NCBI RefSeq assembly: GCF_017874615.1
Contig: NZ_JAGIKV010000014.1
Coordinates: forward strand, 62,001-126,000
Direction: 5' to 3'
Source: Paenibacillus xylanexedens
GTDB lineage: Bacteria > Bacillota > Bacilli > Paenibacillales > Paenibacillaceae
DNA length: 64,000 bases
The notes under the pieces were generated by a model. It did no database searches. It was not told the DNA's origin and was given only the letters and a program-made list of their open reading frames with translations. Shown in pieces: positions 1 to 64,000 of the stretch. Each line of letters opens with the position of its first letter. Within the stretch, counting starts at the first letter, position 1. A program made the position numbers and the translations under genes.

Positions 1-96
1 TATAAAACAGAAGATTCTATTTTCTGGCATGGGTGTTTGTAGGGGAGAATGCACGTTGGAGGAGATATATTTCATTATTTTCTGAAGATAAGCAGA

Positions 97-127
97 AAAA
101 AACATCTCCTGGAGGAGATGCTTTTTT
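97..127. terminator. Bidirectional intrinsic terminator
   Basis: A 7-bp stem (CATCTCC at 103-109, GGAGATG at 114-120) with a 4-nt loop is flanked by an A-run on the left and a T-run on the right, so it can stop transcription from both sides. It lies just downstream of the leftward bacteriocin-like operon. Confidence 0.85.
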
Positions 128-197
128 CTTGAGTAGAAACATTTGTTAGGATTGCTACTGGGAATCTTTCGTCCTAAAGTGAGGAAGTATAAATATA

Positions 198-398
198 TTA
201 CTCTCTTTTTTCAACATCTAATCGCCGACGAAATACCAAAGCCGAGACAGCAAATACAATAAACGATGCTGCTGAAGCAGCGGTAACCATCTTCAACACA
301 TTGCCTATTGGAGAGTTAAACAACAGAGCAACTGAGATGATTAAAACAGCACCAGTTAAACCCATCCCCAAAACCGAGATCGCTAAAATCTTGTTCAT
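198..398 (-). CDS. Small two-helix membrane protein, candidate immunity protein
   Basis: A 66-residue protein, almost entirely two hydrophobic helices (about residues 4-26 and 34-55) with a short charged tail (RRRLDVEKRE). The ATG at 398 is preferred over a TTG one codon earlier because GAGGTG (404-409) sits at the right distance and overlaps the TGA stop of the upstream gene, implying translational coupling. It is the last gene before a bidirectional terminator. Small two-helix membrane proteins directly behind a bacteriocin structural gene are commonly immunity proteins; that role is inferred from position only. No family was recognised from sequence. Confidence 0.7.
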   Translation of the reverse strand: MNKILAISVLGMGLTGAVLIISVALLFNSPIGNVLKMVTAASAASFIVFAVSALVFRRRLDVEKRE

Positions 399-407
399 CA
401 AATCACC

Positions 408-1112
408 TCACAGGTAATTGAAACAAGCTACTGCCCCAGCGATAGCACCACCACCAAGAAGTGCATATGCACCAATACATGCAGCACATATCGGAGCAGT
501 CACTGGTGTCGGTACTGCACACGATCCCCCACACGCGACCGCAATAATATAAGCCGCCGTACCACCAATTCCAAGTACTGCTCCAAGACAAGTTGCTACT
601 GCGCCTACACTATTTGGTTGCACTCCAGAGTTAACTGGCTCTTCTGCAAGCATTTCTTCATCTGTGATATAAGGTCTGTCAGTGTCCACGGATTTAACAA
701 CTGATCCATTCAAATACGTCTCAACTCGGAAGTTTCCTGCCTCATTCTTGGTCACCAGCATTTCATTTGTCTGCAATACGGTATTATCCTCATCGAAGAA
801 TACTGTTACGTTACTAGGAAGGCTGTAATCCCCATGCAAAGGAACTGTAACAACCGTAACTCCACCGCCAACCGTGTACACACTCGATTTTTCCAAATCA
901 AAAGCAGAGACAGGGGCGATATTCTCAATTTCACCTGCTTCTACTCCATGTAGCGTTGCATCGATCAATTCCTTGGCTTCATTACCTATAACTACAGCAA
1001 AATCTTGGCTGTTATCCGCTTGTGCTGTAACACTCAAATTTGGAGATAAACTTAAACAGAAAATAGACAAAATCATTAATACTGGCAAAAAGATTTTTTT
1101 CGCCTTTAACAT
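408..1112 (-). CDS. Secreted Cys-rich bacteriocin-like precursor (halocin C8-like architecture)
   Basis: A 234-residue secreted precursor. The ATG at 1112 is chosen because AGGAGGT (1121-1127) lies 8 nt upstream; a longer open frame to 1385 starts inside another gene and has no signal peptide. Residues 1 to about 32 are a signal peptide (MLKAKKIFLPVLMILSIF... ending TAQA). A hydrophilic pro-region of about 130 residues follows. The last about 65 residues are very hydrophobic, rich in Gly and Ala, and hold six Cys (TCLG, VACGG, SCAVP, PICAAC, VACF). A long pro-region followed by a hydrophobic Cys-rich C-terminal peptide is the layout of halocin C8-like bacteriocins; I assign by architecture, not by a search. 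In the halocin C8 case the pro-part gives immunity. Alternative: an uncharacterised membrane-active secreted protein. Confidence 0.6.
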   Translation of the reverse strand: MLKAKKIFLPVLMILSIFCLSLSPNLSVTAQADNSQDFAVVIGNEAKELIDATLHGVEAGEIENIAPVSAFDLEKSSVYTVGGGVTVVTVPLHGDYSLPSNVTVFFDEDNTVLQTNEMLVTKNEAGNFRVETYLNGSVVKSVDTDRPYITDEEMLAEEPVNSGVQPNSVGAVATCLGAVLGIGGTAAYIIAVACGGSCAVPTPVTAPICAACIGAYALLGGGAIAGAVACFNYL

Positions 1113-1143
1113 AATAAAAAACCTCCTATTTTTTAATATTTCG

Positions 1144-1408
1144 TCACAACATTTCCTCTTCAAGATTGATACCATCTGTATGCAATTGCTTAGATACCAG
1201 TTCGATAGCATCTGCATGTTCAATGAGGGCTTTTTCTTTCTCGTTGTCCGACGCACCTGGGAGTGTTTTATAGAACTGAATGCTGCTAGGCCTGGATTTG
1301 GATTTCTTTTCCTGACCCGAGTTGGTCTCCTGTCACGTTGCCCATTAAGCTGAAGCTTAGGCCAAACGTACCCGCAATTAACCAAGTCTTCTTAAATTTC
1401 AATAACAT
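1144..1408 (-). pseudogene. Frameshifted small secreted protein, first gene of the bacteriocin-like operon
   Basis: An ATG at 1408 with TAAGGAG 6-7 nt upstream opens a reading frame with a clear signal peptide (MLLKFKKTWLIAGTFGLSFS) that runs to KEIQIQA and stops at TAG (1286-1288) after 40 residues. The adjacent frame then continues without interruption from SSIQFYKTLPGASDNEK to INLEEEML and stops at 1144, just before the ribosome site of the next gene. Removing one base near 1287 joins the two into a single secreted protein of about 87 residues. Both halves have coding-like composition, so this looks like a single-base insertion, or a sequencing error. Programmed frameshifting is possible, but no slippery heptamer is evident. 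Function unknown. Confidence 0.6.
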
Positions 1409-1461
1409 TCACGCTCCTTATAACCAGTTTTGAGGATTTCCCTCACATATATAGACACCTA

Positions 1462-1483
1462 AAAAGGAAAATAGTTTCCTTTT
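1462..1483. promoter_or_regulatory. AT-rich perfect hairpin upstream of the bacteriocin-like operon
   Basis: AAAAGGAAA (1462-1470) pairs with TTTCCTTTT (1475-1483) around a 4-nt loop, about 50 nt upstream of the first start codon of the leftward operon. It could be a weak terminator or attenuator in the leader. The rest of 1409-1650 shows no gene. Confidence 0.4.
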
Positions 1484-1652
1484 ATTCATTATTTTGTAAC
1501 AGAGTCCAAAAAAAGTTAGAATAAGCGCCTATATGGACGACACACCGTAGAAACAAATTCCACATACTAAGTAAGAAAATTCGTCTCTAAAGGTATACCT
1601 TTACAAACAAAAAAATAAAATTCAAATAAATTGAGAATTATTCTTAAATTCG

Positions 1653-2608
1653 CTCATTTCCAATCGGTTTCGAAAAACGAATCTCCGTAAAGTGAAAACG
1701 GCTGCTGCTGACGCATATCTTTTGGGCGAGCTGTACTATAGAGAGGAATTCGAACCATTCAAAAAAGAGGCGTGCAACTTCTTAATATACGTTACCTGAC
1801 GCGACAACACGAGTCCTTCTCTAAGATGTGTGTGCAGACAAAGTTGCAATTCCAAGCTGTTCTGGATCAGGTCTTCCCAGCGTATAAAGGTGTTTTTGGG
1901 GCTATGTACTCTAACGTATCTCTTCGCTTCTTGCATGAGTTTCCGACCTCATCCTATGTTTTAAAAGTCAGTGAAGAGACACTTAAAATGACAATCAACG
2001 CACTGCTATCTTCAAAACGTGGGCGATCAGAGAGGTGGATTAATGAACGGGTTCAACGGTTGATGGTGGCTGCAAAACAAAATCCATTTCAGCAAACTAT
2101 GTATGAGAGCCACCTCATCAATCTTAAGATCTTAATTAGCCTTATTCTTCAGTACCAGGAGCATCTTGCTATGTTGGAGAAAACCATCGATGCCCTGGCT
2201 ACTGAGATTGAAGAGTATGATTTAATCCAGTCGATTCCCGGTATTGGCCCTAAAATTGCTGCAACAATTTTATCGGAAATTGGTGAAGTCGAAGGTTTAA
2301 ATAGATTTGATCATCCTAAGAAACTAGTTGCCTTTGCAGGCATAGATCCCAGTGTTTTTGCTTCAGGTAGATTTACAGCAACCCGGAATCGAATTACCAA
2401 ATGTGGTTCCAGGCAGCTTAGGTACGCACTAGTTATGGCGATACAGTGTGGCCTAATCCGATCTCGCAACACTCGAATTAAAGAGTTTTACGAACGCAAG
2501 AGAGCTGAAGGCAAACCTCACAAAGTGGCATTGATAGCATGTGCGAACAAGCTAGTTCATTGGTTGTATGCCATTTTGAAAAGTAAGAAATCGTTCCGTT
2601 CGGTATAA
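1653..2608 (+). pseudogene. IS110-family transposase, N-terminally truncated and frameshifted
   Basis: The frame from 1772 gives about 278 residues ending at 2608. It contains the C-terminal Transposase_20 (helix-hairpin-helix) part of IS110 transposases, seen as IQSIPGIGPKIAATILSEIG and AFAGIDPSVFASG. An adjacent frame upstream (about 1653-1775) encodes the preceding IS110 stretch (NLRKVKTAAADAYLLGELYY). The two parts join if one A is added to the A6 run near 1761-1766. The N-terminal DEDD catalytic region is missing, so the copy should be inactive. Element ends cannot be fixed because IS110 elements usually lack terminal inverted repeats. Confidence 0.85.
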
Positions 2609-2620
2609 TAAAATAATGGT

Positions 2621-2655
2621 ATAACCTTCCAATTAAGCTCGGATTGGAAGGTTAT
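2621..2655. terminator. Inverted repeat / likely terminator after IS110 remnant
   Basis: A perfect 13-bp stem (2621-2633 with 2643-2655; arm ATAACCTTCCAAT) with a 9-nt loop lies 12 nt after the transposase stop. The T-tract is weak (ATTTGG), so it may instead be a structural part of the element end. Confidence 0.55.
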
Positions 2656-2721
2656 TTGGTATGCTTATTAATAAATATATCACAGGCTCTCGAGTTGTGT
2701 TTATCTCGCCATGAAAGTTCC

Positions 2722-2785
2722 ATCATGATGCTATTTAGATATCTACCTAATCCGAAATGACACAATTTTCTTGTCCCTCGACAAT
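2722..2785. repeat. Dispersed hairpin-repeat family, copy R1
   Basis: The 46 nt at 2722-2767 are identical to 19246-19291 (includes TTTAGATATCTACCTAATCC). They are followed by TTCTTGTCCCTCGACAAT, which also recurs at copy R6. Other copies are at 8.8, 13.5, 13.6, 16.3 and 34.9 kb. Confidence 0.75.
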
Positions 2786-2833
2786 AAAAAAAGTCGCTAA
2801 GCTGTTTGATGATAACCTTCCCTATCCTCGGTT

Positions 2834-3007
2834 TTATTGAGCTATCGTTTCCCGAATCTTTAGATTGCAACTTCTTCCATAACTCGCCTCAATTTCTTTA
2901 GACAATACATTTGTTTGTTCCCCTAGATATTTCGAGTCGTTAGTCACATTTCGAACATCAACATCATTACTTAAAGCCATTTGTTCGATAAAACCCAAAA
3001 TTATCAC
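2834..3007 (-). CDS. Small hypothetical protein or gene remnant (57 aa)
   Basis: An open frame of 57 codons from GTG at 3007 (GAGGA about 10 nt upstream) to TAA at 2834. It reads as a believable protein (starts VIILGFIEQMALSNDVDVRN, ends KIRETIAQ), with acidic, soluble composition and no motif I recognise. The frame is open a little further upstream, without another start. It may be a fragment of a larger lost gene. The flanks 2656-2833 and 3008-3294 hold only repeat R1 and AT-rich sequence. Confidence 0.35.
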   Translation of the reverse strand: MIILGFIEQMALSNDVDVRNVTNDSKYLGEQTNVLSKEIEASYGRSCNLKIRETIAQ

Positions 3008-3294
3008 AAGTATTTTTTCCTCACTTTTGGTTAATTCATGGTTAATTTAAGTGTGAACAACATAACATTTTTATAATTTAACGTTATCTCTTTCCTCTTT
3101 AAGCAAGGTTAGCCCCACTCAACTCTTCGACTTATTTGTTAAACTATCCTGCCCTTATGATACGGTTCGGCGTATTATCTGTAGAGCGAAATCGAAGGCA
3201 CCCAGTAGGGTGCCTTCGATGTTCTTACTGTCTCTCTTTGGCAAGTTGGATAAACGAACTCAAATCCATCAACCAACCTTGTTGGGACACTCGT

Positions 3295-4282
3295 TCATTG
3301 TAAAGAACGTGCAAGTGCTGCAACAGAACCGCGGAAATCGGGTCTGCCGTCAGCCGTCCACAAAAGCGCTGTCACAAATGTATGGCGATTCGGATCGTAC
3401 AGCGGATCTCCTATAATGTTCTTGTACGTTCTTGCGTGAAACACAAATAGCGTCTCTTCGTCGTCCTCTGACACCGTGAAGGAATTATGACCGGGACCAT
3501 ACATTGAGATGCTCTCATCTGTCGAGAGAACCGCTGTTTGCGACTTGCGCCATGAGGAGGCATCGAGCAAATCAGCATCCGCATCGGCTTCAAGTAGGCC
3601 CATGCAATAATTGATTGAAATCGGTGGCGCTAGCCGAATAAGAGAGGAATACCAGATTACCCTTGCGAAGAAATGCCGCGCCTTCGTTCACTTTATAACC
3701 AATGATCTCCCAGTCATATTCCGGCAGCGAAATCATCGTTTGCGGCCCAGTCAGCGTCCATGGATTGCTCATTTTAGATATATACAGATTAGAGTTACCT
3801 CCGATGTTCGGATCCTTTTGTGCCCATACGTAATAACGGCTGCCATTATGCTCAAAGGTAGTGGCATCGAGGGCGAAGCTTTCCCATTCGGTACGAACCT
3901 GCCCTCTTTCCATCCAACTGCCTTCGAGCGGATTGTCATTTTCATTCTCTAGCACGTACATCCGATGGTCGAACAAGCCTTCATTCGTTTCCGTCGTGTG
4001 TGCGGCAGCGAAATACACGTACCATTTGTCATCAATAAAATGCAGTTCGGGTGCCCAAATATTAGCACTAAGGATACCAGTCTCGCGCTTTCTCCAGATC
4101 ACTACAGGAGTTGATGTAACAAGCTTCTCAAGGTTCTGGGCTCTACGGATTTCAATCCGATCATACTCCGGAACGGATGCTACGAAGTAATAATAACCAT
4201 CCGAATGTCTGCAAATAAAAGGATCAGCTCTCTGTTCAATTAATGGTTGAATGTCGTGTGACGCTCGTTGTTGGATTTCCAT
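3295..4282 (-). pseudogene. GH43-family glycosidase (arabinofuranosidase/xylosidase type), frameshifted
   Basis: Two frames make one glycoside hydrolase family 43 enzyme of about 325 residues. The N-terminal part starts at ATG 4282 (AGGTG 6 nt upstream) and the C-terminal part runs to 3295. GH43 marks are the base Asp in EQRADPFICRHSDG, the pKa-tuning Asp in FALDATTFEHNGS and the acid Glu in KVNEGAAFLRKGN. The frames break at 3610-3617, where ATTGATTG is a 4-bp tandem duplication; removing one copy restores ATDFN-YCMGLLEAD. There is no signal peptide, so an intact enzyme would act on imported oligosaccharides. It is the last gene of the binding protein-permease-permease operon, 28 nt after the permease, which fits arabino- or xylo-oligosaccharide breakdown. 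Confidence 0.8.
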
Positions 4283-4310
4283 CTTATCACCTGTTTCATC
4301 ATAATATAGA

Positions 4311-5159
4311 TTACCCTTTAACAGCGCCTGCAGTCATACCGTCTATGAAATATTTCTGAAAAGCAATGAATAGTATGAAAATTGGAATGATGGAGAAGAA
4401 GGAGCCCACGATCAATAAATCATAGTTATTGCCATAAGGAGTTAACAACGTTTTCAAACCGATTGGAAGTGTATATTTACTCTGATCTCCCAACACCATG
4501 AATGGCCACAATAGATTATTCCAGCTATTCATACCATTCAATATAGCCATTGCTGCAAACGATGGCTTCATAATCGGCATAATTAGTCTGAAATAAATCG
4601 CATACTCGTTTGCGCCATCAACCCGCCCAGATTGAATAATCTCTTTGGGTATGCTTCGTAGATATTGCCTGAAGAAAAATATTGTCGCGGCATTGGCTAT
4701 ACCGGGCAGAATGATTGCCGTATAGCTATTCACCATTCCCAAATCATTAATTAGGCTGTACAAAGGAACCAGCAGTATTTCGAAAGGCACCATCATAATG
4801 AGCAAAACACATATAAAGAGGAAGTTCTTACCTTTAAAATGATATGCTGCAAAACCATATGCAACAAATGCGCTTACAAAAAGTGTTAAAACCACTTGAA
4901 CGATTGTTAAAATCATACTGTTCCAAAACCACACAAAATAATCATGTTCTCCAGTAAACAGAAAGATGAAATTATCAAAACTCATGATTTCAAAATCCAA
5001 ACTTAGGTTAAGACCATATCTAACTAATGATTCACCTGGTTTAAAGGAAGATAGGGCCACTGCGTAGAATGGGATCATAATTATAACGAATAGTATAATG
5101 AATAAACAAATAATTACTATTCTAGAGATGAAATCACTCCTCGTCTGACTTCTGCCCAC
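4311..5159 (-). CDS. Carbohydrate ABC transporter permease (CUT1, MalG/AraQ-like)
   Basis: A membrane permease of 282 residues from GTG at 5159, chosen because AAAGGAGGAGG lies 6-7 nt upstream, inside the end of the preceding gene; a longer frame to 5189 has no such site. Six membrane segments are visible (first about 15-40). The EAA loop that contacts the ATPase is near residues 180-200 (IIQSGRVDGANEYAIYFRLI). The C-terminus FIDGMTAGAVKG is typical of MalG/AraQ-type subunits. It pairs with the upstream MalF-type permease. No ATPase is in the operon; Bacillus CUT1 systems often share MsmX, which would be encoded elsewhere. Confidence 0.9.
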   Translation of the reverse strand: MGRSQTRSDFISRIVIICLFIILFVIIMIPFYAVALSSFKPGESLVRYGLNLSLDFEIMSFDNFIFLFTGEHDYFVWFWNSMILTIVQVVLTLFVSAFVAYGFAAYHFKGKNFLFICVLLIMMVPFEILLVPLYSLINDLGMVNSYTAIILPGIANAATIFFFRQYLRSIPKEIIQSGRVDGANEYAIYFRLIMPIMKPSFAAMAILNGMNSWNNLLWPFMVLGDQSKYTLPIGLKTLLTPYGNNYDLLIVGSFFSIIPIFILFIAFQKYFIDGMTAGAVKG

Positions 5160-5160
5160 T

Positions 5161-6057
5161 TTAATCCTCCTCCTTTTTGAACATTCCACTAAATTTCAAC
5201 TGCGTTAAATTGATAACCATAGCAATGACTAACAGAACGATACCAACTGCAGCTGCGTAACCCAGCTTATTCTGCTCAATCCCTTGTCTATACAGATATC
5301 CAACAATGGTTAAGCCAATATTTTGGGGTGATTTGTTACCGTTGAACATCATCAGGCTCTCGGTAAACATTGCTAAACCTGCATAAACACTAATTGTGGT
5401 AACATATACCGTGGTCGGCTTCAATAATGGCATTGTGATCGTTCTAAACTTCTGCCAAGCAGATGCACCGTCAATTGAAGCAGCCTCATAATATTCATTG
5501 TCAATGCTCTTCAAACCCGATAGATAGTAAAGCATATTAACGCCTGTCCATCTCCAACATGCGAGGATTAACAGTGCTGCCATACTCCAATTTCCGTCTT
5601 TCAAAAATTTGATAGGCTCTACACCAAATAGACCTAGGAAACTGTTCATTAATGAACCTTCCATCTCACCGAATGTAAGGCGGAAAATGGTACCCGCAAC
5701 TGCGACAGATGTCAATGCAGGGAGAAAGAAAGAAGATTTAAAAAACTCTCTTCCCATCATTAACTTACTGTTGATCATAACGGCGAATAACATGGGAAAA
5801 GGAATCAACAGCACTAAGGTTCCTAACATGTACACAATGCTATTTTTAATAGATGTCAAAAACACTTTATCAGTAAGTAATTTCGAATAATTTGCTTCAC
5901 CAATCCATTTAGGATCCTGTCCCAGCATCCTATCTTGAAAGCTCATTACGAATGAATTTACAAGCGGAAAAAACCAGAATATCAAAAATATGAGTATAAA
6001 TGGCAATACAAAAACATAAGGTGCAACTTTTTGAGAGTATACAAATTTCTTTATCAT
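5161..6057 (-). CDS. Carbohydrate ABC transporter permease (CUT1, MalF/AraP-like)
   Basis: A 298-residue inner-membrane permease with six predicted helices. The first is FVLPFILIFLIFWFFPLVNS, and the EAA loop is near IDNEYYEAASIDGASAWQKF. It forms the heterodimeric channel with the next gene, whose start overlaps the end of this one. Start ATG 6057 has GGGAG upstream. A hairpin separates it from the binding-protein gene, a common way to keep permease expression below that of the binding protein. Confidence 0.9.
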   Translation of the reverse strand: MIKKFVYSQKVAPYVFVLPFILIFLIFWFFPLVNSFVMSFQDRMLGQDPKWIGEANYSKLLTDKVFLTSIKNSIVYMLGTLVLLIPFPMLFAVMINSKLMMGREFFKSSFFLPALTSVAVAGTIFRLTFGEMEGSLMNSFLGLFGVEPIKFLKDGNWSMAALLILACWRWTGVNMLYYLSGLKSIDNEYYEAASIDGASAWQKFRTITMPLLKPTTVYVTTISVYAGLAMFTESLMMFNGNKSPQNIGLTIVGYLYRQGIEQNKLGYAAAVGIVLLVIAMVINLTQLKFSGMFKKEED

Positions 6058-6081
6058 ATTCTCAATCTCCCTTGACTATGG

Positions 6082-6119
6082 TTAAACCTGCCGACCTCTG
6101 TACCTGCCGACAGGTTTAA
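6082..6119 (-). promoter_or_regulatory. Intercistronic hairpin between binding-protein and permease genes
   Basis: TTAAACCTG (6082-6090) pairs with CAGGTTTAA (6111-6119). The loop repeats the CCTGCCGA unit, so a shorter alternative stem (ACCTG-CCGA-CAGGT) is possible. It sits between the binding-protein stop (6142) and the permease start (6057), where such stems stabilise the upstream mRNA or partly terminate. Confidence 0.5.
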
Positions 6120-6141
6120 TCAAATCATTTACTTATTATAT

Positions 6142-7479
6142 TTATTTCAATTCTTGTTCAATTGCTGCTTGTGCTTCATCCAACGCTTCCTTCACGTCTT
6201 GGCCATCTTCAAAGATAGCATTCAAAGTAACCGTATTGAATATATTGCCGATGGTTGGTGAAGCTTTAACGGACTTAATCGCTCTAATTTCGTCTTTGAT
6301 TTCATTCAAAGTATCAAATGCATTTGTTTTAAAGTATTGGACGTATTCATTCTCAGGGTTTTTCGTAACTGCATCATCTTTCCATACTTCCATGTTGATT
6401 GGGTCAAATCCAAGTGTATTCCAGATTTCTGTAGTAGCTTCTTTCGAAAGCTTAGCAAAGGCTACAAATTCTTTTGCCAACAGAACGTCTTTACCATTCT
6501 TAGTAACAACTGTGCCAGTACCGCCTAAGCCAACGGAACGAGGATTACCTTCTTCGAATACAGGCAATGGAGCTATTGCATACTTACCTTTAAGGTCTTT
6601 CATTTCGTTTACAAAGCGGGACATATACCACTCAGGCATCAATGCACTTGCGTAGTTGCCTTTGTTATATTCACCTTTTGCTTCTTCTGTGTCGGGTTGT
6701 CCGCCAGGGATCGTATGAATAACATTGTTCTTCTGCAGATCGACTAACATTTCATACGCTTTAATCATTTCAGGCGAGTTCACTTTTGGAGTACCATTTT
6801 CATCTGTAAAATCGGCATTTTGCTGAGCTAGTAGCAGCGATGCTTGCCACGAAGCTGATGTATCAGCAGTACCTAAGTACTTGCCAGTCTTTTCGTAAAC
6901 CTTGATACCTGCTTGTTTGTAATCTTCCCACGTTTTGATTGTCTTGTAGTCAACACCTGCTTGTTCGAGAATTTCAGTGTTGTAGAAAGCAAGCGTAGCA
7001 CCTACGTGATAATCAAAGCCATAAACCTGATCGGCTTTGGAGTAAATCTCGACACGTGAAGGAACAACAACGTCTTTGTATGGTGCAAATACATCATTCA
7101 AAGATTCCAGGGGAACGTTGTCACCTTCCAAGAATTTAGGGAATTGACCAAGCTCAATATCCGCGATATCAGGAGCACCTTTTCCGCTTGTAACTGCCAA
7201 TAAGAGCTTGTTGTGCATATCATCGTAAGGCATAACCGTTACATTCAACTTAATCTGTTTGTCTGGGTTCTGTTGGTTCCATAACCCCAGCATTTTATCC
7301 AAATGCTTGCCGTGCAAATCTGCGAATGTCCAAAATGATAATTCTGTTGCATTCTCACCGGCATTAGCGCCTAATTGTTGTGTTTCCGTTTTTGAACCAG
7401 AAGGATTACCACATGCAGTAAAAACAAGTGACATAATAAGGATTGTAACGATGGAGATTAAAGCACTGCGTTTTTTCAA
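6142..7479 (-). CDS. Carbohydrate ABC transporter substrate-binding lipoprotein (AraN-like)
   Basis: A 445-residue lipoprotein from a TTG start at 7479. The lipobox is VFTACGN (Cys about 22), followed by a low-complexity Ser/Gly linker and a two-lobed sugar-binding fold (SBP_bac_1). ELSFWTFADLHGKHLDKML near the N-terminus and the LDEAQAAIEQELK C-terminus are typical of CUT1 binding proteins. First gene of the leftward transport operon. The cluster (binding protein, two permeases, GH43, AraR-like regulator) resembles araNPQ-type arabino-oligosaccharide uptake; the exact sugar is inferred. Two cre-like boxes lie upstream. Confidence 0.88.
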   Translation of the reverse strand: MKKRSALISIVTILIMSLVFTACGNPSGSKTETQQLGANAGENATELSFWTFADLHGKHLDKMLGLWNQQNPDKQIKLNVTVMPYDDMHNKLLLAVTSGKGAPDIADIELGQFPKFLEGDNVPLESLNDVFAPYKDVVVPSRVEIYSKADQVYGFDYHVGATLAFYNTEILEQAGVDYKTIKTWEDYKQAGIKVYEKTGKYLGTADTSASWQASLLLAQQNADFTDENGTPKVNSPEMIKAYEMLVDLQKNNVIHTIPGGQPDTEEAKGEYNKGNYASALMPEWYMSRFVNEMKDLKGKYAIAPLPVFEEGNPRSVGLGGTGTVVTKNGKDVLLAKEFVAFAKLSKEATTEIWNTLGFDPINMEVWKDDAVTKNPENEYVQYFKTNAFDTLNEIKDEIRAIKSVKASPTIGNIFNTVTLNAIFEDGQDVKEALDEAQAAIEQELK

Positions 7480-7543
7480 TTGTTCGTCATCCTCTCTTTT
7501 TGTTATGCATTTGAAAAGTCGGCTGACTAGTTAGTTCTGTTAA

Positions 7544-7557
7544 TTTAAGCGGTTACA
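7544..7557 (-). promoter_or_regulatory. Candidate cre (CcpA) box upstream of the sugar-uptake operon
   Basis: On the minus strand the site reads TGTAACCGCTTAAA, matching 13 of 14 positions of the cre pattern TGWAANCGNTNWCA. It is 65 nt upstream of the binding-protein start and suggests carbon catabolite repression. Confidence 0.55.
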
Positions 7558-7641
7558 ATCCATCTTGGCACCACCATCCTTAACATAATTCTAACCTTTC
7601 AAAGAAAAGACCCCTTCGCAACAATTTCTCAGATTCCATAT

Positions 7642-7656
7642 TGTAAGCGCTTTACA
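7642..7656. promoter_or_regulatory. Palindromic operator/cre-like box in the divergent promoter region
   Basis: TGTAAGCGCTTTACA has TGTAA/TTACA arms around GCGCT, one base longer than a standard cre. It could bind CcpA or the local AraR-like regulator, whose gene starts about 70 nt to the right. Confidence 0.5.
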
Positions 7657-7721
7657 TGCCGTATTATAATATATATGAAATAAGCTTTATATAACCAATT
7701 GATTATAAAATCATAAAGTTT

Positions 7722-8804
7722 ATGGGAAGATGCTACTCTTTGAAAAAGCTGGCGCTCTACAAACAAATTCGAGAAAACATTATACAGAAAATTAAATCAG
7801 GGCAGCTTCGGCCAACGGACCGCATTCTTTCTGAACAAGAACTAATGGACGAATTCAGAGTAAGTAAAATAACCGTCAGGAACGCCCTAACCCTACTAGC
7901 TGACGAAGGATTAATTATACGCGTACAAGGCAAAGGCTCATTCGTCTCTTCTAGTCTTGTTGTTTCTAGCATCAATTTCTCGCCATCCCCAAGCAGCGCG
8001 TGCTCCATGCCGCTCATCGGCTTCATCATTCCGACGATGAGAACCCCTGTCATCCAGAAGCTCGTTGACTACACGGAACACTTCCTACAAGAAGCCGGCC
8101 TCAGCATGGTACTAAGCATCACGCGCGAGTCCTCCTCTATCGAATCAAACGTCATTCGTACACTAACGGAGCTCGGTGTGAAGGGGTTGATCGTTTTTCC
8201 AACAGAAGATGAGAAGTATAACGAATCATTACTGCGTCTGTCGCTCGATAAATTCCCGTGTGTGTTCATCGACCGCTATCTGCGCAACATTGAGACGTAC
8301 ACCATTACATCCGACAATTACGGCGGTGCGTGTAAAGCTGTATCCCATTTGTTATCCAAGAGTCATCAGCAGATTGCGCTCATCTCACCTGAAAATGCCA
8401 ATACAGCCGTCGAGGATCGCACGCTCGGCTTCGAGCAGGCGTACACAGATCAAGGCATTTCGATTGACAAGAGCTTGTGGTGTCACATCCCTCTCGACAT
8501 TCTACGCAGCGAGCAAGCATTGGACTATGTAAGCAACTTCTTGCAGAACCACAGTGGAATTTCGGCAGCCTTTTCCTTGACTGAAGAAACAGCACGCCTT
8601 ACATCCGCCGCTATCAGTCTTCTGAACGTTCACTCAAATATCGACTTGCTATCTTTTGATAATCCACATCTTTCAGGCGTAGCTTATGTGCAGCAGGATG
8701 AACAGGAAATGGCACGAACAGCCGTAAAGCTGTTACGTGAACAAATGGATGATATCTATTCTCCTAAGAACGCCGTTATTCCCGTGCAACTCATCTTCCC
8801 TTGA
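7722..8804 (+). CDS. GntR-HTH / LacI-sensor transcriptional regulator (AraR-like)
   Basis: A 360-residue repressor with an N-terminal GntR winged helix (YKQIRENIIQKIKSGQL through KITVRNALTLLADEGLIIRVQGKGSF) joined to a LacI/GalR periplasmic-binding-like effector domain (about 95-355). This hybrid is the AraR layout, whose ligand is arabinose. ATG 7722 has no ribosome site; TTG at 7740, with GGGAAG 10 nt upstream, is equally or more likely and gives 354 residues. It is divergent from the sugar-uptake operon and probably represses it. The palindromic box at 7642-7656 is the best nearby operator candidate. Confidence 0.85.
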   Translation: MGRCYSLKKLALYKQIRENIIQKIKSGQLRPTDRILSEQELMDEFRVSKITVRNALTLLADEGLIIRVQGKGSFVSSSLVVSSINFSPSPSSACSMPLIGFIIPTMRTPVIQKLVDYTEHFLQEAGLSMVLSITRESSSIESNVIRTLTELGVKGLIVFPTEDEKYNESLLRLSLDKFPCVFIDRYLRNIETYTITSDNYGGACKAVSHLLSKSHQQIALISPENANTAVEDRTLGFEQAYTDQGISIDKSLWCHIPLDILRSEQALDYVSNFLQNHSGISAAFSLTEETARLTSAAISLLNVHSNIDLLSFDNPHLSGVAYVQQDEQEMARTAVKLLREQMDDIYSPKNAVIPVQLIFP

Positions 8805-8823
8805 CACGACAAACGTTGCAGCC

Positions 8824-8872
8824 TACACAATGATCTTGTCTTCAGCTTGGGACAAGACTTGGTTCCTAAAAA
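8824..8872. repeat. Dispersed hairpin-repeat family, copy R2
   Basis: ACACAATGATCTTGTC, a short loop, then GGGACAAGACTTGGTTCC: the degenerate form of the inverted repeat seen perfectly at copies R3 and R5. It lies 20 nt after the AraR-like gene. Confidence 0.6.
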
Positions 8873-8878
8873 CAAAAA

Positions 8879-8902
8879 AGGCACCTCTGTGGAGAGATAC
8901 CT
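8879..8902 (+). terminator. Probable terminator of the AraR-like gene
   Basis: An imperfect hairpin GGCACCTCT/AGAGATACC follows an A-run and is followed by TTTACC. It lies about 75 nt after the stop codon. Confidence 0.4.
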
Positions 8903-9002
8903 TTACCTATATTATCCGCAAGACATGTTTCTGGCTGAGCAACGGATAAACATTGAATAATGCTGCAGATTTCAAACACCATAAATAAATTTAGTTGTCA
9001 TT

Positions 9003-9827
9003 TTATACAGCCTCCCTTTTTCGCAGTACCACTACGATATCTGTCTGAGGTACAAATAAATTATAATTCGTTACATGCACTTGTCTCGTTTCGGTTACTG
9101 ATTCTATCTTTAATTCAGGAGGAAGACAGCGCTCTATGTGAGTAATTAATGTTTCTTTGGTAAATCTCCAAATTACACCATCAATCGAAGAGTTCGCCAT
9201 ATAACCACCGTCCGTTACAGAACCTGAAAGAGACTTGAGAACAACCGGGTCCGCAATAATGATAGATCCACCGTCACGTAACAGTCTGCAGCTCTCTATG
9301 AAGGCTTTTTTGTGATAGCGAATGTGATGAAAGCTTCTTGCAAACAAAATCATATCGCAGCTATGATCAGGTAAAGAAGTCGGCTTATCAATGAAAGCAT
9401 GGATATAAGAATTAAACCTTCCCCACTTCTTTCCAAGTTTTAGAGCATTTAAATTCGGATCCATGTTGAGAAAACGAACATCCTTCTGCTTGCGAAGATA
9501 CTTGTTCAATAAACCTGTACCACAGCCCACCTGAAGAACATCGCCCTTTAAAGGGGGTAAAACTTTGTAGACATTACGAGGAATAGGGAAATTTTGAACG
9601 TACATGGCCAATTCGTAGAAAATCGGATAACGCTCTTGCAATCGAACCAATTTACTGGTGTAGAAAGGATTCCGCTTTTTGTGACGTTTAAAATCCCATT
9701 TGTTCAAATAGTAGACAGGGGTTAACAGCAAGAACAGAATAATAAAGACACTTTGGACGCTATAAATTCCAAGTTTACTAAAACGATCATTGGAATTATG
9801 AGACATCATTTGTTTAGAAGTATTCAA
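9003..9827 (-). CDS. Membrane-anchored class I SAM-dependent methyltransferase
   Basis: About 274 residues. The TTG at 9827 is preferred because GAGAGGGGA then has 9-nt spacing; a GTG at 9836 would sit on top of that site. An N-terminal hydrophobic helix (about 17-38, VQSVFIILFLLLTPVYYLN) anchors the protein. The Rossmann methyltransferase core follows: motif I VLQVGCGTGLLN, acidic end of beta 2 in FLNMDPN, motif II SCDMILFARSFHHI and a motif III region LRDGGSIIIADP. The substrate is unknown; ubiquinone/phospholipid-type methyltransferases share these motifs. Downstream of it on the minus strand is only repeat R2. The lasso precursor lies upstream on the same strand, but an AraC pseudogene separates them, so a functional link is only speculative. 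Confidence 0.75.
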   Translation of the reverse strand: MNTSKQMMSHNSNDRFSKLGIYSVQSVFIILFLLLTPVYYLNKWDFKRHKKRNPFYTSKLVRLQERYPIFYELAMYVQNFPIPRNVYKVLPPLKGDVLQVGCGTGLLNKYLRKQKDVRFLNMDPNLNALKLGKKWGRFNSYIHAFIDKPTSLPDHSCDMILFARSFHHIRYHKKAFIESCRLLRDGGSIIIADPVVLKSLSGSVTDGGYMANSSIDGVIWRFTKETLITHIERCLPPELKIESVTETRQVHVTNYNLFVPQTDIVVVLRKREAV

Positions 9828-9914
9828 AATGATCACTCCCCTCTCACAACGCTATAAATGGTGTAGAACCTGTTCTAACATAATAAACGAGTATTTTTTG
9901 ACTCCTTCACCCCC

Positions 9915-10404
9915 GTCCATTTGAAGCTGACAAAAGAAGAGCCGTTTACGATGATGCATCACCATGATTTTGTTGAAATCGCTTATGTATATGAAGGAGA
10001 AGGGCTTTATCAGATTGGGGACCAATGTATTTTGGTTTCCAAAGGCGACTTGTTTGTCATCCCCCCCTGGTGTATCACATGTGTTTCAACCACTGGATTT
10101 GATAGAATAGGCCCCGTTATATATTATGAACTGTCTGTATAAGCCGTTTTTGGAGAAATCATTTTTTCGTGGAGGCCTCAATTGGACAATGTTTGTCGAG
10201 CGGCGTAACGAATTTCGCAACGTATTCGAACAAATGTTACATCAACAGGAGGCTGATGCTACGCCTTATTTAGCTGCTGCTCAATATCAACATAGTCGTC
10301 TTGGTTTGGAATGGTACAATGTTCTTGTCCCGCGTCTGAGCATCGAAAAAGCCGCCCACAGGCGACCTTTTGAGCAAGAATACGATTTTCAATTTGAAGT
10401 ATGA
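9915..10404 (+). pseudogene. AraC-family regulator remnant (cupin sensing domain only)
   Basis: The first frame encodes a typical AraC N-terminal cupin (TMMHHHDFVEIAYVYEGEG, YQIGDQCILVSKGDLFVIPP). Just after PP the frame slips in a run of seven C (10061-10067); with six C the expected GVSHVFQPLDLIE follows. A stop comes soon after, and another frame carries the helical second part of the sensing domain (WTMFVERRNEFRNVFEQML). The C-terminal DNA-binding helices are absent. The gene is therefore truncated as well as frameshifted. Confidence 0.75.
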
Positions 10405-10407
10405 TCA

Positions 10408-10545
10408 TCAGGACGATGGATCATATAGGTCTGCATCATGTTCTTCGATCCAATCAATTTGCCTGTATCCATAGCCAGCCATCGTTTGCTGCACATCCAG
10501 CACCTCTAATTCCGGTGCCTGCCAAGGCGTTTTTTTCGTTTCCAT
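10408..10545 (-). CDS. Orphan lasso peptide precursor, paeninodin family
   Basis: A 45-residue peptide from ATG 10545 with AAAGGAGG (about 10555-10562) 9 nt upstream. Residues 1-22 form the leader, ending WQAPELEVLDVQQTM with Thr at the penultimate position, the signature of Bacillota lasso leaders read by the B1/RRE protein. The core begins AGYGYRQID and is 23 residues, the same length as paeninodin, ending DLYDPSS. A ring between Ala1 and Asp9 is predicted by analogy. Paeninodin is phosphorylated on its C-terminal Ser; this core also ends in Ser. None of the cyclase (C), RRE (B1), protease (B2), ABC exporter or kinase genes is in the window, so maturation would need machinery elsewhere. Confidence 0.82.
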   Translation of the reverse strand: METKKTPWQAPELEVLDVQQTMAGYGYRQIDWIEEHDADLYDPSS

Positions 10546-10624
10546 CGGTGGTTCCCTCCTTTCTACAAAAACTGGAACCAAGATGCGAGCACCCTTACAT
10601 TACTTGTGCGATACAAACTTTTTG

Positions 10625-10679
10625 AGATACGATATGTATCTTTGTGGAAATTATAAGACACAATACGTATCTAAGTAAA
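10625..10679 (-). promoter_or_regulatory. SigA-type promoter and palindromic operator of the lasso precursor
   Basis: On the minus strand, TATAAT (10650-10655) is preceded at 18 bp by TTTACT (10674-10679). A perfect inverted repeat AGATAC-ATATC-GTATCT (10625-10641) lies at the expected transcription start. A further half-site (GTATCT on plus, 10667-10672) is in the promoter spacer. The layout suggests repression by a dimeric regulator. The leader to the ATG would be about 100 nt. Confidence 0.5.
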
Positions 10680-10771
10680 CAACTATTTCATTCCTTTCTA
10701 TGGGTTAAGTATTTCCCTGTAGCACTACTGACCCAAGTTAAAGCCCACTCGCCTCTATATAGTGTTTTTAT

Positions 10772-10902
10772 TTTCTTTTGAGCCTGAACATCTCAATTTT
10801 ATCGGAATGGTCTTGGTGGTCAAACCCTCGTTCCCTCCACCCGCATAGCGGGTGTTTTTTTGTTTCGCGCGTTTCATGCACTCAACTGGCTAAAGCCATA
10901 AT
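10772..10902. mobile_element. Solo end of an IS200-type element
   Basis: About 131 bp nearly identical to 16987-17117, the upstream (tnpA-proximal) end of the intact IS200-like element: it starts TTTCTTTTGAGCCTGAACAT and ends ACTGGCTAAAGCCATAA. It includes the CACCCGC/GCGGGTG hairpin (10838-10854). No tnpA or opposite end is present. It abuts the terminator of the leftward SDR gene, as the intact copy does. Confidence 0.85.
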
Positions 10903-10904
10903 AA

Positions 10905-10929
10905 AAAGGCCGCTGATTAAGCGGCCTTT
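10905..10929. terminator. Terminator of SDR gene
   Basis: AAAGGCCGC (10905-10913) and GCGGCCTTT (10921-10929) form a 9-bp stem. It is close to the stop of the leftward SDR; on the minus strand the T-rich tract that follows runs into the IS200 end. Confidence 0.8.
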
Positions 10930-10938
10930 AACGAATGC

Positions 10939-11685
10939 TTAGATTTGTGCCATTCCACCATCTACGAATAGTTCGATGCCGTTGACATAGCTGCTTTCCT
11001 CCGAGGCAAGGAACATCACTGCACTGGCGATCTCCTCTGCTTTACCAAGGCGGCTCAATGGAACGGTATCCTTAGCGGATTCAAGGACTTGATCCAACGC
11101 CTCTCCAAACAAATCGTCGTAAGCCGGCGTATGGATCATTCCTGGGCTCAGTACATTAATTCGTATTCCGGTACCCTTTAAGTCCATAACCCAGTTTCTC
11201 GCCATCTGGCGGAGCGCCGCTTTGGTTCCTCCGTACACGCTAAACCCTGCATCGCCGATCGTAGATGCCGTTGAACCCGTAAGAATGATGGAACCAGTCT
11301 GGTCCGGAAACAGCGGCAGGGCCTTCTGGATGGTGAAAAGAGTACCCTTTACGTTTACATTGAATGTGATCTGGTATTGCTCTTCTGTAATATGGCCCAA
11401 GGGCAGGATGCTGCCAAGTCCGGCATTAGCGAAAAGAATGTCCAGATGCCCTTTCTCCTGTCTCACCGTTTCAAATAGTTTGTCCAGATCGTTTAGATTT
11501 GATATGTCACCTTGAACGCCAGTGACCCGTTCCCCAATCAATTTCACCGCTGTGTCCAGCTCGTTTTGTCTGCGTCCAGTTATGAAGACATACGCCCCTT
11601 CCTCCACAAAACGCTGTGCCGTAGCAAGTCCGATACCGCTTGTCCCTCCAGTGACGACCACGACCTTACCATTGAAATTCCCCAT
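10939..11685 (-). CDS. SDR-family NAD(P)-dependent oxidoreductase
   Basis: A 248-residue classical short-chain dehydrogenase. The cofactor motif is TGGTSGIG (about 12-19), NAG is at LFANAGLGS, the catalytic Ser is in [13 protein letters not shown] and YxxxK is YGGTK. It ends in [14 protein letters not shown]. Substrate unknown; FabG-like dehydrogenases of this type often reduce small carbonyls. A single-Cys HxlR regulator is encoded just upstream, and an HxlR-type inverted repeat (11834-11862) lies in the promoter region, so induction by electrophiles or quinones is plausible. Confidence 0.88.
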
Positions 11686-11833
11686 GATTTCTGTCCTCTC
11701 CCTCTTGAGGCCGTATGGCCTATATTAGTACAGCTATAGTAACCAAACCATAACAACGCAGCGATTTTACTTGTGTAAGATGTAATTCCATCGTACAAGT
11801 GACATTATGTATCAAACATATCTAAAAAAGAAG

Positions 11834-11862
11834 TACTTACTTTTTTGTTATATAGTAACTAA
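11834..11862. promoter_or_regulatory. HxlR-type operator candidate (copy 1)
   Basis: TACTTACT, a 13-nt spacer TTTTTGTTATATA, then GTAACTAA. The same spacing and nearly the same spacer occur at 39785-39813 (in front of the second HxlR gene) and at 41541-41569. Confidence 0.6.
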
Positions 11863-11916
11863 AAGGAAACAATTGTAAGGTTGTTGGGCTAAATCTCTTC
11901 TATAGCCATTTATATA

Positions 11917-11952
11917 AACGAAAACCCCAAGGATATCCCTGGGGTTTTCGTT
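11917..11952. terminator. Bidirectional terminator after the HxlR gene
   Basis: A 13-bp perfect stem (AACGAAAACCCCA at 11917-11929 with TGGGGTTTTCGTT at 11940-11952) around a 10-nt loop, 12 nt after the HxlR stop. Confidence 0.88.
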
Positions 11953-11963
11953 TTATACTATTT

Positions 11964-12311
11964 TTAATCCGTGTGCAAAATTTCGAACTCATCCTGTGCG
12001 AATGTTTCCTCTGCATATTTTCCACCCCAGTTGCAAAGATTCTTCAAAATAGATTCAAGAGATTGACCAAGTTCAGTAGTTGAATATTCGACTTTAGGGG
12101 GGACTTGATTATACACTTTTCTATGTATCAGTCCACTCGTTTCCAGGTCTCGAAGCGTTTGAATAAGCATTTTTTGAGTAATACTTGGTATGAGTCTCTT
12201 TAACTCGCTCGTGCGCTTTGGACCTTTAATCAAATAATACAAAACAAGCCCCTTCCACTTCCCTCCGATAATGTCCAACGTAACCTCAAGGTCACAATAA
12301 TATGTTTTCAT
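11964..12311 (-). CDS. HxlR-family transcriptional regulator (YodB/CatR-like, single N-terminal Cys)
   Basis: A 115-residue winged-helix regulator. Family marks are the N-terminal CDLEVTLDIIGGKWKGLVLYYL, GPKRTSELKRLIPSITQKML and PPKVEYSTTELGQSL. The only Cys is at residue 6, the position of the redox-sensing Cys in B. subtilis YodB, which represses detoxification genes until oxidised or alkylated by quinones. It is followed by a terminator, then on the same strand by the SDR whose promoter carries an HxlR-like inverted repeat; that SDR is the likely target. Confidence 0.88.
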   Translation of the reverse strand: MKTYYCDLEVTLDIIGGKWKGLVLYYLIKGPKRTSELKRLIPSITQKMLIQTLRDLETSGLIHRKVYNQVPPKVEYSTTELGQSLESILKNLCNWGGKYAEETFAQDEFEILHTD

Positions 12312-12627
12312 ATTAGTAATAACAGCCTCCGGTTCTATTTATTACTTTATAGCTACTATATAATTAAAATGCATGTACACTATTAATTAAAACTCCAATT
12401 CATGATAGCATTTGTTGGTTCTTAAGAACAGTTCTAAAACAGTTATATATTCAGACCATTCAGTAGCTGGTCGTATCCTGAAGGATAACCTCGACAGCTT
12501 CCTTACGACGCGCCCTCATAGCCTTTGCTCCAAAACACGCAAGGTGCTGGGTCATTCAGGCAGGTTCTCAGCAACAATTTGGGCAATCGCTTTATCAGAC
12601 GCATTGTATTTTGACAAAAGCTAAAAT
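12312..12627. other. Intergenic, no supported gene
   Basis: Short open frames occur on both strands. None has a ribosome site or recognisable family; the minus strand holds an 18-residue coding-like scrap (ends AIAQIVAENLPE) that may be debris. Confidence 0.4.
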
Positions 12628-12657
12628 GGAGGTAAAGGCATTAGAGCCCTTACCTCC
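12628..12657. terminator. Terminator after the response-regulator pseudogene
   Basis: GGAGGTAA (12628-12635) pairs with TTACCTCC (12650-12657), with an inner GGC/GCC pair. It lies just beyond the broken response regulator. Confidence 0.7.
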
Positions 12658-12674
12658 TTACTATTTTGCCACTT

Positions 12675-13425
12675 CTATTTACATTTACTGCTGCTTGACG
12701 TATAGGAACCGGTCCACATCCCTAGTTTAGCCTCAATCATATTCTGCTTCAAAAGTTCCTCCGGAGTCAAAGAATAGTTTCCGATCAGAGATACCAGAAA
12801 AACGCGGTTAAAACCGGCTAAAGGCAATTGCAAAGAGTCTGCAAGCGATAAGACTGCAGGAAGTTGGACCGGGTTGGCGACAGTTGCACCCTTGAGGACA
12901 GTGATCTGCCGGGATAAGCCGGATTCAGTCTCGTACTCCGTGAACTTCACCCGGAAGAGCCTCCTCTTCCAGTCTGTCCGCCTTAATCCGATCGAGGATT
13001 TGTTTATAGAACACGTTGAATTTTTGCGAAAGTACCTGCTGTCTCTGCTCGTTAGCAGCAGTCAGTTCTTTGGCGACCTTAGCAAGGATATCCTGCATGG
13101 ATTGCATACTCATGGATAACTTGAGAATATATCCGCTCGTCCCGTACTCAAGCGCCTGCTGGGCATATTTGAACTCATTCATACAATTAAGCATAACAAA
13201 CCGGCTTATCAACTCGTTAGACCGGGCATTTCTCAGCAGTTTTATCCCATCCATACCGGGCATCATAATATCTGTGATAACAAGGTCAGGCATGTCCTCT
13301 GCCATCGATTCTAACGCTTCTCTGCCGTTTGAGGCTTCTCCAGAGACAGTGTAACCAAATAAATCCCATTGAATGAGTTTGCGCCGAACGAACACCTTAT
13401 CTTCTACCAATAAAATCTTCCACAT
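12675..13425 (-). pseudogene. YesN-like response regulator, frameshifted and truncated
   Basis: ATG 13425 begins a receiver domain (MWKILLVEDKVFVRRKLIQW, phospho-acceptor in LVITDIMMPGMDG, then EFKYAQQALEYGTSGYILKL). It continues into a coiled linker of the YesN type and stops after 166 residues. A neighbouring frame (to 12675) continues with KFTEYETESGLSRQI and ends without the AraC-type DNA-binding domain. A YesN protein is normally 500 or more residues, so output and part of the linker are lost. The partner kinase is not nearby. Confidence 0.7.
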
Positions 13426-13474
13426 GTTCGCCGCCTATGATCTTATTAGATAAGCCTTACTACGCCTCAGCAAG

Positions 13475-13549
13475 TGTTTAGATGATTATCAAATCGGCAA
13501 AGGCACCAAGTTCTTGTCCTGAGAGAAGGACAAGAACTTGGTGCCTTAA
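13475..13549. repeat. Dispersed hairpin-repeat family, copy R3 (perfect 20-bp stem)
   Basis: AGGCACCAAGTTCTTGTCCT (13501-13520) is the exact inverse of 13527-13546, with a GAGAGA loop. It is preceded by TGTTTAGATGATTATCAAAT, the degenerate form of the lead-in seen in the other copies. The flanking sequence lacks a proper T-tract. Confidence 0.85.
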
Positions 13550-13605
13550 AACAGAAAACCCGCGCTGGGTGCGGCTCTAATTGGACTATGATCTAGTCCT
13601 CCGAC

Positions 13606-13640
13606 AAAACTTGTTGTACATTGGACAAGAACAATGTTCC
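13606..13640. repeat. Dispersed hairpin-repeat family, copy R4 (partial)
   Basis: TTGGACAAGAACAATGTTCC (13621-13640), read on the minus strand, matches the GGAACAATGTTCTTGTCC core of copy R6 with minor differences. Only one arm is well preserved. Confidence 0.5.
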
Positions 13641-13861
13641 TTAAGCTTAAGTTCCTCTTTCTCACCTTCTGATTAGCCTCTCATCTTGTCAGTTATCACA
13701 TAACATCGTGAATATTTTCTTGTTTAAGTGCATGTGATCAATCTTTAGATGTATTATGTCATTCAACAACAAAAGTTAAACAGGCATCACAATCCATACA
13801 AGGGTTTTCAACTTTGGTTAGCATATGTTTCTGTTGCTATGTTTGGGAAACTCTTATTTGT

Positions 13862-14187
13862 TCAATTTCGTTCCATTGAGGTACAACTTACTTCTACACT
13901 TTTTTCTCCTGCAACTCTCAACCAATCAATAAAAAAGTTTGCACAAAATTGAGCTACTATCTTTTCTAATATCCAGAATAATGCGTTCTTATTAATCCCC
14001 CTTCACTTCTCATTTGATGACTAACGATTTGGTCTGCAAAATATTCTAAGTGATCTCTTATGATTAATGATAATGGTCCTCTATAGAAAGAATCATTTTC
14101 TACTGTTCTACACATAGTGTCACAGTAAAAATATTTTTTGTTCAGCAGAGATTTTCTCCAAGTTTGAGTGACACAACTAATCCTCCT
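13862..14187 (-). pseudogene. Degenerate helical protein, possibly the ligand domain of a TetR-type regulator
   Basis: Two neighbouring minus-strand frames read as coding. One gives SLLNKKYFYCDTMCRTVEND through DSFYRGPLSLIIRDHLEYFADQI and stops at a TAG near 13985. The next frame continues EKIVAQFCANFFIDWLRVAG through ERN, stopping at 13862. One indel near 13985 would join them. Composition and helix pattern recall TetR C-terminal domains, but no DNA-binding part is seen, so the family is a weak guess. Confidence 0.35.
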
Positions 14188-14196
14188 ATCAAAAAA

Positions 14197-14216
14197 GCAG
14201 CCCCGTCAGGAGCTGC
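14197..14216 (-). terminator. Terminator of GH43 gene
   Basis: GCAGCCCC/GGAGCTGC imperfect stem with GTCA loop; on the minus strand it is followed by TTTTTTG. It lies 54 nt after the GH43 stop. Confidence 0.75.
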
Positions 14217-14270
14217 CTCATGTATTATGCCTTATATTGTAATCTTATCTGTTTCCGCTAACCAGCTAAC

Positions 14271-15266
14271 TTACTCGGCACCCGGATAAGGATTGATCTT
14301 CTGGATCGTTCCGTCTTCGTTGTATTTCAGCTCGGAATATTTAACGCAGCGCTTGTGGTTGACGCCTTCCGACAGGGAGCTGTCGTGATAGAACAGATAC
14401 CACTTGTCTTCAACTTGCACAATGGAGTGATGGGTTGTCCAGCCGATAACCGGAGAGAGAATCTCGCCCTTGAACGTGAATGGTCCCATCGGGTTCTTGC
14501 CGATCGCATATACGAGCTTATGCGTGTTTCCTGTAGAGTAGGACAGGTAGTAATAGCCGTTATATTTATGCACCCATGGGCCTTCAAAATATCTCCGTTC
14601 CTCATCCCCAGCCAGAATCGGATTCCCGTCTTCATCGACAATAGATATCTCGGCAGGTTTGCCTTGGAAGGATAGCATGTCGTCGCTAAGCAGTGCAACT
14701 TGCGGTCCAAGCGCCGGCTGGTCAGGAGCAGGTCCTTCTGCATCTGGCACGAAGCTGCCGGTCTGCCATTTCTCCAACTGGCCACCCCAGAGTCCGCCGA
14801 AATAGATGTATGACTGATTGTCGTCATCCACCAGTACGGCCGGATCGATACTGAAGCTACCTTCCATATAATTCGGTTGCGGTGTGAACGGGCCTGCCGG
14901 AGACTCTGATGTTGCCACACCCAGACGGAAGATGTCGTCATGATCCCGTGCCGGGAAAAACAGGTAATAGGTATTGTTCTTATAAGCGGCATCTGGTGCC
15001 CAGAGCTGCTTGGAGGCCCACGGAATATCTCTCAGATGCAACGCTTCGCCGTGATCAACCACCGGGGAATCGAAGTTGTTCATCGAGAGGACATGATAGT
15101 CTTCCATTTTATACTGGTCGCCGTTATCGTTGCTCGGCTCGTCATGATCGAGGTCATGGGAAGGATAGATGTAGATTTTGCCCTCATAGACATGGGCGGA
15201 CGGGTCAGCAGTGAAGATGTGGGTTACGAGCGGTTGGTGGGGCTTAGGTAGTTGTTGTTGATTCAT
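14271..15266 (-). CDS. GH43-family glycoside hydrolase (intracellular arabinan/xylan type)
   Basis: A 331-residue five-bladed beta-propeller hydrolase with no signal peptide. Start ATG 15266 has GGAGA upstream. GH43 marks are the base Asp in IFTADPSAHVYEGKIYIYPS, the pKa-tuning Asp in FSIDPAVLVDDDNQSYIYFG and the acid Glu in RYFEGPWVHKYNGYYYLSYS. The sequence resembles the GH43 group of beta-xylosidase/arabinofuranosidase enzymes; substrate not certain. It is monocistronic. A cre-like box (15350-15363) lies upstream, suggesting CcpA repression. It may complement the frameshifted GH43 at 3.3 kb. Confidence 0.88.
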   Translation of the reverse strand: MNQQQLPKPHQPLVTHIFTADPSAHVYEGKIYIYPSHDLDHDEPSNDNGDQYKMEDYHVLSMNNFDSPVVDHGEALHLRDIPWASKQLWAPDAAYKNNTYYLFFPARDHDDIFRLGVATSESPAGPFTPQPNYMEGSFSIDPAVLVDDDNQSYIYFGGLWGGQLEKWQTGSFVPDAEGPAPDQPALGPQVALLSDDMLSFQGKPAEISIVDEDGNPILAGDEERRYFEGPWVHKYNGYYYLSYSTGNTHKLVYAIGKNPMGPFTFKGEILSPVIGWTTHHSIVQVEDKWYLFYHDSSLSEGVNHKRCVKYSELKYNEDGTIQKINPYPGAE

Positions 15267-15349
15267 AAGGCATCTCCTTTGGTATTGGAATAATAAAATA
15301 CTTCATATAGGGATTACGGTAATTCATTGATTGCATCCTCAGAATTAAA

Positions 15350-15363
15350 AGCAAGCGTTTACA
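15350..15363 (-). promoter_or_regulatory. Candidate cre (CcpA) box upstream of GH43
   Basis: On the minus strand TGTAAACGCTTGCT matches 12 of 14 positions of TGWAANCGNTNWCA, 84 nt upstream of the GH43 start. Confidence 0.5.
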
Positions 15364-15628
15364 ACCTCTAATGTTATTGTATAAGCCCCGCTTATTCTTT
15401 CCTAGTACACATAATAAAGATCTTCCCCCGAAAAAATGTACAATTCCTGCCCATCTCATAATTATTATATTCTACAATGAAGTGATCTTTTTTGCGTTGT
15501 CTTGTCGCACATATTATTTCTTCTCCTCTGGATCGCAACCATTATATGTCTTCACAAGTTTTTGAGCTCGTAAGCTTTTTTCTCGAAGTTCTACCGTCTC
15601 ACGTTCGTAATACACTTTTCCTTTATTA

Positions 15629-15982
15629 TCACTGCACTCTTTCGGAAATATTTTCACTTATTTCTTCAGGATTTTCAACACCAATGATCAACTTTGATAT
15701 TTTGAACATACCAACTTTCAAGCTATTCAAATCTAAATGAAGAGTTTCAAGCTCATTTTCAAAAAAGTGGAGTTGAAAACCACCATTTGATCTAAATAAC
15801 CCATTTCTCTTTTCTCCTAATAAAGCACCATATAGTTTAAAAGCATTGGGTATTGGTCTACCTGTTGTTATTCCCTCGATTGAAGAGTATGGAATTTGCA
15901 ACCCTTTATCTAATTTTATAAAGGGTGAGTTTCCAAAGTCGATATTTACGTAGGTTTCCATTAATTGAATTTTACGTTCCAT
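15629..15982 (-). CDS. Hypothetical protein (117 aa)
   Basis: Starts at ATG 15982 (MERKIQLMETYVNIDFGN) because GGGGGA lies 8 nt upstream; a longer frame from 16018 has no such site. The protein is soluble, with alternating hydrophobic residues that suggest a small beta-sandwich (bacterial PH-like?), then an acidic C-terminus (NPEEISENISERVQ). No family recognised. It stands alone between the GH43 promoter region and the IS200 element. Confidence 0.6.
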   Translation of the reverse strand: MERKIQLMETYVNIDFGNSPFIKLDKGLQIPYSSIEGITTGRPIPNAFKLYGALLGEKRNGLFRSNGGFQLHFFENELETLHLDLNSLKVGMFKISKLIIGVENPEEISENISERVQ

Positions 15983-16019
15983 ATTTTGATTCCCCCATTT
16001 TCTTTTCAAATAATCCATT

Positions 16020-16284
16020 TATTTCATAACCCATAATTACATATAATACCACAGACACCTCTTTTATTCATGAAAGTCTAAGCACTGCCCTCCGCTCCTT
16101 CGCGGGTTACGTCCTCCTTGTTATATTCCAATTCCAGTCACCTATTAAAGAACCTACGCGTGTAGCATGTAGTGCTTAAACAGGAACTTATCTTTAACCT
16201 AAACACTAAGAAAATACTACATTTTCACTGGACAATTAGTTTATTTTTCCTACACATTTGTTAAATGAAATTGCATGAAACTTA
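16020..16284. other. Intergenic, nothing recognised
   Basis: AT-rich sequence without ribosome-site-supported frames; it ends at hairpin repeat R5. Confidence 0.4.
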
Positions 16285-16352
16285 GTTAGGTGTTTATCTA
16301 ATCGGTAATCGGTACAAGTTCTTGTCCTCGACTCGGGACAAGAACTTGTACC
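16285..16352. repeat. Dispersed hairpin-repeat family, copy R5 (perfect 17-bp stem)
   Basis: TTAGGTGTTTATCTAATCGG leads into GGTACAAGTTCTTGTCC (16311-16327), the exact inverse of 16336-16352. An A6 run follows. The end of the IS200 element begins a few bases later. Confidence 0.85.
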
Positions 16353-16499
16353 AAAAAATCAGGACCACCCGTCCAACGGGTGGTTTGCTCTTGGGGTATA
16401 ACCCCCTGTTGCCAAACTGCGCCTAAAGACGCTACCCTGACAGCAGGGCTGTTCAGGCTCAGTGTTATTTGCCTCTTTCACTTACCAGTTAAACTGGTT

Positions 16500-16973
16500 T
16501 TACTTCTTTTTGCTTCGATTACTGCTGAATGGATCTTCGTATTCTTTTACACTCAGCTTATCTACCGCCTGATCATGTGCTTCTTGCTCACGAATATACT
16601 TTCTTACTGTTGTTTCATTTAAGCCTACTGTACTCACATAGTACCCTTCTGCCCAAAACTTTCGATTGCCGTATTTATACTTGAGCTGGGCATGCTTCTC
16701 GAATATCATTAGTGAACTTTTTCCCTTTAGATATCCCATGAACGTGGAGACTGCCATTTTCGGTGGAATCGCTACCAACATGTGAACATGATCGGGCATC
16801 ATGTGACCTTCTATAATTTCTACTCCCTTGTACTTACATAGACGTTTGAAAATTTCGATTAAATCTTTTCTCACTTGATTATAGATTTCTTTCCGTCTAT
16901 ACTTCGGGGTAAATACAATATGGTATTTGCACATCCACTTTGTGTGAGCTAGGCTATAGCTCTTGTTTGCCAT
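16500..16973 (-). CDS. tnpA: IS200/IS605-family Y1 transposase TnpA
   Basis: A 157-residue single-domain HUH transposase. The HUH motif is HMMPDHVHMLVAIPPK (His-hydrophobic-His), and the catalytic Tyr is expected in the C-terminal helix (WAEGYYVSTVGLNETTVRKYI). The N-terminus SLAHTKWMCKYHIVFTPKYRRK is typical of the IS200 group. Start ATG 16973; its ribosome site (AAAGGAA) is buried in an 11-bp stem (see the regulatory feature). The gene looks intact. No tnpB-type partner is present. Confidence 0.93.
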   Translation of the reverse strand: MANKSYSLAHTKWMCKYHIVFTPKYRRKEIYNQVRKDLIEIFKRLCKYKGVEIIEGHMMPDHVHMLVAIPPKMAVSTFMGYLKGKSSLMIFEKHAQLKYKYGNRKFWAEGYYVSTVGLNETTVRKYIREQEAHDQAVDKLSVKEYEDPFSSNRSKKK

Positions 16974-16975
16974 CT

Positions 16976-17029
16976 AAGACCATTCCTTTCTTTTGAGCCT
17001 GAACATCTCAATTTTATCGGAATGGTCTT
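16976..17029 (-). promoter_or_regulatory. Hairpin sequestering the tnpA ribosome-binding site
   Basis: In the tnpA mRNA, AAGACCATTCC (from 17019-17029) can pair over 11 bp with GGAATGGTCTT (16976-16986). The second arm contains the GGAA of the ribosome site and ends 2 nt before the ATG. Salmonella IS200 is known to block tnpA translation with a leader stem; this one has the same logic. Confidence 0.65.
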
Positions 17030-17124
17030 GGTGGTCAAACCCTCGATCCCTCCACCCGCATAGCGGGTGGTTTTTTGTTTCGCGCGTTTCACGCACTCAA
17101 CTGGCTAAAGCCATAACAAAAAAA

Positions 17125-17147
17125 GAAGTCGCTCCTATAGCGACTTC
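17125..17147. terminator. Bidirectional terminator between SDR and IS200
   Basis: GAAGTCGC (17125-17132) pairs with GCGACTTC (17140-17147), with an A-run on the left. The IS200 end abuts its A/T tract. Confidence 0.8.
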
Positions 17148-17252
17148 TTCATCTCTTTCAAGCGTTTCTTGGCACAAAATATATGCCTAGATCTCAAGCT
17201 CATCTACTTGGTTACAACTTTATGTTGTGACCTGCTAAAATCATCACCAATT

Positions 17253-17942
17253 TTAAAACAGAATGGTTTCGGGGGTAACACCCTTAGGATACTCTTCCTC
17301 CCATACGTTTTTCTCTACATAGGCCTGGTACCACATCTCGGCAATTACATTCGGATCATCAATTGCGCCAGTACCTGACTCCTTGATCAATAAACCTAAT
17401 GAGCGGTGGCCCACAAAAATCCCTTGGGCAGACAATGAAGTATGAAGATTAGCAACATAATTGCGTAACCCTGAAAGAGCAATACCGATATTCCCCATCA
17501 TGGACACAGGGTACATGGCGGATAATCCTGAGGTAAAGAGCAAGGCTCCCTCTTTCCTGGTGAGCATATCAGGGAGAACAGCATTGACGACATGGATGGC
17601 ACTAACCACGTTCGCCTCAAATGCGTCCCTGGCGTTCTCCGCCGTTAACTCCAATACAGAAGTGGGAGGATAATTGCCTGCTGTTGGACTGAATTCCAAC
17701 ACATCAATCTGACCATACTTTTCTTTCATGTTGGTCATAGCCTGTTCAATCTGTTCCTTGTTAAAAATATCTGCTACGAAATAAGATGCCTCGATACCAT
17801 CCGCTTTCAGTTCATCCACCATATCTTGCAGTTTTGCAACATTTCTTGCAACTAATGCCACTTGGAAGCCGCGCTTGCCAAAGCTCTTCGCAATAGATAA
17901 TCCTAATCCCTTACCTGCACCAATAATCGCCAGTGTTTTCAT
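17253..17942 (-). CDS. Atypical SDR-family protein
   Basis: A 229-residue Rossmann protein. The cofactor loop is GAGKGLG (about 8-14), followed by FQVALVARNVAKLQ. The usual catalytic YxxxK is not seen: after LLFTSGLSAMYPVSM the expected helix reads GNIGIALSGLRNY. It may therefore be non-catalytic or use other residues; many SDRs of this subgroup share this. Start ATG 17942 has AAGGAGA upstream. It is divergent from a TetR-type regulator, which probably controls it. Confidence 0.8.
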   Translation of the reverse strand: MKTLAIIGAGKGLGLSIAKSFGKRGFQVALVARNVAKLQDMVDELKADGIEASYFVADIFNKEQIEQAMTNMKEKYGQIDVLEFSPTAGNYPPTSVLELTAENARDAFEANVVSAIHVVNAVLPDMLTRKEGALLFTSGLSAMYPVSMMGNIGIALSGLRNYVANLHTSLSAQGIFVGHRSLGLLIKESGTGAIDDPNVIAEMWYQAYVEKNVWEEEYPKGVTPETILF

Positions 17943-18099
17943 TTATGATTCTCCTTTTATGAATGAGTTAGTGAGTTCAATTGACAGTTGTAATTGTAAA
18001 ACGTACACTTAAAGGACTCAATGGTTGATATAATTCAATGTGTTAATTAAACATCACTTTTGATAAATCCGACTATTATTTATGGAGGGGTAGCACGAA

Positions 18100-18684
18100 T
18101 TGGGTAAAGATAAAGTGGATCTGCGCATTCTCAAAACGCGGAAAGCCATTAAAGAAGCGTTTCTAAGATTAGTACAAACCAAAGGCTATGAACGAATTAC
18201 TGTGCAGGATATTGCCAAAGAAGCGATGATAAATCGCAACACATTTTATTTGCACTATGTAGATAAACCTCAATTCATGGAGAGGTTATTTCAGGAAAAC
18301 GTGGAGAGTTTAAATGCTTGCTTAAGCCTGGAAGTGAGTTCAATTCATGAGATGGATAAAGATATGTTTGCGACCATGTTAAAAACGATTTTTGACGATA
18401 TTGAAGCCAATATGATATTTTTTAAGACAATGATCACTCAAAATATTTATCCAAACTTCTCCGTATACTTGAAAGAGGCTTTTAAAACGATCATTTTTTC
18501 GGGAATCGGCGATCATCGCCACGATGAGAAGATAAAAATTGGCATCGAATACATGATATCTGGATTGGTAGGAGTAATTTGTCTCTGGATAGTTGAACCG
18601 GAGAACTACAGGGTAGATAACTTTATCGAGCAACTGAGTGAAATTCACTATTCTAACATGGTTGACTTGCTGAAGGATACTTGA
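18100..18684 (+). CDS. TetR/AcrR-family transcriptional regulator
   Basis: A 194-residue regulator from TTG 18100 with GGAGGGG 9 nt upstream. The N-terminal helix-turn-helix is RITVQDIAKEAMINRNTFYLHYVDK. The C-terminal helical domain (about 75-190) ends in a TetR_C-like ISGLVGVICLWIVEP stretch. It is divergent from the SDR at 17.3 kb and is the likely local repressor. Confidence 0.9.
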   Translation: MGKDKVDLRILKTRKAIKEAFLRLVQTKGYERITVQDIAKEAMINRNTFYLHYVDKPQFMERLFQENVESLNACLSLEVSSIHEMDKDMFATMLKTIFDDIEANMIFFKTMITQNIYPNFSVYLKEAFKTIIFSGIGDHRHDEKIKIGIEYMISGLVGVICLWIVEPENYRVDNFIEQLSEIHYSNMVDLLKDT

Positions 18685-19060
18685 TAATAAACTAGTATGA
18701 TCTGAACAGAAAGGCTATTCTTGCCGAATCTGATCTGGCTCGACTCCCTGCTTAGATCTGTCAGAACTAGGCAGGCATAGAATAATGTTTGCAGTCAGAT
18801 ACGAAGATAACGGTACTGTCCTTACTCCGGCGTTCTCAACGCTTTCAGGTACCATGAGCCTGTCATGAATCCACATGACAAAAGCTAAGTGGCTATAATG
18901 CGAGTCCGATATACTTTGAATCAACTTGCTCAATGGGTAATTTCCACCACTACAAAGCAGAATATCCCCGTTAAGTATAAATCCTCATACATCTTCATAT
19001 TTGGACACGAACATTTGAATTACTACCTCTGCCAAGAAGCCACAATTCGTGTTCCTAAGC
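18685..19060. other. Intergenic, possible gene debris
   Basis: Both strands have short frames without ribosome sites. The 72-codon minus frame at 18715-18933 looks weakly coding but matches no family I recognise. Confidence 0.35.
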
Positions 19061-19213
19061 ATGAGCATGAGATACCAAGAGCCAATCTACGAAACCGACA
19101 TCGACAAGTTTGTAAGCACATATTCGCGTCCCGATGGTTGGCGCAGATTGATTGGTCTTTACCGGAAAAACGTTATTTCTAATAAAAAAATCGTTATTCA
19201 CGCGAATTCTTAA
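19061..19213 (+). pseudogene. Alpha/beta-hydrolase fragment
   Basis: A 50-residue scrap, MSMRYQEPIYETDIDKFVST then YSRPDGWRRLIGLYRKN. It resembles the cap region of epoxide-hydrolase-like alpha/beta hydrolases (I.E.DID.yv..YsRP.g.....gLYR). The nucleophile and catalytic His regions are absent on both sides. Confidence 0.5.
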
Positions 19214-19245
19214 ATTCATGTGCTTTTTTCTTGCCACATGATCTT

Positions 19246-19366
19246 CATCATGATGCTATTTAGATATCTACCTAATCCGAAATGACACAATGTTCTTGTC
19301 CTTAAAACAAAAAAAGCCGCTGTAATAGCGACTTTAATGGAACAATGTTCTTGTCCCTCGACAATT
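19246..19366. repeat. Dispersed hairpin-repeat family, copy R6 (compound)
   Basis: The first 46 nt are identical to copy R1. The GTTCTTGTCC core then occurs twice (near 19292 and 19347), separated by a small terminator-like hairpin AAGCCGCT/AGCGACTT (about 19314-19336). Confidence 0.75.
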
Positions 19367-19446
19367 TCGTTCTGTTTTTGTTTTTATAAGTTCCCCTTTC
19401 TTGCTTTTTTTAGCGATGTCACTCTTCGATCGAATTCATAATAACT

Positions 19447-20406
19447 TTAAGCCTTGCGAAGCATTTGTCTCTCGCTTAGCTGTGAAAGCATATCCTTCGT
19501 CATGGCCTTCAGGTCGTAGCGAGCATGAAATCCCCATTCTATTTTCGCTGCCGTTGCATCAATGGAATGCGGCCAGCTATCGGCAATCGCCTGTCTCTTC
19601 GGATCAACGTCATAATCGAGGATAAAGCCTGGAAGCTCATCCCGAATCGCCGCAGCGATCGCCTCCGGATCCACGCTCATTGCGGTGACATTAAATGAAT
19701 TTCGGTGCATCAACCGGGAAGAATCCGCTTCCATCAAATCGATGATAGCGTTCAGGGCATCCGGCATATACATCATGTCCATGTTTGAGTCCTTGGCGAT
19801 ATAAGATGTATACCGGCCAGCCGTCACGGCTGCGTAATAAATTTCCACGGCGTAATCCGTCGTTCCTCCGCCGGGAGGCGTCATATAAGATATCAAACCC
19901 GGGAATCGCAGTCCCCTAGTATCCAGGCCGTATTTGTGAAAATAATAATCACAAAGCAGTTCGCCGGACACTTTGTTCACGCCGTACATCGTATTGGGCC
20001 TCTGGATCGTATCCTGAGGGGTATTGTCTTTCGGAGTCAAAGGACCAAAAGATCCTATGGAGCTTGGAGTGAAAAATTGGCAGCCGAGCTCCCTGGATAT
20101 TTCAAGTGCATTCATCAATCCACCCATATTCAAATTCCAGGCAAGCAGCGGTTTCTCCTCTGCGGTAGCCGACAGCAGCGCAGCCAAATGGATGACGGTA
20201 TCAACTTCGTACCGCTTGGCGATTTCGAACATCGCCTTATCATTCGTCACGTCCAGCAGCTCGAATGGCCCCGATCGGGTAATTTCGTGGGCTGATGACC
20301 TGAGATCCGTAGCAATGACGTGATCCGCACCATAAATTTCACGTAATTTAACAACTAACTCAGAACCGATTTGGCCCAGTGCTCCGGTCACCAAAATCTT
20401 GTTCAT
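19447..20406 (-). CDS. tdh: L-threonine 3-dehydrogenase, SDR type
   Basis: A 319-residue extended SDR related to UDP-galactose epimerases. The cofactor loop is VTGALGQIGSEL (6-17), the catalytic Ser/Thr region FFTPSSIGSFGP and YxxxK is YGVNK. PPGGGTTDYAVEIYYAA is characteristic of SDR-type threonine dehydrogenases, which oxidise L-threonine to 2-amino-3-ketobutyrate with NAD. It lies 36 nt after kbl, whose product uses that ketoacid, so both form one catabolic operon. Confidence 0.92.
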   Translation of the reverse strand: MNKILVTGALGQIGSELVVKLREIYGADHVIATDLRSSAHEITRSGPFELLDVTNDKAMFEIAKRYEVDTVIHLAALLSATAEEKPLLAWNLNMGGLMNALEISRELGCQFFTPSSIGSFGPLTPKDNTPQDTIQRPNTMYGVNKVSGELLCDYYFHKYGLDTRGLRFPGLISYMTPPGGGTTDYAVEIYYAAVTAGRYTSYIAKDSNMDMMYMPDALNAIIDLMEADSSRLMHRNSFNVTAMSVDPEAIAAAIRDELPGFILDYDVDPKRQAIADSWPHSIDATAAKIEWGFHARYDLKAMTKDMLSQLSERQMLRKA

Positions 20407-20442
20407 AAGACATTCCTCCCGAAATGTACTCCCGCGAATGAG

Positions 20443-21633
20443 CTAAATCAACTTCATTTCCTTGCCAACTTTCTCATAAACGGAAATCACCTGGTCGAGC
20501 ATCTCCTTGGTATGGGCAGCTGTCGGCATGTTGCGTATTCTTCCGGTTCCTTTCGGAACCGTCGGAAACAGGATTGCCTTGGCGTAAACTCCTTCTTCAT
20601 AAAGCCGTTTGCTGAACTGTTGGGTGGTTACTTCATCGCCAATGATACAAGGTGTGATCGGCGTTTCGCTTTGGCCTACATCATATCCAAGCCGGCTCAA
20701 GCCATTTTTCAAATCATTGCCGTTCTCCCACAGCTTCTCGATCAGCTCTTTGTCATTCATCAAAATGTCGACAGAAGCGCTGCAAGAAGCGATTGCAGCC
20801 GGAGGTAGCGATGTCGAGAACAGAAACGGACGGCTTCTCAGCTTCAACCATTCGATCAGTTGTTTTTTACCCGCCACATAACCGCCGACAACGCCAATCG
20901 CCTTGGAAAGAGTACCAATTTGAAAGTCAATGTGGTCTGACAATCCAAAATGCTTCACGGTTCCCGCACCTGCTCCGAGAACGCCCGAACCGTGGGCATC
21001 ATCCACATAAGTAATCAGATCGAATTCTTCTGCTATTTTCACGATTTCAGGCAGCTTTGCTATATCACCATCCATGGAGAAAACCCCGTCGGTGATGACC
21101 ATAATTTTATGGTACTGACCGGATTCCTTCGCATCTTTCGCCTGCTGTCTTAAATCATTCATATCCGAATGCTTAAAGCGAATCACCTTGGCTCTCGACA
21201 GGCGGCAGCCATCAATAATCGAAGCGTGGTTCAGCTCATCTGATAAAATCGCATCATGCTGGTCCATTACCGCGGATATAGCAGCCATATTGCAGTTAAA
21301 TCCCGATTGATACACGATAACGGCTTCCGTTTTTTTGAAACGGGCCAGTTTTTCTTCAAGCTCAATATGAAGATCCATCGTACCATTAATTGTTCTCACA
21401 GCCCCTGCGCCTGCCCCGTATGTCTGCGACGCCTTAACTGAAGCATCAATCAGGCGGTGATCTGTTGCCAGTCCCAAATAGTTATTGGAAGACAAATTGA
21501 TTAGGGACTTTCCGTCGATACGAATAACAGGACCATTTGCACCCTGCAGCGTATCGATGACGTTATATAGACCTTTAGTCTTTAGATCTTCGATGTTCGA
21601 ATTTAAAAATTGGTCCAATGCTTGACTTGACAT
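20443..21633 (-). CDS. kbl: Glycine C-acetyltransferase (2-amino-3-ketobutyrate CoA ligase)
   Basis: A 396-residue PLP-dependent alpha-oxoamine synthase. The PLP lysine is in [13 protein letters not shown], the PLP-binding Asp in [12 protein letters not shown], and substrate motifs are [10 protein letters not shown] and [14 protein letters not shown]. It converts 2-amino-3-ketobutyrate plus CoA to glycine and acetyl-CoA. Pairing with tdh separates it from the similar BioF. Start ATG 21633 has GGAGGG upstream. An imperfect palindrome at 21656-21678 may be an operator. Confidence 0.93.
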
Positions 21634-21655
21634 TCCATTCCCTCCTCGATATACG

Positions 21656-21678
21656 TATGTCCTCGTACAGGAGACATA
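21656..21678. promoter_or_regulatory. Imperfect palindrome upstream of kbl-tdh
   Basis: TATGTCCTC-GTACA-GGAGACATA: arms match except for inner positions. It is centred about 33 nt upstream of the kbl start, inside the expected leader. Possible operator or leader stem. Confidence 0.4.
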
Positions 21679-21861
21679 GTATTCTTCAAAAAAACCTTGT
21701 TATAAAAGGAAATAAACTAATTTAAATGTATCATCATTTTTATTTTTTGTACACATGTGGCGGACAAAAAATAAAAAAATCCGCAAAAAAAAATAGCGAT
21801 TGCTTCCCCCATTCTCGGAAGCATTTAGTCGTTGAACTATCCTGCTCGTTAGTTAAAACGA

Positions 21862-21892
21862 AAAGCAGCCAATCACATTGATCAGCTGCTTT
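21862..21892. terminator. Terminator-like hairpin right of kbl
   Basis: AAAGCAGC (21862-21869) pairs with GCTGCTTT (21885-21892), with a T-run on the right and A-run on the left. It probably ends the minus-strand GNAT remnant's original transcript. The rest of 21679-21982 holds no gene. Confidence 0.7.
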
Positions 21893-21982
21893 CTTTTCCT
21901 ATTATTGAGCTAACGTTTCCCGTCTTACTATACTCTATAACGTAAAGCTATAAGGACGCAGTACTACTCATATTCTAAAGAA

Positions 21983-22140
21983 CTAACTGTTTGGGTTAAA
22001 AATCGCGAGTATCTGATGATCCTCCCATTTTCCATTAATATGAACATTCTGTCGAGCAATGCCTTCTTTTTGAAAGCCAACCTTCTCAAGCACTCGAATT
22101 GAAGCGATATTATGCGTTATTGCCCTGTTAATAAAGACAA
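21983..22140 (-). pseudogene. GNAT (RimJ/RimL-type) acetyltransferase fragment
   Basis: About 50 codons in one frame: NIASIRVLEKVGFQKEGIAR, then NGKWEDHQILAIF, stop at 21983. This is the C-terminal acetyl-CoA-binding end of a RimJ/L-like GNAT enzyme (N.aS..vlek.GF..EG..R). The N-terminal two thirds are missing; a hairpin lies at the break. Confidence 0.75.
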
Positions 22141-22143
22141 AAA

Positions 22144-22188
22144 GAAGTAACCCACTCACTGATGTAGCCTTGAGTTGGGTTACTTCTC
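22144..22188. terminator. Strong hairpin (probable terminator)
   Basis: A 12-bp perfect stem (AGAAGTAACCCA at 22144-22155 with TGGGTTACTTCT at 22177-22188). It is adjacent to the broken GNAT fragment. Confidence 0.65.
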
Positions 22189-22222
22189 TTCTTATGCAAA
22201 ATTGTATTATATTAAAACGGTA

Positions 22223-22252
22223 GGTAAGGAACTCAACTCTGAGTTCCTTGCC
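22223..22252. terminator. Terminator of WxL operon
   Basis: GGTAAGGAACTC/GAGTTCCTTGCC stem with a 6-nt loop, T-rich on both sides (TATTTTTT right; TTTTAAT on the minus strand). It is immediately downstream of the WxL protein stop. Confidence 0.8.
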
Positions 22253-22258
22253 TATTTT

Positions 22259-23422
22259 TTAAAGCCCAGTCCCAATCACATAGTTAACTGTAGCTTTGTA
22301 TACTCCTGATCGAGTACCAACCATCTGACCCACTTGGATGTTACCGTCACCTTCTTTGCTTACTACCTCTAGAGTTTTAGGTACGGTAAGATGATTTTCT
22401 ACTCGATAATTATATGATCCCGATCCAAATCCCGGATCAGCACTAAGTATAGTTTTACTTGCACTACTCAGCGTAATACTTCCTGTGTTAGGTCCATAAG
22501 TTGGATCTACGGCCTGACCAGATACATGTGTAAGTTGTGTTGTTTGCAACGTTACCGCAGAGGCAGGTAACTTTAGAACAATTGTAGCATTAGTACCAGA
22601 AGGATCTACGAGTTGTTCACTCATGAAATCCGTTAAAGATACCTTTAACTTCCATCCTTTAGCTTCCCCAGTATTGTCTGTCACGGAAGCGTTACTTGAA
22701 GTCTGGCTAATCATTGTTTTATTGTAGTCCAATTCCACATCATTAAATGAACCTGACGATATGTAAAACTCGAGCTCTCCTCCAATAACTCCTACTTGAG
22801 TATCTCCTGAAACCGGTACAGTATTGGACGTTGAATTAACTTCTACGTTATCTATAAATAATTTATAAGAGCCACCGTCTTGAGAAATGATTGAATCAAA
22901 TCGAATTTTGAAATTAGTAGCACCTGCTGGTGGAGTTGCTCTCAGAATGAAGTCTGAGTATCCTACTGTTGCTGATGTTACAGGACTGCTGGTTACTTCT
23001 CCTACTAACGTATCGGCATTGTCGTAAAATACGATTGCATAGTTAAGACTTGCATCTGCTATATTTACGATTTTACTTTTAAACTTAAGAGTTAATCCTT
23101 GACCTTGTACGATTGGATAACTATCGCTAATTACTCTAAGGTTATCTCCGGCAAGACTGGCACCGTTTTCTGCTAAAATCTGAGCCTGACTTCCTTCGTA
23201 TGGATCTTCACCGGTGACCGCTGCTTGTAGGGACTGAGGGATATTACCTATTGTCCCAAAGGACCAATTCGCACCAGAACCTCCAGCTGCAGGACCCTCG
23301 AATCCTCCATTTTGAATTAAGTTCGTTGCTGCTGTTGCTTGACCTGATCCTATAACAGACAGTGCTAATGCTGCTGATAACAAGATGTTAGGTAACTTCT
23401 TTAACACGTTCTTCTTTCTCAT
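22259..23422 (-). CDS. WxL-domain cell-surface protein
   Basis: A 387-residue exported protein. The signal peptide is about 1-32 (ends ATAATN). Residues about 33-195 form a beta-sandwich like a carbohydrate-binding module (NLIQNGGFEGP ... YKLFIDNVEVN). The C-terminal part (about 205-387) is a WxL-type domain, seen as KGWKLKVSLTDFMSEQ and the terminal GVYKATVNYVIGTGL. WxL domains attach non-covalently to peptidoglycan together with DUF916/WxLIP membrane proteins, one of which is the overlapping upstream gene. Start ATG 23422 lies 35 nt inside that gene, so translation is coupled. Confidence 0.75.
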   Translation of the reverse strand: MRKKNVLKKLPNILLSAALALSVIGSGQATAATNLIQNGGFEGPAAGGSGANWSFGTIGNIPQSLQAAVTGEDPYEGSQAQILAENGASLAGDNLRVISDSYPIVQGQGLTLKFKSKIVNIADASLNYAIVFYDNADTLVGEVTSSPVTSATVGYSDFILRATPPAGATNFKIRFDSIISQDGGSYKLFIDNVEVNSTSNTVPVSGDTQVGVIGGELEFYISSGSFNDVELDYNKTMISQTSSNASVTDNTGEAKGWKLKVSLTDFMSEQLVDPSGTNATIVLKLPASAVTLQTTQLTHVSGQAVDPTYGPNTGSITLSSASKTILSADPGFGSGSYNYRVENHLTVPKTLEVVSKEGDGNIQVGQMVGTRSGVYKATVNYVIGTGL

Positions 23423-24431
23423 CCTTTTTTCTCCTTCTTAAAAGCAATATTATTATGACAATCATTAAAAGTATAATGATCGATATAACTACGATGATCC
23501 AAATCCAGAACTCTTTAATGAATGCCCAAAATCCTAAATCATAGGGGTTACCTACGTTATCAGCTTTGTCCATCGCGTTCATTAGATCTGCAGTGGTTAC
23601 TTGGAAATGATATGTACCTCTTAAAGTTGCTTCATCATACTTAACTTCATACTCTAATTCATACTTTCCAGGTGTTAGAATATTGGGCACATTTAGATCG
23701 TAAAGACCCGTTGTTTTAACATACACAGAATCCATAGTGTAAGTCTCTTTAACAAGTACAGTACCGTCCTTGGCTTTCAATATTAAAATTCCTTGAGGCT
23801 TCTCAAGAATAGTACCTTTATTTATGTGAGGTACAAAAACGGTTAGCAATCCATCATTATTGAATGTATGAGATAACTTTCCTATATCCATTTTACGAGT
23901 GGATTTCTCGATATCCACATTCAATACAACTTGCAAGGGTAATTGAGTGTTGAAATTGGTTTGTGTGCTCATGCCAGAAGTTACGGTCGCTTCTTCAGCA
24001 GGAGTGAATTCCTGAGACACTATCGCAGCTATGTATTGACCAGGTTTAGTATCTTTTGGGACGTTTACAGTAAATACAAATTCTTTACTTTCATTAGGTT
24101 TTAACTTTACTTTTTCAGGAGTTTCTTTTATCCATGTTCCAAATAAAGATGGAACATTCTCTTTAAGTGGATATGTCCAACCCCCTCTTAGATCGGAAAG
24201 TACATCCGTGGGGTATATTGTAAACTCTTTTTCTTTCTTACTAACATTATTTACTTTTACCTTTACTTTTACTTCGTCTCCTGGCTTAACGGACTTCATA
24301 AACCCGGTAGAACTTTGGGAGTTTTCAATAGAAGCTGTAAAGGAGCTTATGCTATTATCTGCGTACGTCCTTGTTGAATACATGATAAAAGAAACTAGAA
24401 TCATCAACATTAGTATTTTAATTTTATTCAT
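23388..24431 (-). CDS. DUF916/WxLIP-family membrane-anchored surface protein
   Basis: A 347-residue protein with a signal peptide (1-24), two Ig-like beta domains (about 28-160 and 165-280) and one C-terminal membrane helix (EFWIWIIVVISIIILLMIVI) followed by a basic cytosolic tail (LLRRRKKDEKEERVKEVT). WLRGGWTYPL-type and PGQYIAAIVSQ motifs are typical of the WxL-interacting protein family, which binds peptidoglycan and partner WxL proteins. Operon with the WxL gene. Such pairs are best known in lactic acid bacteria and listeriae. Confidence 0.8.
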   Translation of the reverse strand: MNKIKILMLMILVSFIMYSTRTYADNSISSFTASIENSQSSTGFMKSVKPGDEVKVKVKVNNVSKKEKEFTIYPTDVLSDLRGGWTYPLKENVPSLFGTWIKETPEKVKLKPNESKEFVFTVNVPKDTKPGQYIAAIVSQEFTPAEEATVTSGMSTQTNFNTQLPLQVVLNVDIEKSTRKMDIGKLSHTFNNDGLLTVFVPHINKGTILEKPQGILILKAKDGTVLVKETYTMDSVYVKTTGLYDLNVPNILTPGKYELEYEVKYDEATLRGTYHFQVTTADLMNAMDKADNVGNPYDLGFWAFIKEFWIWIIVVISIIILLMIVIIILLLRRRKKDEKEERVKEVT

Positions 24432-24504
24432 TTGACATATCTCCTAAAGCATACTGAATGAGAACCAAATGAAGTGCAGCTACTGGTCTCTGTCAACATG
24501 TGTT

Positions 24505-24874
24505 TTACTCCTCATAAAGCAGCTGCCTCGTATTCTTATTTTCCTTTGCTATACGTCGCTTCGCATCACGGAGAATGAAGTCTCGCTGACCATCTGTGTC
24601 GTCAGAAAACACGGTTCTATGAATGACAATTAGCTCTAAAAGCTTTTGTGTCTTTGGATTTTTCATCGACTCTATGTAAGAGACGTTCTATAAGATGGTT
24701 TTGCTTATTGATCGCTCCAATTGATGGCTAAGAAAGGGCGATTTGGTTTTAGTCATTTGTTAAAACAAATGCTCTGCTTCTGCAATCCTTTTATGATCCT
24801 TGGGTTTCTGAGATAAGCTGCTGCTGCGCAGCGAAGCCTACGAGATCAATACATTTTTCTGGTAGACTTCCCAT
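24505..24874 (-). pseudogene. Degenerate small gene of unknown function
   Basis: An ATG at 24874 with AAGGAGG 10 nt upstream opens MGSLPEKCIDLVGFAAQQQL, stopping after 27 codons. A neighbouring frame continues with KPKDHKRIAEAEHLF. Further on, ATG 24666 opens a 53-codon frame to 24505 (MKNPKTQKLLELIVIHRTVF ... AKRRIAKENKNTRQLLYEE). All are on one strand and look like pieces of one broken gene. No family recognised. Confidence 0.4.
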
Positions 24875-25524
24875 GATTGCATCCTCCTTCCTAGATTTCA
24901 TAATGGGCCTCACGTACCTTTCATTGGTTAGGGAATTGTAGTAATGTTCTTCAATAAGAAAAAATTACTAGAATAATATTATCACAAGTTTGACACTAAA
25001 ACACCTGACTTTGTACACTTTTCATTAATTTTTCAAATTTGATTATAGCTAATTTGAAATAAACAACAAAAAAAGTGTTCTATTCAATAAATAAGACAAA
25101 AGAACTATTATGACACAATAGCGTTGATTGAACAAACATAAATAAAGATATTATGATTGAAAACATTAAGTAGTGCATTGTGAGTCCGCAAGAAGATCTT
25201 ACAAACCTACATAGAAAAAGTTCTCTGACCCGACATGATTCATTCGATTTACTGTACAGATTTCAAAAAAATATCTCAATAACGCATGTGCATCAATCCG
25301 AATGCCGTATACTCTAAGGATTAACATGGTTAATTGGATCATTGGCAGCATAAATGTACAAATTTGAATCGATTGGCTCAACATTAGTTAATAAAATGAC
25401 CATTCTGTTATACGAGTCGTTCACAGCACCATTAGGTCCATTTACATTGGTTAATTGGCTCAAAGCGTCAAATATAACAACTGATCAATCGGACGAAAAC
25501 TGCGGGTTTGCTAAAGTGGATCGC
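24875..25524. other. Long intergenic stretch without a supported gene
   Basis: AT-rich. A 61-codon minus frame at 25199-25384 lacks a ribosome site and a known family. No RNA gene or repeat recognised. Confidence 0.4.
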
Positions 25525-25710
25525 CCCTTGCTGCTATTCGTTATTTCGGGATGTTCATTTAACGAAGCTAATAATAAGCCGCTTTTCCTCGTGAATGTAG
25601 ATGCACCAACTGAGGTCATAATTAATGAACCGATTACTGTAGATGCCTTCTTACGGAATAATTCAGGACTCCTCCTGGCAACAAAAGGTTGTGACGGCGG
25701 GTACAACATC
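25525..25710 (+). pseudogene. Lipoprotein fragment with Ig-like start
   Basis: The plus frame contains a lipobox-like LLFVISGCSFNEANN followed by VNVDAPTEVIINEPITVDAF, the start of an extracellular beta-sandwich as in small Bacillales lipoproteins. No start codon with ribosome site is found, and the C-terminal half runs into the terminator of the GH16 gene. Likely remnant. Confidence 0.4.
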
Positions 25711-25719
25711 AATTCAAAT

Positions 25720-25758
25720 GAACAAGCCGTTGATCATCACCAGATCAACGGCTTGTTC
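25720..25758 (-). terminator. Long hairpin after GH16 gene
   Basis: A perfect 16-bp stem (GAACAAGCCGTTGATC, 25720-25735, with its inverse at 25743-25758). On the minus strand it lies 20 nt after the GH16 stop, but the T-tract is weak (ATTTG). Confidence 0.65.
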
Positions 25759-25778
25759 ATTGCGAAACTACTGTTTTA

Positions 25779-27827
25779 TTACTGTTCTTTATACACGCGT
25801 ACATAATCCACTTGCATAGTCGCCGGGATATCGGAGGCGTTCGGGGTACGGCCGCCGTCAAAGTTTCCGCCGACTGCCAAGTTCATAATGAGGTAGAACG
25901 GCTCATCGAAAGGTGCATTCGGATTATTCGGTGCAGCTGCGGAATACCACTGCTCGTTAGTGACTTTATAGAAAAACTTACCGTCTACATACCATTTAAT
26001 ATTGTCCTCTTCCCAGACTACCGAGTATACATGATAATCATTGGCAAAAGTTTGCCCCTCAGGGAAGTGATAATCGCCGCCCGAATACTGGTTCCCGGGC
26101 CATTGTCCACCAAAGTGTATGGTACCGCTTACTGATCCAGGCAGACGGCCTCTCGCTTCCATAACATCAATTTCTCCTGATGCAGCCCAAGTGCCGTATA
26201 CCGAATCTTTTGGAAGCATCCACAGTGCTGGCCATACACCATCACCTGTAGGAAGCTTGGCACGAAAATCTACTCTGCCGTACTTCAAGGACAGTTTATC
26301 CTTGGTGTTAATCTTTCCCGAAGAATACTGTGCATACCGATTTGGATCCTGCGGGAAAGATTTGCTATCGTTCATGGCTTTGATATTCAGCTTCCCGTCC
26401 TGTACATAAATATTTTGAGTGCTGTTCGTGTAGTGCTGCAGTTCTGCATTTCCCCATCCCCAAGTAGCGGGATCGTTGTTGAGATAATATCCTGTTTCAT
26501 AGTTCCATTTGCTTGTATCCAGCGTAGTTCCGTTAAACTCATCCTGCCAGATGAGGTTCATGCCCGCGATAGCCGGGTCGGTTGGTGTTCCGATTGAGAT
26601 ATCCTCTTGATCGGATACATCAGGACGCGGGGCATTTGGATTGCCGATGAAGGTATAGTTGACGAAGTTGTTGCCAATATTTCCACCCGCCTGTCCGTTC
26701 AGCGGATATCCAATACGGATCTGCATATTTTCTTGGATTGGCTGGAACCAAAGACCATAGATATGATCGGCCCAGTAACCCCACTGGTTGGCATCGGACA
26801 TATTGTTATACCCATTACCGGAGTATGCAAATTTGCTCTGGCTGGAGTTACTCAAATCAACCCATTGCCCATTAATGTTAATCTGGTATACAAAATTGTC
26901 CAGTTCCTTGGCGATTGGCGCGCCCCCATCAATTTTGGGAAGCGGAACCCCAATGGAACCATTCGCATCTGCTGTGAAGGTTGTTCCTTCGTATGGCGTA
27001 ATGATATATGAATTTCTTGTAGGTTCATTAAACGTAATGGTATAAACAAGATTAGCCGAAGAAGTCTTTGATTCTAATTTGACATTGATCGACTCCTTTA
27101 CGTTAAACCAGTACCCACCGCCGCCATCAGTGAATTGGCCAAAATTGTGATCGTAGATCCAGCCGCTGGCTGCGTTATTGTCAATATCAATCCAGGTACT
27201 GCTGTTTACAGGTTTGACATACACCTTCAAATCATCCGCAACAGCTTCATAAGTGACCGCAGGATTATTGTTGAACGTTGGATATGTAAAGCCTGCACCG
27301 CCTGTGAAACTTGCTGTGATTTGTGGACCTTGTGTCGGATTTATCGCTGTGATGGTTGTTTTGTTGATGTTTTGGAATACAAGTTGATACTCCAGCTTAA
27401 CACCATTCGCTTTGGAGAACAGTTGAATCTCGGTTGTTGCGGAGAGGGTGAACCAATAGCCATTGAAGCCGCCATCGCTCCAGTGCCCCCAGTTTTGGTT
27501 ATAGATATAACCGCCTGCCTGGTCGATATCAACCCAGTTGTTGCCCACTTTTACATTAACGCCTACATCACTGTAAACATCATTCCATGTCGCGGAGCCT
27601 CCATTGAACTTAGGCATAACAAATCCGTAGCTGGCCTTGCCAACCCCTGATTTTGAAATAACAGGCCCGTCTGCTGGTGAGAAGTACTCCATTGAGGTTA
27701 CGGTAGTTCCCGCTGCCTGAACCTTTGAAGCTGGCAGTATGCCAATACTAGCCAGCATCACAACCACAAGGAACATACCGAGTACCTTTTTCATAAACCG
27801 TTTCGACGTAAAGTGAGATGGTTTCAT
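25779..27827 (-). CDS. Secreted GH16 endo-beta-1,3(4)-glucanase with three N-terminal repeats
   Basis: A 682-residue secreted enzyme. The signal peptide (about 1-39) ends SKVQAAG. Three related modules of about 115 residues follow (about 40-150, 150-265, 265-395), each with a Trp/Gly-rich core such as GYIYNQNWGHWSDGG or GWIYDHNFGQFTDGG; they are probably beta-glucan-binding. The GH16 catalytic domain is about 425-682, with nucleophile and acid/base Glu in GEIDVMEARG and WPALWMLP upstream. It should cut laminarin or lichenan outside the cell. A cre-like box (27879-27892) lies upstream, and YesN/YesM-type regulators are encoded next to it. Confidence 0.92.
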   Translation of the reverse strand: MKPSHFTSKRFMKKVLGMFLVVVMLASIGILPASKVQAAGTTVTSMEYFSPADGPVISKSGVGKASYGFVMPKFNGGSATWNDVYSDVGVNVKVGNNWVDIDQAGGYIYNQNWGHWSDGGFNGYWFTLSATTEIQLFSKANGVKLEYQLVFQNINKTTITAINPTQGPQITASFTGGAGFTYPTFNNNPAVTYEAVADDLKVYVKPVNSSTWIDIDNNAASGWIYDHNFGQFTDGGGGYWFNVKESINVKLESKTSSANLVYTITFNEPTRNSYIITPYEGTTFTADANGSIGVPLPKIDGGAPIAKELDNFVYQININGQWVDLSNSSQSKFAYSGNGYNNMSDANQWGYWADHIYGLWFQPIQENMQIRIGYPLNGQAGGNIGNNFVNYTFIGNPNAPRPDVSDQEDISIGTPTDPAIAGMNLIWQDEFNGTTLDTSKWNYETGYYLNNDPATWGWGNAELQHYTNSTQNIYVQDGKLNIKAMNDSKSFPQDPNRYAQYSSGKINTKDKLSLKYGRVDFRAKLPTGDGVWPALWMLPKDSVYGTWAASGEIDVMEARGRLPGSVSGTIHFGGQWPGNQYSGGDYHFPEGQTFANDYHVYSVVWEEDNIKWYVDGKFFYKVTNEQWYSAAAPNNPNAPFDEPFYLIMNLAVGGNFDGGRTPNASDIPATMQVDYVRVYKEQ

Positions 27828-27878
27828 GATTGCCCTCCTTTGATAGGATAATAGTTTCTCCCAATCTATGCGTATAAA

Positions 27879-27892
27879 GGTAATCGCTTACA
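27879..27892 (-). promoter_or_regulatory. Candidate cre (CcpA) box upstream of GH16
   Basis: On the minus strand TGTAAGCGATTACC matches 13 of 14 positions of TGWAANCGNTNWCA, 52 nt upstream of the GH16 start. Confidence 0.55.
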
Positions 27893-27980
27893 TCGGGGAA
27901 CATCTTTATTCTATCGAATAGGTTCATTTGCTGAAAAGGTACAATTGTTTTTGTGGTATCCCATTTTTTTGGCTTTTGAT

Positions 27981-29522
27981 TCAATCTGCCTTCTGGCGCA
28001 TCATTTGTCGGTACTCTGTGGGTTGGATCTGCATCACAAGTCGGAACGCGCGTGCAAAGCTTTTGTAGCTTTCATATCCAACCATAGCAGCCACCTCCAC
28101 AATTTTATGATCGGTTTCGGCGAGAAGCCGCCGTGCTTTATCCAGACGCACATCTCGTAGGTATTCAGCAAAACCTTTACCAATATTCTTCTTAAATAGA
28201 TTTGAAAAATAAGCATAATTAAGCGATACATGATTGGATACCATCGCGAGGTCCAGCGGTTTGTGGTAACTCTCGTGTATAAAACGAATAGCTTCATTTA
28301 GATCCTGCGAATGGCGATAGCTGCACTTATAGTCATAATATAACTGATTCAGCCGAAGCAGCTGCTGTTGCAGTGCTTGTATATAATCACGCATCCCTTG
28401 ATAATCAAAGAGATTACGCAATGATTCAAGGTCCAACACTTCTTCCCCCATATAAGGGTGGATAACTCGTTGGTATTCCTCCATCATCTGAACGGTGGCG
28501 GCGCAGAGCTGTTGGGTATAGCGAATAGGATAACGTTGCAGCACCTTTTTGTGAAATATTGCAGAAATACCCTGAGTAATTGTTCCGCTGTTATCTGTTC
28601 CAATCGACTGGAACAGTTCATATAAGTTTTCATAGGGAAGTTGCCACTGCTGTTCCATATGCTCAATATGTGCTGGGAAGATACTGTACTGATCAGGAAA
28701 CAGGTAACTGTGGCGATAGAGCTCAAGCACTTGGGTATAGCTGTCGGGTAGTTCTTTTAACCCCTGAATCGGGTTAGTCATGGCTGTTATGGCATCGATC
28801 TTTGCTTCCTTGAGCGCTACAGGCAAAACACTTGGATCAATGGACGCATCTACCGCAAGGATCAGGTATGGGCGATGTTGCAGGCAAATACAACCTTGTC
28901 TGCCAAACACACGATAAGCAATGGCTTCCATGCTATGGGCGCTGTTGGCTCCGGGCTGGTTCATGCAAACATCTTCCCGCAGCAGGGCTAGCCGATAATT
29001 ACGCCATAACGCATCATTTTGTTCCTCAATCTGAAGGATCCATGCGTCATCACTTAACGCACCTTGCATAAACATTCTTAATTCTTTACGATCGGTCTCT
29101 TGGGCGAGGCGGGATACACGCTGCATATTATGCGTAAGTGCCTGCCGTGTCTGGATATCTTGCCATACATGCTCCAGGGAATGTTGCAGATCCTCTCGCT
29201 TCAAAGGTTTGAGCAAGTAACCCTTTGCCCCAAGCCCGATCGCTTTTTGGGCATATGTAAAATCACTATAACCGCTAATAATGAGGTATTCCACATCCAT
29301 GTATTCCTCTTTGGTTTGAGCCATGAGTGCCAACCCATCCATATCCGGCATCATAATATCGGTAATAACAATGTGAATGCAATGCTGCCGCAATAGGCAC
29401 AGCGCCTCAATCCCGCTCGCGGCACAGTATATGTTGTTCAGCTCCAGAGGAAATTGATGCAGCATGGCCTGCAGGCCGTCACGAATGTGTTTTTGATCGT
29501 CCACAATCAGGATATTCATCAT
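27981..29522 (-). CDS. YesN-like response regulator (receiver + AraC DNA-binding domain)
   Basis: A 513-residue regulator. The receiver domain (1-120) has acidic pocket VDDQ and phospho-acceptor Asp in IVITDIMMPDMDGLA. A long middle region (about 125-395) follows. The C-terminus carries two AraC helix-turn-helices (NEAIRFIHESYHKPLDLAMV ... VAAMVGYESYKSFARAFRLV). The start (ATG 29522, GGAGGG upstream) lies 3 nt after the kinase stop, so the two are coupled. Expected to activate polysaccharide-use genes; the neighbouring GH16 gene and the binding protein are candidates. Confidence 0.92.
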   Translation of the reverse strand: MMNILIVDDQKHIRDGLQAMLHQFPLELNNIYCAASGIEALCLLRQHCIHIVITDIMMPDMDGLALMAQTKEEYMDVEYLIISGYSDFTYAQKAIGLGAKGYLLKPLKREDLQHSLEHVWQDIQTRQALTHNMQRVSRLAQETDRKELRMFMQGALSDDAWILQIEEQNDALWRNYRLALLREDVCMNQPGANSAHSMEAIAYRVFGRQGCICLQHRPYLILAVDASIDPSVLPVALKEAKIDAITAMTNPIQGLKELPDSYTQVLELYRHSYLFPDQYSIFPAHIEHMEQQWQLPYENLYELFQSIGTDNSGTITQGISAIFHKKVLQRYPIRYTQQLCAATVQMMEEYQRVIHPYMGEEVLDLESLRNLFDYQGMRDYIQALQQQLLRLNQLYYDYKCSYRHSQDLNEAIRFIHESYHKPLDLAMVSNHVSLNYAYFSNLFKKNIGKGFAEYLRDVRLDKARRLLAETDHKIVEVAAMVGYESYKSFARAFRLVMQIQPTEYRQMMRQKAD

Positions 29523-29525
29523 GCT

Positions 29526-31364
29526 CTACCACCCTCCAAGATTTACATTTTCCCAAGGCAAGCGTATCGTTACGCAGGTATATGCACCTTGCACACTATC
29601 AATCCAAAGACCGCAATTCTTGCCATAATGAAGCTGCAATCGCTTATTCACGTTTTCCAAACCAAGCCCGCTCCTGCTAGTAACCATCGGTGTATCCGAT
29701 TCGCTCCGCAGTACTGCCTGAAGACGGTGTAACATCTCAGGCTCTAACCCCTTTCCGTCATCTCTTATGTTAATGAAAAGCAGACTGTCATTCTCCACAG
29801 AAAAGGTAATCTCTATAGTTACCCTGCCGCCTGAAGGTGCCCCGTGGTGAACTGCATTTTCAACGATGGGCTGCATACACATCTTGGGAATGGCGTAGCG
29901 AAGTATCTCCTGAGGAAGATCCGCCGTCATAACGATACTGCCGCCTTCCATAAAGTTGATAAATTCAATATAACTTTGGATATTGGCAAGCTCCTCACGA
30001 AAAGCAACGGTATCGCTACGCCACTGCATGCTGTAACGAAGCTGGGAGCCCAATGACACCAATGAATTGGCTATAGCAGGCTGCCTCTGTACCTCTGCCA
30101 CCATACGGATCGATTCCAGGGCGTTATATAAAAAATGAGAATTAATCTGCGAATGTAGGGAGTGCAACTGTGCGTTTTTGGCAATTAACTGCTTATCCAC
30201 GACCTGTGTCATTAGACGTTTGACCTCATGTAACATGTTATTGTAATTCACCGCCACCTCATCGATTTCATCCCCTCTTTCGTTCTCATCAAGGCCTGTA
30301 TCAATCATTGAATCCAGCTCGCCTTTCCGTACCTGACGCATGGATACCAGTACGCTGTCCAACCGCCGGAAAATACGCCGCGTCGTTTGGGATACGAGTA
30401 ACATAATCAGCAGCAATACACATAATGTAATCGCTACCACAAATGTATACCAACTGCGCGGCCCCTTCATCAATGCCTGATGGGAAGCAATCTCGACCAC
30501 ATAAGTGTTCAACGGAGCGATGTATCGATACAATGCATAGAAGCTCTGATCTCCCACCTTAACCTGAAGCGGGCTTTCCTGCGGCAATATATCCAGCTGT
30601 CGATGAATACTGCCAAGGATCTCCTCCATCCTCTGCCCGTACTTCTCAGAAAACTCATGCTGGGGATTGTAAACATACTGAGGAGGATCGCTTGCGTTCA
30701 TCAACACCGAAAAGAAGTCCCCCTTGCTCTCCTGGAGCAGGTCGCTGAAAAACATGCTGTGCGGGACTCGCACTTCCATAATACTAGGGCGTTTTTGTTC
30801 CTGACCTTGAAGGCGAACCAGACGATAGTAGGATAATGTGTGTTCACCATCCCTAAAAGAAAATAAACGGTAAGCCGCACCACCTTCGTCCCGAAGCTTT
30901 ACCCAATAATCCTGCGGCCAAAATTTCTTATAATGATAGATTTCAGGCCAGATTTCATACAAGTTTGGGTTATCAACGTAAAAGCTAAGCTCACTGATCA
31001 TCGCATGGCTTTGAATGATATTAAGCATTTGCTCAAACTGGTTTTGCTTAAACTTCACCAGACGCAGTCCATCCACAAGCATATTGGAATGAATAAAATC
31101 CACAAATGACTTTTGAGTAAGGGCTGTATTGGAAGCGTTCTCAATCATATCCATTCTTCTGCGCAATTGTTCATTCAGCCATGAAACGTGGCTGTTGCCC
31201 GTTGCCATAGCATCCTTATATAGCTGGGTTTCTTGCATGCGGATATACACAAAGGATATCAAAATAACAGGTATGGCTATCATCAGGCTAAATGCCAGAA
31301 ACAGCTTTTGGGAAATACGGGCATTGCGATAAAGCTTCCTCAATCTCGTTAGCAGGTATTTCAT
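29526..31364 (-). CDS. YesM-like sensor histidine kinase
   Basis: A 612-residue membrane kinase. Membrane helices are near 20-40 and 300-322 (FVVAITLCVLLLIMLLV), flanking an extracellular sensor of about 260 residues. A HAMP linker is followed by the His_kinase box with phospho-His in LHSQINSHFLYNALESIRMV and an HATPase domain (N box VENAVHHGA, G box IRDDGKGLEP, GLGLENVNKRL). Operon with the YesN partner downstream and a binding-protein lipoprotein gene upstream. Confidence 0.92.
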   Translation of the reverse strand: MKYLLTRLRKLYRNARISQKLFLAFSLMIAIPVILISFVYIRMQETQLYKDAMATGNSHVSWLNEQLRRRMDMIENASNTALTQKSFVDFIHSNMLVDGLRLVKFKQNQFEQMLNIIQSHAMISELSFYVDNPNLYEIWPEIYHYKKFWPQDYWVKLRDEGGAAYRLFSFRDGEHTLSYYRLVRLQGQEQKRPSIMEVRVPHSMFFSDLLQESKGDFFSVLMNASDPPQYVYNPQHEFSEKYGQRMEEILGSIHRQLDILPQESPLQVKVGDQSFYALYRYIAPLNTYVVEIASHQALMKGPRSWYTFVVAITLCVLLLIMLLVSQTTRRIFRRLDSVLVSMRQVRKGELDSMIDTGLDENERGDEIDEVAVNYNNMLHEVKRLMTQVVDKQLIAKNAQLHSLHSQINSHFLYNALESIRMVAEVQRQPAIANSLVSLGSQLRYSMQWRSDTVAFREELANIQSYIEFINFMEGGSIVMTADLPQEILRYAIPKMCMQPIVENAVHHGAPSGGRVTIEITFSVENDSLLFINIRDDGKGLEPEMLHRLQAVLRSESDTPMVTSRSGLGLENVNKRLQLHYGKNCGLWIDSVQGAYTCVTIRLPWENVNLGGW

Positions 31365-31437
31365 TCTGATGTATTCACCACCTTTGTTATACCATATATT
31401 ACTAGTTAGCTGATAATTAACAATGTAGTAGGAATGG

Positions 31438-33096
31438 TTATCTGGCTATCTTGGCTTTCCGCAGTTCCAGTTCAGCTTGGCGATATTCCATCACCTGGTT
31501 AAAGCCGTAGTTCACACGACGTATCAGAAAATTCTCAAAAATTTTGTCAAAGGCAGCTTCATCCTTCGCTGTAAGCAGTTCTGGCAGCACTTCTTCCCAA
31601 TTCTGAGAAATACGTGACCAGGCTAACGCGATATCGGAATCCCCTATAGGATCTAGGCCCTTATAGATGCCGCTTTCCAGGTCGGCCTGTTGGTTGGCGA
31701 ACTCCTCCATTTGCTTAATGGATGTGGCATTCTCTGGTCTCCACTTGTTAACGAAAGCAGGGTTTCGCAGCATCCAGTAGGTATCCATAATGCCATATTC
31801 CTTTTCCAGCCGCTCCCTATCCGTGTCATGCAACTGAACCATTGCCGCCGTCAACTGCGGTTTGCCGTTCTTCATCGCCCAGGTTTCACCTTCTTTGCCC
31901 AAAAATAAATCCCTTTGGCCTTCTTCGCTGGCCAGATAGGTTAAAAATCGGATGGCCCGTTCAGGGTTTTTCGTGGATTTGCTAATCATCGTAACCATCC
32001 AGCCATCCATGCTGCCGGGAAACAGTTTGGCGGATTCCCCCCTGCTACTCCGGGGTCCATCTACAGCAATATAGTATGAACTCTGATTCGTAAGGACTTC
32101 CAATTTCGAATTGAGGTCCGATATGTCTGTCCATTCCCGAATCATCATAAAATATTGGGCATGGTTGGTTTTTTCCTGCACCTGTGCACTGGAGTCGACC
32201 AGAAAATCAACATTAATCAGGCCTTGCTCGTAAGCGATACGAAATGTTTTCAGCCACTCAATATAATCCGGATCTGTCATTCGGTCGTATACTTTACCGT
32301 TCTGTTCATGGGGGATCGCAAGCAGATTTTGCAAATATTCGGTCATCCCATAGGATGCATTCCCCTGTGCCCAGAACGGACTGATTAGCTGGCCTTTATA
32401 AACAGAATATTGATTCTTCAGCAATTGCAATGCATTTAAAAAACCTTTTGGTGTGGTAAGGTCCGGTTTGTCCATCGACTCATACAGATCTTTACGTACG
32501 AGAAAGGTTTGGTTCGCTCCCGTCAAGCCGGTTGAACGCATCTGTTCGGGACTGTACGCATCATTGGGAATGACATAGGTATGGCCGTCTTCCTGCCGAT
32601 ACCATTGTAGAGCACCATCACCTGCTACCTTGTAAAAGTAAGGATCATACTGGTCGGCTAGCTCATCCAGGGCATAGACGAGATTACTCTCCCGAAGTTT
32701 GTTAACCGCACTCTCCCAGGAGCCGATGGTTATCAGATCCGGCAGACTACCAGTCGTCAACATACGTGATAACATCTCGCTTGGTTCACCAGTTGATACT
32801 TCAAATTCGATATTGACCCCTGTTTTTTGGGTGACATATTTGGAAGTCAGGCTCTCACCCCAAGTGTGCCCGTACCATTCGGCTCCAACGAACCACGTTA
32901 GATTCACGGGGGTGGTATCCAGCTTCCATGACGGTTCTTCCAGATTCAGATTAAGGCTCTGTATCTGCCCCGTGAAGTCAACCTTTCTCGAAGCACCCTT
33001 ATCTTCCGCTTGCTCTGACTCAGAACAAGCAGTCAAGCCTGACATCATAAACATCATCAACAAGGCTGTAATAAAAGGACTTCGAAACATAAACAC
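31438..33096 (-). CDS. Extracellular solute-binding lipoprotein (LipO/YtcQ type)
   Basis: A 552-residue lipoprotein with lipobox GLTACSE (Cys about 24). It is large, as are binding proteins of the LplABC/YtcQ type that import oligosaccharides in Bacillales. Start GTG 33096 has GGAGG 8 nt upstream; an ATG two codons later is possible. Usually such a gene is followed by two permease genes; here YesM and YesN follow and no permease is present. It may deliver ligand to the kinase or to permeases encoded elsewhere. Confidence 0.85.
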   Translation of the reverse strand: MFMFRSPFITALLMMFMMSGLTACSESEQAEDKGASRKVDFTGQIQSLNLNLEEPSWKLDTTPVNLTWFVGAEWYGHTWGESLTSKYVTQKTGVNIEFEVSTGEPSEMLSRMLTTGSLPDLITIGSWESAVNKLRESNLVYALDELADQYDPYFYKVAGDGALQWYRQEDGHTYVIPNDAYSPEQMRSTGLTGANQTFLVRKDLYESMDKPDLTTPKGFLNALQLLKNQYSVYKGQLISPFWAQGNASYGMTEYLQNLLAIPHEQNGKVYDRMTDPDYIEWLKTFRIAYEQGLINVDFLVDSSAQVQEKTNHAQYFMMIREWTDISDLNSKLEVLTNQSSYYIAVDGPRSSRGESAKLFPGSMDGWMVTMISKSTKNPERAIRFLTYLASEEGQRDLFLGKEGETWAMKNGKPQLTAAMVQLHDTDRERLEKEYGIMDTYWMLRNPAFVNKWRPENATSIKQMEEFANQQADLESGIYKGLDPIGDSDIALAWSRISQNWEEVLPELLTAKDEAAFDKIFENFLIRRVNYGFNQVMEYRQAELELRKAKIAR

Positions 33097-33288
33097 CTGA
33101 GCGCCTCCTTTCTATACTGGCCATCTCCATCCCCATCTGCACCAGCATTCATACTAGTGGTGGTACAACCGATTTTACTACCCTTGGATTAAAATGGAAA
33201 TGGTTTAGTGGTCGATTCGCAGATGATCCGCAACATTCCCCCTAACGAAACATAACTTGTAATAAATCAATGGAAGGGAGACCAATTC

Positions 33289-33546
33289 GTGTATTTAATC
33301 TGGATACTTATTGTCGGTGGGCTAATTGGCTGGTTAAGTGGAAATCTGATTGGACGGGACGTGCCGGGAGGCGTACTTGGCAATATCATTGCTGGCTTTG
33401 TTGGATCGTGGTTAGGGTATGAACTGTTGGGACCGAGGGGGCCGGTGGTGGGTGGATTTCATATCATACCCGCGATCGTTGGGTCGATCATTGCTCTCTT
33501 GATTTTCTATGCTCTGGCGCGCGCTGGAGCGTTTCGAAGACGTTAA
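33289..33546 (+). CDS. GlsB/YeaQ/YmgE-family small membrane protein
   Basis: An 85-residue protein with three hydrophobic, Gly-rich helices (LIWILIVGGLIGWLSGNLIG, NIIAGFVGSWLGYELL, IPAIVGSIIALLIFYALA). The GGLIGWLSGNLIGRDVPGGV start is the family signature. Members are stress-induced membrane proteins of unclear role. GTG 33289 has GGAAGGGAG 8 nt upstream. Monocistronic. Confidence 0.88.
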   Translation: MYLIWILIVGGLIGWLSGNLIGRDVPGGVLGNIIAGFVGSWLGYELLGPRGPVVGGFHIIPAIVGSIIALLIFYALARAGAFRRR

Positions 33547-33660
33547 AAGGCGGAGACGACAAGTTTTACCCAATTGATTGGGTATTGACGTAAAACTTCT
33601 TTCGCCACCTTTGCATCATCTTCTTCACAAAGCATAGTTTCCACCCGGTAGTCGAATAAA

Positions 33661-33685
33661 GCCGCCGATCCTGTTGATCGGCGGC
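33661..33685. terminator. Terminator of SDR gene
   Basis: A 10-bp perfect GC-rich stem (GCCGCCGATC/GATCGGCGGC) with CTGTT loop, just downstream of the leftward SDR; T-rich tails on both sides. Confidence 0.8.
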
Positions 33686-33705
33686 CTCCTTTGGTTTTAT
33701 GGAAA

Positions 33706-34497
33706 TTAGAAACCACCTCTAGAATGAATGATTTGTCCGGTGATCCATTGGGAATCGTCGCTTGCCAGAAAAGCAATCAGACGGGATACATCTTCAGGAA
33801 GACCGATCCTGCCCATCGGAAATCCCGGTAGCAAAGCTTTTTTCACTTCTTCTGACATCCAACCCGTATCGGTAGGACCGGGATCAACCGCATTCACAGT
33901 AATGTGAAACGGAGCCAGTTCAGCAGATAGACATTCGGTATAGGTGGAGACAGCGCCTTTTGTTGCGGCATAAGCGAGATTGCCAGGCATCGGCCCCTTA
34001 CCTTGACCGGACGTGAGGTTGATGATCCGGCCGCCACAAAGGTCCTGATGGACGGCCAGTTCAACCTCCAGCATACGCGCAAATTCGGCCGATAGCATGA
34101 ATGTACCTCGAATGTTCATGGCACAGTGCGCATCGATCAATGATGCATTTAATTGACGGAAATCAGCTGCTACACTGTAGGTAGCGTTGTTGACGAGAAT
34201 GGTCGGCAGCCCGAGAGCCGATCGGCATGCATCAAGCAGTTGCGCTGGAGAATTGGGATCGGTAAGATCGACCTCCATATGCGCTGCCTTAACGCCATAG
34301 GAGCGAAGTTCTTCGGCAAAGAGATCCGGCCAGTTTTTTTCAGCATCCCCCGGATTCTCTGTTTTATCGTAATCGTACAGATGGGTATAGAACACATTAG
34401 CGCCTTCTTGTGCCAACGTGCGGCAGACAGCGGTTCCAATACCTCCGGGGCGGCTTGTGCCTGTCACAATAGCGGTTTTTCCGTATAGTTTGGTCAT
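33706..34497 (-). CDS. SDR-family oxidoreductase
   Basis: A 263-residue short-chain dehydrogenase from ATG 34497 (MTKLYGKTAIVTG), chosen because GGAGGT lies 7-8 nt upstream; the longer frame to 34587 has no such site. Marks are the cofactor loop TGTSRPGGIG, NNAT in ILVNNATYSVA, Ser in INLTSGQGKG and YAATK for YxxxK. FabG/3-ketoacyl-reductase-like; the native substrate is unknown. Monocistronic, closed by the terminator at 33661. Confidence 0.88.
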   Translation of the reverse strand: MTKLYGKTAIVTGTSRPGGIGTAVCRTLAQEGANVFYTHLYDYDKTENPGDAEKNWPDLFAEELRSYGVKAAHMEVDLTDPNSPAQLLDACRSALGLPTILVNNATYSVAADFRQLNASLIDAHCAMNIRGTFMLSAEFARMLEVELAVHQDLCGGRIINLTSGQGKGPMPGNLAYAATKGAVSTYTECLSAELAPFHITVNAVDPGPTDTGWMSEEVKKALLPGFPMGRIGLPEDVSRLIAFLASDDSQWITGQIIHSRGGF

Positions 34498-34574
34498 TTT
34501 ATTACCTCCGTTTAATAAGGGAGGGAGAAAACCATTTTTCATTGGAGATGGAATTATCCTAGGTATAACAAAAA

Positions 34575-34595
34575 GCGGATACATCAAGTATCCGC
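34575..34595 (-). terminator. Hairpin with leftward T-tract
   Basis: GCGGATAC/GTATCCGC stem, loop ATCAA; on the minus strand TTTTTG follows. It would stop leftward transcripts before the SDR gene. Confidence 0.65.
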
Positions 34596-34914
34596 GCCCG
34601 GGTTTGATTCAAACGGTTCCTCGCGTCCCTTGAATGATTGCAGATCGGCATCACAAACGAGGCGTGTGGTTATAACCAAAACACCAAGTCGAGCAATCCA
34701 GTTTAGATAATCATTACAAGGAAGTCCACATTGTCCGGCGAGTCCCCTTTCCTACATCTCCACTTCAAATATTACGAGTCAGACTCAATTACTGTCAAGA
34801 TAAATACATGGGATTACATTTCCTGTGAAAATACCTCCTAGCGTTGAAGCTGGTCTCTTGATCATAATCCATCCTTTAGTCTGTTAATCGCTCAAAAGAG
34901 ACTCACTTCTACAC

Positions 34915-34961
34915 TTAGATGTTTATCTAATCAGAAATGGGAACATGATCTTGTCACACGC
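34915..34961. repeat. Dispersed hairpin-repeat family, copy R7 (half)
   Basis: TTAGATGTTTATCTAATCAG, then AAATGGGAACATGATCTTGTC. It has the lead-in and the left arm only. Confidence 0.65.
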
Positions 34962-34978
34962 CACCAGTTACACCATGC

Positions 34979-35212
34979 TTGGTGTTAAATTCATCGATTA
35001 TTGGTAATCCGGCATCGGAATCGGCTAATGATCCACGCAATATGGAGAACAGCTTTAAGAATGTAATGGATCTTCACCGTGCCGGAGTTGATATTCTTGT
35101 AGGGACGGATGTCGCACCGGTTCACGTTCCGAACCTTGGTGGCCTTGCTCATGGGGCCAGTGTTCACCACGAAATGCAGCTGCTGGTGTTAAATATTCTA
35201 AATAGTTCATAA
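34979..35212 (+). pseudogene. Amidohydrolase (imidazolonepropionase-like) fragment
   Basis: One frame encodes LHRAGVDILVGTDVAPVHVP then NLGGLAHGASVHHEMQLLV, the C-terminal metal-site region of amidohydrolases, with the conserved GTD Asp. N- and C-terminal parts are absent. Confidence 0.7.
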
Positions 35213-35259
35213 TTAACGGGTTTTTGTTGCCATGCCACATTCAATTTATAGTGGCTTAA

Positions 35260-35679
35260 TTATGCTTTTGGAATTGCCCCTATTTGTTGAAGCAAGCCAA
35301 GCATATCGGGTTGACCATACTCTTCAATAATTTGACCATTAGAGATCCGATAAAAATTCATTGCATTTACTTCGATTTTTTTGCTCGTTGGTGGAAACCC
35401 GAGAAACTCTCCGTCTTGTGTGCCCTTCATGACAAAATGAGCTGCTACTAGATCCTCTTCTGCTACCAGCTCCTTAACAGTCCATTGTATATCGGAAAAA
35501 CCAGATCTCATCATATGAATTATGGAGAGATAACCACTTGGACCATTCATTGGTTCTTTTTGCATAGGTACATAAAAAACAGCATCTGGAGAAATCAATT
35601 CTTCAGCAAGTTCTTTGCTTGCCGTATTAATGAAGTTCGTGAAACGATACATCAATTGTTTGTTTTCTGTAATCGTCAT
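35260..35679 (-). CDS. SnoaL-like / NTF2-fold protein (ester cyclase family)
   Basis: A 139-residue alpha+beta-barrel protein. It reads ENKQLMYRFTNFINTA at the N-terminus, then FHARVLD-type FYVPMQKEP, DIQWTVKELVAEEDLVAAHF and GFPPTSKKIEVNAMNFYRI, typical of the SnoaL/ester-cyclase group. It lacks a clear signal and acts in the cytosol. It is the last gene of the leftward six-gene operon, 41 nt after the oxidoreductase. Possible job: isomerisation or scavenging of small hydrophobic or oxidised compounds; substrate unknown. Confidence 0.8.
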   Translation of the reverse strand: MTITENKQLMYRFTNFINTASKELAEELISPDAVFYVPMQKEPMNGPSGYLSIIHMMRSGFSDIQWTVKELVAEEDLVAAHFVMKGTQDGEFLGFPPTSKKIEVNAMNFYRISNGQIIEEYGQPDMLGLLQQIGAIPKA

Positions 35680-35720
35680 ATTTAAACCCCTTTCTATTTT
35701 CGTAAGCTATTATTTTATCT

Positions 35721-36719
35721 TTAGGTTGCAGAGAAGTTATCATTCGTCTCTACAATGTCATTGGATATAACGATCTTACCGTTTGCGGTGTTACTTTCCA
35801 TTAAAAGATGTGCTTTTCCAATCTCCTCGAGTGTAAAGACTCGGGCAATAGGTGGGACTATACCATGTTTTTGGATATGCTCAAATAAAGAGATCAGTGT
35901 ACTTTCTTTGATAACTTCACTGGTGAACGCTGTAAAATACACACCTGTGGGTATATCCACTAAAGGTTCAAAGGCATCAAGAGTCCATTCATTTCCTAAT
36001 ATTCCTGACATGCAACATATCCCTCGTTCTGAGATGAATTGCAAGGACTCCTTTACAGTCGTTGTACCAACCAACTCTAGAACCTTGTTCACCCCATTTG
36101 GAGCAATAGCATACACCTGTTCTCTCAAATGCTCATTATCGAGCAGTGTATAGTCTGCTCCAGCTTGTTGGAGAAGTGCAAATTTCTCTTTGTCTCGAGT
36201 CGTTGATATAACTGTTGCTCCTATACTCTTAGCTAGCTGAAGTGCTGCTAAACCTACGGAACTTGTCCCACCACGAATAAGTAGCATCTCTCCTGAAGTC
36301 AATTGAAGACCTTCAAATAAGGATGCATACGCGGTATAATACATTTCCGGTATCGCTGCAAGTTCAGTCCATTTCATATCGCTAGGAATAGGATACACTT
36401 GGTCCGAAGGTATAAGTGCATATTCAGCATAACTTCCGTCAAATGCACGGCCTAACCCTCCCATTAATGAAGCGACAGTCGTTCCCTTTACAAATGTGCT
36501 ATCTGAAGGGTCTTCAATCTCCCCTACGCATTCGATCCCAATAATACGCGGTAATTGAACGGATGGTGAATGCCCCTGTCTAGTAAACATTTCGGAGCGA
36601 TTTATTCCAAACGCCCTGATTTTTACAAGTACCCACCCAGGTTTGACTGTAGGGATAGGTACTTCTGTTATCTGTAGTTCTTGTGGGGTACAGACCCTTT
36701 CCAATATAACTGCCTTCAT
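35721..36719 (-). CDS. Zinc-independent quinone-oxidoreductase-like MDR enzyme
   Basis: A 332-residue medium-chain reductase. It has the GroES-like N-terminal domain (GWVLVKIRAFGINRSEMFTR) and an NADPH Rossmann domain with GGTSSVGLAALQLAKSIGAT. The structural and catalytic zinc Cys residues of alcohol dehydrogenases are missing, as in QOR/zeta-crystallin. Its ATG is 3 nt after the permease stop, so it belongs to the transporter operon. With the divergent single-Cys HxlR regulator, this fits reduction of a quinone or enone. Confidence 0.88.
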   Translation of the reverse strand: MKAVILERVCTPQELQITEVPIPTVKPGWVLVKIRAFGINRSEMFTRQGHSPSVQLPRIIGIECVGEIEDPSDSTFVKGTTVASLMGGLGRAFDGSYAEYALIPSDQVYPIPSDMKWTELAAIPEMYYTAYASLFEGLQLTSGEMLLIRGGTSSVGLAALQLAKSIGATVISTTRDKEKFALLQQAGADYTLLDNEHLREQVYAIAPNGVNKVLELVGTTTVKESLQFISERGICCMSGILGNEWTLDAFEPLVDIPTGVYFTAFTSEVIKESTLISLFEHIQKHGIVPPIARVFTLEEIGKAHLLMESNTANGKIVISNDIVETNDNFSAT

Positions 36720-36722
36720 TAT

Positions 36723-37349
36723 TTATCTCCCCGATCTCCAATGTATTCGTTTCTCCAACAGCATGAATATTGCGTTCGTCACAATGGCAAGTCCTGCGGA
36801 CAATAAGCCCCCCCACAAAATCTTATCGATATTCATGGTCCGTAATCCATCATTTAATATCGTACCTAGCCCTCCTGCATTAATGAAGGCAGCGATGGTT
36901 GCCATGCTAATGGTTGTTACAGAAGCAAGTCGAAGGCCAGTAAACAGAGGCTTGATTGCCAAGGGTACTTGGACTTGAAGTAAGATCTGAAATCGGCTCA
37001 TACCTACCCCTGTAGCAGCTTCAATAACAGATGGTTCAACATGATTCAAAGCTGCAATGAACTGACGTAGAAGGATATACTGGTTATAGGCAATGAGCAC
37101 GGTAATGGCTGTCGTTTTCCCCAATCCAGTCACAGGGATCATGATTGCAAACAAAGCCAAGCTCGGAATGGAATACAAGATTGAAAACAAGTAAATGAGT
37201 GATCTAGATATCTTATCAGAGGCCAGAGCTAAGATGGTTAAGACGATTGCAATGATCACAGAGAGCAGCATGGTCAAAATGAGGATCTCCACATGCTCCA
37301 ATAATGCATTTACCAACTTATCCGGATGTTTAATAGCATAGTCGATCAT
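36723..37349 (-). CDS. Osmoprotectant-type ABC transporter permease (OpuCB-like)
   Basis: A 208-residue permease with five to six helices. The BPD_transp_1 loop is ALNHVEPSVIEAATGVGMSR. Its ATG overlaps the ATPase stop by 4 nt. It pairs with the first permease of the operon. The family imports glycine betaine, choline, carnitine and related quaternary amines. Confidence 0.9.
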   Translation of the reverse strand: MIDYAIKHPDKLVNALLEHVEILILTMLLSVIIAIVLTILALASDKISRSLIYLFSILYSIPSLALFAIMIPVTGLGKTTAITVLIAYNQYILLRQFIAALNHVEPSVIEAATGVGMSRFQILLQVQVPLAIKPLFTGLRLASVTTISMATIAAFINAGGLGTILNDGLRTMNIDKILWGGLLSAGLAIVTNAIFMLLEKRIHWRSGR

Positions 37350-38116
37350 GTTAAGTTCCCCCAGAAGCGTTCTTGCTCCTTCGAAGATTGAATGAGTGAG
37401 TACACAAAATCATCTGCAGGATGAGTTACAATTTCTCTTGGGGTATCAAACTGACAAACCTTACCCTGATTCATAATCATAACCCTGGTTCCCAGCTTGA
37501 ATGCTTCATTAATATCATGAGTCACGAACAAAAAGGTTTTTTTCATTCCCCCATGAATCTTTAAGAGTTCATCCTGGAGATTTAAGCGCGTAATGGCATC
37601 CAAGGCCCCAAACGGTTCATCCAGCAGCATAATATTGGGATCGGTTGCTAATGCTCGCGCAAGACCGATTCTCTGTTGCTGTCCTCCGGACAATTGTGAA
37701 GGATAACGTCGTTTGAAATTCTCTGAATCTAATCCAACCAAAGCTAACAATTCTTGTACCCGCTCTTCGATTTTCTTTTTGTCCCATTTCAAAAGACGAG
37801 GAACGGTAGCAATATTTTGTTCAATATTGATGTGGGGGAACAAGCCTACTTGCTGTATAACATAGCCAATTTTTCTTCTAAGTTTTACAGGATCAACTCG
37901 AGCGATATCCTCGCCAAATATTTTAATAATCCCGTGGGAAGGATCGTTAAGCCGATTCACCATCTTCAATAAAGTTGTCTTTCCTGATCCAGAGGAGCCG
38001 AGGATGGTAATAAACTCCCCTTCACTTATCGACAAGTTCACATGATCAACTGCATATTCATTGGAATCTGAATATGTTTTGCTCACATCATGGAATTCGA
38101 TTGCTGTCGGATTCAT
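37346..38116 (-). CDS. Osmoprotectant-type ABC transporter ATP-binding protein (OpuCA-like, no CBS domains)
   Basis: A 256-residue ATPase from ATG 38116 (MNPTAIEFHDVSKTY). Walker A is GSSGSGKTT, the signature motif LSGGQQQR and Walker B IMLLDEPFGALD, with the H-loop in VTHD. OpuCA and relatives normally carry two C-terminal CBS domains that sense ionic strength; this protein ends about residue 256 without them, so it is probably not osmotically gated. Confidence 0.9.
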   Translation of the reverse strand: MNPTAIEFHDVSKTYSDSNEYAVDHVNLSISEGEFITILGSSGSGKTTLLKMVNRLNDPSHGIIKIFGEDIARVDPVKLRRKIGYVIQQVGLFPHINIEQNIATVPRLLKWDKKKIEERVQELLALVGLDSENFKRRYPSQLSGGQQQRIGLARALATDPNIMLLDEPFGALDAITRLNLQDELLKIHGGMKKTFLFVTHDINEAFKLGTRVMIMNQGKVCQFDTPREIVTHPADDFVYSLIQSSKEQERFWGNLT

Positions 38117-38129
38117 GTTAACGCCATCC

Positions 38130-39035
38130 TTATTTAATGGAATCATAAAATTCTTTTGCCACATCTTCATATTCTTCTTTGTCTACGTCCACTTTTGCGT
38201 TTAGTGCGGTTACGGTGTCTGTATCCAATACCGAACTAACCTTGTTGATCACTTCAGCGATGCCGGGGTCCGTTGAGAGCACATTATCACGGATAACAGG
38301 CGCCAAGTTATAAGGCGGGCATACTTGTTTGTCATCTTCCAATAGGGTGAACTCGTCTTTGTTCACCAACTGACCTTCAGTGGTATATGCGGGCGCAACA
38401 TCAGCCTCGTTGTTTCTAAGCACTTCATATTTCAAACTGTTATCATATACTTTGGATGATTTCCAATTGAGCTTGCCGTACACTTTCTCTAAAGCTGGAA
38501 TACCGTCAGCGCGCTGGTCAACCTCTCCTTGGGAAGCAAATCGAATCTCACCGGCATGTTTTTGCAAGTCGGTAATGGTCTTGATCCCTAATTTTTGTGA
38601 TACTTCCGTTCGAATAACGAGACCCGCTCCATCATTTGCTTTTGAATAATCGAGCCATGAGATATTGAATTGCTTTTTGTACTCTTCCTTAACTGTTGTA
38701 TACACTTCATCCGGATCTGTCATCAAATCCATCTTCAAAACGGCCAACAAACCCGTACCTGTGTACTCTGGGTACATATCGATATCGTTATTAACTATCG
38801 ATGAATGAATGATGGAACCCGCAATATTGGGAACTCGCTCTACCTGGTACCCCGCACTCTCCAAAGCCAAAGCATATAGCTCCCCGACAATTAAATTCTC
38901 AGTGAAGTCTTTTGAACCAATTCGTATTGTCGATCCATTATTATTCGTTTTATTACCACATGCGCTCAAAATTATGGACAAAACAAGTGTGATTGAAATG
39001 GTTAAAAGCAATTTTTTCATTATGTTCTTTTTCAT
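38130..39035 (-). CDS. Osmoprotectant-type substrate-binding lipoprotein (OpuCC-like)
   Basis: A 301-residue lipoprotein with lipobox ILSACGN (Cys about 26). The OpuAC-type fold starts IRIGSKDFTENLIVGELYA, and YPEYTGTGLLAVL is typical of the family. Located between the two permease genes and upstream of the ATPase. The ligand cannot be read from sequence; aromatic cage residues need a model. Confidence 0.9.
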   Translation of the reverse strand: MKKNIMKKLLLTISITLVLSIILSACGNKTNNNGSTIRIGSKDFTENLIVGELYALALESAGYQVERVPNIAGSIIHSSIVNNDIDMYPEYTGTGLLAVLKMDLMTDPDEVYTTVKEEYKKQFNISWLDYSKANDGAGLVIRTEVSQKLGIKTITDLQKHAGEIRFASQGEVDQRADGIPALEKVYGKLNWKSSKVYDNSLKYEVLRNNEADVAPAYTTEGQLVNKDEFTLLEDDKQVCPPYNLAPVIRDNVLSTDPGIAEVINKVSSVLDTDTVTALNAKVDVDKEEYEDVAKEFYDSIK

Positions 39036-39046
39036 TTGTGTGGACC

Positions 39047-39703
39047 CTACCTTTGCAAGAATTTATGTCTAAACAATACACGTTCAGACAGATCTAAAAT
39101 GAAGCCTATCCCAATAGCCAGAATCGCTACTGAGATACCACCAATTAAAAGTAAATCCGTTCGATTGAGTCCTAAACCGGTAAAAATGATCTCTCCTAAT
39201 CCACCAGCTCCAATTTTGGCAGCCAAAGTAGCGCTGGCGATAATTTCAATCGCAGCGGTTTTAATCCCTGTCAAAATCAATGGTCCAGCCACTGGAAATT
39301 GGATTTTCCATCTGATTTGTCGTTCAGACATCCCTATACCTTGTGCAGATTCAAGTAAAGACATGGACACACTTTGTAACCCGGATACTGTATTCATTAA
39401 GATAGGAGGGATTCCTAAAATAATGAGAGCGACGAGGGCTGGCCTAATTCCAGTACCCATGATAGGAAGCAACAGAAGTAAGATCGCTAGGCTGGGAACA
39501 ATTCGTAATGTTTGAAATAACGAAAGGATCCATTTTTCGGAACGACCGTATTTAGTTGATAAGGTACCTAATGTAACTCCGATAAGTGTAGAACCCATCA
39601 ATGCCAATAAACTGATCTCTAAATGCTGTCTCCAAGAATTCAAGAACGTTAACATATGATTCGAAAAATAGTCACTCAGTTGCATCCATAAACTTTCTTG
39701 CAA
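39047..39703 (-). CDS. Osmoprotectant-type ABC transporter permease (OpuCD-like)
   Basis: A 218-residue permease from TTG 39703, chosen because AAAGGAGGAGG lies 6-8 nt upstream; a start at 39721 would lie inside that site. Five to six helices; the ATPase-contacting loop is SLLESAQGIGMSERQIRW. First gene of the six-gene operon and divergent from the HxlR regulator. Confidence 0.88.
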   Translation of the reverse strand: MQESLWMQLSDYFSNHMLTFLNSWRQHLEISLLALMGSTLIGVTLGTLSTKYGRSEKWILSLFQTLRIVPSLAILLLLLPIMGTGIRPALVALIILGIPPILMNTVSGLQSVSMSLLESAQGIGMSERQIRWKIQFPVAGPLILTGIKTAAIEIIASATLAAKIGAGGLGEIIFTGLGLNRTDLLLIGGISVAILAIGIGFILDLSERVLFRHKFLQR

Positions 39704-39784
39704 ACCCCCTCCTCCTTTCATTCATTTTCATTTGCTTTTTTTATCGACAGAACTATAATATAAGCAATGTAGTGGTTTTGAAAG

Positions 39785-39813
39785 TAGGCACCTTTTTGTT
39801 GTATAGGAACCTA
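39785..39813. promoter_or_regulatory. HxlR-type operator candidate (copy 2)
   Basis: TAGGCACC, a 13-nt spacer TTTTTGTTGTATA, then GGAACCTA, an imperfect inverted repeat (TAGGnnCC/GGnnCCTA). It is 28 nt upstream of the second HxlR start and between the divergent operons. Confidence 0.65.
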
Positions 39814-39840
39814 ATAGTAACTATTGGAGGCGATAATGTA

Positions 39841-40197
39841 GTGATTCCAAAAAAAGATTTGCCGTTGTGTCCCGTGGCAACGACAGTTGGCTTGATAGGT
39901 AACAAGTGGAAGTTATTGGTTATGAGGGATCTTTTGAAGGGAACTCAACGATTCGGAGAACTTCGTAAAAGTATCCCGGAGATCAGTCAAAAGGTTCTCA
40001 CTGAAAATTTACGTTCAATGGAAGAGGATGGAATTGTCATTCGTACTGTTTTTGCAGAAGTCCCTCCGAGAGTCGAATACAGCTTAAGTGATTTAGGAAA
40101 TTCACTGAAGCCAATTATATTCTCAATGGAAACATGGGGACTCGGGTACCAGAAACTCAATGATGAACTTCCAAACGATATTCATCAGAGTGAATGA
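39841..40197 (+). CDS. HxlR-family transcriptional regulator (single N-terminal Cys)
   Basis: A 118-residue winged-helix regulator from GTG 39841 (IPKKDLPLCPVATTVGLIGN), with GGAGG 10 nt upstream; an upstream extension to 39772 has no ribosome site and overlaps the operator. Family marks are GNKWKLLVMRDLLKGTQRFG, ISQKVLTENLRSMEEDG and PPRVEYSLSDLG. The only Cys (about residue 10) lies where YodB/CatR-type regulators sense quinones. It is divergent from the six-gene operon and likely represses it and itself. Confidence 0.88.
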   Translation: MIPKKDLPLCPVATTVGLIGNKWKLLVMRDLLKGTQRFGELRKSIPEISQKVLTENLRSMEEDGIVIRTVFAEVPPRVEYSLSDLGNSLKPIIFSMETWGLGYQKLNDELPNDIHQSE

Positions 40198-40263
40198 TGT
40201 CAAATTGTTACTCCACGGTCATTTCAAAATAGAATAAATTCCTCTAAATCTTCAAGTTAAGTC

Positions 40264-40289
40264 AATGGAGGACTCATGCGTCCTCCATT
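40264..40289 (+). terminator. Terminator of the second HxlR gene
   Basis: AATGGAGGAC/GTCCTCCATT 10-bp stem, loop TCATGC, followed by TTGATTTG; 66 nt after the stop codon. Confidence 0.8.
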
Positions 40290-40394
40290 TGATTTGTAAG
40301 AGAAAGTTGATCTTCGAACACCAGTTTCTTCAATATTTCTATTGCATGAAGAAAAAACGGGCAAGATCCTCATTAAATGAATGGCTATTTAAAA

Positions 40395-41228
40395 TCAAAA
40401 TGGATATGCACTGTTTTTGGATACATGAATAATTTCAGATGGAAACCTTGCCTTAAAATATTTTTCGACTTTCAGATGAATTCTTTTCTCGTACCATTTC
40501 TCCCAGCCGTTCGCCTCAAATAATTGTGGCATCCCTAACCGCTTAGATCTCATCCCCATTTGACCATCACCAATCAATAGCGTATCAATCCAAATTCGAT
40601 CAGTTATGCCTTGTAACATGTTAGCGAAATTAGGTGAAAAAGGTAGCACAGGGGAAATAGATACTTGTGTATGTATCCCTGCATCATTTATCTTTTTCAA
40701 GGCTTTAACTCGTAAATCTATTCCAGGAGCATAGGGCGAAAAAATTCGTTTCACGTCTTCGCGATCTGTCTCGATTGTCATTGAAACCATAATTCTACAT
40801 TTTTCCTTTAATTTCAGCAGTATATCAAGGTCTCTGGCAACCAGCGGGCTTCTAGTTTGAATTTGAAGTGAATCTGGTGGGTTTTTATCCATTTCTTCCA
40901 ATAGGCTTCTTGTAATGTTTGCCTTCTGCTCTACAGGTTGATAAGGATCTGTGGCTGATGACATGAATATACTTATGGGTTTATTTTTACGTCTTAGAAG
41001 AGAGACTTCCCTTAGATAGTTTTCTGCTGCATTTTTTTTAACATCCACCCACGATCCCCAAGGAATATCCTTAAACTTTTGAATAGGCATCTCCCTGACG
41101 TAACAGTATTCGCAAGCAAATGCACAACCCGTATAGGGATTTAGTGAATGAGTAAAACCAATATCTAGATAACCTTTTACTTCACTTAATATTTTCTTAG
41201 ACACAATGTCTTTGATTTCAATTGGCAT
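40395..41228 (-). CDS. Radical SAM protein, SplB-like family
   Basis: A 277-residue radical SAM enzyme. The cluster-binding motif is GCAFACEYCYV (CxxxCxxC, about 33-40). It continues KPISIFMSSATDPYQPVEQK and QIQTRSPLVARDLDIL, typical of the SPL-family radical SAM group (Rv2578c-like). True spore photoproduct lyase has an extra catalytic Cys that I cannot place here, so DNA photoproduct repair is not claimed. A Sir2 fragment lies just upstream. Confidence 0.85.
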   Translation of the reverse strand: MPIEIKDIVSKKILSEVKGYLDIGFTHSLNPYTGCAFACEYCYVREMPIQKFKDIPWGSWVDVKKNAAENYLREVSLLRRKNKPISIFMSSATDPYQPVEQKANITRSLLEEMDKNPPDSLQIQTRSPLVARDLDILLKLKEKCRIMVSMTIETDREDVKRIFSPYAPGIDLRVKALKKINDAGIHTQVSISPVLPFSPNFANMLQGITDRIWIDTLLIGDGQMGMRSKRLGMPQLFEANGWEKWYEKRIHLKVEKYFKARFPSEIIHVSKNSAYPF

Positions 41229-41268
41229 GACGCCACCTTCCCCCTCAACTCTTTTTTGAATCTCTACT

Positions 41269-41448
41269 TTAATCAGTCCATTGTTTGATCATACTATTCA
41301 TATTTTCTGCAACTCCTTCGGGATAATCTTGTACGAAAAAACGATTGCTACGTAAGTTCGGATCCATTTCACCCCCGCAGACACGACATTTCGGAACAAG
41401 ATGTGTTGAAATTGCACAATCTACAGTCTCTTGCAGTGTTGACTTCAT
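41269..41448 (-). pseudogene. Sir2-type NAD-dependent deacetylase C-terminal fragment
   Basis: A 59-codon frame: HLVPKCRVCGGEMDPNLRSN then RFFVQDYPEGVAE, stop at 41269. CxxCGG-M-NLR-x-F resembles the zinc-ribbon/C-terminal part of a class of bacterial Sir2-like proteins (P.CPvCGG.M..NLR.D..Fv.d). There is no ribosome site at the ATG and no NAD-binding fold upstream. Remnant. Confidence 0.5.
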
Positions 41449-41540
41449 TAATACGTTGTAAATAACTTTTGTTCATTACATACGCCCCTGTTTTAACCGC
41501 CTTTCGTTTTATCTTAAAATTTCTCATGATACTTGAAAAG

Positions 41541-41569
41541 TAGGCACCTTTTTATTAGATAGGAACCAG
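41541..41569. promoter_or_regulatory. HxlR-type operator candidate (copy 3, orphan)
   Basis: TAGGCACC-TTTTTATTAGATA-GGAACCAG, followed by TGTAACTATTGG: nearly the same as copy 2 and its downstream flank. No HxlR gene follows; the next 300 nt hold only a terminator. It looks like a promoter whose gene was lost. Confidence 0.6.
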
Positions 41570-41773
41570 AATGTAACTATTGGGTGTTTTGTTGTATTGG
41601 TAACTTTCCGCGTTTTAAAAATAGTTGTTTTAACGGATTCGGCTCAATACAACGCGTTGGTTTATCTGCCCGGGTTTATCTCTTCTCAAGTCATTTGGTT
41701 CAAGAAATGTGAAACCATCCTTCCAATGCTGCCTATTCAAGTATTAACTACGTATGCTTGTCAATAAATCAAA

Positions 41774-41807
41774 AAACCCGTTGATCATGTATCAGATCAA
41801 CGGGTTT
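41774..41807 (-). terminator. Terminator of loaP
   Basis: A 13-bp perfect stem (AAACCCGTTGATC at 41774-41786 with its inverse at 41795-41807); TTTTTTGATTT follows on the minus strand. Confidence 0.88.
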
Positions 41808-41862
41808 CAAAATATACTTTACATATGCCTCAACTGTTTATTGTAACGCTCATCCAGTTAAC

Positions 41863-42390
41863 TCAAGCAAGTGAGACATTGACGCCAACATCGATCAATT
41901 TGACCTCGTTCAGCAACTGCACCTCAATTTTGGCCCTTGACTTGCGTTTATCAATTTTCCGTATCATCGCTTCTTTGCCGAGCAGTGGTCCAGACGTTAC
42001 TTTGATTTGGTTTCCACCGAGAATGATATCTGAGTATCCCATTGTTCCGTTGTCACCGCATAGCTGGATGAGCCAGTCCATCTGTTCTTTGGGAATCGGA
42101 GTGAAAAAATTGGCAGCCTGATCATGCTTGTGAATGCCGCCATTGACCATATACAAAATATATGGCGTTTTTTTGATGTTGTAATATAAATCGTGAATCT
42201 GTCCGGTTTGGATAAAAATATAGCCTGGAAACAATACTTTGGTGCAATGACGGGTCTTTCCCTGCTTTCGTTCCGGAATCATTCGTTTGGGTACTAGACA
42301 ACTCAAGTGCTGTAGCGCATAAAATCGATCCATAAAAAGTTTAATTTCTTCTTCTTTCCCACTCTGTACAAAAAAGCTGTACCAGTTCAT
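41863..42390 (-). CDS. loaP: LoaP-type NusG paralog, processive antiterminator
   Basis: A 175-residue NusG-family protein from ATG 42390 (MNWYSFFVQSGKEEEIKLFM), chosen because GGGGGA lies 6 nt upstream. The NGN domain is about 1-110, with the RNAP-contact region CLVPKRMIPERKQGK and FPGYIFIQTG; a KOW domain is at the C-terminus (KVTSGPLLGKEAMIRKIDKR). It is shorter and more basic in the linker than housekeeping NusG. LoaP proteins act on long biosynthetic operons and recognise an RNA hairpin in their leader. Here the gene lies at the downstream end of the polyketide cluster, behind a terminator. Confidence 0.85.
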   Translation of the reverse strand: MNWYSFFVQSGKEEEIKLFMDRFYALQHLSCLVPKRMIPERKQGKTRHCTKVLFPGYIFIQTGQIHDLYYNIKKTPYILYMVNGGIHKHDQAANFFTPIPKEQMDWLIQLCGDNGTMGYSDIILGGNQIKVTSGPLLGKEAMIRKIDKRKSRAKIEVQLLNEVKLIDVGVNVSLA

Positions 42391-42471
42391 AGATTCCCCC
42401 ATGATCTTTTTTATGGGCAATTTCAAACCCATTCATTATGTACTATTATAATAAATTACATTTAAGTAAAT

Positions 42472-42511
42472 AAAAAGTGCCTAGGGTCACGGTTCACCCC
42501 AGGCACTTTTT
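42472..42511. terminator. Terminator between P450 and loaP
   Basis: AAAAGTGCCT/AGGCACTTTT plus an inner GGGT/ACCC stem, A-run on one side and T-run on the other. It is 24 nt after the P450 stop and should end the PKS operon. Read-through would enter loaP. Minus-strand sequence downstream is promoter-like (TATAAT near 42448-42453). Confidence 0.85.
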
Positions 42512-42535
42512 ACGTCTTTTCACCTAACAGATTGA

Positions 42536-43735
42536 TCAGTCTTGAAGTTGAATGGATAAATTTTTCAGCCCGTATACATTGCTGGGGTTGACGTCGACTT
42601 CATATTCGGGATGCACTTGAAGCCCGGGATAGGTAGTTAGCATCGCTGTCAGCGCCGCTTTGGCTTCCATTCTGGCCAGATGGGAGCCCATGCAAAAATG
42701 TATGCCTTTACCCAGAGCCAAATGGGGGTTATTCTTTCTGCCAAGAATGAACTTATCGCCCTCTTCAAATATGTTCTCATCCCGGTTCGCCGAACCGATC
42801 CAATTGACAACATAGTCGCCGGGCTCCAGTACTTTACCGCCAATCTCTGTGCGTTTGAGCACTTTGCGAATCGCGCGCTGCAAAGGAGAACGGTAACGCA
42901 ACATCTCCTCGACAGCGGATGGGATCATTTGCGGATGCTGCGCCAGTTCCTTAACCAGCTTATAATCATTGAATGTGTAGATGGAGTTGGTGATGAGACT
43001 GGTGGTGGTTTCATTTCCTGCGATAAGCAGCATGACACAGCTTGCAATCAGCGATTCGGGAGACAGCTTTTCTCCATCTTCCTCTGCCTGTGTCAGGTCG
43101 GATATGATATCATCGGCTGGATTACGCCGTTTCAGTTCAATGATGTCCTGAAAATAGGCCACAAGCTGTGTACTCGCCTGTGCCTGGAGCTGATAAATGC
43201 GCATATATTCTTCGGGCGTATTCTCCTGGGGAGCCAGCGTCAGTGTGTTTGCCCAGTCGCGGAATTGCTCGCGGTCGTTTGTAGGAACGCCGAGCAACTC
43301 GGAAATAACAATCATCGGCAGCGGGGAGGCAAAATCCTGCACCATATCTATTTCGATGCGTCCTTCGATCGATTCCATCAGCTCCTGGACAATCATATCA
43401 ATTCTGGACGCCCAAGAGGACATCGCTTTTGGTGTGAATGCTTTGGCTAACAGCGCGCGGCCGATGGTGTGCTTGGGTTGATCCTGAAAAATGATCGTAT
43501 CCTGAATAATCGGTGGAGCGAGCACCATATTGGAGAAGTATTCCTTATCCTCAGCAACCCGTTTGACATCCTCGTATTTGAATACACTCCAGACATCCTC
43601 TGTTTCGTTATAATGAACCGGATCTTCCTGACGCATTTTTTTGTACCATGCAAATGGCTCATATTTCTCCGCGTTGGTCTTAAAACCTGTAACCAAATTC
43701 AAATCGGGAAAACTGCTTCTTTCCTTGATATTCAT
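42536..43735 (-). CDS. Cytochrome P450, polyketide tailoring
   Basis: A 399-residue soluble bacterial P450. The heme loop is GKGIHFCMGSHLAR with the thiolate Cys, the I-helix oxygen motif AGNETTT and the ExxR-type EEMLRYRSP. Start ATG 43735 has GGAGAG upstream. It follows the methyltransferase gene by about 50 nt and ends before the operon terminator. Expected role: hydroxylation or epoxidation of the polyketide. Confidence 0.92.
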   Translation of the reverse strand: MNIKERSSFPDLNLVTGFKTNAEKYEPFAWYKKMRQEDPVHYNETEDVWSVFKYEDVKRVAEDKEYFSNMVLAPPIIQDTIIFQDQPKHTIGRALLAKAFTPKAMSSWASRIDMIVQELMESIEGRIEIDMVQDFASPLPMIVISELLGVPTNDREQFRDWANTLTLAPQENTPEEYMRIYQLQAQASTQLVAYFQDIIELKRRNPADDIISDLTQAEEDGEKLSPESLIASCVMLLIAGNETTTSLITNSIYTFNDYKLVKELAQHPQMIPSAVEEMLRYRSPLQRAIRKVLKRTEIGGKVLEPGDYVVNWIGSANRDENIFEEGDKFILGRKNNPHLALGKGIHFCMGSHLARMEAKAALTAMLTTYPGLQVHPEYEVDVNPSNVYGLKNLSIQLQD

Positions 43736-43788
43736 GCCAATCGCTCTCCTTTATATCCATATGTGCAGAGGGGATGCAGCCCGTTTGC

Positions 43789-44304
43789 CTAGTACTGAGT
43801 GAACGTTTGTTTCATCACTTTTTCCTCCAGATTAATCCGGTTGAACAGTGTAATGAGATGAAGGATAAACAAAGGCACAAATACAGGCCAGGCTTGAGAA
43901 ATCAGCGCAAAACCGATAAGCTCAGGAATAATGTTCAGGTAATAATTGGGATGACGCACCAGCCGGAACAGTGAGCTTTGCACCAGTTTGTGGTCTCTGG
44001 CAATGTATAGCTTGTATGTCCAAAAAGGGCTGAGTTTGCGAATAACATAGATAAGACAGCAAAGGGCAAACACATACACGACAAGACCAATTACGGTCAA
44101 CACATTAAACTGCACATCGTAAATAAAGGCGTATACAATGCAGCTCAGATAAATCAGGTTTTGCAGTACAAATAACACTTTGCTGTTCAGGTTGCCATAT
44201 TCGGTGCCGCCTCCTGCAACAATCTTTTTCTCGTTACGCATGGCAATAACAACCGATGGTATACGAATGAGTGAGATTACAATTAACAAAAATCCAATCC
44301 ACAT
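43789..44304 (-). CDS. Isoprenylcysteine carboxyl methyltransferase-like membrane enzyme
   Basis: A 171-residue membrane protein with four to five helices. The SAM-site motif is LFRLVRHPNYYLNIIPELIG, then a C-terminal RINLEEKVM. ICMT-fold enzymes of bacteria such as YpbQ methylate products of neighbouring polyketide synthases. Here it lies between the last PKS and the P450, so O-methylation of the polyketide acid or enol is inferred. Confidence 0.8.
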   Translation of the reverse strand: MWIGFLLIVISLIRIPSVVIAMRNEKKIVAGGGTEYGNLNSKVLFVLQNLIYLSCIVYAFIYDVQFNVLTVIGLVVYVFALCCLIYVIRKLSPFWTYKLYIARDHKLVQSSLFRLVRHPNYYLNIIPELIGFALISQAWPVFVPLFILHLITLFNRINLEEKVMKQTFTQY

Positions 44305-44407
44305 GGTGATCCGCTCCTTCTTCTCGCTTTTTATATTGGCAAATATCGATTACATGCATTTCCTCGCCCAGACTTTATCGCTGGAACTTTATTCAACTTG
44401 GTACTAA

Positions 44408-47400
44408 TCAGGGAGTATCCGGTACCAGTTTCCTCTCGTGTTCTGGATGCATTGGGTTCAGGGAAAGGCTGATGACGTCCTGCAAGGTATGGCATTTATT
44501 CAGATCATTCATACCAATTTCAGAGGAAATCCGGGCCTGGAGGTGATGAAGAAGCTGAAGCGCCAGCACAGAGTCCATTCCGTAATCTTCCAGCGAACGA
44601 TGCTCGTCCATGTTGTCTGGTGGGATCCCCAGCAGAGCTGCCATGATGCTTCTGATCTCACTTTCAACCGAAGGATTCGGGGCCGTTGATTCGATAGCTT
44701 CAGCTTTGGCAACGGGTACGGTTTCAATCTCTTCGTTACTTGCTTCGAATGAATCTTCCGTAACTGTATTCTTCATTCCAACCCAGTATTTCTCGGGTGT
44801 AAACGGATAGGTTGGAAGGGATATCCGCTCTGGACGATCCTCTGTATATAACAGCTCCCACTGGATCTCTACGCCTTGCACCCACAGTTCAAGCAATTTA
44901 TGGTATTTGCGACGTATAATCCATTTTTGCAGCGCTTCTCCGAGTTCTTCATCCTCTCTGAATAGTGCTGCCGTCCGTTTGTGAGCAGCAGTGGAGGCGA
45001 GATGTAGCTTGTGACCTTTCGCAGATTCCGATAAACGTTGCACATGTACGGAATCATCCGAATCGGTCCACAGGTACGCTTCCTGAACATAGCCGTCCAG
45101 CAAGGATTTTAGCTCTGTAATCGATGCTGCTATGAAGCCTGCACGGTATTCCATCGCTTGTCTTCCTGTCTGAAGTGTACAGGCAATGCGGCGAAGCTGT
45201 TGAGAAGTATCCTCCTCATTGCGGAGCAGGACAGCCGACAGCTGGATCATCTGTTCCCTGAGCCGCTCCTTGCTTTTGGCCGATAGCACGATAGCAACAG
45301 GAGCCAACTCGGATTCAGAAACGGACACCTCATCATGCTGTCGTGGTGGTATATATTCCTCCAGAATAACGTGGGCATTGGAACCCCCAAAACCAAAAGA
45401 GCTCACTCCTGCCCTACGGGGCATTTCGTTGCCATTGCTGTCTTTGAGTCTCTCCCATTCCTGCTTCTGTCTGACAACATAGAACGGGCTGTTCTCAAGC
45501 TGGACATACGGACTGAGCTGCTCCGCATGCAGGCTGGGAACAAGCTTGCGGTGTTTCATCTGCAATAACACCTTAATTACTCCGGCTATGCCGGAAGCAA
45601 GCTCCAGATGACCGATATTTGTTTTGACAGAGCCGACGCCACAGTATGGGGTTGACTGTTCTGGAGTGGAAGTCTGCCCTGTGGGTGATAAGCCTGCCCT
45701 CGTCTCCTGAAATACTGTCTTGAGCGCATTGATCTCAATTGGATCACCAAGTGGTGTGCCTGTGCCATGTGCTTCAATATAATTTATAGTGGAAGGATCA
45801 ATTCCCGCCCGAGCATACACGGAATTCAGCAGCGCTGTTTGTGCCTTAGGGTTGGGAGCAGTAAGTGAGCCTGCCTTTCCGCCGTGATTTTCCCCGCTAC
45901 CGCGGATCAAGCCGTAAATGTGGTCATGGTCGCGCTGAGCATCACTCAATTTCTTCAGAAAAATCATTCCAACCCCTTCGCCACGGCCGTAACCGTTTGC
46001 CTCGCTTGAAAAGGTTTTGCAACGCCCGTCCGCGCTAAGCATGCCCGCTTTGGTCAGACTGATATGAGCATCCACGGACAGGATCGTATTTACACCCCCA
46101 GCTACAGCCGTCTCGCAATCCCCATTTCGAATGGCTTGAACGGCCCGATGAATGGCGACCAGGGAGCTGGAGCATGACGTTTCGACAGGCTGGCTAGGAC
46201 CGTGTATGTTCAGTGTGTAACTCATCCGATTAGGGCCGACAGATGGAACAGTGGCTGTGACGGAGTATGCCTCGACCGCTTCATTCGACTGGGCCAGCAT
46301 GACGTTATATCCGCTGCTGCCTGTGCCAATGAACAGTCCCATGGCCGACCCTGACAGGTCTGAGGGTGCATAACCTGCATCTTCAATCACTTTCCACACA
46401 TGCATCATCAGCAAGCGCTGTTGCGGGTCCATGTGCATGGCTTCCTTGGGAGAAATGCCAAAAAACAGTGGGTCGAACTCACTGATTCCGCTCATAAATC
46501 CCGCATATTTTACGTTGGTTTTGCCTTTCTCTCTAAGCGGATCACCCATATAATCCTGCCAGCGCCAGCGTTCCTCTGGAATCTCCGAAATGCAGTCTTT
46601 GCCATCAAGCAGATTATGCCAAAATTGCTCCGCGTTATCGGCCATCGGAAACTTGGCGCTAATACCCACAATGGCTATTGGCTCGGGGGAAGACAGCTGG
46701 TCTGAACCCGAATTAAGCTTGCTGCCTGTACCTGCATGGGAACGGGCAGATCTGTGTTTCTCTTCTTCTGAAGCCGTCGACCGCAATGAAGACTGCAACG
46801 GTTCTTCCCTTTCGGATGCTCCTGGCACAGAATGAGACATATCATTCAGCAATTCGGGTTGAGGTGTCGTTCTGCTGGCAGAAGGCTGTTTCCACTTAGT
46901 GGGATGATTTTGCAGCAAATGGACCGCCAACTCGCGAATAGTGCCATGCTCAAAAAAGATGGCGGGTGTCAAACCCAATCCATGGTCGCGGTTCAACCGA
47001 TCCGCGAGCTCTGTGAACAGAATGGAATCAAAACCGTATTCTGCCCATTCCGTATCACTGTCCAAATCGAAGATACTGACTTTTAACAGGGAAGACACCG
47101 TTTGGGATAATAAAGCTAGAACCTGTTCTTTCCCCTGATTTTCCTGAAATGAAGGCGTCATTGCAGATCCCGTAACAGGGTTGGATTTTTCATTCATATG
47201 CTGAACAATGTCCGCGTCTTCAACTTCAGAAGGGGATTTTTCCGCACGGTGCAATTGCGATCCCTTTTCCCTCGTTGTCTCTCCAACTGATTGATCTTCA
47301 GCCTGAATCCAGTAACGATTTCTGGCAAAAGGATACGTTGGTACACGAACAATAGTTGGCTTCTTCTGAAGATCACCATACAAGGCCGTCCAGTCTATCC

Positions 47401-50400
47401 CCTGTCCCTGCTCCCACAAGGCAGCCCATTGATGAAGCCTCTCCAGCGAAGGATGATCTTCCAGTAAAGTCATAGTCATTTCATCTAATTTTTCACTGGA
47501 ATGTTGTTGTAATGATGACTGGCTTTTCAGGAACTGATCGATCTGTTCCACCAGTTCACTGTGGCTGCTGCCCGTCCAAGCAACCCTGTATTTCATGTCC
47601 GTTCTTCCAAGCTGAAACGTGTAGGCAATGTCTATTAGGCGCTCAGACAGACCACCGTTCTCCAAATAAATACGAACCTGGCGAGCGTATTCCATCAATC
47701 TTTCCTGTGTTCTGGCTGAGATTGGAAGAACCACTTCACCATCCTCTGAAACTTCCGCTTCACCGGAATCCGCATCTAATGCAGAACGATCTGCCCATGA
47801 GACGGCAGTTGGAATATATTCCTCCACGATCAGATGTGCATTGCTCCCGCTTGCGCCAAAAGAGCTCAACCCGGCACGAACAGGCCACTCTGCATAGCGC
47901 CCATTCTGTTTTCCATGACGGCGCTCCCAGCGCTCGGTTGTCTGCTGCACGTGGAAGCAGGTGTTCTCAAACGGAATCAGCGGGTTCAGCTCCTCAGCAT
48001 GCAGCGAAGGAAACAGCTCCCTGTGCTTGATTTGCAGGATAAGCTTGCTTAGCCCGGCGACGCCTGCCGCTGCCTCTAAATGTCCAATGTTGGACTTTAG
48101 GGAACCGACAGCACAGTTTTGGCCCGGATTGCGGCTGTTTCGAAAGGCTCGCTCCAGCCCCTGAATTTCAATGGGGTCACCCAGTGACGTTCCGGTTCCG
48201 TGGGCTTCAATATATCCGATGGTTCCTGGCTCAACGTTTGCTGCCGCGAGTGCATCTGCAATGACTTCCGATTGGGCCACTGGATCTGGCACCGTCGTTC
48301 CGGATGTTTTGCCAGCATGGTTCAGAGCCGAGCCCTTAATGACGCCATAGACCGGATAACCTTGCTTGCGGGCTTCAGCTACCGTTGTGAGCAGGACAGC
48401 GCCTACCCCTTCACTTGGCACATAGCCGTCCCCATCCTTGCCAAAGCTGCGACATTTTCCGTCCGATGACAGAAACTTGGCCTGTTTCAGAAATACATAC
48501 TTATGGGGATGGGTGACCAGATTCACACCCCCTGCTATGGCATAATGGCTCTGTCCATGTCGAATGCTCTCGCAGGCCAAATGTATCGCTGTCAGGGAGG
48601 ATGAACACATACTGTCTACAGCGATGGATGGACCATGGAAATTCAGATGGTAAGAAACCAGATTGGCGATGGCTGAAGCGTTGCTGCCCATGGCCGTAGG
48701 AGTGCCTTGCTGCGTCATGGCTGCGCCAAGCAGTTCATAGTGGTTCCAGAACACGCCAGCAAATACACCGACATTCCTCTTATCTGCTGATGCATCATGA
48801 TGCTTGTCACGTTCAATAGCAAAGCCTGCATCCTCACAGGCTGTCCAGGCCGCTTGCAAAAACAAACGTGCCTGTGGGTCCATCCTTTCGGCTTGAAGCG
48901 GCGAGATTTGGAAGAAGGCCGGGTCAAAGTCATCGATCACGTCCAGAAATCCGCCAGCCGGGTAATATTCAGAAGCGGAATACGGAAGATGCAGTCCCGC
49001 CCAGCGGTCATCCGGCATGGGCGTGATACAATCTCGTCCCTCCTTCAATATCCGGGCCAATTCGTCCATGTTGTTTGCCGAGGGATACCTTCCCGCCATG
49101 CCAATGACAGCAATATCTTCCGGATCAGATGGCGGCGGCAAATGAATGGCCATGTCGTCTCCCATAGCGGACTGAATGCGGGATTTATTCCCGTATACAA
49201 GTACAACCTGCGAAACATCCTGTGCAATAATCCGGTCAATAAGCGACATCCCCTGAGCCAATGGCAGCGGCATTGAACCTGAGGACGTATACATGCTGCT
49301 GCGAATATGATCATTCACTTTCATGCCGCCATCTGCCCATAACGGCCAGTTAATTGTAAACTGGCGCGGAATTGCCCCTTTTGTTCCACCTCTCTCTTGA
49401 TGATTCAACAAAAGTCTGTCCATACAGCTGTTGGCCACAGCGTAATCAGCCTGCCCTTTGTTGCCTACAATGGCTGACAGGGAGGAAAACGCAACCGTGA
49501 ACTCTGGCCTAAGATCATTTAAGGCCTGCTCCAGATTCCAGAGTCCATCCATTTTGGGCTTTAACACCTGCTCCAGATCGGACAAAGGCTTTTGCAGCAT
49601 CAACTGGTCTTTGGCAGTTCCTGCACAGTGAAATACCCCCGTGATTCCGCCATACTGATCCCGAATCTGCAGGACAGCCTGCTTCATCTCGGCTAGAACG
49701 GTTGTATCGGCCTGAATATACATGGCTTCTGCACCGTTGATGTGCAGCGGATTCAGTTTGCGCTGAATGTTCTCACTCAGCGGAGAACGCCCGACAAGAA
49801 CCAGCTTGCATCTGCATTGACGGGATAGATGAACGGCCAGCGCATACCCCAGCCCACCCATGCCGCCGGTAATAAGATAGATTCCGTCAGGCTTATAGTG
49901 TTTTTCCAATGCGGGCCCCGGAACAGGTATCTCCACCAGCTTGCGAACATGCCGCTGAAGGGAGTCTCCTTTGTACCATATGCAGACAGCGGACCCTGAT
50001 GAGATGTTTTCGGCTTCGAGTCGAAGCTGACGAATCAACGTCTCATCCATGGAGCTTTCATGCAGATCCATTCTGATTAATTGAGCTCCAAAGGCTGGAA
50101 GCTCCATCGCAGCCGTCTTTACCAGCCCTTCAAATCCGTGAATGTATCCTCCCGTGTCACGGGAATCCGACAGCACTTGAAGAACGATTCGTCTGCCCGC
50201 ATTTGGGTGAATTGCTTTTGCCTGGATCATTCCGTATAACGCGGTTACCTTCTGGCGGTACAGATCAGCGTCCATGGACAAATGATCAGGCAATTGATGA
50301 ATCTCGTATACGTCAGACTGAAGCTCCATCTTGGCAGCAAGAGCCGGATAGTTGCCATAGAGAACAACGATCCGGTACGGGGTGAGATCGGACTGTGGCA

Positions 50401-51859
50401 TTTTTCCATCTGCTATCGTGTGTCGGGCAGATTCAGCCTCATGGATATCCTGTGTTTCAATCCATTTAGGCTCATAACACACAGGTTCTCCATTTTCCTC
50501 GATTTCTCTGGCTGTTGCTGGTATTTCCGAATGCGTTGCAGGTTTTTCATCAGTCGAATGACTGCTTTGGGACGGGAGCGTATTCAAGTTCACACGTTCC
50601 GACACCGCTGCTGCCTCATTCCAGGCGTCGTAACAATGGGTATGCAAGTATTCGGTCAACGCCTGCACGGAAGAGTGCTCAAACAGCAGCGTTGGATAAA
50701 GTTCCATGTTCACCCGGTTTTCCAGCCGTTTCACCAGCTCAAGCAGATGCATGGAATCTAGTCCCTGCTCATAGAAGCCTGCCCGCTCATCCACTGCCTC
50801 AGGTAAAATGTGCAGCATGCGTGCGATTTCAGCTTTCACATACGCCGAAATCGTGGATCGGATCTGGTCTTGGGAGCCCGCAGACATCATAGTTGTCTTT
50901 GACCATTCAGAGATACCGGATATTACCAATTCAGAAGTTGGTTTGTCGTTGCGTCCAGTTGTCATCGGGTTTGTCAGTCCGGTAATGGATGCGGCATGGC
51001 GAACTCTTTTTGCCTTCAAATGTACAAATTCCGCGAGCAATCTGCCCTCCCGATCCGTAACAACAATGCTGCGGGAGATGATATCCCCACCGGAAAGATC
51101 GCTTGGTGTTTGTTCAGTAAACGTGCGAATCTCAGCTGGAAAACGGTCGTATATAACAAATCGTTCAATCATGAACGGAATGTATGGCGGAACTTCTGCA
51201 TCCAGACTGCCGACACTCCCCAGGCGGAAGGACGACCCGGCAAAGGTCGCCCCGTCCAACAGGGCCACATGAGCGTGGAACTTGTCCAGATACTGCTCGG
51301 CCAGGTTGCTCAGCCGGATATCCATCCACTCCATTTGGTCTTGTCTGTAGACATCTCCGTGGTTTTTCATAAAGGAAAAATGCTGTATATCCGCCTGTCG
51401 GGCGAGCTGATAGATCTGATCCATATCCCACGTCTGAAGCCCGTCTGTGTCTTTGGAAGGTAACAGGTGTGTAGGCTTTAAAGCTTGTACAGGTTGTACA
51501 GCTCCCTTCCCGTTGAGCAAATACAGCTTGCATTCCATATTCAGCACATCAGATGAAGGCGGCTCACCGTCTTTAGGTACTTTGCGGCTATGGATGGTGA
51601 CCTGACCCTCATCCATCTTCATGGACAACGTCAGCATGATATCCACATCAAAATCGGTCGAAGTGACAATCGGCTGTATAAACACGATATCCCGAAGTTC
51701 AATGGAGGTTGTACGCAGATGGCTGCCGCTCAGTCGGTACACCATATCCAGCAGCACCACACCTGGAAGGGTGCAGACGCCGTGAACACGATGATCTCTC
51801 ACGAAATAGTCGCTGTGGCGCAATCGCTGTAAAAATGATTCGGTTGCAGGCAATGTCAT
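44408..51859 (-). CDS. Trans-AT polyketide synthase (DH-ACP-KR-KS-ACP-KS-ACP)
   Basis: 2483 residues from ATG 51859 (MTLPATESFLQRLRHSDYFV), with GGGAG 11 nt upstream; the longer frame to 51958 overlaps the previous gene. Approximate order: DH 1-310 (His motif DHRVHGVCTLPG; Asp in LLDGATF), ACP about 330-400 (GLDSMHL), KR about 650-850 (ITGGMGGLG, Tyr in GQADYAVAN), KS 915-1340 (Cys in DSMCSSS, EAHGTGT, NIGHLEA), ACP about 1575-1645 (GFDSIL), KS 1725-2175 (ETSCSSS, EAHGTGT, NIGHLEL) and ACP about 2390-2460 (GMDSVLA). There is no AT in any module and the post-KS linkers are of trans-AT type. No TE follows, so product release is unexplained. The N-terminal DH completes the module begun by the KS at the end of the preceding protein. 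Confidence 0.93.
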   Translation of the reverse strand: MTLPATESFLQRLRHSDYFVRDHRVHGVCTLPGVVLLDMVYRLSGSHLRTTSIELRDIVFIQPIVTSTDFDVDIMLTLSMKMDEGQVTIHSRKVPKDGEPPSSDVLNMECKLYLLNGKGAVQPVQALKPTHLLPSKDTDGLQTWDMDQIYQLARQADIQHFSFMKNHGDVYRQDQMEWMDIRLSNLAEQYLDKFHAHVALLDGATFAGSSFRLGSVGSLDAEVPPYIPFMIERFVIYDRFPAEIRTFTEQTPSDLSGGDIISRSIVVTDREGRLLAEFVHLKAKRVRHAASITGLTNPMTTGRNDKPTSELVISGISEWSKTTMMSAGSQDQIRSTISAYVKAEIARMLHILPEAVDERAGFYEQGLDSMHLLELVKRLENRVNMELYPTLLFEHSSVQALTEYLHTHCYDAWNEAAAVSERVNLNTLPSQSSHSTDEKPATHSEIPATAREIEENGEPVCYEPKWIETQDIHEAESARHTIADGKMPQSDLTPYRIVVLYGNYPALAAKMELQSDVYEIHQLPDHLSMDADLYRQKVTALYGMIQAKAIHPNAGRRIVLQVLSDSRDTGGYIHGFEGLVKTAAMELPAFGAQLIRMDLHESSMDETLIRQLRLEAENISSGSAVCIWYKGDSLQRHVRKLVEIPVPGPALEKHYKPDGIYLITGGMGGLGYALAVHLSRQCRCKLVLVGRSPLSENIQRKLNPLHINGAEAMYIQADTTVLAEMKQAVLQIRDQYGGITGVFHCAGTAKDQLMLQKPLSDLEQVLKPKMDGLWNLEQALNDLRPEFTVAFSSLSAIVGNKGQADYAVANSCMDRLLLNHQERGGTKGAIPRQFTINWPLWADGGMKVNDHIRSSMYTSSGSMPLPLAQGMSLIDRIIAQDVSQVVLVYGNKSRIQSAMGDDMAIHLPPPSDPEDIAVIGMAGRYPSANNMDELARILKEGRDCITPMPDDRWAGLHLPYSASEYYPAGGFLDVIDDFDPAFFQISPLQAERMDPQARLFLQAAWTACEDAGFAIERDKHHDASADKRNVGVFAGVFWNHYELLGAAMTQQGTPTAMGSNASAIANLVSYHLNFHGPSIAVDSMCSSSLTAIHLACESIRHGQSHYAIAGGVNLVTHPHKYVFLKQAKFLSSDGKCRSFGKDGDGYVPSEGVGAVLLTTVAEARKQGYPVYGVIKGSALNHAGKTSGTTVPDPVAQSEVIADALAAANVEPGTIGYIEAHGTGTSLGDPIEIQGLERAFRNSRNPGQNCAVGSLKSNIGHLEAAAGVAGLSKLILQIKHRELFPSLHAEELNPLIPFENTCFHVQQTTERWERRHGKQNGRYAEWPVRAGLSSFGASGSNAHLIVEEYIPTAVSWADRSALDADSGEAEVSEDGEVVLPISARTQERLMEYARQVRIYLENGGLSERLIDIAYTFQLGRTDMKYRVAWTGSSHSELVEQIDQFLKSQSSLQQHSSEKLDEMTMTLLEDHPSLERLHQWAALWEQGQGIDWTALYGDLQKKPTIVRVPTYPFARNRYWIQAEDQSVGETTREKGSQLHRAEKSPSEVEDADIVQHMNEKSNPVTGSAMTPSFQENQGKEQVLALLSQTVSSLLKVSIFDLDSDTEWAEYGFDSILFTELADRLNRDHGLGLTPAIFFEHGTIRELAVHLLQNHPTKWKQPSASRTTPQPELLNDMSHSVPGASEREEPLQSSLRSTASEEEKHRSARSHAGTGSKLNSGSDQLSSPEPIAIVGISAKFPMADNAEQFWHNLLDGKDCISEIPEERWRWQDYMGDPLREKGKTNVKYAGFMSGISEFDPLFFGISPKEAMHMDPQQRLLMMHVWKVIEDAGYAPSDLSGSAMGLFIGTGSSGYNVMLAQSNEAVEAYSVTATVPSVGPNRMSYTLNIHGPSQPVETSCSSSLVAIHRAVQAIRNGDCETAVAGGVNTILSVDAHISLTKAGMLSADGRCKTFSSEANGYGRGEGVGMIFLKKLSDAQRDHDHIYGLIRGSGENHGGKAGSLTAPNPKAQTALLNSVYARAGIDPSTINYIEAHGTGTPLGDPIEINALKTVFQETRAGLSPTGQTSTPEQSTPYCGVGSVKTNIGHLELASGIAGVIKVLLQMKHRKLVPSLHAEQLSPYVQLENSPFYVVRQKQEWERLKDSNGNEMPRRAGVSSFGFGGSNAHVILEEYIPPRQHDEVSVSESELAPVAIVLSAKSKERLREQMIQLSAVLLRNEEDTSQQLRRIACTLQTGRQAMEYRAGFIAASITELKSLLDGYVQEAYLWTDSDDSVHVQRLSESAKGHKLHLASTAAHKRTAALFREDEELGEALQKWIIRRKYHKLLELWVQGVEIQWELLYTEDRPERISLPTYPFTPEKYWVGMKNTVTEDSFEASNEEIETVPVAKAEAIESTAPNPSVESEIRSIMAALLGIPPDNMDEHRSLEDYGMDSVLALQLLHHLQARISSEIGMNDLNKCHTLQDVISLSLNPMHPEHERKLVPDTP

Positions 51860-51878
51860 GATCCGCGTCACTCCCTTC

Positions 51879-54800
51879 TCATAGCTTGATGAAATCAAAA
51901 AAGCTCGATTGCTCCGAATGTTCCGGTAGCTGTTGCATCGACGATCCAGCTGAAACATTGGACGATGCCTCCACCGATTCCGTTGTTTTGACGGGTGGCC
52001 AGCAATACTTGCGTTGAAAAGGTGAATCAGGGAAACGAAGCGGCAGGCTCACCATGCGTTCGGCAGGAATACCTTCATTACTGACAATAACGTGTGCGTT
52101 GTTGCCTCCAAGTCCGAATGCACTAATGCCTGCCCGCAGTATGTCGCTTGGACCACTTCCCCACGGCTGGTGCTGCTGTAAGATATAAAAAGGAGATTCC
52201 CCGAACTGGAATCGCGGATTGGGCTGGTCGCAGTGAATCGTCGGCGGAAGCTCGCGGTGAGCAAGCGAGAGCAACACCTTGATCAGGCTGGCAATGCCCG
52301 ATGCGCTCAGCAGATGCCCGATATTACTTTTGACACTGCCTACGCCGCAAAACTGGCGCTGATTTGTATATTTTGCAAAAACACCTGTCAAAGCCTTAAG
52401 TTCGATGGGATCACCGATTAGTGTCCCTGTTCCATGTGTCTCGATATAGCTGATGGTGGAAGGATGAATGCCTGCATTTAAGATCGCTTTTTCCAGCAAT
52501 TCCTGCTGGGCTTCCGGGTTAGGTGTGGTAATGCCCATCGTTTGACCATCGTTATTGATGGAGGTGCCATCGATGACCCCATAGATGGCGTCCTGATCAG
52601 CGATAGCTGATGACAGCGGTTTAAGTAATACAACGCCGCAGCCTTCACCAAGCCCGATGCCGTTTGCGTCCGCACTGAACGTTTTGCAACGAGAATCAGG
52701 AGATAATACGCTGGCAGCTCCAAGCATCTCGTAGGGCGCATCATCAAGCAGAATGTCCACACCGCCCGCAAAAGCGAGATCGCATTCCCCATCCAGCAGA
52801 CTTCGTACAGCAAGATGAACTGCGGTAAGTGAACTGGAACAAGCGGTATCCACCACCATGTTGGGGCCTTTCAGATTATAAAAATGGGACAGATGTGCAG
52901 CGATAAAGTTTTGGCCGATGCCAACGATTGTATCTTTGGTGCTGCCGCCCAGCTTGGACGAAAAGTTGCTCGCTCTAGAGCCAACAAATACGCCGGTCTG
53001 CGAATTCCATAAACGTTCCCGGCTGTATCCTGCGTCTGCGGCGGCCTCCACGCTCACTTCCAGCAGTTGGCGCTGGAGCGGATCGAGCTGTTCTGCCAGC
53101 GTATCTGTCATTCGGAAAAATGCAGGATCAAACTGCTCAATGTCCCGAATGAACGCCCCAATGCGCTTGCTTGAAGCGGAAGTCCCATTGGTGCTACTGC
53201 CTGTCAACCTCAAGCGTTCCGCCGAGATCTCGGTCATGCTATCTTTACCCTTTTGCAGATTGGACCAGAATTGCACCGGATTCTCGGCATCAGGAAAATG
53301 ACAGGCGACGCCAACAATTGCAATTTTATCCCGCTTCTTGGTTTGTTCCAGCTCCGCTGGTTTTTCATATGCTTCATCCACAGGATCATTCAGTTCATTC
53401 AGTCCGGTGCGACCCTCCATATCTGGTTCAGCATGTTGCACAGAATTGGAAGTCATTGAACGAACATCGGAAGGTTTTCCAGTCAAATTTTCCGCCAACT
53501 TAGAGTTGGGTTCCATCAACAGGTCAGTCAAAGATTCAGGATAGATTTGAACCAGATGTTTTGCTAATTGGCGCAGTGTTGGGTGTTCAAGCAGCAGCGA
53601 AGGGTCTGTTGCAACATGCTGAAGCTCTCGGTCCATGACCGTCAGAACCTGGACAAGCAGGATCGAATCCATTCCGTAGTGCTGAAAAGGGGTATCTTCA
53701 TCCAGCCGGGATTCATCCAATCTCAGTTCTTTTGCCATCAAAGCCTTAAGCCACCTCAGTGTCCTGTTCTGCAGCTCTTCCATGAAGCTTGGGGTCATCC
53801 GCTCCACCGGGCGTGGAATTAACGGAATGGATACCTGCTGTGCTTCACTTAACGATGCCTCTGCCCGATGCTCCGCTTGTTGCTCTCCCTTGTGTACAGT
53901 CTGCGATGCAACTACAGCCGGCAGAATAACAGGTCCCCTGTTTTGCCGAATAATCCGATCCAGCCATAACATTCCTTCCGCATCGGTGATGCTGAGAAGA
54001 CGGCTTTGGCGATATGCTTCGCTAGTGACCGCACCAAAACCGGATTCCTGCCAGCTTGGCCACTGGATGCTGATGACCGGGAATGGAGAAATGGCACTTT
54101 CCCGGGATGCGGCTTCGGCAAAATAGTCCATATACGCGTTAGCCATCACATAATCGCTCTGCCCTGCTCCCAGTGAAGGCATCGCTGAGGACACGGAGGA
54201 AAACAGCACAAAGAAGCGCAGTGGCTCATGCCTGAACGCATGAAACAACGTATGCACCCCGCTTGTTTTTGGATCAAGCACCCGCTGCATGGCATCCGCC
54301 TGCTTGCGAATAAAAGCCGGATTGGCAGTATCCACGGTGCCAGCACAATGAATAACCCCTCCAATAGGACCCATTGAGCGCTTAACTCTGGCCAGTTCTG
54401 CCTGAATGGCGTTCTCGTTTGTAAGAGGGATATCTGTAACAAGCACCTCGGCCCCCAGTTGTTCGAGTTCCAACAAGGATCTGATTTTGGCGCCCGTCGC
54501 AGTGTCATGGCTTACATAGACCTCCCAGTCCTCCCGCTGTGGAATGGGTTCCCGTCCAGTCAACAACAGCCGCTTCACGTTGTGATGCTTCACAAAATGG
54601 CGGGCACATGCCATTCCAAGGCCGCGGGTACCCCCGGTAATCCACAACACTTGATTTGCTTCCAGGAAAGGTCGTTCAAGATCGATTGAAGATTGCGTAA
54701 CATCTATGTTCATACCCGCCCCATAAGGAAGTTCACGCATATAGGAACGCCAGCGTTTACCATCACGGTAGCATATCTCCGGTTCCCGATCTGTTTGCCG

Positions 54801-57800
54801 GAACTCTGTTGTAATGCATTGAATCTTTGCCTCTTCCGATGCCGATGGATCAACATCCAGATGTCTGGATTGGATGTTTCGGTATTCGGATTGCAGCATG
54901 CGGAACAGACCCGCACGAGAGGCGTGGGCCAGATTCACTTTCGAATTGCGGAACGACTCCAAGCCACAAGTCACCAATAACAGTAGCATCCCCTCATGAC
55001 CATGGACTTCAATGACGTCCTGCACAAGCTGCAACCATCCCGGCCGGATCTGTTCTTCGGAGGTATCATCAACAGTGGTCTGCCTCATGCATGCTGTCAG
55101 ATCAATCAAACCTGTCAGTCCATGCTTCAATCGTTCCTCATCTTCGAGCCAATGGCGTCCCGGATCATCCAACTGTTCTTCATTCAAAACCACCGTATGT
55201 TTAAAATGTTCTGTCAATCTCGCAGCAAGGGCTGCTGAATCCCGATTGGCAAGAATCAGAACCATTCCAACAGGATCGCTTTCATCGGAGATGGGTGCAA
55301 TGTCCGCAAGTTGCCAGTCTTTGTGATAAGCAGTCATTTGGCGCTCCGGTGCTGCTTTCTGAATTCCAGCAGATACAGCAGAATTGAGACCATCCACATG
55401 TTCACGGATAGCCGCTTCCTCAGGCAATTCAAACCAGCAGCGCTCGCGCTCAAACGGATAGACAGGCAGACTAATTCGACGAGGCTGTCCTGTGGAGTAT
55501 AGAACGCTCCAGTCCGTTTTGATGCCTTTCACCCACAAATCCAGCACTTTGCCGTAAAGTCCTTCATTTAACCAACGGTTCACCACTTCGCCAAAATGCT
55601 CATCCATGGCAATTGCGGCCTGCACAGCCTGATAGGATTTGACATTTCCGAGGTACATCCCGTCTATTCCGTCTACTGTCTCGTTCGTGTTCTCATTTCC
55701 CAGGAAAAGTTGAAGACGTTCCTTCAACTCCTGAACGGATCGCACTACGAATCCGAGGCGCTCTTCCATCTCCTGTCTTCCGGTTTGAAGCGTAAATGCC
55801 AAGCGCTCCAGCAAACGTTCCGGTTCTTCCTCTGCTCCTCCGGTGAGATGTTTCTCATCCACAGCAGTGAGCAAACGTCTGGCTCGTTCCCTGAGAGCGG
55901 ATGAGTTTCGTGCCGAGAGCACAATGATGACAGCTCCTTCTCTTGTTGCTTCGTTGAACGTTGCCCCCTCATGTGGATGGTAATGTGCTTCCTCAATAAT
56001 TAGGTGGGCATTGGAACCACCCGCACCAAATGAAGACAAGCCCGCCCTGCGCGGAATTTGGACCTGCTTGCCGTTTTCCATCCGCTGCAACGGGTTCCAC
56101 GCTTCAGCGTCCCGCTGTACACGAAATGGGGTCTGCGCAAAGTCGATATGTGGATTGGCCGGGTCTGAATGCAGAGAGGGCACCAGTTGCCCATGTTTCA
56201 GCTGAAGCAAAATTTTAGTCAGTCCGGCAATACCCGCCGCACTTTCGGCGTGGCCGATGTTGGACTTTACCGACCCGAGAGCGCAAAACTGCTGCTGGTC
56301 CGTGGATTCTGCAAACGCTTTGCTTAGGCCGGCAACCTCAATCGGATCTCCAAGCGATGTGCCTGTTCCGTGAGCCTCCACATAGGTAATGGTGTCGGCG
56401 GAGATGTCCGCCTCAGCAATGGCTCTCCCTATGACACATGACTGCGCTGCCGGATTGGGCACGGTATATCCATTCGTTTTTCCGCCGTGATTCAGTGCAC
56501 TGCCTTTAATAACCCCGTAGATATGATCTCCGTCTTCGATTGCCTTGTTGAGCGGCTTGAGAATAACTGCTCCGACACCCTCGCCAGGAACATAGCCGTC
56601 CCCTTGTGCACCAAAGCTTTTGCATCGGCCTTCACTTGAAAGGAAGCCACCTTGGTTCAGTAAAATATACTTATTTGGATGAATCGATACGTTGACACCA
56701 CCCGCCACCGCCACTTCGCATTCCTTCAATACAAGACTCTGACAGGCCAGATGAATCGCGGTCAAGGAAGAGGAACACATCGTATCAACAGCCATGCTTG
56801 GCCCATTGAAATTGCAATAATATGATATTCGGTTGGCGATGGACGCCGGATTGCCACTTAAAGCGATGGAGGAATCTCCCTTGGCCTGAGCCTGGGCGGC
56901 GTACAGCTGGTATTCCTCGTACATGACTCCAACGTACACGCCAACCCTGTTTCCCCAAGTATCTCCGGTTGCAGAAGCCAAACCCTCCGGTGTATACCCT
57001 GCATCCTCAATCGCTTCATACGCCGTTTCCAGGAACAGCCGCTCCTGCGGATCCATCATCTGTGCTTCTCTGGGCGAGATATGGAAAAACAAGGGATCAA
57101 AACGATCCACGCCCTGGAGGAAGCCTCCCCATTTGCTGCCAGGCTTCGGTGAATTAGGGTCCACATGGTGCATATGTAGCCTGTAATCCCAGCGATCCAA
57201 CGGAATTTCAGTGACACTATCCCTGCCCTGCATCAAGTTTTCCCAAAATTGTTCGAGATCGTCCGCCTCGGGATAACGGCCAGACAGGCCAATAATGGCG
57301 ATATCCTTGGCGAGTGAGCGCACATGAACATCTGCTGGCACCGAGGGGCGCTGAGCTGGACGCTGGAATACACGAAATGGAGGGTGTTGCAGGCCAGATC
57401 GGTCAGTCTTAGTCTTCTCCGAACGTTCCTTACGATCTTCATGTGGTAGCGCAGGAACCGAAATCAGGCGATTAGCGGTATCGCGGTGGGCTTTGATCAG
57501 ATATCCTCTCAACTCTTTTAGGGTCTGATATTCAAAAAGCAGTGTTTTGGACAACGGCCCGAAAGTACCCTCGAGCTGATCCGTCAATTGGGTAATGCTG
57601 ATCGAGTCTATACCATACTCTTCCAGTCGGGCGTGGCTTACAATTTGATCTGCGGGCACTTTGAGTACCGATGACAAGGCCTTTTTCAGAAAAGTATCCA
57701 ATGCTTCCGCCAGTATATTATCTGCTGCTGTGGTCTGCGCGTGCTTCGTCAAACGATCCGTTGGCAGGCTGGTTTGACTTGTACGCGGTAATGATTCACT

Positions 57801-60800
57801 CTCGGGAGCTAACGGCGCTGACGGGAAAGCGTTCGGGTATCGCTGGTTCAGAAATGCCGAAGCCGATTGCAGCGTTGGATATTCCACAAATAAAACATGA
57901 CTCAGATCCAGCCCACATTGCTCGTTCAACCTTTGGGCCAAGAGCGTTAATTGAGGCTGGTCCAGCCCGCATTCAAGCCAATCCGCTTCGCGGCTAATCT
58001 CATCTGGTCCCACACCAAGCAGTTCCGCAGCCAATTTTTGCAGCACAGACATGGCATCTGCTTCTGATACGAATGGGGTATCCCGCGTTGCACGGTTCAT
58101 ATTCCAACGTGCCTCCAGGCTGGAAATCAGCTTCGGAATATCTCCTTGTACCCCAATGATTTCACATTCAGTTGACTGAAAACCTCTGTACAGCAGCGTA
58201 ATACCTGCTTCAAGATCCAGTGGACGCATTCCCGTACTTTCCCATAACCCCTTCTCTTCAGCAGGGCTTAAATGCAGGCCGCCATCTTTCCATAACGGCC
58301 AGTGGATGGCCAGGGTCCTTCCTTGCCGTTTACCGGCATGCATTAACTGATGACGATACTGTGCATAGCTGCCCATATATCCGTTGGCCGCAGCGTAATC
58401 GCATTGGCCCGGATTTCCATATACACCCGACATGGAAGAGAACAGGATAAAAAAGTCCAGCTTCATCGCCCGGGTTGCTTCATCCAAATGAAAGGTGCCA
58501 GCAACTTTCGGAGCCAGCACCTTCTCCATTTCGGCTTTTGTTTTGTTCAAAATGTACTGATCTTCCGTTAAACCTGCGCTATGGATGATTCCATCCAGAC
58601 GGCCGAAGCTATGCTGAATATAAGCAACAAGCTCCGATGTATCTTTTTCCCGGGATATATCCCCTTGGCGATAGATGATCGTGGTACCATTTGTTTTCAG
58701 GGGTTCCCACGCTTGCTCCTGATTCGCTGATATGTCCGATCTGCCTGTCAAAATCAGCGTTGCGTTGACAACCTTAGAGGCAATCTCACGGGCAAAAATA
58801 TGGCCCAGGCCACCTGCCCCTCCTGTAATAAGGTACACCCCGCCATTCTTCCAAGGCATGGCATCCGTCTCAGCAGGCAGATGGAGGGCTTTCCAGTGAA
58901 GCACTTGTCGTTGTGGGCCTTGGTAGCCGATACATACATCCTCAGACTCCCGGTTGGCCTTTATGAGTTCGGCAGCACGCTTGGCGTTACGCGGTTCTCG
59001 AGGCCGGCTCTTCGATTCTGAATATCTCTCTTCCATATCTTCAATGAACTGAACATGAATCCGGGGATTTTCCAGTGCCGCGGTTCGCAGCAATCCTGTT
59101 AATCCGCTATACAGCTGAAAATGATCTTCACGTCTGTATAACAGCTGAATAAGCACATTCTCAGCAGTGGATGAACTGCTCACCAGTTGTTGAAGTACGT
59201 GGAGTACTTGGGTAGAAGCAGACGCAAAACGTTTGGGGCTTGCACCAACATTGTTAATGTCAGCAACCTTTTCAGATCCAAGCGCTACGATCTCGGTTGG
59301 TATTTGCTCTCGCTTCAGTCTTTCATTTATTTCCTCCGCCAGTTCGGCCCAAGGTTCAGCCAGCATTACGATATGCCTGTCATAAGGGTGGTTCCACTCA
59401 TTCTGGACAGCGGCAGTTTCTTCCCAACGAGGTACCAACATGGCCGTTGCCCGCGCATGCGGCTCATCCCCCGGGACTATACCGTTGTTCAAGGCTCTGC
59501 AACTAAGTCCCTGAATAAGAACACATGGAACCCCTGTACTGGAGAACAAATCAATATCCAGCTTAGGCATGGCATCCGAGGCGGATGAAGGAGAATCAGA
59601 GCTGTAACGCACATGAGCCCACATTTCTTCAGTGCAGGGGCCCAGAACCTGAATTTCATCCATGGCATAGGGAATGGGCAGCGTAGAATTTGCGTTTTCC
59701 AGCTCTTTGCCTTCTTTTCCCTCCTGGTCCTCCATCCATAGCCCGATCGCGGATTGCAAAGCCCCGTCCAGGATGGCCGGATGCAGTACATAGGATTGCA
59801 TTTCATGTTTGAGAATAGAGGGCAGGCGAAGCTGTCCTAACACCTCGTTTTCTCCCACGTTTAACTCAACCAACAACCGATGGGCGAGCCCATAGTTGAG
59901 CCCACCTTGTTCGTAAATTCGGTAGCATTGATCCGCAGTTAATCGTTTGGTGTTACAGCGTGCCTTTATCTCGCCCGGATCAATCGCCATTTCTGCTACA
60001 AGCTCGGGTTCCAGTGAAACGATGCTGGCATAACCGCTGCTGTGCACCCTATTTTCGCCCGGTCCATCCGCAGACATCCCGCTGTACATTTCATATTGAA
60101 TAGGCTGCTCCTCTAATGAAGCATGTAATCGAATATGCAGAGACACCGGAGTCTCCCTGACAACAAGAGGACGCATCCAAACATGGTTTTTCAAGAAAAC
60201 TGCAACATTCTCTCCTTGCTGCTCGCCTAGAGCATCGCTGACTGCAGCATGCGCCATTTCAAGGTAGGCCGCACCGGGTAGAATCCGCTCTTGTCCGATC
60301 CGATGATCATTCAGGTAAAATTCTTGGCCGGTCAGAACCGTCACGTATTTTTGCTCTGACAAGTTGGACTTATTCTCATGAAGCAGTGGATGAATAAAAG
60401 GAATTTGACCGTAGTATCCGTTATGGGAAGACTTCCCCTTCATCTGGAACTCCACAGAAGGTTCACTAGGTATCCAATACCGTTCTTTGGCAAATGGATA
60501 CGTAGGCAGACTGATCTTGCAGTGCCTGAATCCGTTATGGAGCAAGTTCCAGTCCACATTCAGGCCTTTCACCCAAAACTCCAGCAATTTTCCGAACTTG
60601 CGTTTGGTAATCCAGTTCATCAGGGTATGGCTCATGTCTGCATCGGTTGACAGTATGGATAGCGGCTGTTGTGCATCACCTGCATATCCCACATACATGT
60701 CGTCCATATCCTGATCTCCCGAACAGTAGCATTCCAGTTTCGAGCTCAGTTCCTGTAGCGAATCTGTCACGATGCCAAGGCGCATGTTCATCATCTCACG

Positions 60801-62909
60801 TCCGGTTTGCAGCGTATAAGCGATGTTCGCCAATTGTTCCTCTTGATATCGATTCGATCGCAGAGCCGTCAGCATACGTTCACACAATTCACGAAGCTGC
60901 TCTTCATTCCGGGCTGACAAAACGATAAGCACCTGCTGTTTAGCTGGTTTATCCTGCTCAGCCAGCAACATATCTGACTGCTCGGGACAATACTCCTGCA
61001 CAATGATATGGGCATTGGAACCCCCGGCACCAAATGAGGAAATTCCCGCAATCCGTGGGACTTCCCGTATAGAGTCTCCTGAATCAATCGTTTTTCTGTC
61101 CCAGTCACTTAATTGCCTCTGCACTGCAAAAGGCGTCTTGTCGAACTGAATGTGTGGACTAGGCGGGTCCGCATGAATGGAAGGAACCAGCTGCCGATGC
61201 TGCATCTGCAAAAGGACCTTGGTCAGGCCTGCAATGCCTGCTGCACTTTCGCAATGACCAATATTCGATTTGGCTGAGCCAATGGCACATTTGTTGTCCG
61301 CTGCTTTACCTTTCCTAAATGCCTGGGTTAACCCTGTAATTTCGATGGGATCTCCCAGCGAGGTGCCTGTCCCGTGAGCTTCAATATAGCTGATGTCCGC
61401 AATGTCGATTCCTGCCTCCGCGACAGCTGTTTCAATAACCTCCGCTTGTCTGGCAGGATTGGGAACCGTATAACCGTTTGTTTTGCCGCCGTGGTTAACG
61501 GCAGTTCCTTTAATGACGCCATAGATATGATCACCGTCGGCTATGGCACGGTTTAAAGGTTTAAGCATTACAGCCCCTACACCTTCTCCGGGGACATAAC
61601 CATCACCGCCTTCACCGAAGCTTTCGCAGCGACCTTTCGAAGAGAGGAATTGCCCCTGTGTTAACATCACATATTTATTGGGGTGAACAGATACATTGAC
61701 ACCTCCGGCGATTGCGGTTAGGCATTCTTTTTTACTCAGACTCTGGCAGGCCAGATGAATAGCCGTGAGTGACGAGGAACACATGGTATCTATCACCATG
61801 CTGGGCCCATGAAAATTACAAAAGTACGAGACACGATTGGCAATGGAAGCCGGATTACCGTTTAATGCAAATGGCTCTTTACCCGCAATCCTGGCTTCAG
61901 CGCCATACAGCTGATACTCCTGATACATGACTCCTGCGAACACACCGACATTCCCCATCTGATCCGGGGGTGCATCTGGACCTGCGGCCTGTTCGCGGGT
62001 ATATCCCGCATCCTGAAGCGTCTCGTAAACACATTCAAGAAACAGTCGCTCCTGTGGGTCAATTCGTTCAGCTTCCTTCGGAGAAATCTGAAAAAAGAGT
62101 GGATCAAAACGATCCACTCCATCCAAAAATCCACCCCATTTTCCAGAATGTTTTCCTTTGCTGCCATTCATCTCGGTATGAATCCGGTAATCCCAGCGAT
62201 CTTCCGGTATTTCGGTGATGCAGTCCTTCCCGTGTTTCAGGTTCTCCCAGAACTGCTCCAGATTACTAGACTTCGGATATCGTCCAGACATGCCAATGAT
62301 GGCAATGTCCAGCGATTTGCTATGGTCATGCTCTTTGCTGATCGATTCTCCGCCTGCGCTGGTCGCATCTGGAATTTTCCTCCGCGAGCCAGCAGACGGC
62401 TGCCGCTTATTGAATGAATTCGGGCTTTCAGACTTCCGTATTGTGCTGGACTCAAGCTCTGAAGTACGGAATTGTACGTCTGAATTGCTTTTCGCCCGCA
62501 ACCCTGTGAGCTGTTCCAGTCGTTCCCGGTGATGGCTCATGAAATACCCGGCAAGCTCCGCTATATTTTGGTATTCATAGAACAATGTCTTGGACAGCGG
62601 ACCAAATTGCTGTTCCAATTGATCCGTCAATTTCATCACCATCACGGAATCAATGCCATAGTTCTCCAGAGGCGCATGTGCATCGATCTGTCGTTCCGGC
62701 AGCATAAGGCTGGAGGACAATATTTTTTTGACATAACGAATGGCTTTTTCGCTGGTGTCGTCCTCTTTCTCTTCATGAGGCGTCTCACTCAAGCTTGACT
62801 CCTGTTTGCCAGATTCGGACAACAGCCTTTGCAGCTGCTCCGCTGCCTGCTGATCGCTGAGCTTTCCTTGCTGAATCTTTCGATACAATGTGGACAGTTG
62901 GTCTTCCAA
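51879..62909 (-). CDS. Trans-AT polyketide synthase (ACP-KS-DH-KR-ACP*-ACP-KS-KR-ACP-KS)
   Basis: 3676 residues. TTG 62909 is preferred because AAGGAGGTG lies 8 nt upstream; the GTG at 62918 is inside that site. Approximate order: N-terminal helical docking-like segment (LYRKIQQGKLSDQQAAEQLQ), ACP about 50-120 (GIDSVMV), KS1 205-630, DH about 845-1115 (DHRIGQERILPG; LHPAILDGALQ), KR 1350-1535 (ITGGAGGLG; GQCDYAAAN), degenerate ACP about 1610-1690 (GLDQPQL, no Ser), ACP 1735-1805 (GIDSISI), KS2 1865-2295, KR 2750-2940 (ITGGTRGLG), ACP 3040-3110 (GMDSILL) and KS3 3195-3610. All three KS keep Cys-His-His. No AT. KS2-KR-ACP-KS3 followed by a DH on the next protein fits a split dehydrating bimodule. 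Confidence 0.94.
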   Translation of the reverse strand: MEDQLSTLYRKIQQGKLSDQQAAEQLQRLLSESGKQESSLSETPHEEKEDDTSEKAIRYVKKILSSSLMLPERQIDAHAPLENYGIDSVMVMKLTDQLEQQFGPLSKTLFYEYQNIAELAGYFMSHHRERLEQLTGLRAKSNSDVQFRTSELESSTIRKSESPNSFNKRQPSAGSRRKIPDATSAGGESISKEHDHSKSLDIAIIGMSGRYPKSSNLEQFWENLKHGKDCITEIPEDRWDYRIHTEMNGSKGKHSGKWGGFLDGVDRFDPLFFQISPKEAERIDPQERLFLECVYETLQDAGYTREQAAGPDAPPDQMGNVGVFAGVMYQEYQLYGAEARIAGKEPFALNGNPASIANRVSYFCNFHGPSMVIDTMCSSSLTAIHLACQSLSKKECLTAIAGGVNVSVHPNKYVMLTQGQFLSSKGRCESFGEGGDGYVPGEGVGAVMLKPLNRAIADGDHIYGVIKGTAVNHGGKTNGYTVPNPARQAEVIETAVAEAGIDIADISYIEAHGTGTSLGDPIEITGLTQAFRKGKAADNKCAIGSAKSNIGHCESAAGIAGLTKVLLQMQHRQLVPSIHADPPSPHIQFDKTPFAVQRQLSDWDRKTIDSGDSIREVPRIAGISSFGAGGSNAHIIVQEYCPEQSDMLLAEQDKPAKQQVLIVLSARNEEQLRELCERMLTALRSNRYQEEQLANIAYTLQTGREMMNMRLGIVTDSLQELSSKLECYCSGDQDMDDMYVGYAGDAQQPLSILSTDADMSHTLMNWITKRKFGKLLEFWVKGLNVDWNLLHNGFRHCKISLPTYPFAKERYWIPSEPSVEFQMKGKSSHNGYYGQIPFIHPLLHENKSNLSEQKYVTVLTGQEFYLNDHRIGQERILPGAAYLEMAHAAVSDALGEQQGENVAVFLKNHVWMRPLVVRETPVSLHIRLHASLEEQPIQYEMYSGMSADGPGENRVHSSGYASIVSLEPELVAEMAIDPGEIKARCNTKRLTADQCYRIYEQGGLNYGLAHRLLVELNVGENEVLGQLRLPSILKHEMQSYVLHPAILDGALQSAIGLWMEDQEGKEGKELENANSTLPIPYAMDEIQVLGPCTEEMWAHVRYSSDSPSSASDAMPKLDIDLFSSTGVPCVLIQGLSCRALNNGIVPGDEPHARATAMLVPRWEETAAVQNEWNHPYDRHIVMLAEPWAELAEEINERLKREQIPTEIVALGSEKVADINNVGASPKRFASASTQVLHVLQQLVSSSSTAENVLIQLLYRREDHFQLYSGLTGLLRTAALENPRIHVQFIEDMEERYSESKSRPREPRNAKRAAELIKANRESEDVCIGYQGPQRQVLHWKALHLPAETDAMPWKNGGVYLITGGAGGLGHIFAREIASKVVNATLILTGRSDISANQEQAWEPLKTNGTTIIYRQGDISREKDTSELVAYIQHSFGRLDGIIHSAGLTEDQYILNKTKAEMEKVLAPKVAGTFHLDEATRAMKLDFFILFSSMSGVYGNPGQCDYAAANGYMGSYAQYRHQLMHAGKRQGRTLAIHWPLWKDGGLHLSPAEEKGLWESTGMRPLDLEAGITLLYRGFQSTECEIIGVQGDIPKLISSLEARWNMNRATRDTPFVSEADAMSVLQKLAAELLGVGPDEISREADWLECGLDQPQLTLLAQRLNEQCGLDLSHVLFVEYPTLQSASAFLNQRYPNAFPSAPLAPESESLPRTSQTSLPTDRLTKHAQTTAADNILAEALDTFLKKALSSVLKVPADQIVSHARLEEYGIDSISITQLTDQLEGTFGPLSKTLLFEYQTLKELRGYLIKAHRDTANRLISVPALPHEDRKERSEKTKTDRSGLQHPPFRVFQRPAQRPSVPADVHVRSLAKDIAIIGLSGRYPEADDLEQFWENLMQGRDSVTEIPLDRWDYRLHMHHVDPNSPKPGSKWGGFLQGVDRFDPLFFHISPREAQMMDPQERLFLETAYEAIEDAGYTPEGLASATGDTWGNRVGVYVGVMYEEYQLYAAQAQAKGDSSIALSGNPASIANRISYYCNFNGPSMAVDTMCSSSLTAIHLACQSLVLKECEVAVAGGVNVSIHPNKYILLNQGGFLSSEGRCKSFGAQGDGYVPGEGVGAVILKPLNKAIEDGDHIYGVIKGSALNHGGKTNGYTVPNPAAQSCVIGRAIAEADISADTITYVEAHGTGTSLGDPIEVAGLSKAFAESTDQQQFCALGSVKSNIGHAESAAGIAGLTKILLQLKHGQLVPSLHSDPANPHIDFAQTPFRVQRDAEAWNPLQRMENGKQVQIPRRAGLSSFGAGGSNAHLIIEEAHYHPHEGATFNEATREGAVIIVLSARNSSALRERARRLLTAVDEKHLTGGAEEEPERLLERLAFTLQTGRQEMEERLGFVVRSVQELKERLQLFLGNENTNETVDGIDGMYLGNVKSYQAVQAAIAMDEHFGEVVNRWLNEGLYGKVLDLWVKGIKTDWSVLYSTGQPRRISLPVYPFERERCWFELPEEAAIREHVDGLNSAVSAGIQKAAPERQMTAYHKDWQLADIAPISDESDPVGMVLILANRDSAALAARLTEHFKHTVVLNEEQLDDPGRHWLEDEERLKHGLTGLIDLTACMRQTTVDDTSEEQIRPGWLQLVQDVIEVHGHEGMLLLLVTCGLESFRNSKVNLAHASRAGLFRMLQSEYRNIQSRHLDVDPSASEEAKIQCITTEFRQTDREPEICYRDGKRWRSYMRELPYGAGMNIDVTQSSIDLERPFLEANQVLWITGGTRGLGMACARHFVKHHNVKRLLLTGREPIPQREDWEVYVSHDTATGAKIRSLLELEQLGAEVLVTDIPLTNENAIQAELARVKRSMGPIGGVIHCAGTVDTANPAFIRKQADAMQRVLDPKTSGVHTLFHAFRHEPLRFFVLFSSVSSAMPSLGAGQSDYVMANAYMDYFAEAASRESAISPFPVISIQWPSWQESGFGAVTSEAYRQSRLLSITDAEGMLWLDRIIRQNRGPVILPAVVASQTVHKGEQQAEHRAEASLSEAQQVSIPLIPRPVERMTPSFMEELQNRTLRWLKALMAKELRLDESRLDEDTPFQHYGMDSILLVQVLTVMDRELQHVATDPSLLLEHPTLRQLAKHLVQIYPESLTDLLMEPNSKLAENLTGKPSDVRSMTSNSVQHAEPDMEGRTGLNELNDPVDEAYEKPAELEQTKKRDKIAIVGVACHFPDAENPVQFWSNLQKGKDSMTEISAERLRLTGSSTNGTSASSKRIGAFIRDIEQFDPAFFRMTDTLAEQLDPLQRQLLEVSVEAAADAGYSRERLWNSQTGVFVGSRASNFSSKLGGSTKDTIVGIGQNFIAAHLSHFYNLKGPNMVVDTACSSSLTAVHLAVRSLLDGECDLAFAGGVDILLDDAPYEMLGAASVLSPDSRCKTFSADANGIGLGEGCGVVLLKPLSSAIADQDAIYGVIDGTSINNDGQTMGITTPNPEAQQELLEKAILNAGIHPSTISYIETHGTGTLIGDPIELKALTGVFAKYTNQRQFCGVGSVKSNIGHLLSASGIASLIKVLLSLAHRELPPTIHCDQPNPRFQFGESPFYILQQHQPWGSGPSDILRAGISAFGLGGNNAHVIVSNEGIPAERMVSLPLRFPDSPFQRKYCWPPVKTTESVEASSNVSAGSSMQQLPEHSEQSSFFDFIKL

Positions 62910-63020
62910 AGCGATCACCTCCTTAAAAGAAAAACGTCAATCGATAGAATTGTTGAAAAAATCAAGCGCATTTCGCGTAAGTCTTAAAAACCGGCTTAGA
63001 AGCAAGCAAAGCAAGTACAA

Positions 63021-64000
63021 CTACTTGAGATGCATTAATTGATCAAGGGTACATTCACCGCTGCGAATTTTCTCTACAAGGTGGAGGTAATTCTCGTCAT
63101 CGGAACGGCTGTATGCTTCATCCGTATTCATAATCGGTGCAGTCCCGGAAATACCCATGAAGCTTCGCATTTGATCAGCCTCCCCTTGAATGACGACTAC
63201 AGGTGACCTTCTCTCTTGCAGTGTCTGCTGGAGAGATCGCATCGCATTTGCACGCTCCAGTGGAACCGTTCCTGATATTCGCTCCATGTTCTGTCTCGCA
63301 TGATCATTCATATGCATACCGCCCTCTTCCCACAAGGGCCAATTAATGGCGAGTGTAAACCCGTGACGTTCTCCCTGCTGAACACGTTCATTGCGGTATT
63401 CGGAATATTTGTCCATAAACGCATTCGCTGCCGCATAATCGGCTTGACCCACATTGCCATGTACCCCGGCAAGCGAGGAAAATAATACAAAAAAGTCCAG
63501 CTTGAAATACTGGCTTGCTTCATCTAAATGAACCGTTCCAGCGACTTTTGGAGCCAGAACCTCCTGAATGTCATCAAGCTCCTTTCGGATCATATAGCTG
63601 TCGCGAATTAAGCCTGCATTATGAATAATTCCATGCAATCCGCCTTGATTTCGGCTGATTTCCAGCATCAGTTCATCTACAGCTTCCTTCTTCGAGACAT
63701 CCGAACGCCGATAGATGACCTCTGCCCCCATCTGTTCCAGCAACGCCATCCGCTGGCGATCTGATTCATCCGGTTCCGAGCGCCCTGTAAGGATAAGCAC
63801 GGGATGTTCCGCTTGCTCGGCGATATGCTCTGCTATGATAGATCCGATTGCTCCCAGACCACCCGTAATCAGATACACGCCTCGATCTTTCCATGGTAGC
63901 TCGACCAAGGATGAATGTGAAGAACCGACCTCTTTCCACAATGATGTATATCTTTTATCGTTCTGATAGCGGATATGTGTGTCGCCAGCGCTTTGACTGC
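63021..64000 (-). CDS. Polyketide synthase, C-terminal part (KR; runs off the window)
   Basis: The frame is open from the right edge to the stop at 63021, so only the C-terminal about 326 residues are seen. They hold a ketoreductase: ITGGLGAIGSIIAEHI, the HNAGLIRDSYMI region, SSLAGVHGNVGQADYAAANAF with the catalytic Tyr, and INWPLWEEGGM. A short helical C-terminus (DENYLHLVEKIRSGECTLDQLM) looks like a docking segment for the next protein. The stop is about 110 nt before the next start. The remaining modules lie beyond the window. Confidence 0.92.
   Translation of the reverse strand, partial: SQSAGDTHIRYQNDKRYTSLWKEVGSSHSSLVELPWKDRGVYLITGGLGAIGSIIAEHIAEQAEHPVLILTGRSEPDESDRQRMALLEQMGAEVIYRRSDVSKKEAVDELMLEISRNQGGLHGIIHNAGLIRDSYMIRKELDDIQEVLAPKVAGTVHLDEASQYFKLDFFVLFSSLAGVHGNVGQADYAAANAFMDKYSEYRNERVQQGERHGFTLAINWPLWEEGGMHMNDHARQNMERISGTVPLERANAMRSLQQTLQERRSPVVVIQGEADQMRSFMGISGTAPIMNTDEAYSRSDDENYLHLVEKIRSGECTLDQLMHLK

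Follow-up and report, generated by a model that had tools for sequence, protein, structure and literature searches.

A gene for a lasso peptide precursor, carried in the 64-kb stretch of DNA that was analysed (the window), is probably a mobile, co-regulated precursor cassette whose product is matured in trans by a lasso cluster on another contig, C2, of the same genome. Judged by its sequence, the precursor is a member of the paeninodin family; what is new about it is its organisation as a stand-alone, co-regulated and horizontally exchanged precursor cassette. An earlier note on this DNA had left three options open, namely maturation in trans, a silent relic or a new core sequence. Maturation in trans is the best supported of these because the genome has a complete cluster on another contig, with a precursor whose leader is near-identical, because orphan and cluster have a genome-unique operator in common and because relatives conserve the frame.

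The orphan gene is located at positions 10408..10545 of the window on the minus strand, with its ATG at 10545-10543 and its stop codon at 10410-10408; the earlier note had the coordinates right and left the strand unstated. It encodes 45 amino acids, divided into a 22-residue leader (METKKTPWQAPELEVLDVQQTM) and a 23-residue core (AGYGYRQIDWIEEHDADLYDPSS). The frame scores 58.6 bits (E 3.6e-16) against NCBIfam model NF033524 of the paeninodin family, which is far above chance and above the curated cut-off of 27 bits, and together with the features of leader and core this bears out its identification as a lasso precursor. The leader signature noticed earlier, W-x-x-P-x-L-E-V-L-D-V-x-x-T-M, is present, and W8-Q-A-P11 forms the W-x-x-P motif for a discrete RRE. 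Thr occupies the penultimate leader position, in QQT-M directly before the first Ala of the core. The core starts with AGYGYRQID, in which A1 and D9 fit the macrolactam ring rule of a small residue at position 1 and Asp or Glu at positions 7-9 (PMC9266682), and it ends in DPSS, the C-terminal Ser being the kinase target; length, A1, D9 and final Ser are all as had been described. The ribosome-binding site AAAGGAGG (10555..10562, minus strand), read directly, lies 9 nt 5' of the ATG, in agreement with the earlier observation; 4 of the 14 positions in the stretch from this site to the ATG are variable among 12 aligned loci. All the features tested are intact in the copy in the window. None of the other genomes searched has its core, from which the nearest one differs by a single residue, so that the idea of a new core holds.

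An isolated chance ORF is ruled out by the family score and by the homologues in 14 genomes. A precursor of a linear polyphosphorylated peptide (LPP) is ruled out as well: the LPP leader motif, YxxPxVLxHQxIxFETxxS, contains Y-x-x-P (PMC13381572), while in the orphan leader W replaces Y and the HQxIxFET motif is missing.

The host genome comprises 7.0 Mb in 56 contigs, and the relatives carrying orphan loci are named Paenibacillus. The earlier statement that the window holds no lasso machinery is correct for the RRE and B2, neither gene being found within the 64 kb, but the orphan status of the gene is limited to the window. The search of the whole genome that had been proposed yielded a full paeninodin-type cluster on contig C2, with an HPr-type kinase and with the only lasso-type B1 RRE (PqqD-type) and the only B2 of the genome; the orphan is on C14. 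The complete cluster rules out that the machinery is absent from the genome. The note had been prepared to give the gene up if the genome held no machinery and relatives did not conserve the frame; the cluster is there and the frame is kept in relatives. In order of transcription, the cluster encodes a sulfotransferase, C (GATase and Asn synthase), two precursors, the HPr-type kinase, B1, B2, an NTP_transf_5 nucleotidyltransferase and an ABC transporter, and an APS kinase gene lies past the transporter on the opposite strand. Firmicute clusters offer precedents for an initial sulfotransferase and for a nucleotidyltransferase placed between B2 and D (PMC8498205). As sulfotransferase and APS kinase (L002 13456-14724 and 5522-6184) could together use and supply PAPS, the lasso peptide might be sulfated.

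The orphan does not have the usual organisation, in which the precursor adjoins B1, B2, C, the kinase and the transporter; membership of the precursor family does not depend on this. Its closest homologues in the genome are the two resident precursors of the cluster, A1 and A2 (...WQAPALEVLEVNQTM/AGTGYRQIDWVTVHDADLYDPTS and ...WQEPVLEILEVNQTM/AGTGYKHIDWVTVHDADLYGTS, with the slash between leader and core), which are 59-71% identical to it, stand under the same twin operator and share with it the leader and the ring motif AGxGY[RK][QH]ID. Leader and ring are near-identical in WQAPALEVLEVNQTM followed by AGTGYRQIDW in the cluster and WQAPELEVLDVQQTM followed by AGYGYRQIDW in the orphan. Another genome, G009, has a divergent precursor of the paeninodin type (MKKEWNIPVLEVLDINMTMAGPGRKILDELQLDIDDPVNYS, L053 ~6139) ~13 kb from B2 on the same contig.

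Two 15-bp palindromes, 31 bp apart, precede the orphan on the minus strand. Operator 1 (GATACGTATTGTGTC, 10657..10671) lies between a -35-like and a -10 hexamer and operator 2 (GATACATATCGTATC, 10626..10640) downstream of the -10. The hexamers that bracket operator 1 belong to a sigma-A-like promoter, TTTACT-18-TATAAT (10650..10679, minus strand), which was the one site returned by a consensus scan; shuffled sequence averages 1.0 sites, so the hexamers alone are no better than chance. The arrangement of promoter and operators is kept in relatives. The same pair of palindromes, at the same spacing, is present at the promoter of the C2 cluster, where the first follows directly 3' of TTGACA, and the strict pair GATACNNNNNGTRT-N14-18-GATACNNNNNGTAT occurs at exactly two places in the 7-Mb genome, the promoters of the cluster and of the orphan. 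The twin operator was found in 72 of 76 congeneric genomes, at nearly every cluster and at 15/15 orphan loci; a reversed control pattern of the pair gave 0 matches in the 76 genomes. Among 12 main-clade cassettes, nucleotide diversity is 0.011 for operator 1, the most conserved part of the cassette, 0.069 for operator 2 and 0.18-0.20 for the spacer and upstream DNA. Since the operators sit between and just after the promoter hexamers, their positions suggest control by a repressor.

A single perfect operator site was also found 5' of an exopolysaccharide/capsule operon (L105 6522-6536, contig C19:74521), which by appearance encodes a PHP phosphatase, Wzz, a BY-kinase and glycosyltransferases. 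An XRE-type regulator gene adjoins this operon upstream in divergent orientation (L105 5956-6324, minus strand; C19:73955-74323); its place beside an operon preceded by a perfect operator site makes it a candidate regulator gene for the lasso genes. We take the operator to resemble a known Bacillus Xre-type operator, and the exact sequence GATACAAAATGTATC had no match in the literature searched. The HxlR regulator gene neighbouring the orphan (window 11964-12311) is not favoured: a search of its surroundings gave no matching operator, and at the cluster the operator is present with no HxlR gene beside it.

Fifteen orphan loci were found in 14 of the 76 congeneric genomes, and B2 is present in all 14 of these; orphan and cluster are ~1.0-1.7 Mb apart in complete relatives. 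Among the named relatives, Paenibacillus sp. PCH8 and P. polysaccharolyticus BL9 carry the orphan in intact form. A tree of 21 precursors, in which some rows were entered with M where the start codon is ATA or TTG, groups 11 orphans to one side of a branch supported at 97/93, and the orphans are one clade of single origin. Several genomes share one genomic site for the orphan, and in G038, G004b, G035 and G010/G011 it is located elsewhere with differing flanks. For some species pairs the cassette is 92-95% identical where the cluster is 73-77% identical (94.4% vs 72.7% when the host genome is compared with G038, 91.9% vs 75.0% for G006 and 94.9% vs 77.0% for G004); the cassette has therefore moved horizontally between species. 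Nearly the whole genus has the cluster precursor, on which purifying selection is strong (dN/dS 0.12), in contrast to the patchy distribution and horizontal spread of the orphan.

The orphan thus carries the handles for B1, B2 and the kinase as well as the operator pair of the cluster, which makes maturation in trans the best-supported reading. From these sequence features we infer repressor-type control, maturation in trans, phosphorylation and export of the orphan core. The stand-alone precursor, on its own ~0.44 kb promoter-gene-terminator cassette in a variable part of the chromosome, would be transcribed together with the distant cluster when a repressor is lifted from the twin GATAC-N5-GTATC operators. 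B1, through its RRE, would then capture the W-x-x-P leader of the orphan. The affinity of PadeB1 for its leader is in the nM range and cleavage by B2 requires B1 (PMC5067487), and W-x-x-P is the key of paeninodin-type RREs, the W being typical of paeninodin-type leaders (PMC13381572). The kinase, which acts on the C-terminal Ser of the precursor (PMC9266682), would phosphorylate that of the orphan, B2 would cleave after the T-M leader end, C would close the ring between Ala1 and Asp9, and the ABC transporter would export the product. One enzyme set would in this manner provide the organism with a further core, and the cassette would move among species that already own the cluster, being gained and lost quickly.

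The coding evolution of the orphan differs from that of the cluster precursor. The latter has a dN/dS of 0.116, with 6/4/22 variable sites at codon positions 1/2/3, while the main orphan clade has a dN/dS of ~1.2 (0.85 by unweighted count) and 13/13/15 variable sites, without a third-position excess. Five of the 15 orphan copies are damaged, by nonsense codons in G069 and G004a, by ATA in place of ATG in G033 and G035, and by loss of the final Ser in G006. In the near relatives G000 and G033 the cassette has also diverged faster than the flanking genes (95.7% vs 99.1% identity). All of this would fit a decaying relic, that is, a duplicated precursor gene that was spread together with its promoter but now goes unmatured and unused and is disappearing. 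As copies in relatives are damaged and recent coding evolution is relaxed, decay has to be taken seriously as the fate of the cassette. The relic explanation is nonetheless unlikely, and the option of a silent relic applies to several relatives' copies; the one in the window is intact. Operators are far more conserved than the DNA next to them, and diversity in the orphan CDS (0.06-0.09) is below the 0.18-0.20 of the upstream DNA. The changes that separate orphan and cluster precursor are predominantly synonymous (pS 0.6-0.8, with synonymous sites near saturation, vs pN 0.13-0.19). Repeated spread of a useless 0.44-kb piece between species would, moreover, be hard to explain unless it moves passively. 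Because the long-term divergence is mostly synonymous, the indels in the orphan CDS are in frame and diversity is lower in the CDS than in the DNA upstream, we favour a function over the long term; since a recent spread, evolution would have been relaxed or diversifying and turnover fast.

The same data bear on two further explanations. That the operators are the best conserved part of the cassette, and that the coding part has no codon signature in recent evolution, could mean that the RNA or the operators are the functional product instead of the peptide, the cassette for example titrating the repressor of the lasso cluster. We consider this very improbable in view of a frame that is intact in most copies, with full precursor anatomy and RBS, of the in-frame indels and of the largely synonymous long-term divergence. 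According to the other explanation, a stronger version of the preferred one, the high dN/dS reflects diversifying selection and not decay: the core, as a variable weapon or signal, would be kept and diversified, and the cassette would be an exchanged reservoir of core variants in ring position 3 and the loop. The dN/dS of the core (1.5-1.7) is nominally higher than that of the leader (0.75-0.9), albeit with few substitutions overall, and at ring position 3 the orphans have Y, H, R, L, P or A, with surrounding positions nearly fixed. When position 3 is removed, dN/dS is still about 1.1-1.3, and the damaged copies argue for relaxation, which leaves selection for variants a rather improbable account.

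As for its physical extent, the whole cassette of promoter, gene and terminator covers ~440 bp (10335..10774, minus strand) and is the stretch shared across genomes irrespective of flanking genes. In most genomes, matches to its DNA run from query base 17-22 to 449-456, with shorter left ends in at least 4. A hairpin followed by a T-run (GGTCGCCTGTGGGCGGCTTTTT, 10340..10375, minus strand; MFE -17.5, z -2.6) is located 3' of the gene. It is terminator-like and conserved at the right-hand boundary of the cassette; the consensus scan did not list it. The right edge is marked by GGGACAAGAACAT (10319..10331, minus strand), one of a family of interspersed repeats in mostly the same orientation, which is found at the right edge of many cassettes and, in several copies, on both sides as direct repeats. 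The left boundary varies among locus groups and the repeats do not accompany every copy, so that a fixed cassette of the transposon or integron type is no more than a possible reading. A 78-bp palindromic form of the repeat is common in the genus, and sites of this form or of GGGACAAGAACAT were observed at L039 6967-7045, at window positions 19310-19364 and 10319-10331 and at 56-81 kb of contig C14. Copies are frequent on C14, the variable region holding the orphan, and around the orphan of G038; none was found in 180 kb of C2 around the lasso cluster. As a lead only, the repeats may be a route of cassette exchange. An Rfam search beside the G038 copy gave nothing above threshold. At the left edge, a stretch of ~100 bp (window 10755-10880) recurs beside ORF 16500-16973 (within 16500-17092), which we take to be an IS200-like transposase gene; because of this recurrence, the cassette seems to border on the end of an insertion sequence. 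Broken-gene fragments convergent with the orphan are present on the plus strand at window 9921-10404, presumably the remains of an AraC-type regulator, and similar remains lie 3' of the orphans of several relatives.

A search with the first orphan also identified a second orphan precursor, MKEFQNTSNNTVKQVWECPRMEVLDISETM/NGGQGIWQYVWDGEFWKLELMVS, on the minus strand of contig C4 (C4:111905-112063; L007 1465-1626), with homologues (L095-L104, L141-L156) in 31 of the 76 genomes. In 26 loci that were read, the frame is open from the W codon to the end in 26/26, with an in-frame TAA further upstream in G059, and nearly all have GATACAAAATGTATC or a close variant ~110 bp 5' of the W codon. Against the paeninodin model the leader scores 30.1 bits, and the family has a dN/dS of 0.07-0.17. 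Its Ser-terminated core, [N/S]GGxGIWxYVWxGEFWKLExxxS, has 23 residues in nearly all loci. Positions 7-9 are W-Q/H-Y, without an Asp or Glu as ring acceptor, and therefore a normal lasso ring cannot be formed. The second family supports the tentative idea, which we hold possible rather than probable, of a trans-acting hub in which one repressor-type operator would stand over the cluster, the exchanged lasso cassette and the second orphan family; the second core would be cut and phosphorylated and not cyclised in the usual lasso manner, and cassettes would be exchanged between repeats in the variable region.

If maturation in trans and sharing between species are true, each cluster of the genus would serve more products than its own genes encode. 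Lasso mining usually looks only in the neighbourhood of the enzymes, and precursors located elsewhere are therefore missed. The shared operator pair offers a route to additional trans substrates in any genome; the present analysis came upon two families, and in one of these the core departs from that of an ordinary lasso peptide. The orphan has in common with paeninodin (PadeA of Paenibacillus dendritiformis, NF033524) the leader W-x-x-P...LEVLDV..T-M, a 23-residue core with Ala1 and Asp9 and a C-terminal Ser for an HPr-type kinase. Known paeninodin precursors are encoded inside their cluster, whereas the orphan forms a monocistronic cassette at another place on the chromosome, equipped with a separate copy of the operator pair, and has a new core. 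It also resembles the LPPs (PMC13381572), which are RiPP precursors of Bacillota with discrete RREs and an HPr-like kinase, often found in genomes with a paeninodin cluster; LPPs, however, have Y-x-x-P leaders and a signal-peptidase-like protease, while W-x-x-P and an acceptor for the lasso ring characterise the orphan. The literature searched, which lay mostly outside subscription journals, contained no case of a lasso precursor whose gene is separated from those of its enzymes. Among lanthipeptides, the ProcA/ProcM system has one enzyme set that serves precursors encoded elsewhere in the genome. Its chemistry is different, and the orphan differs further in that its cassette carries the operator pair of the cluster and moves between species.
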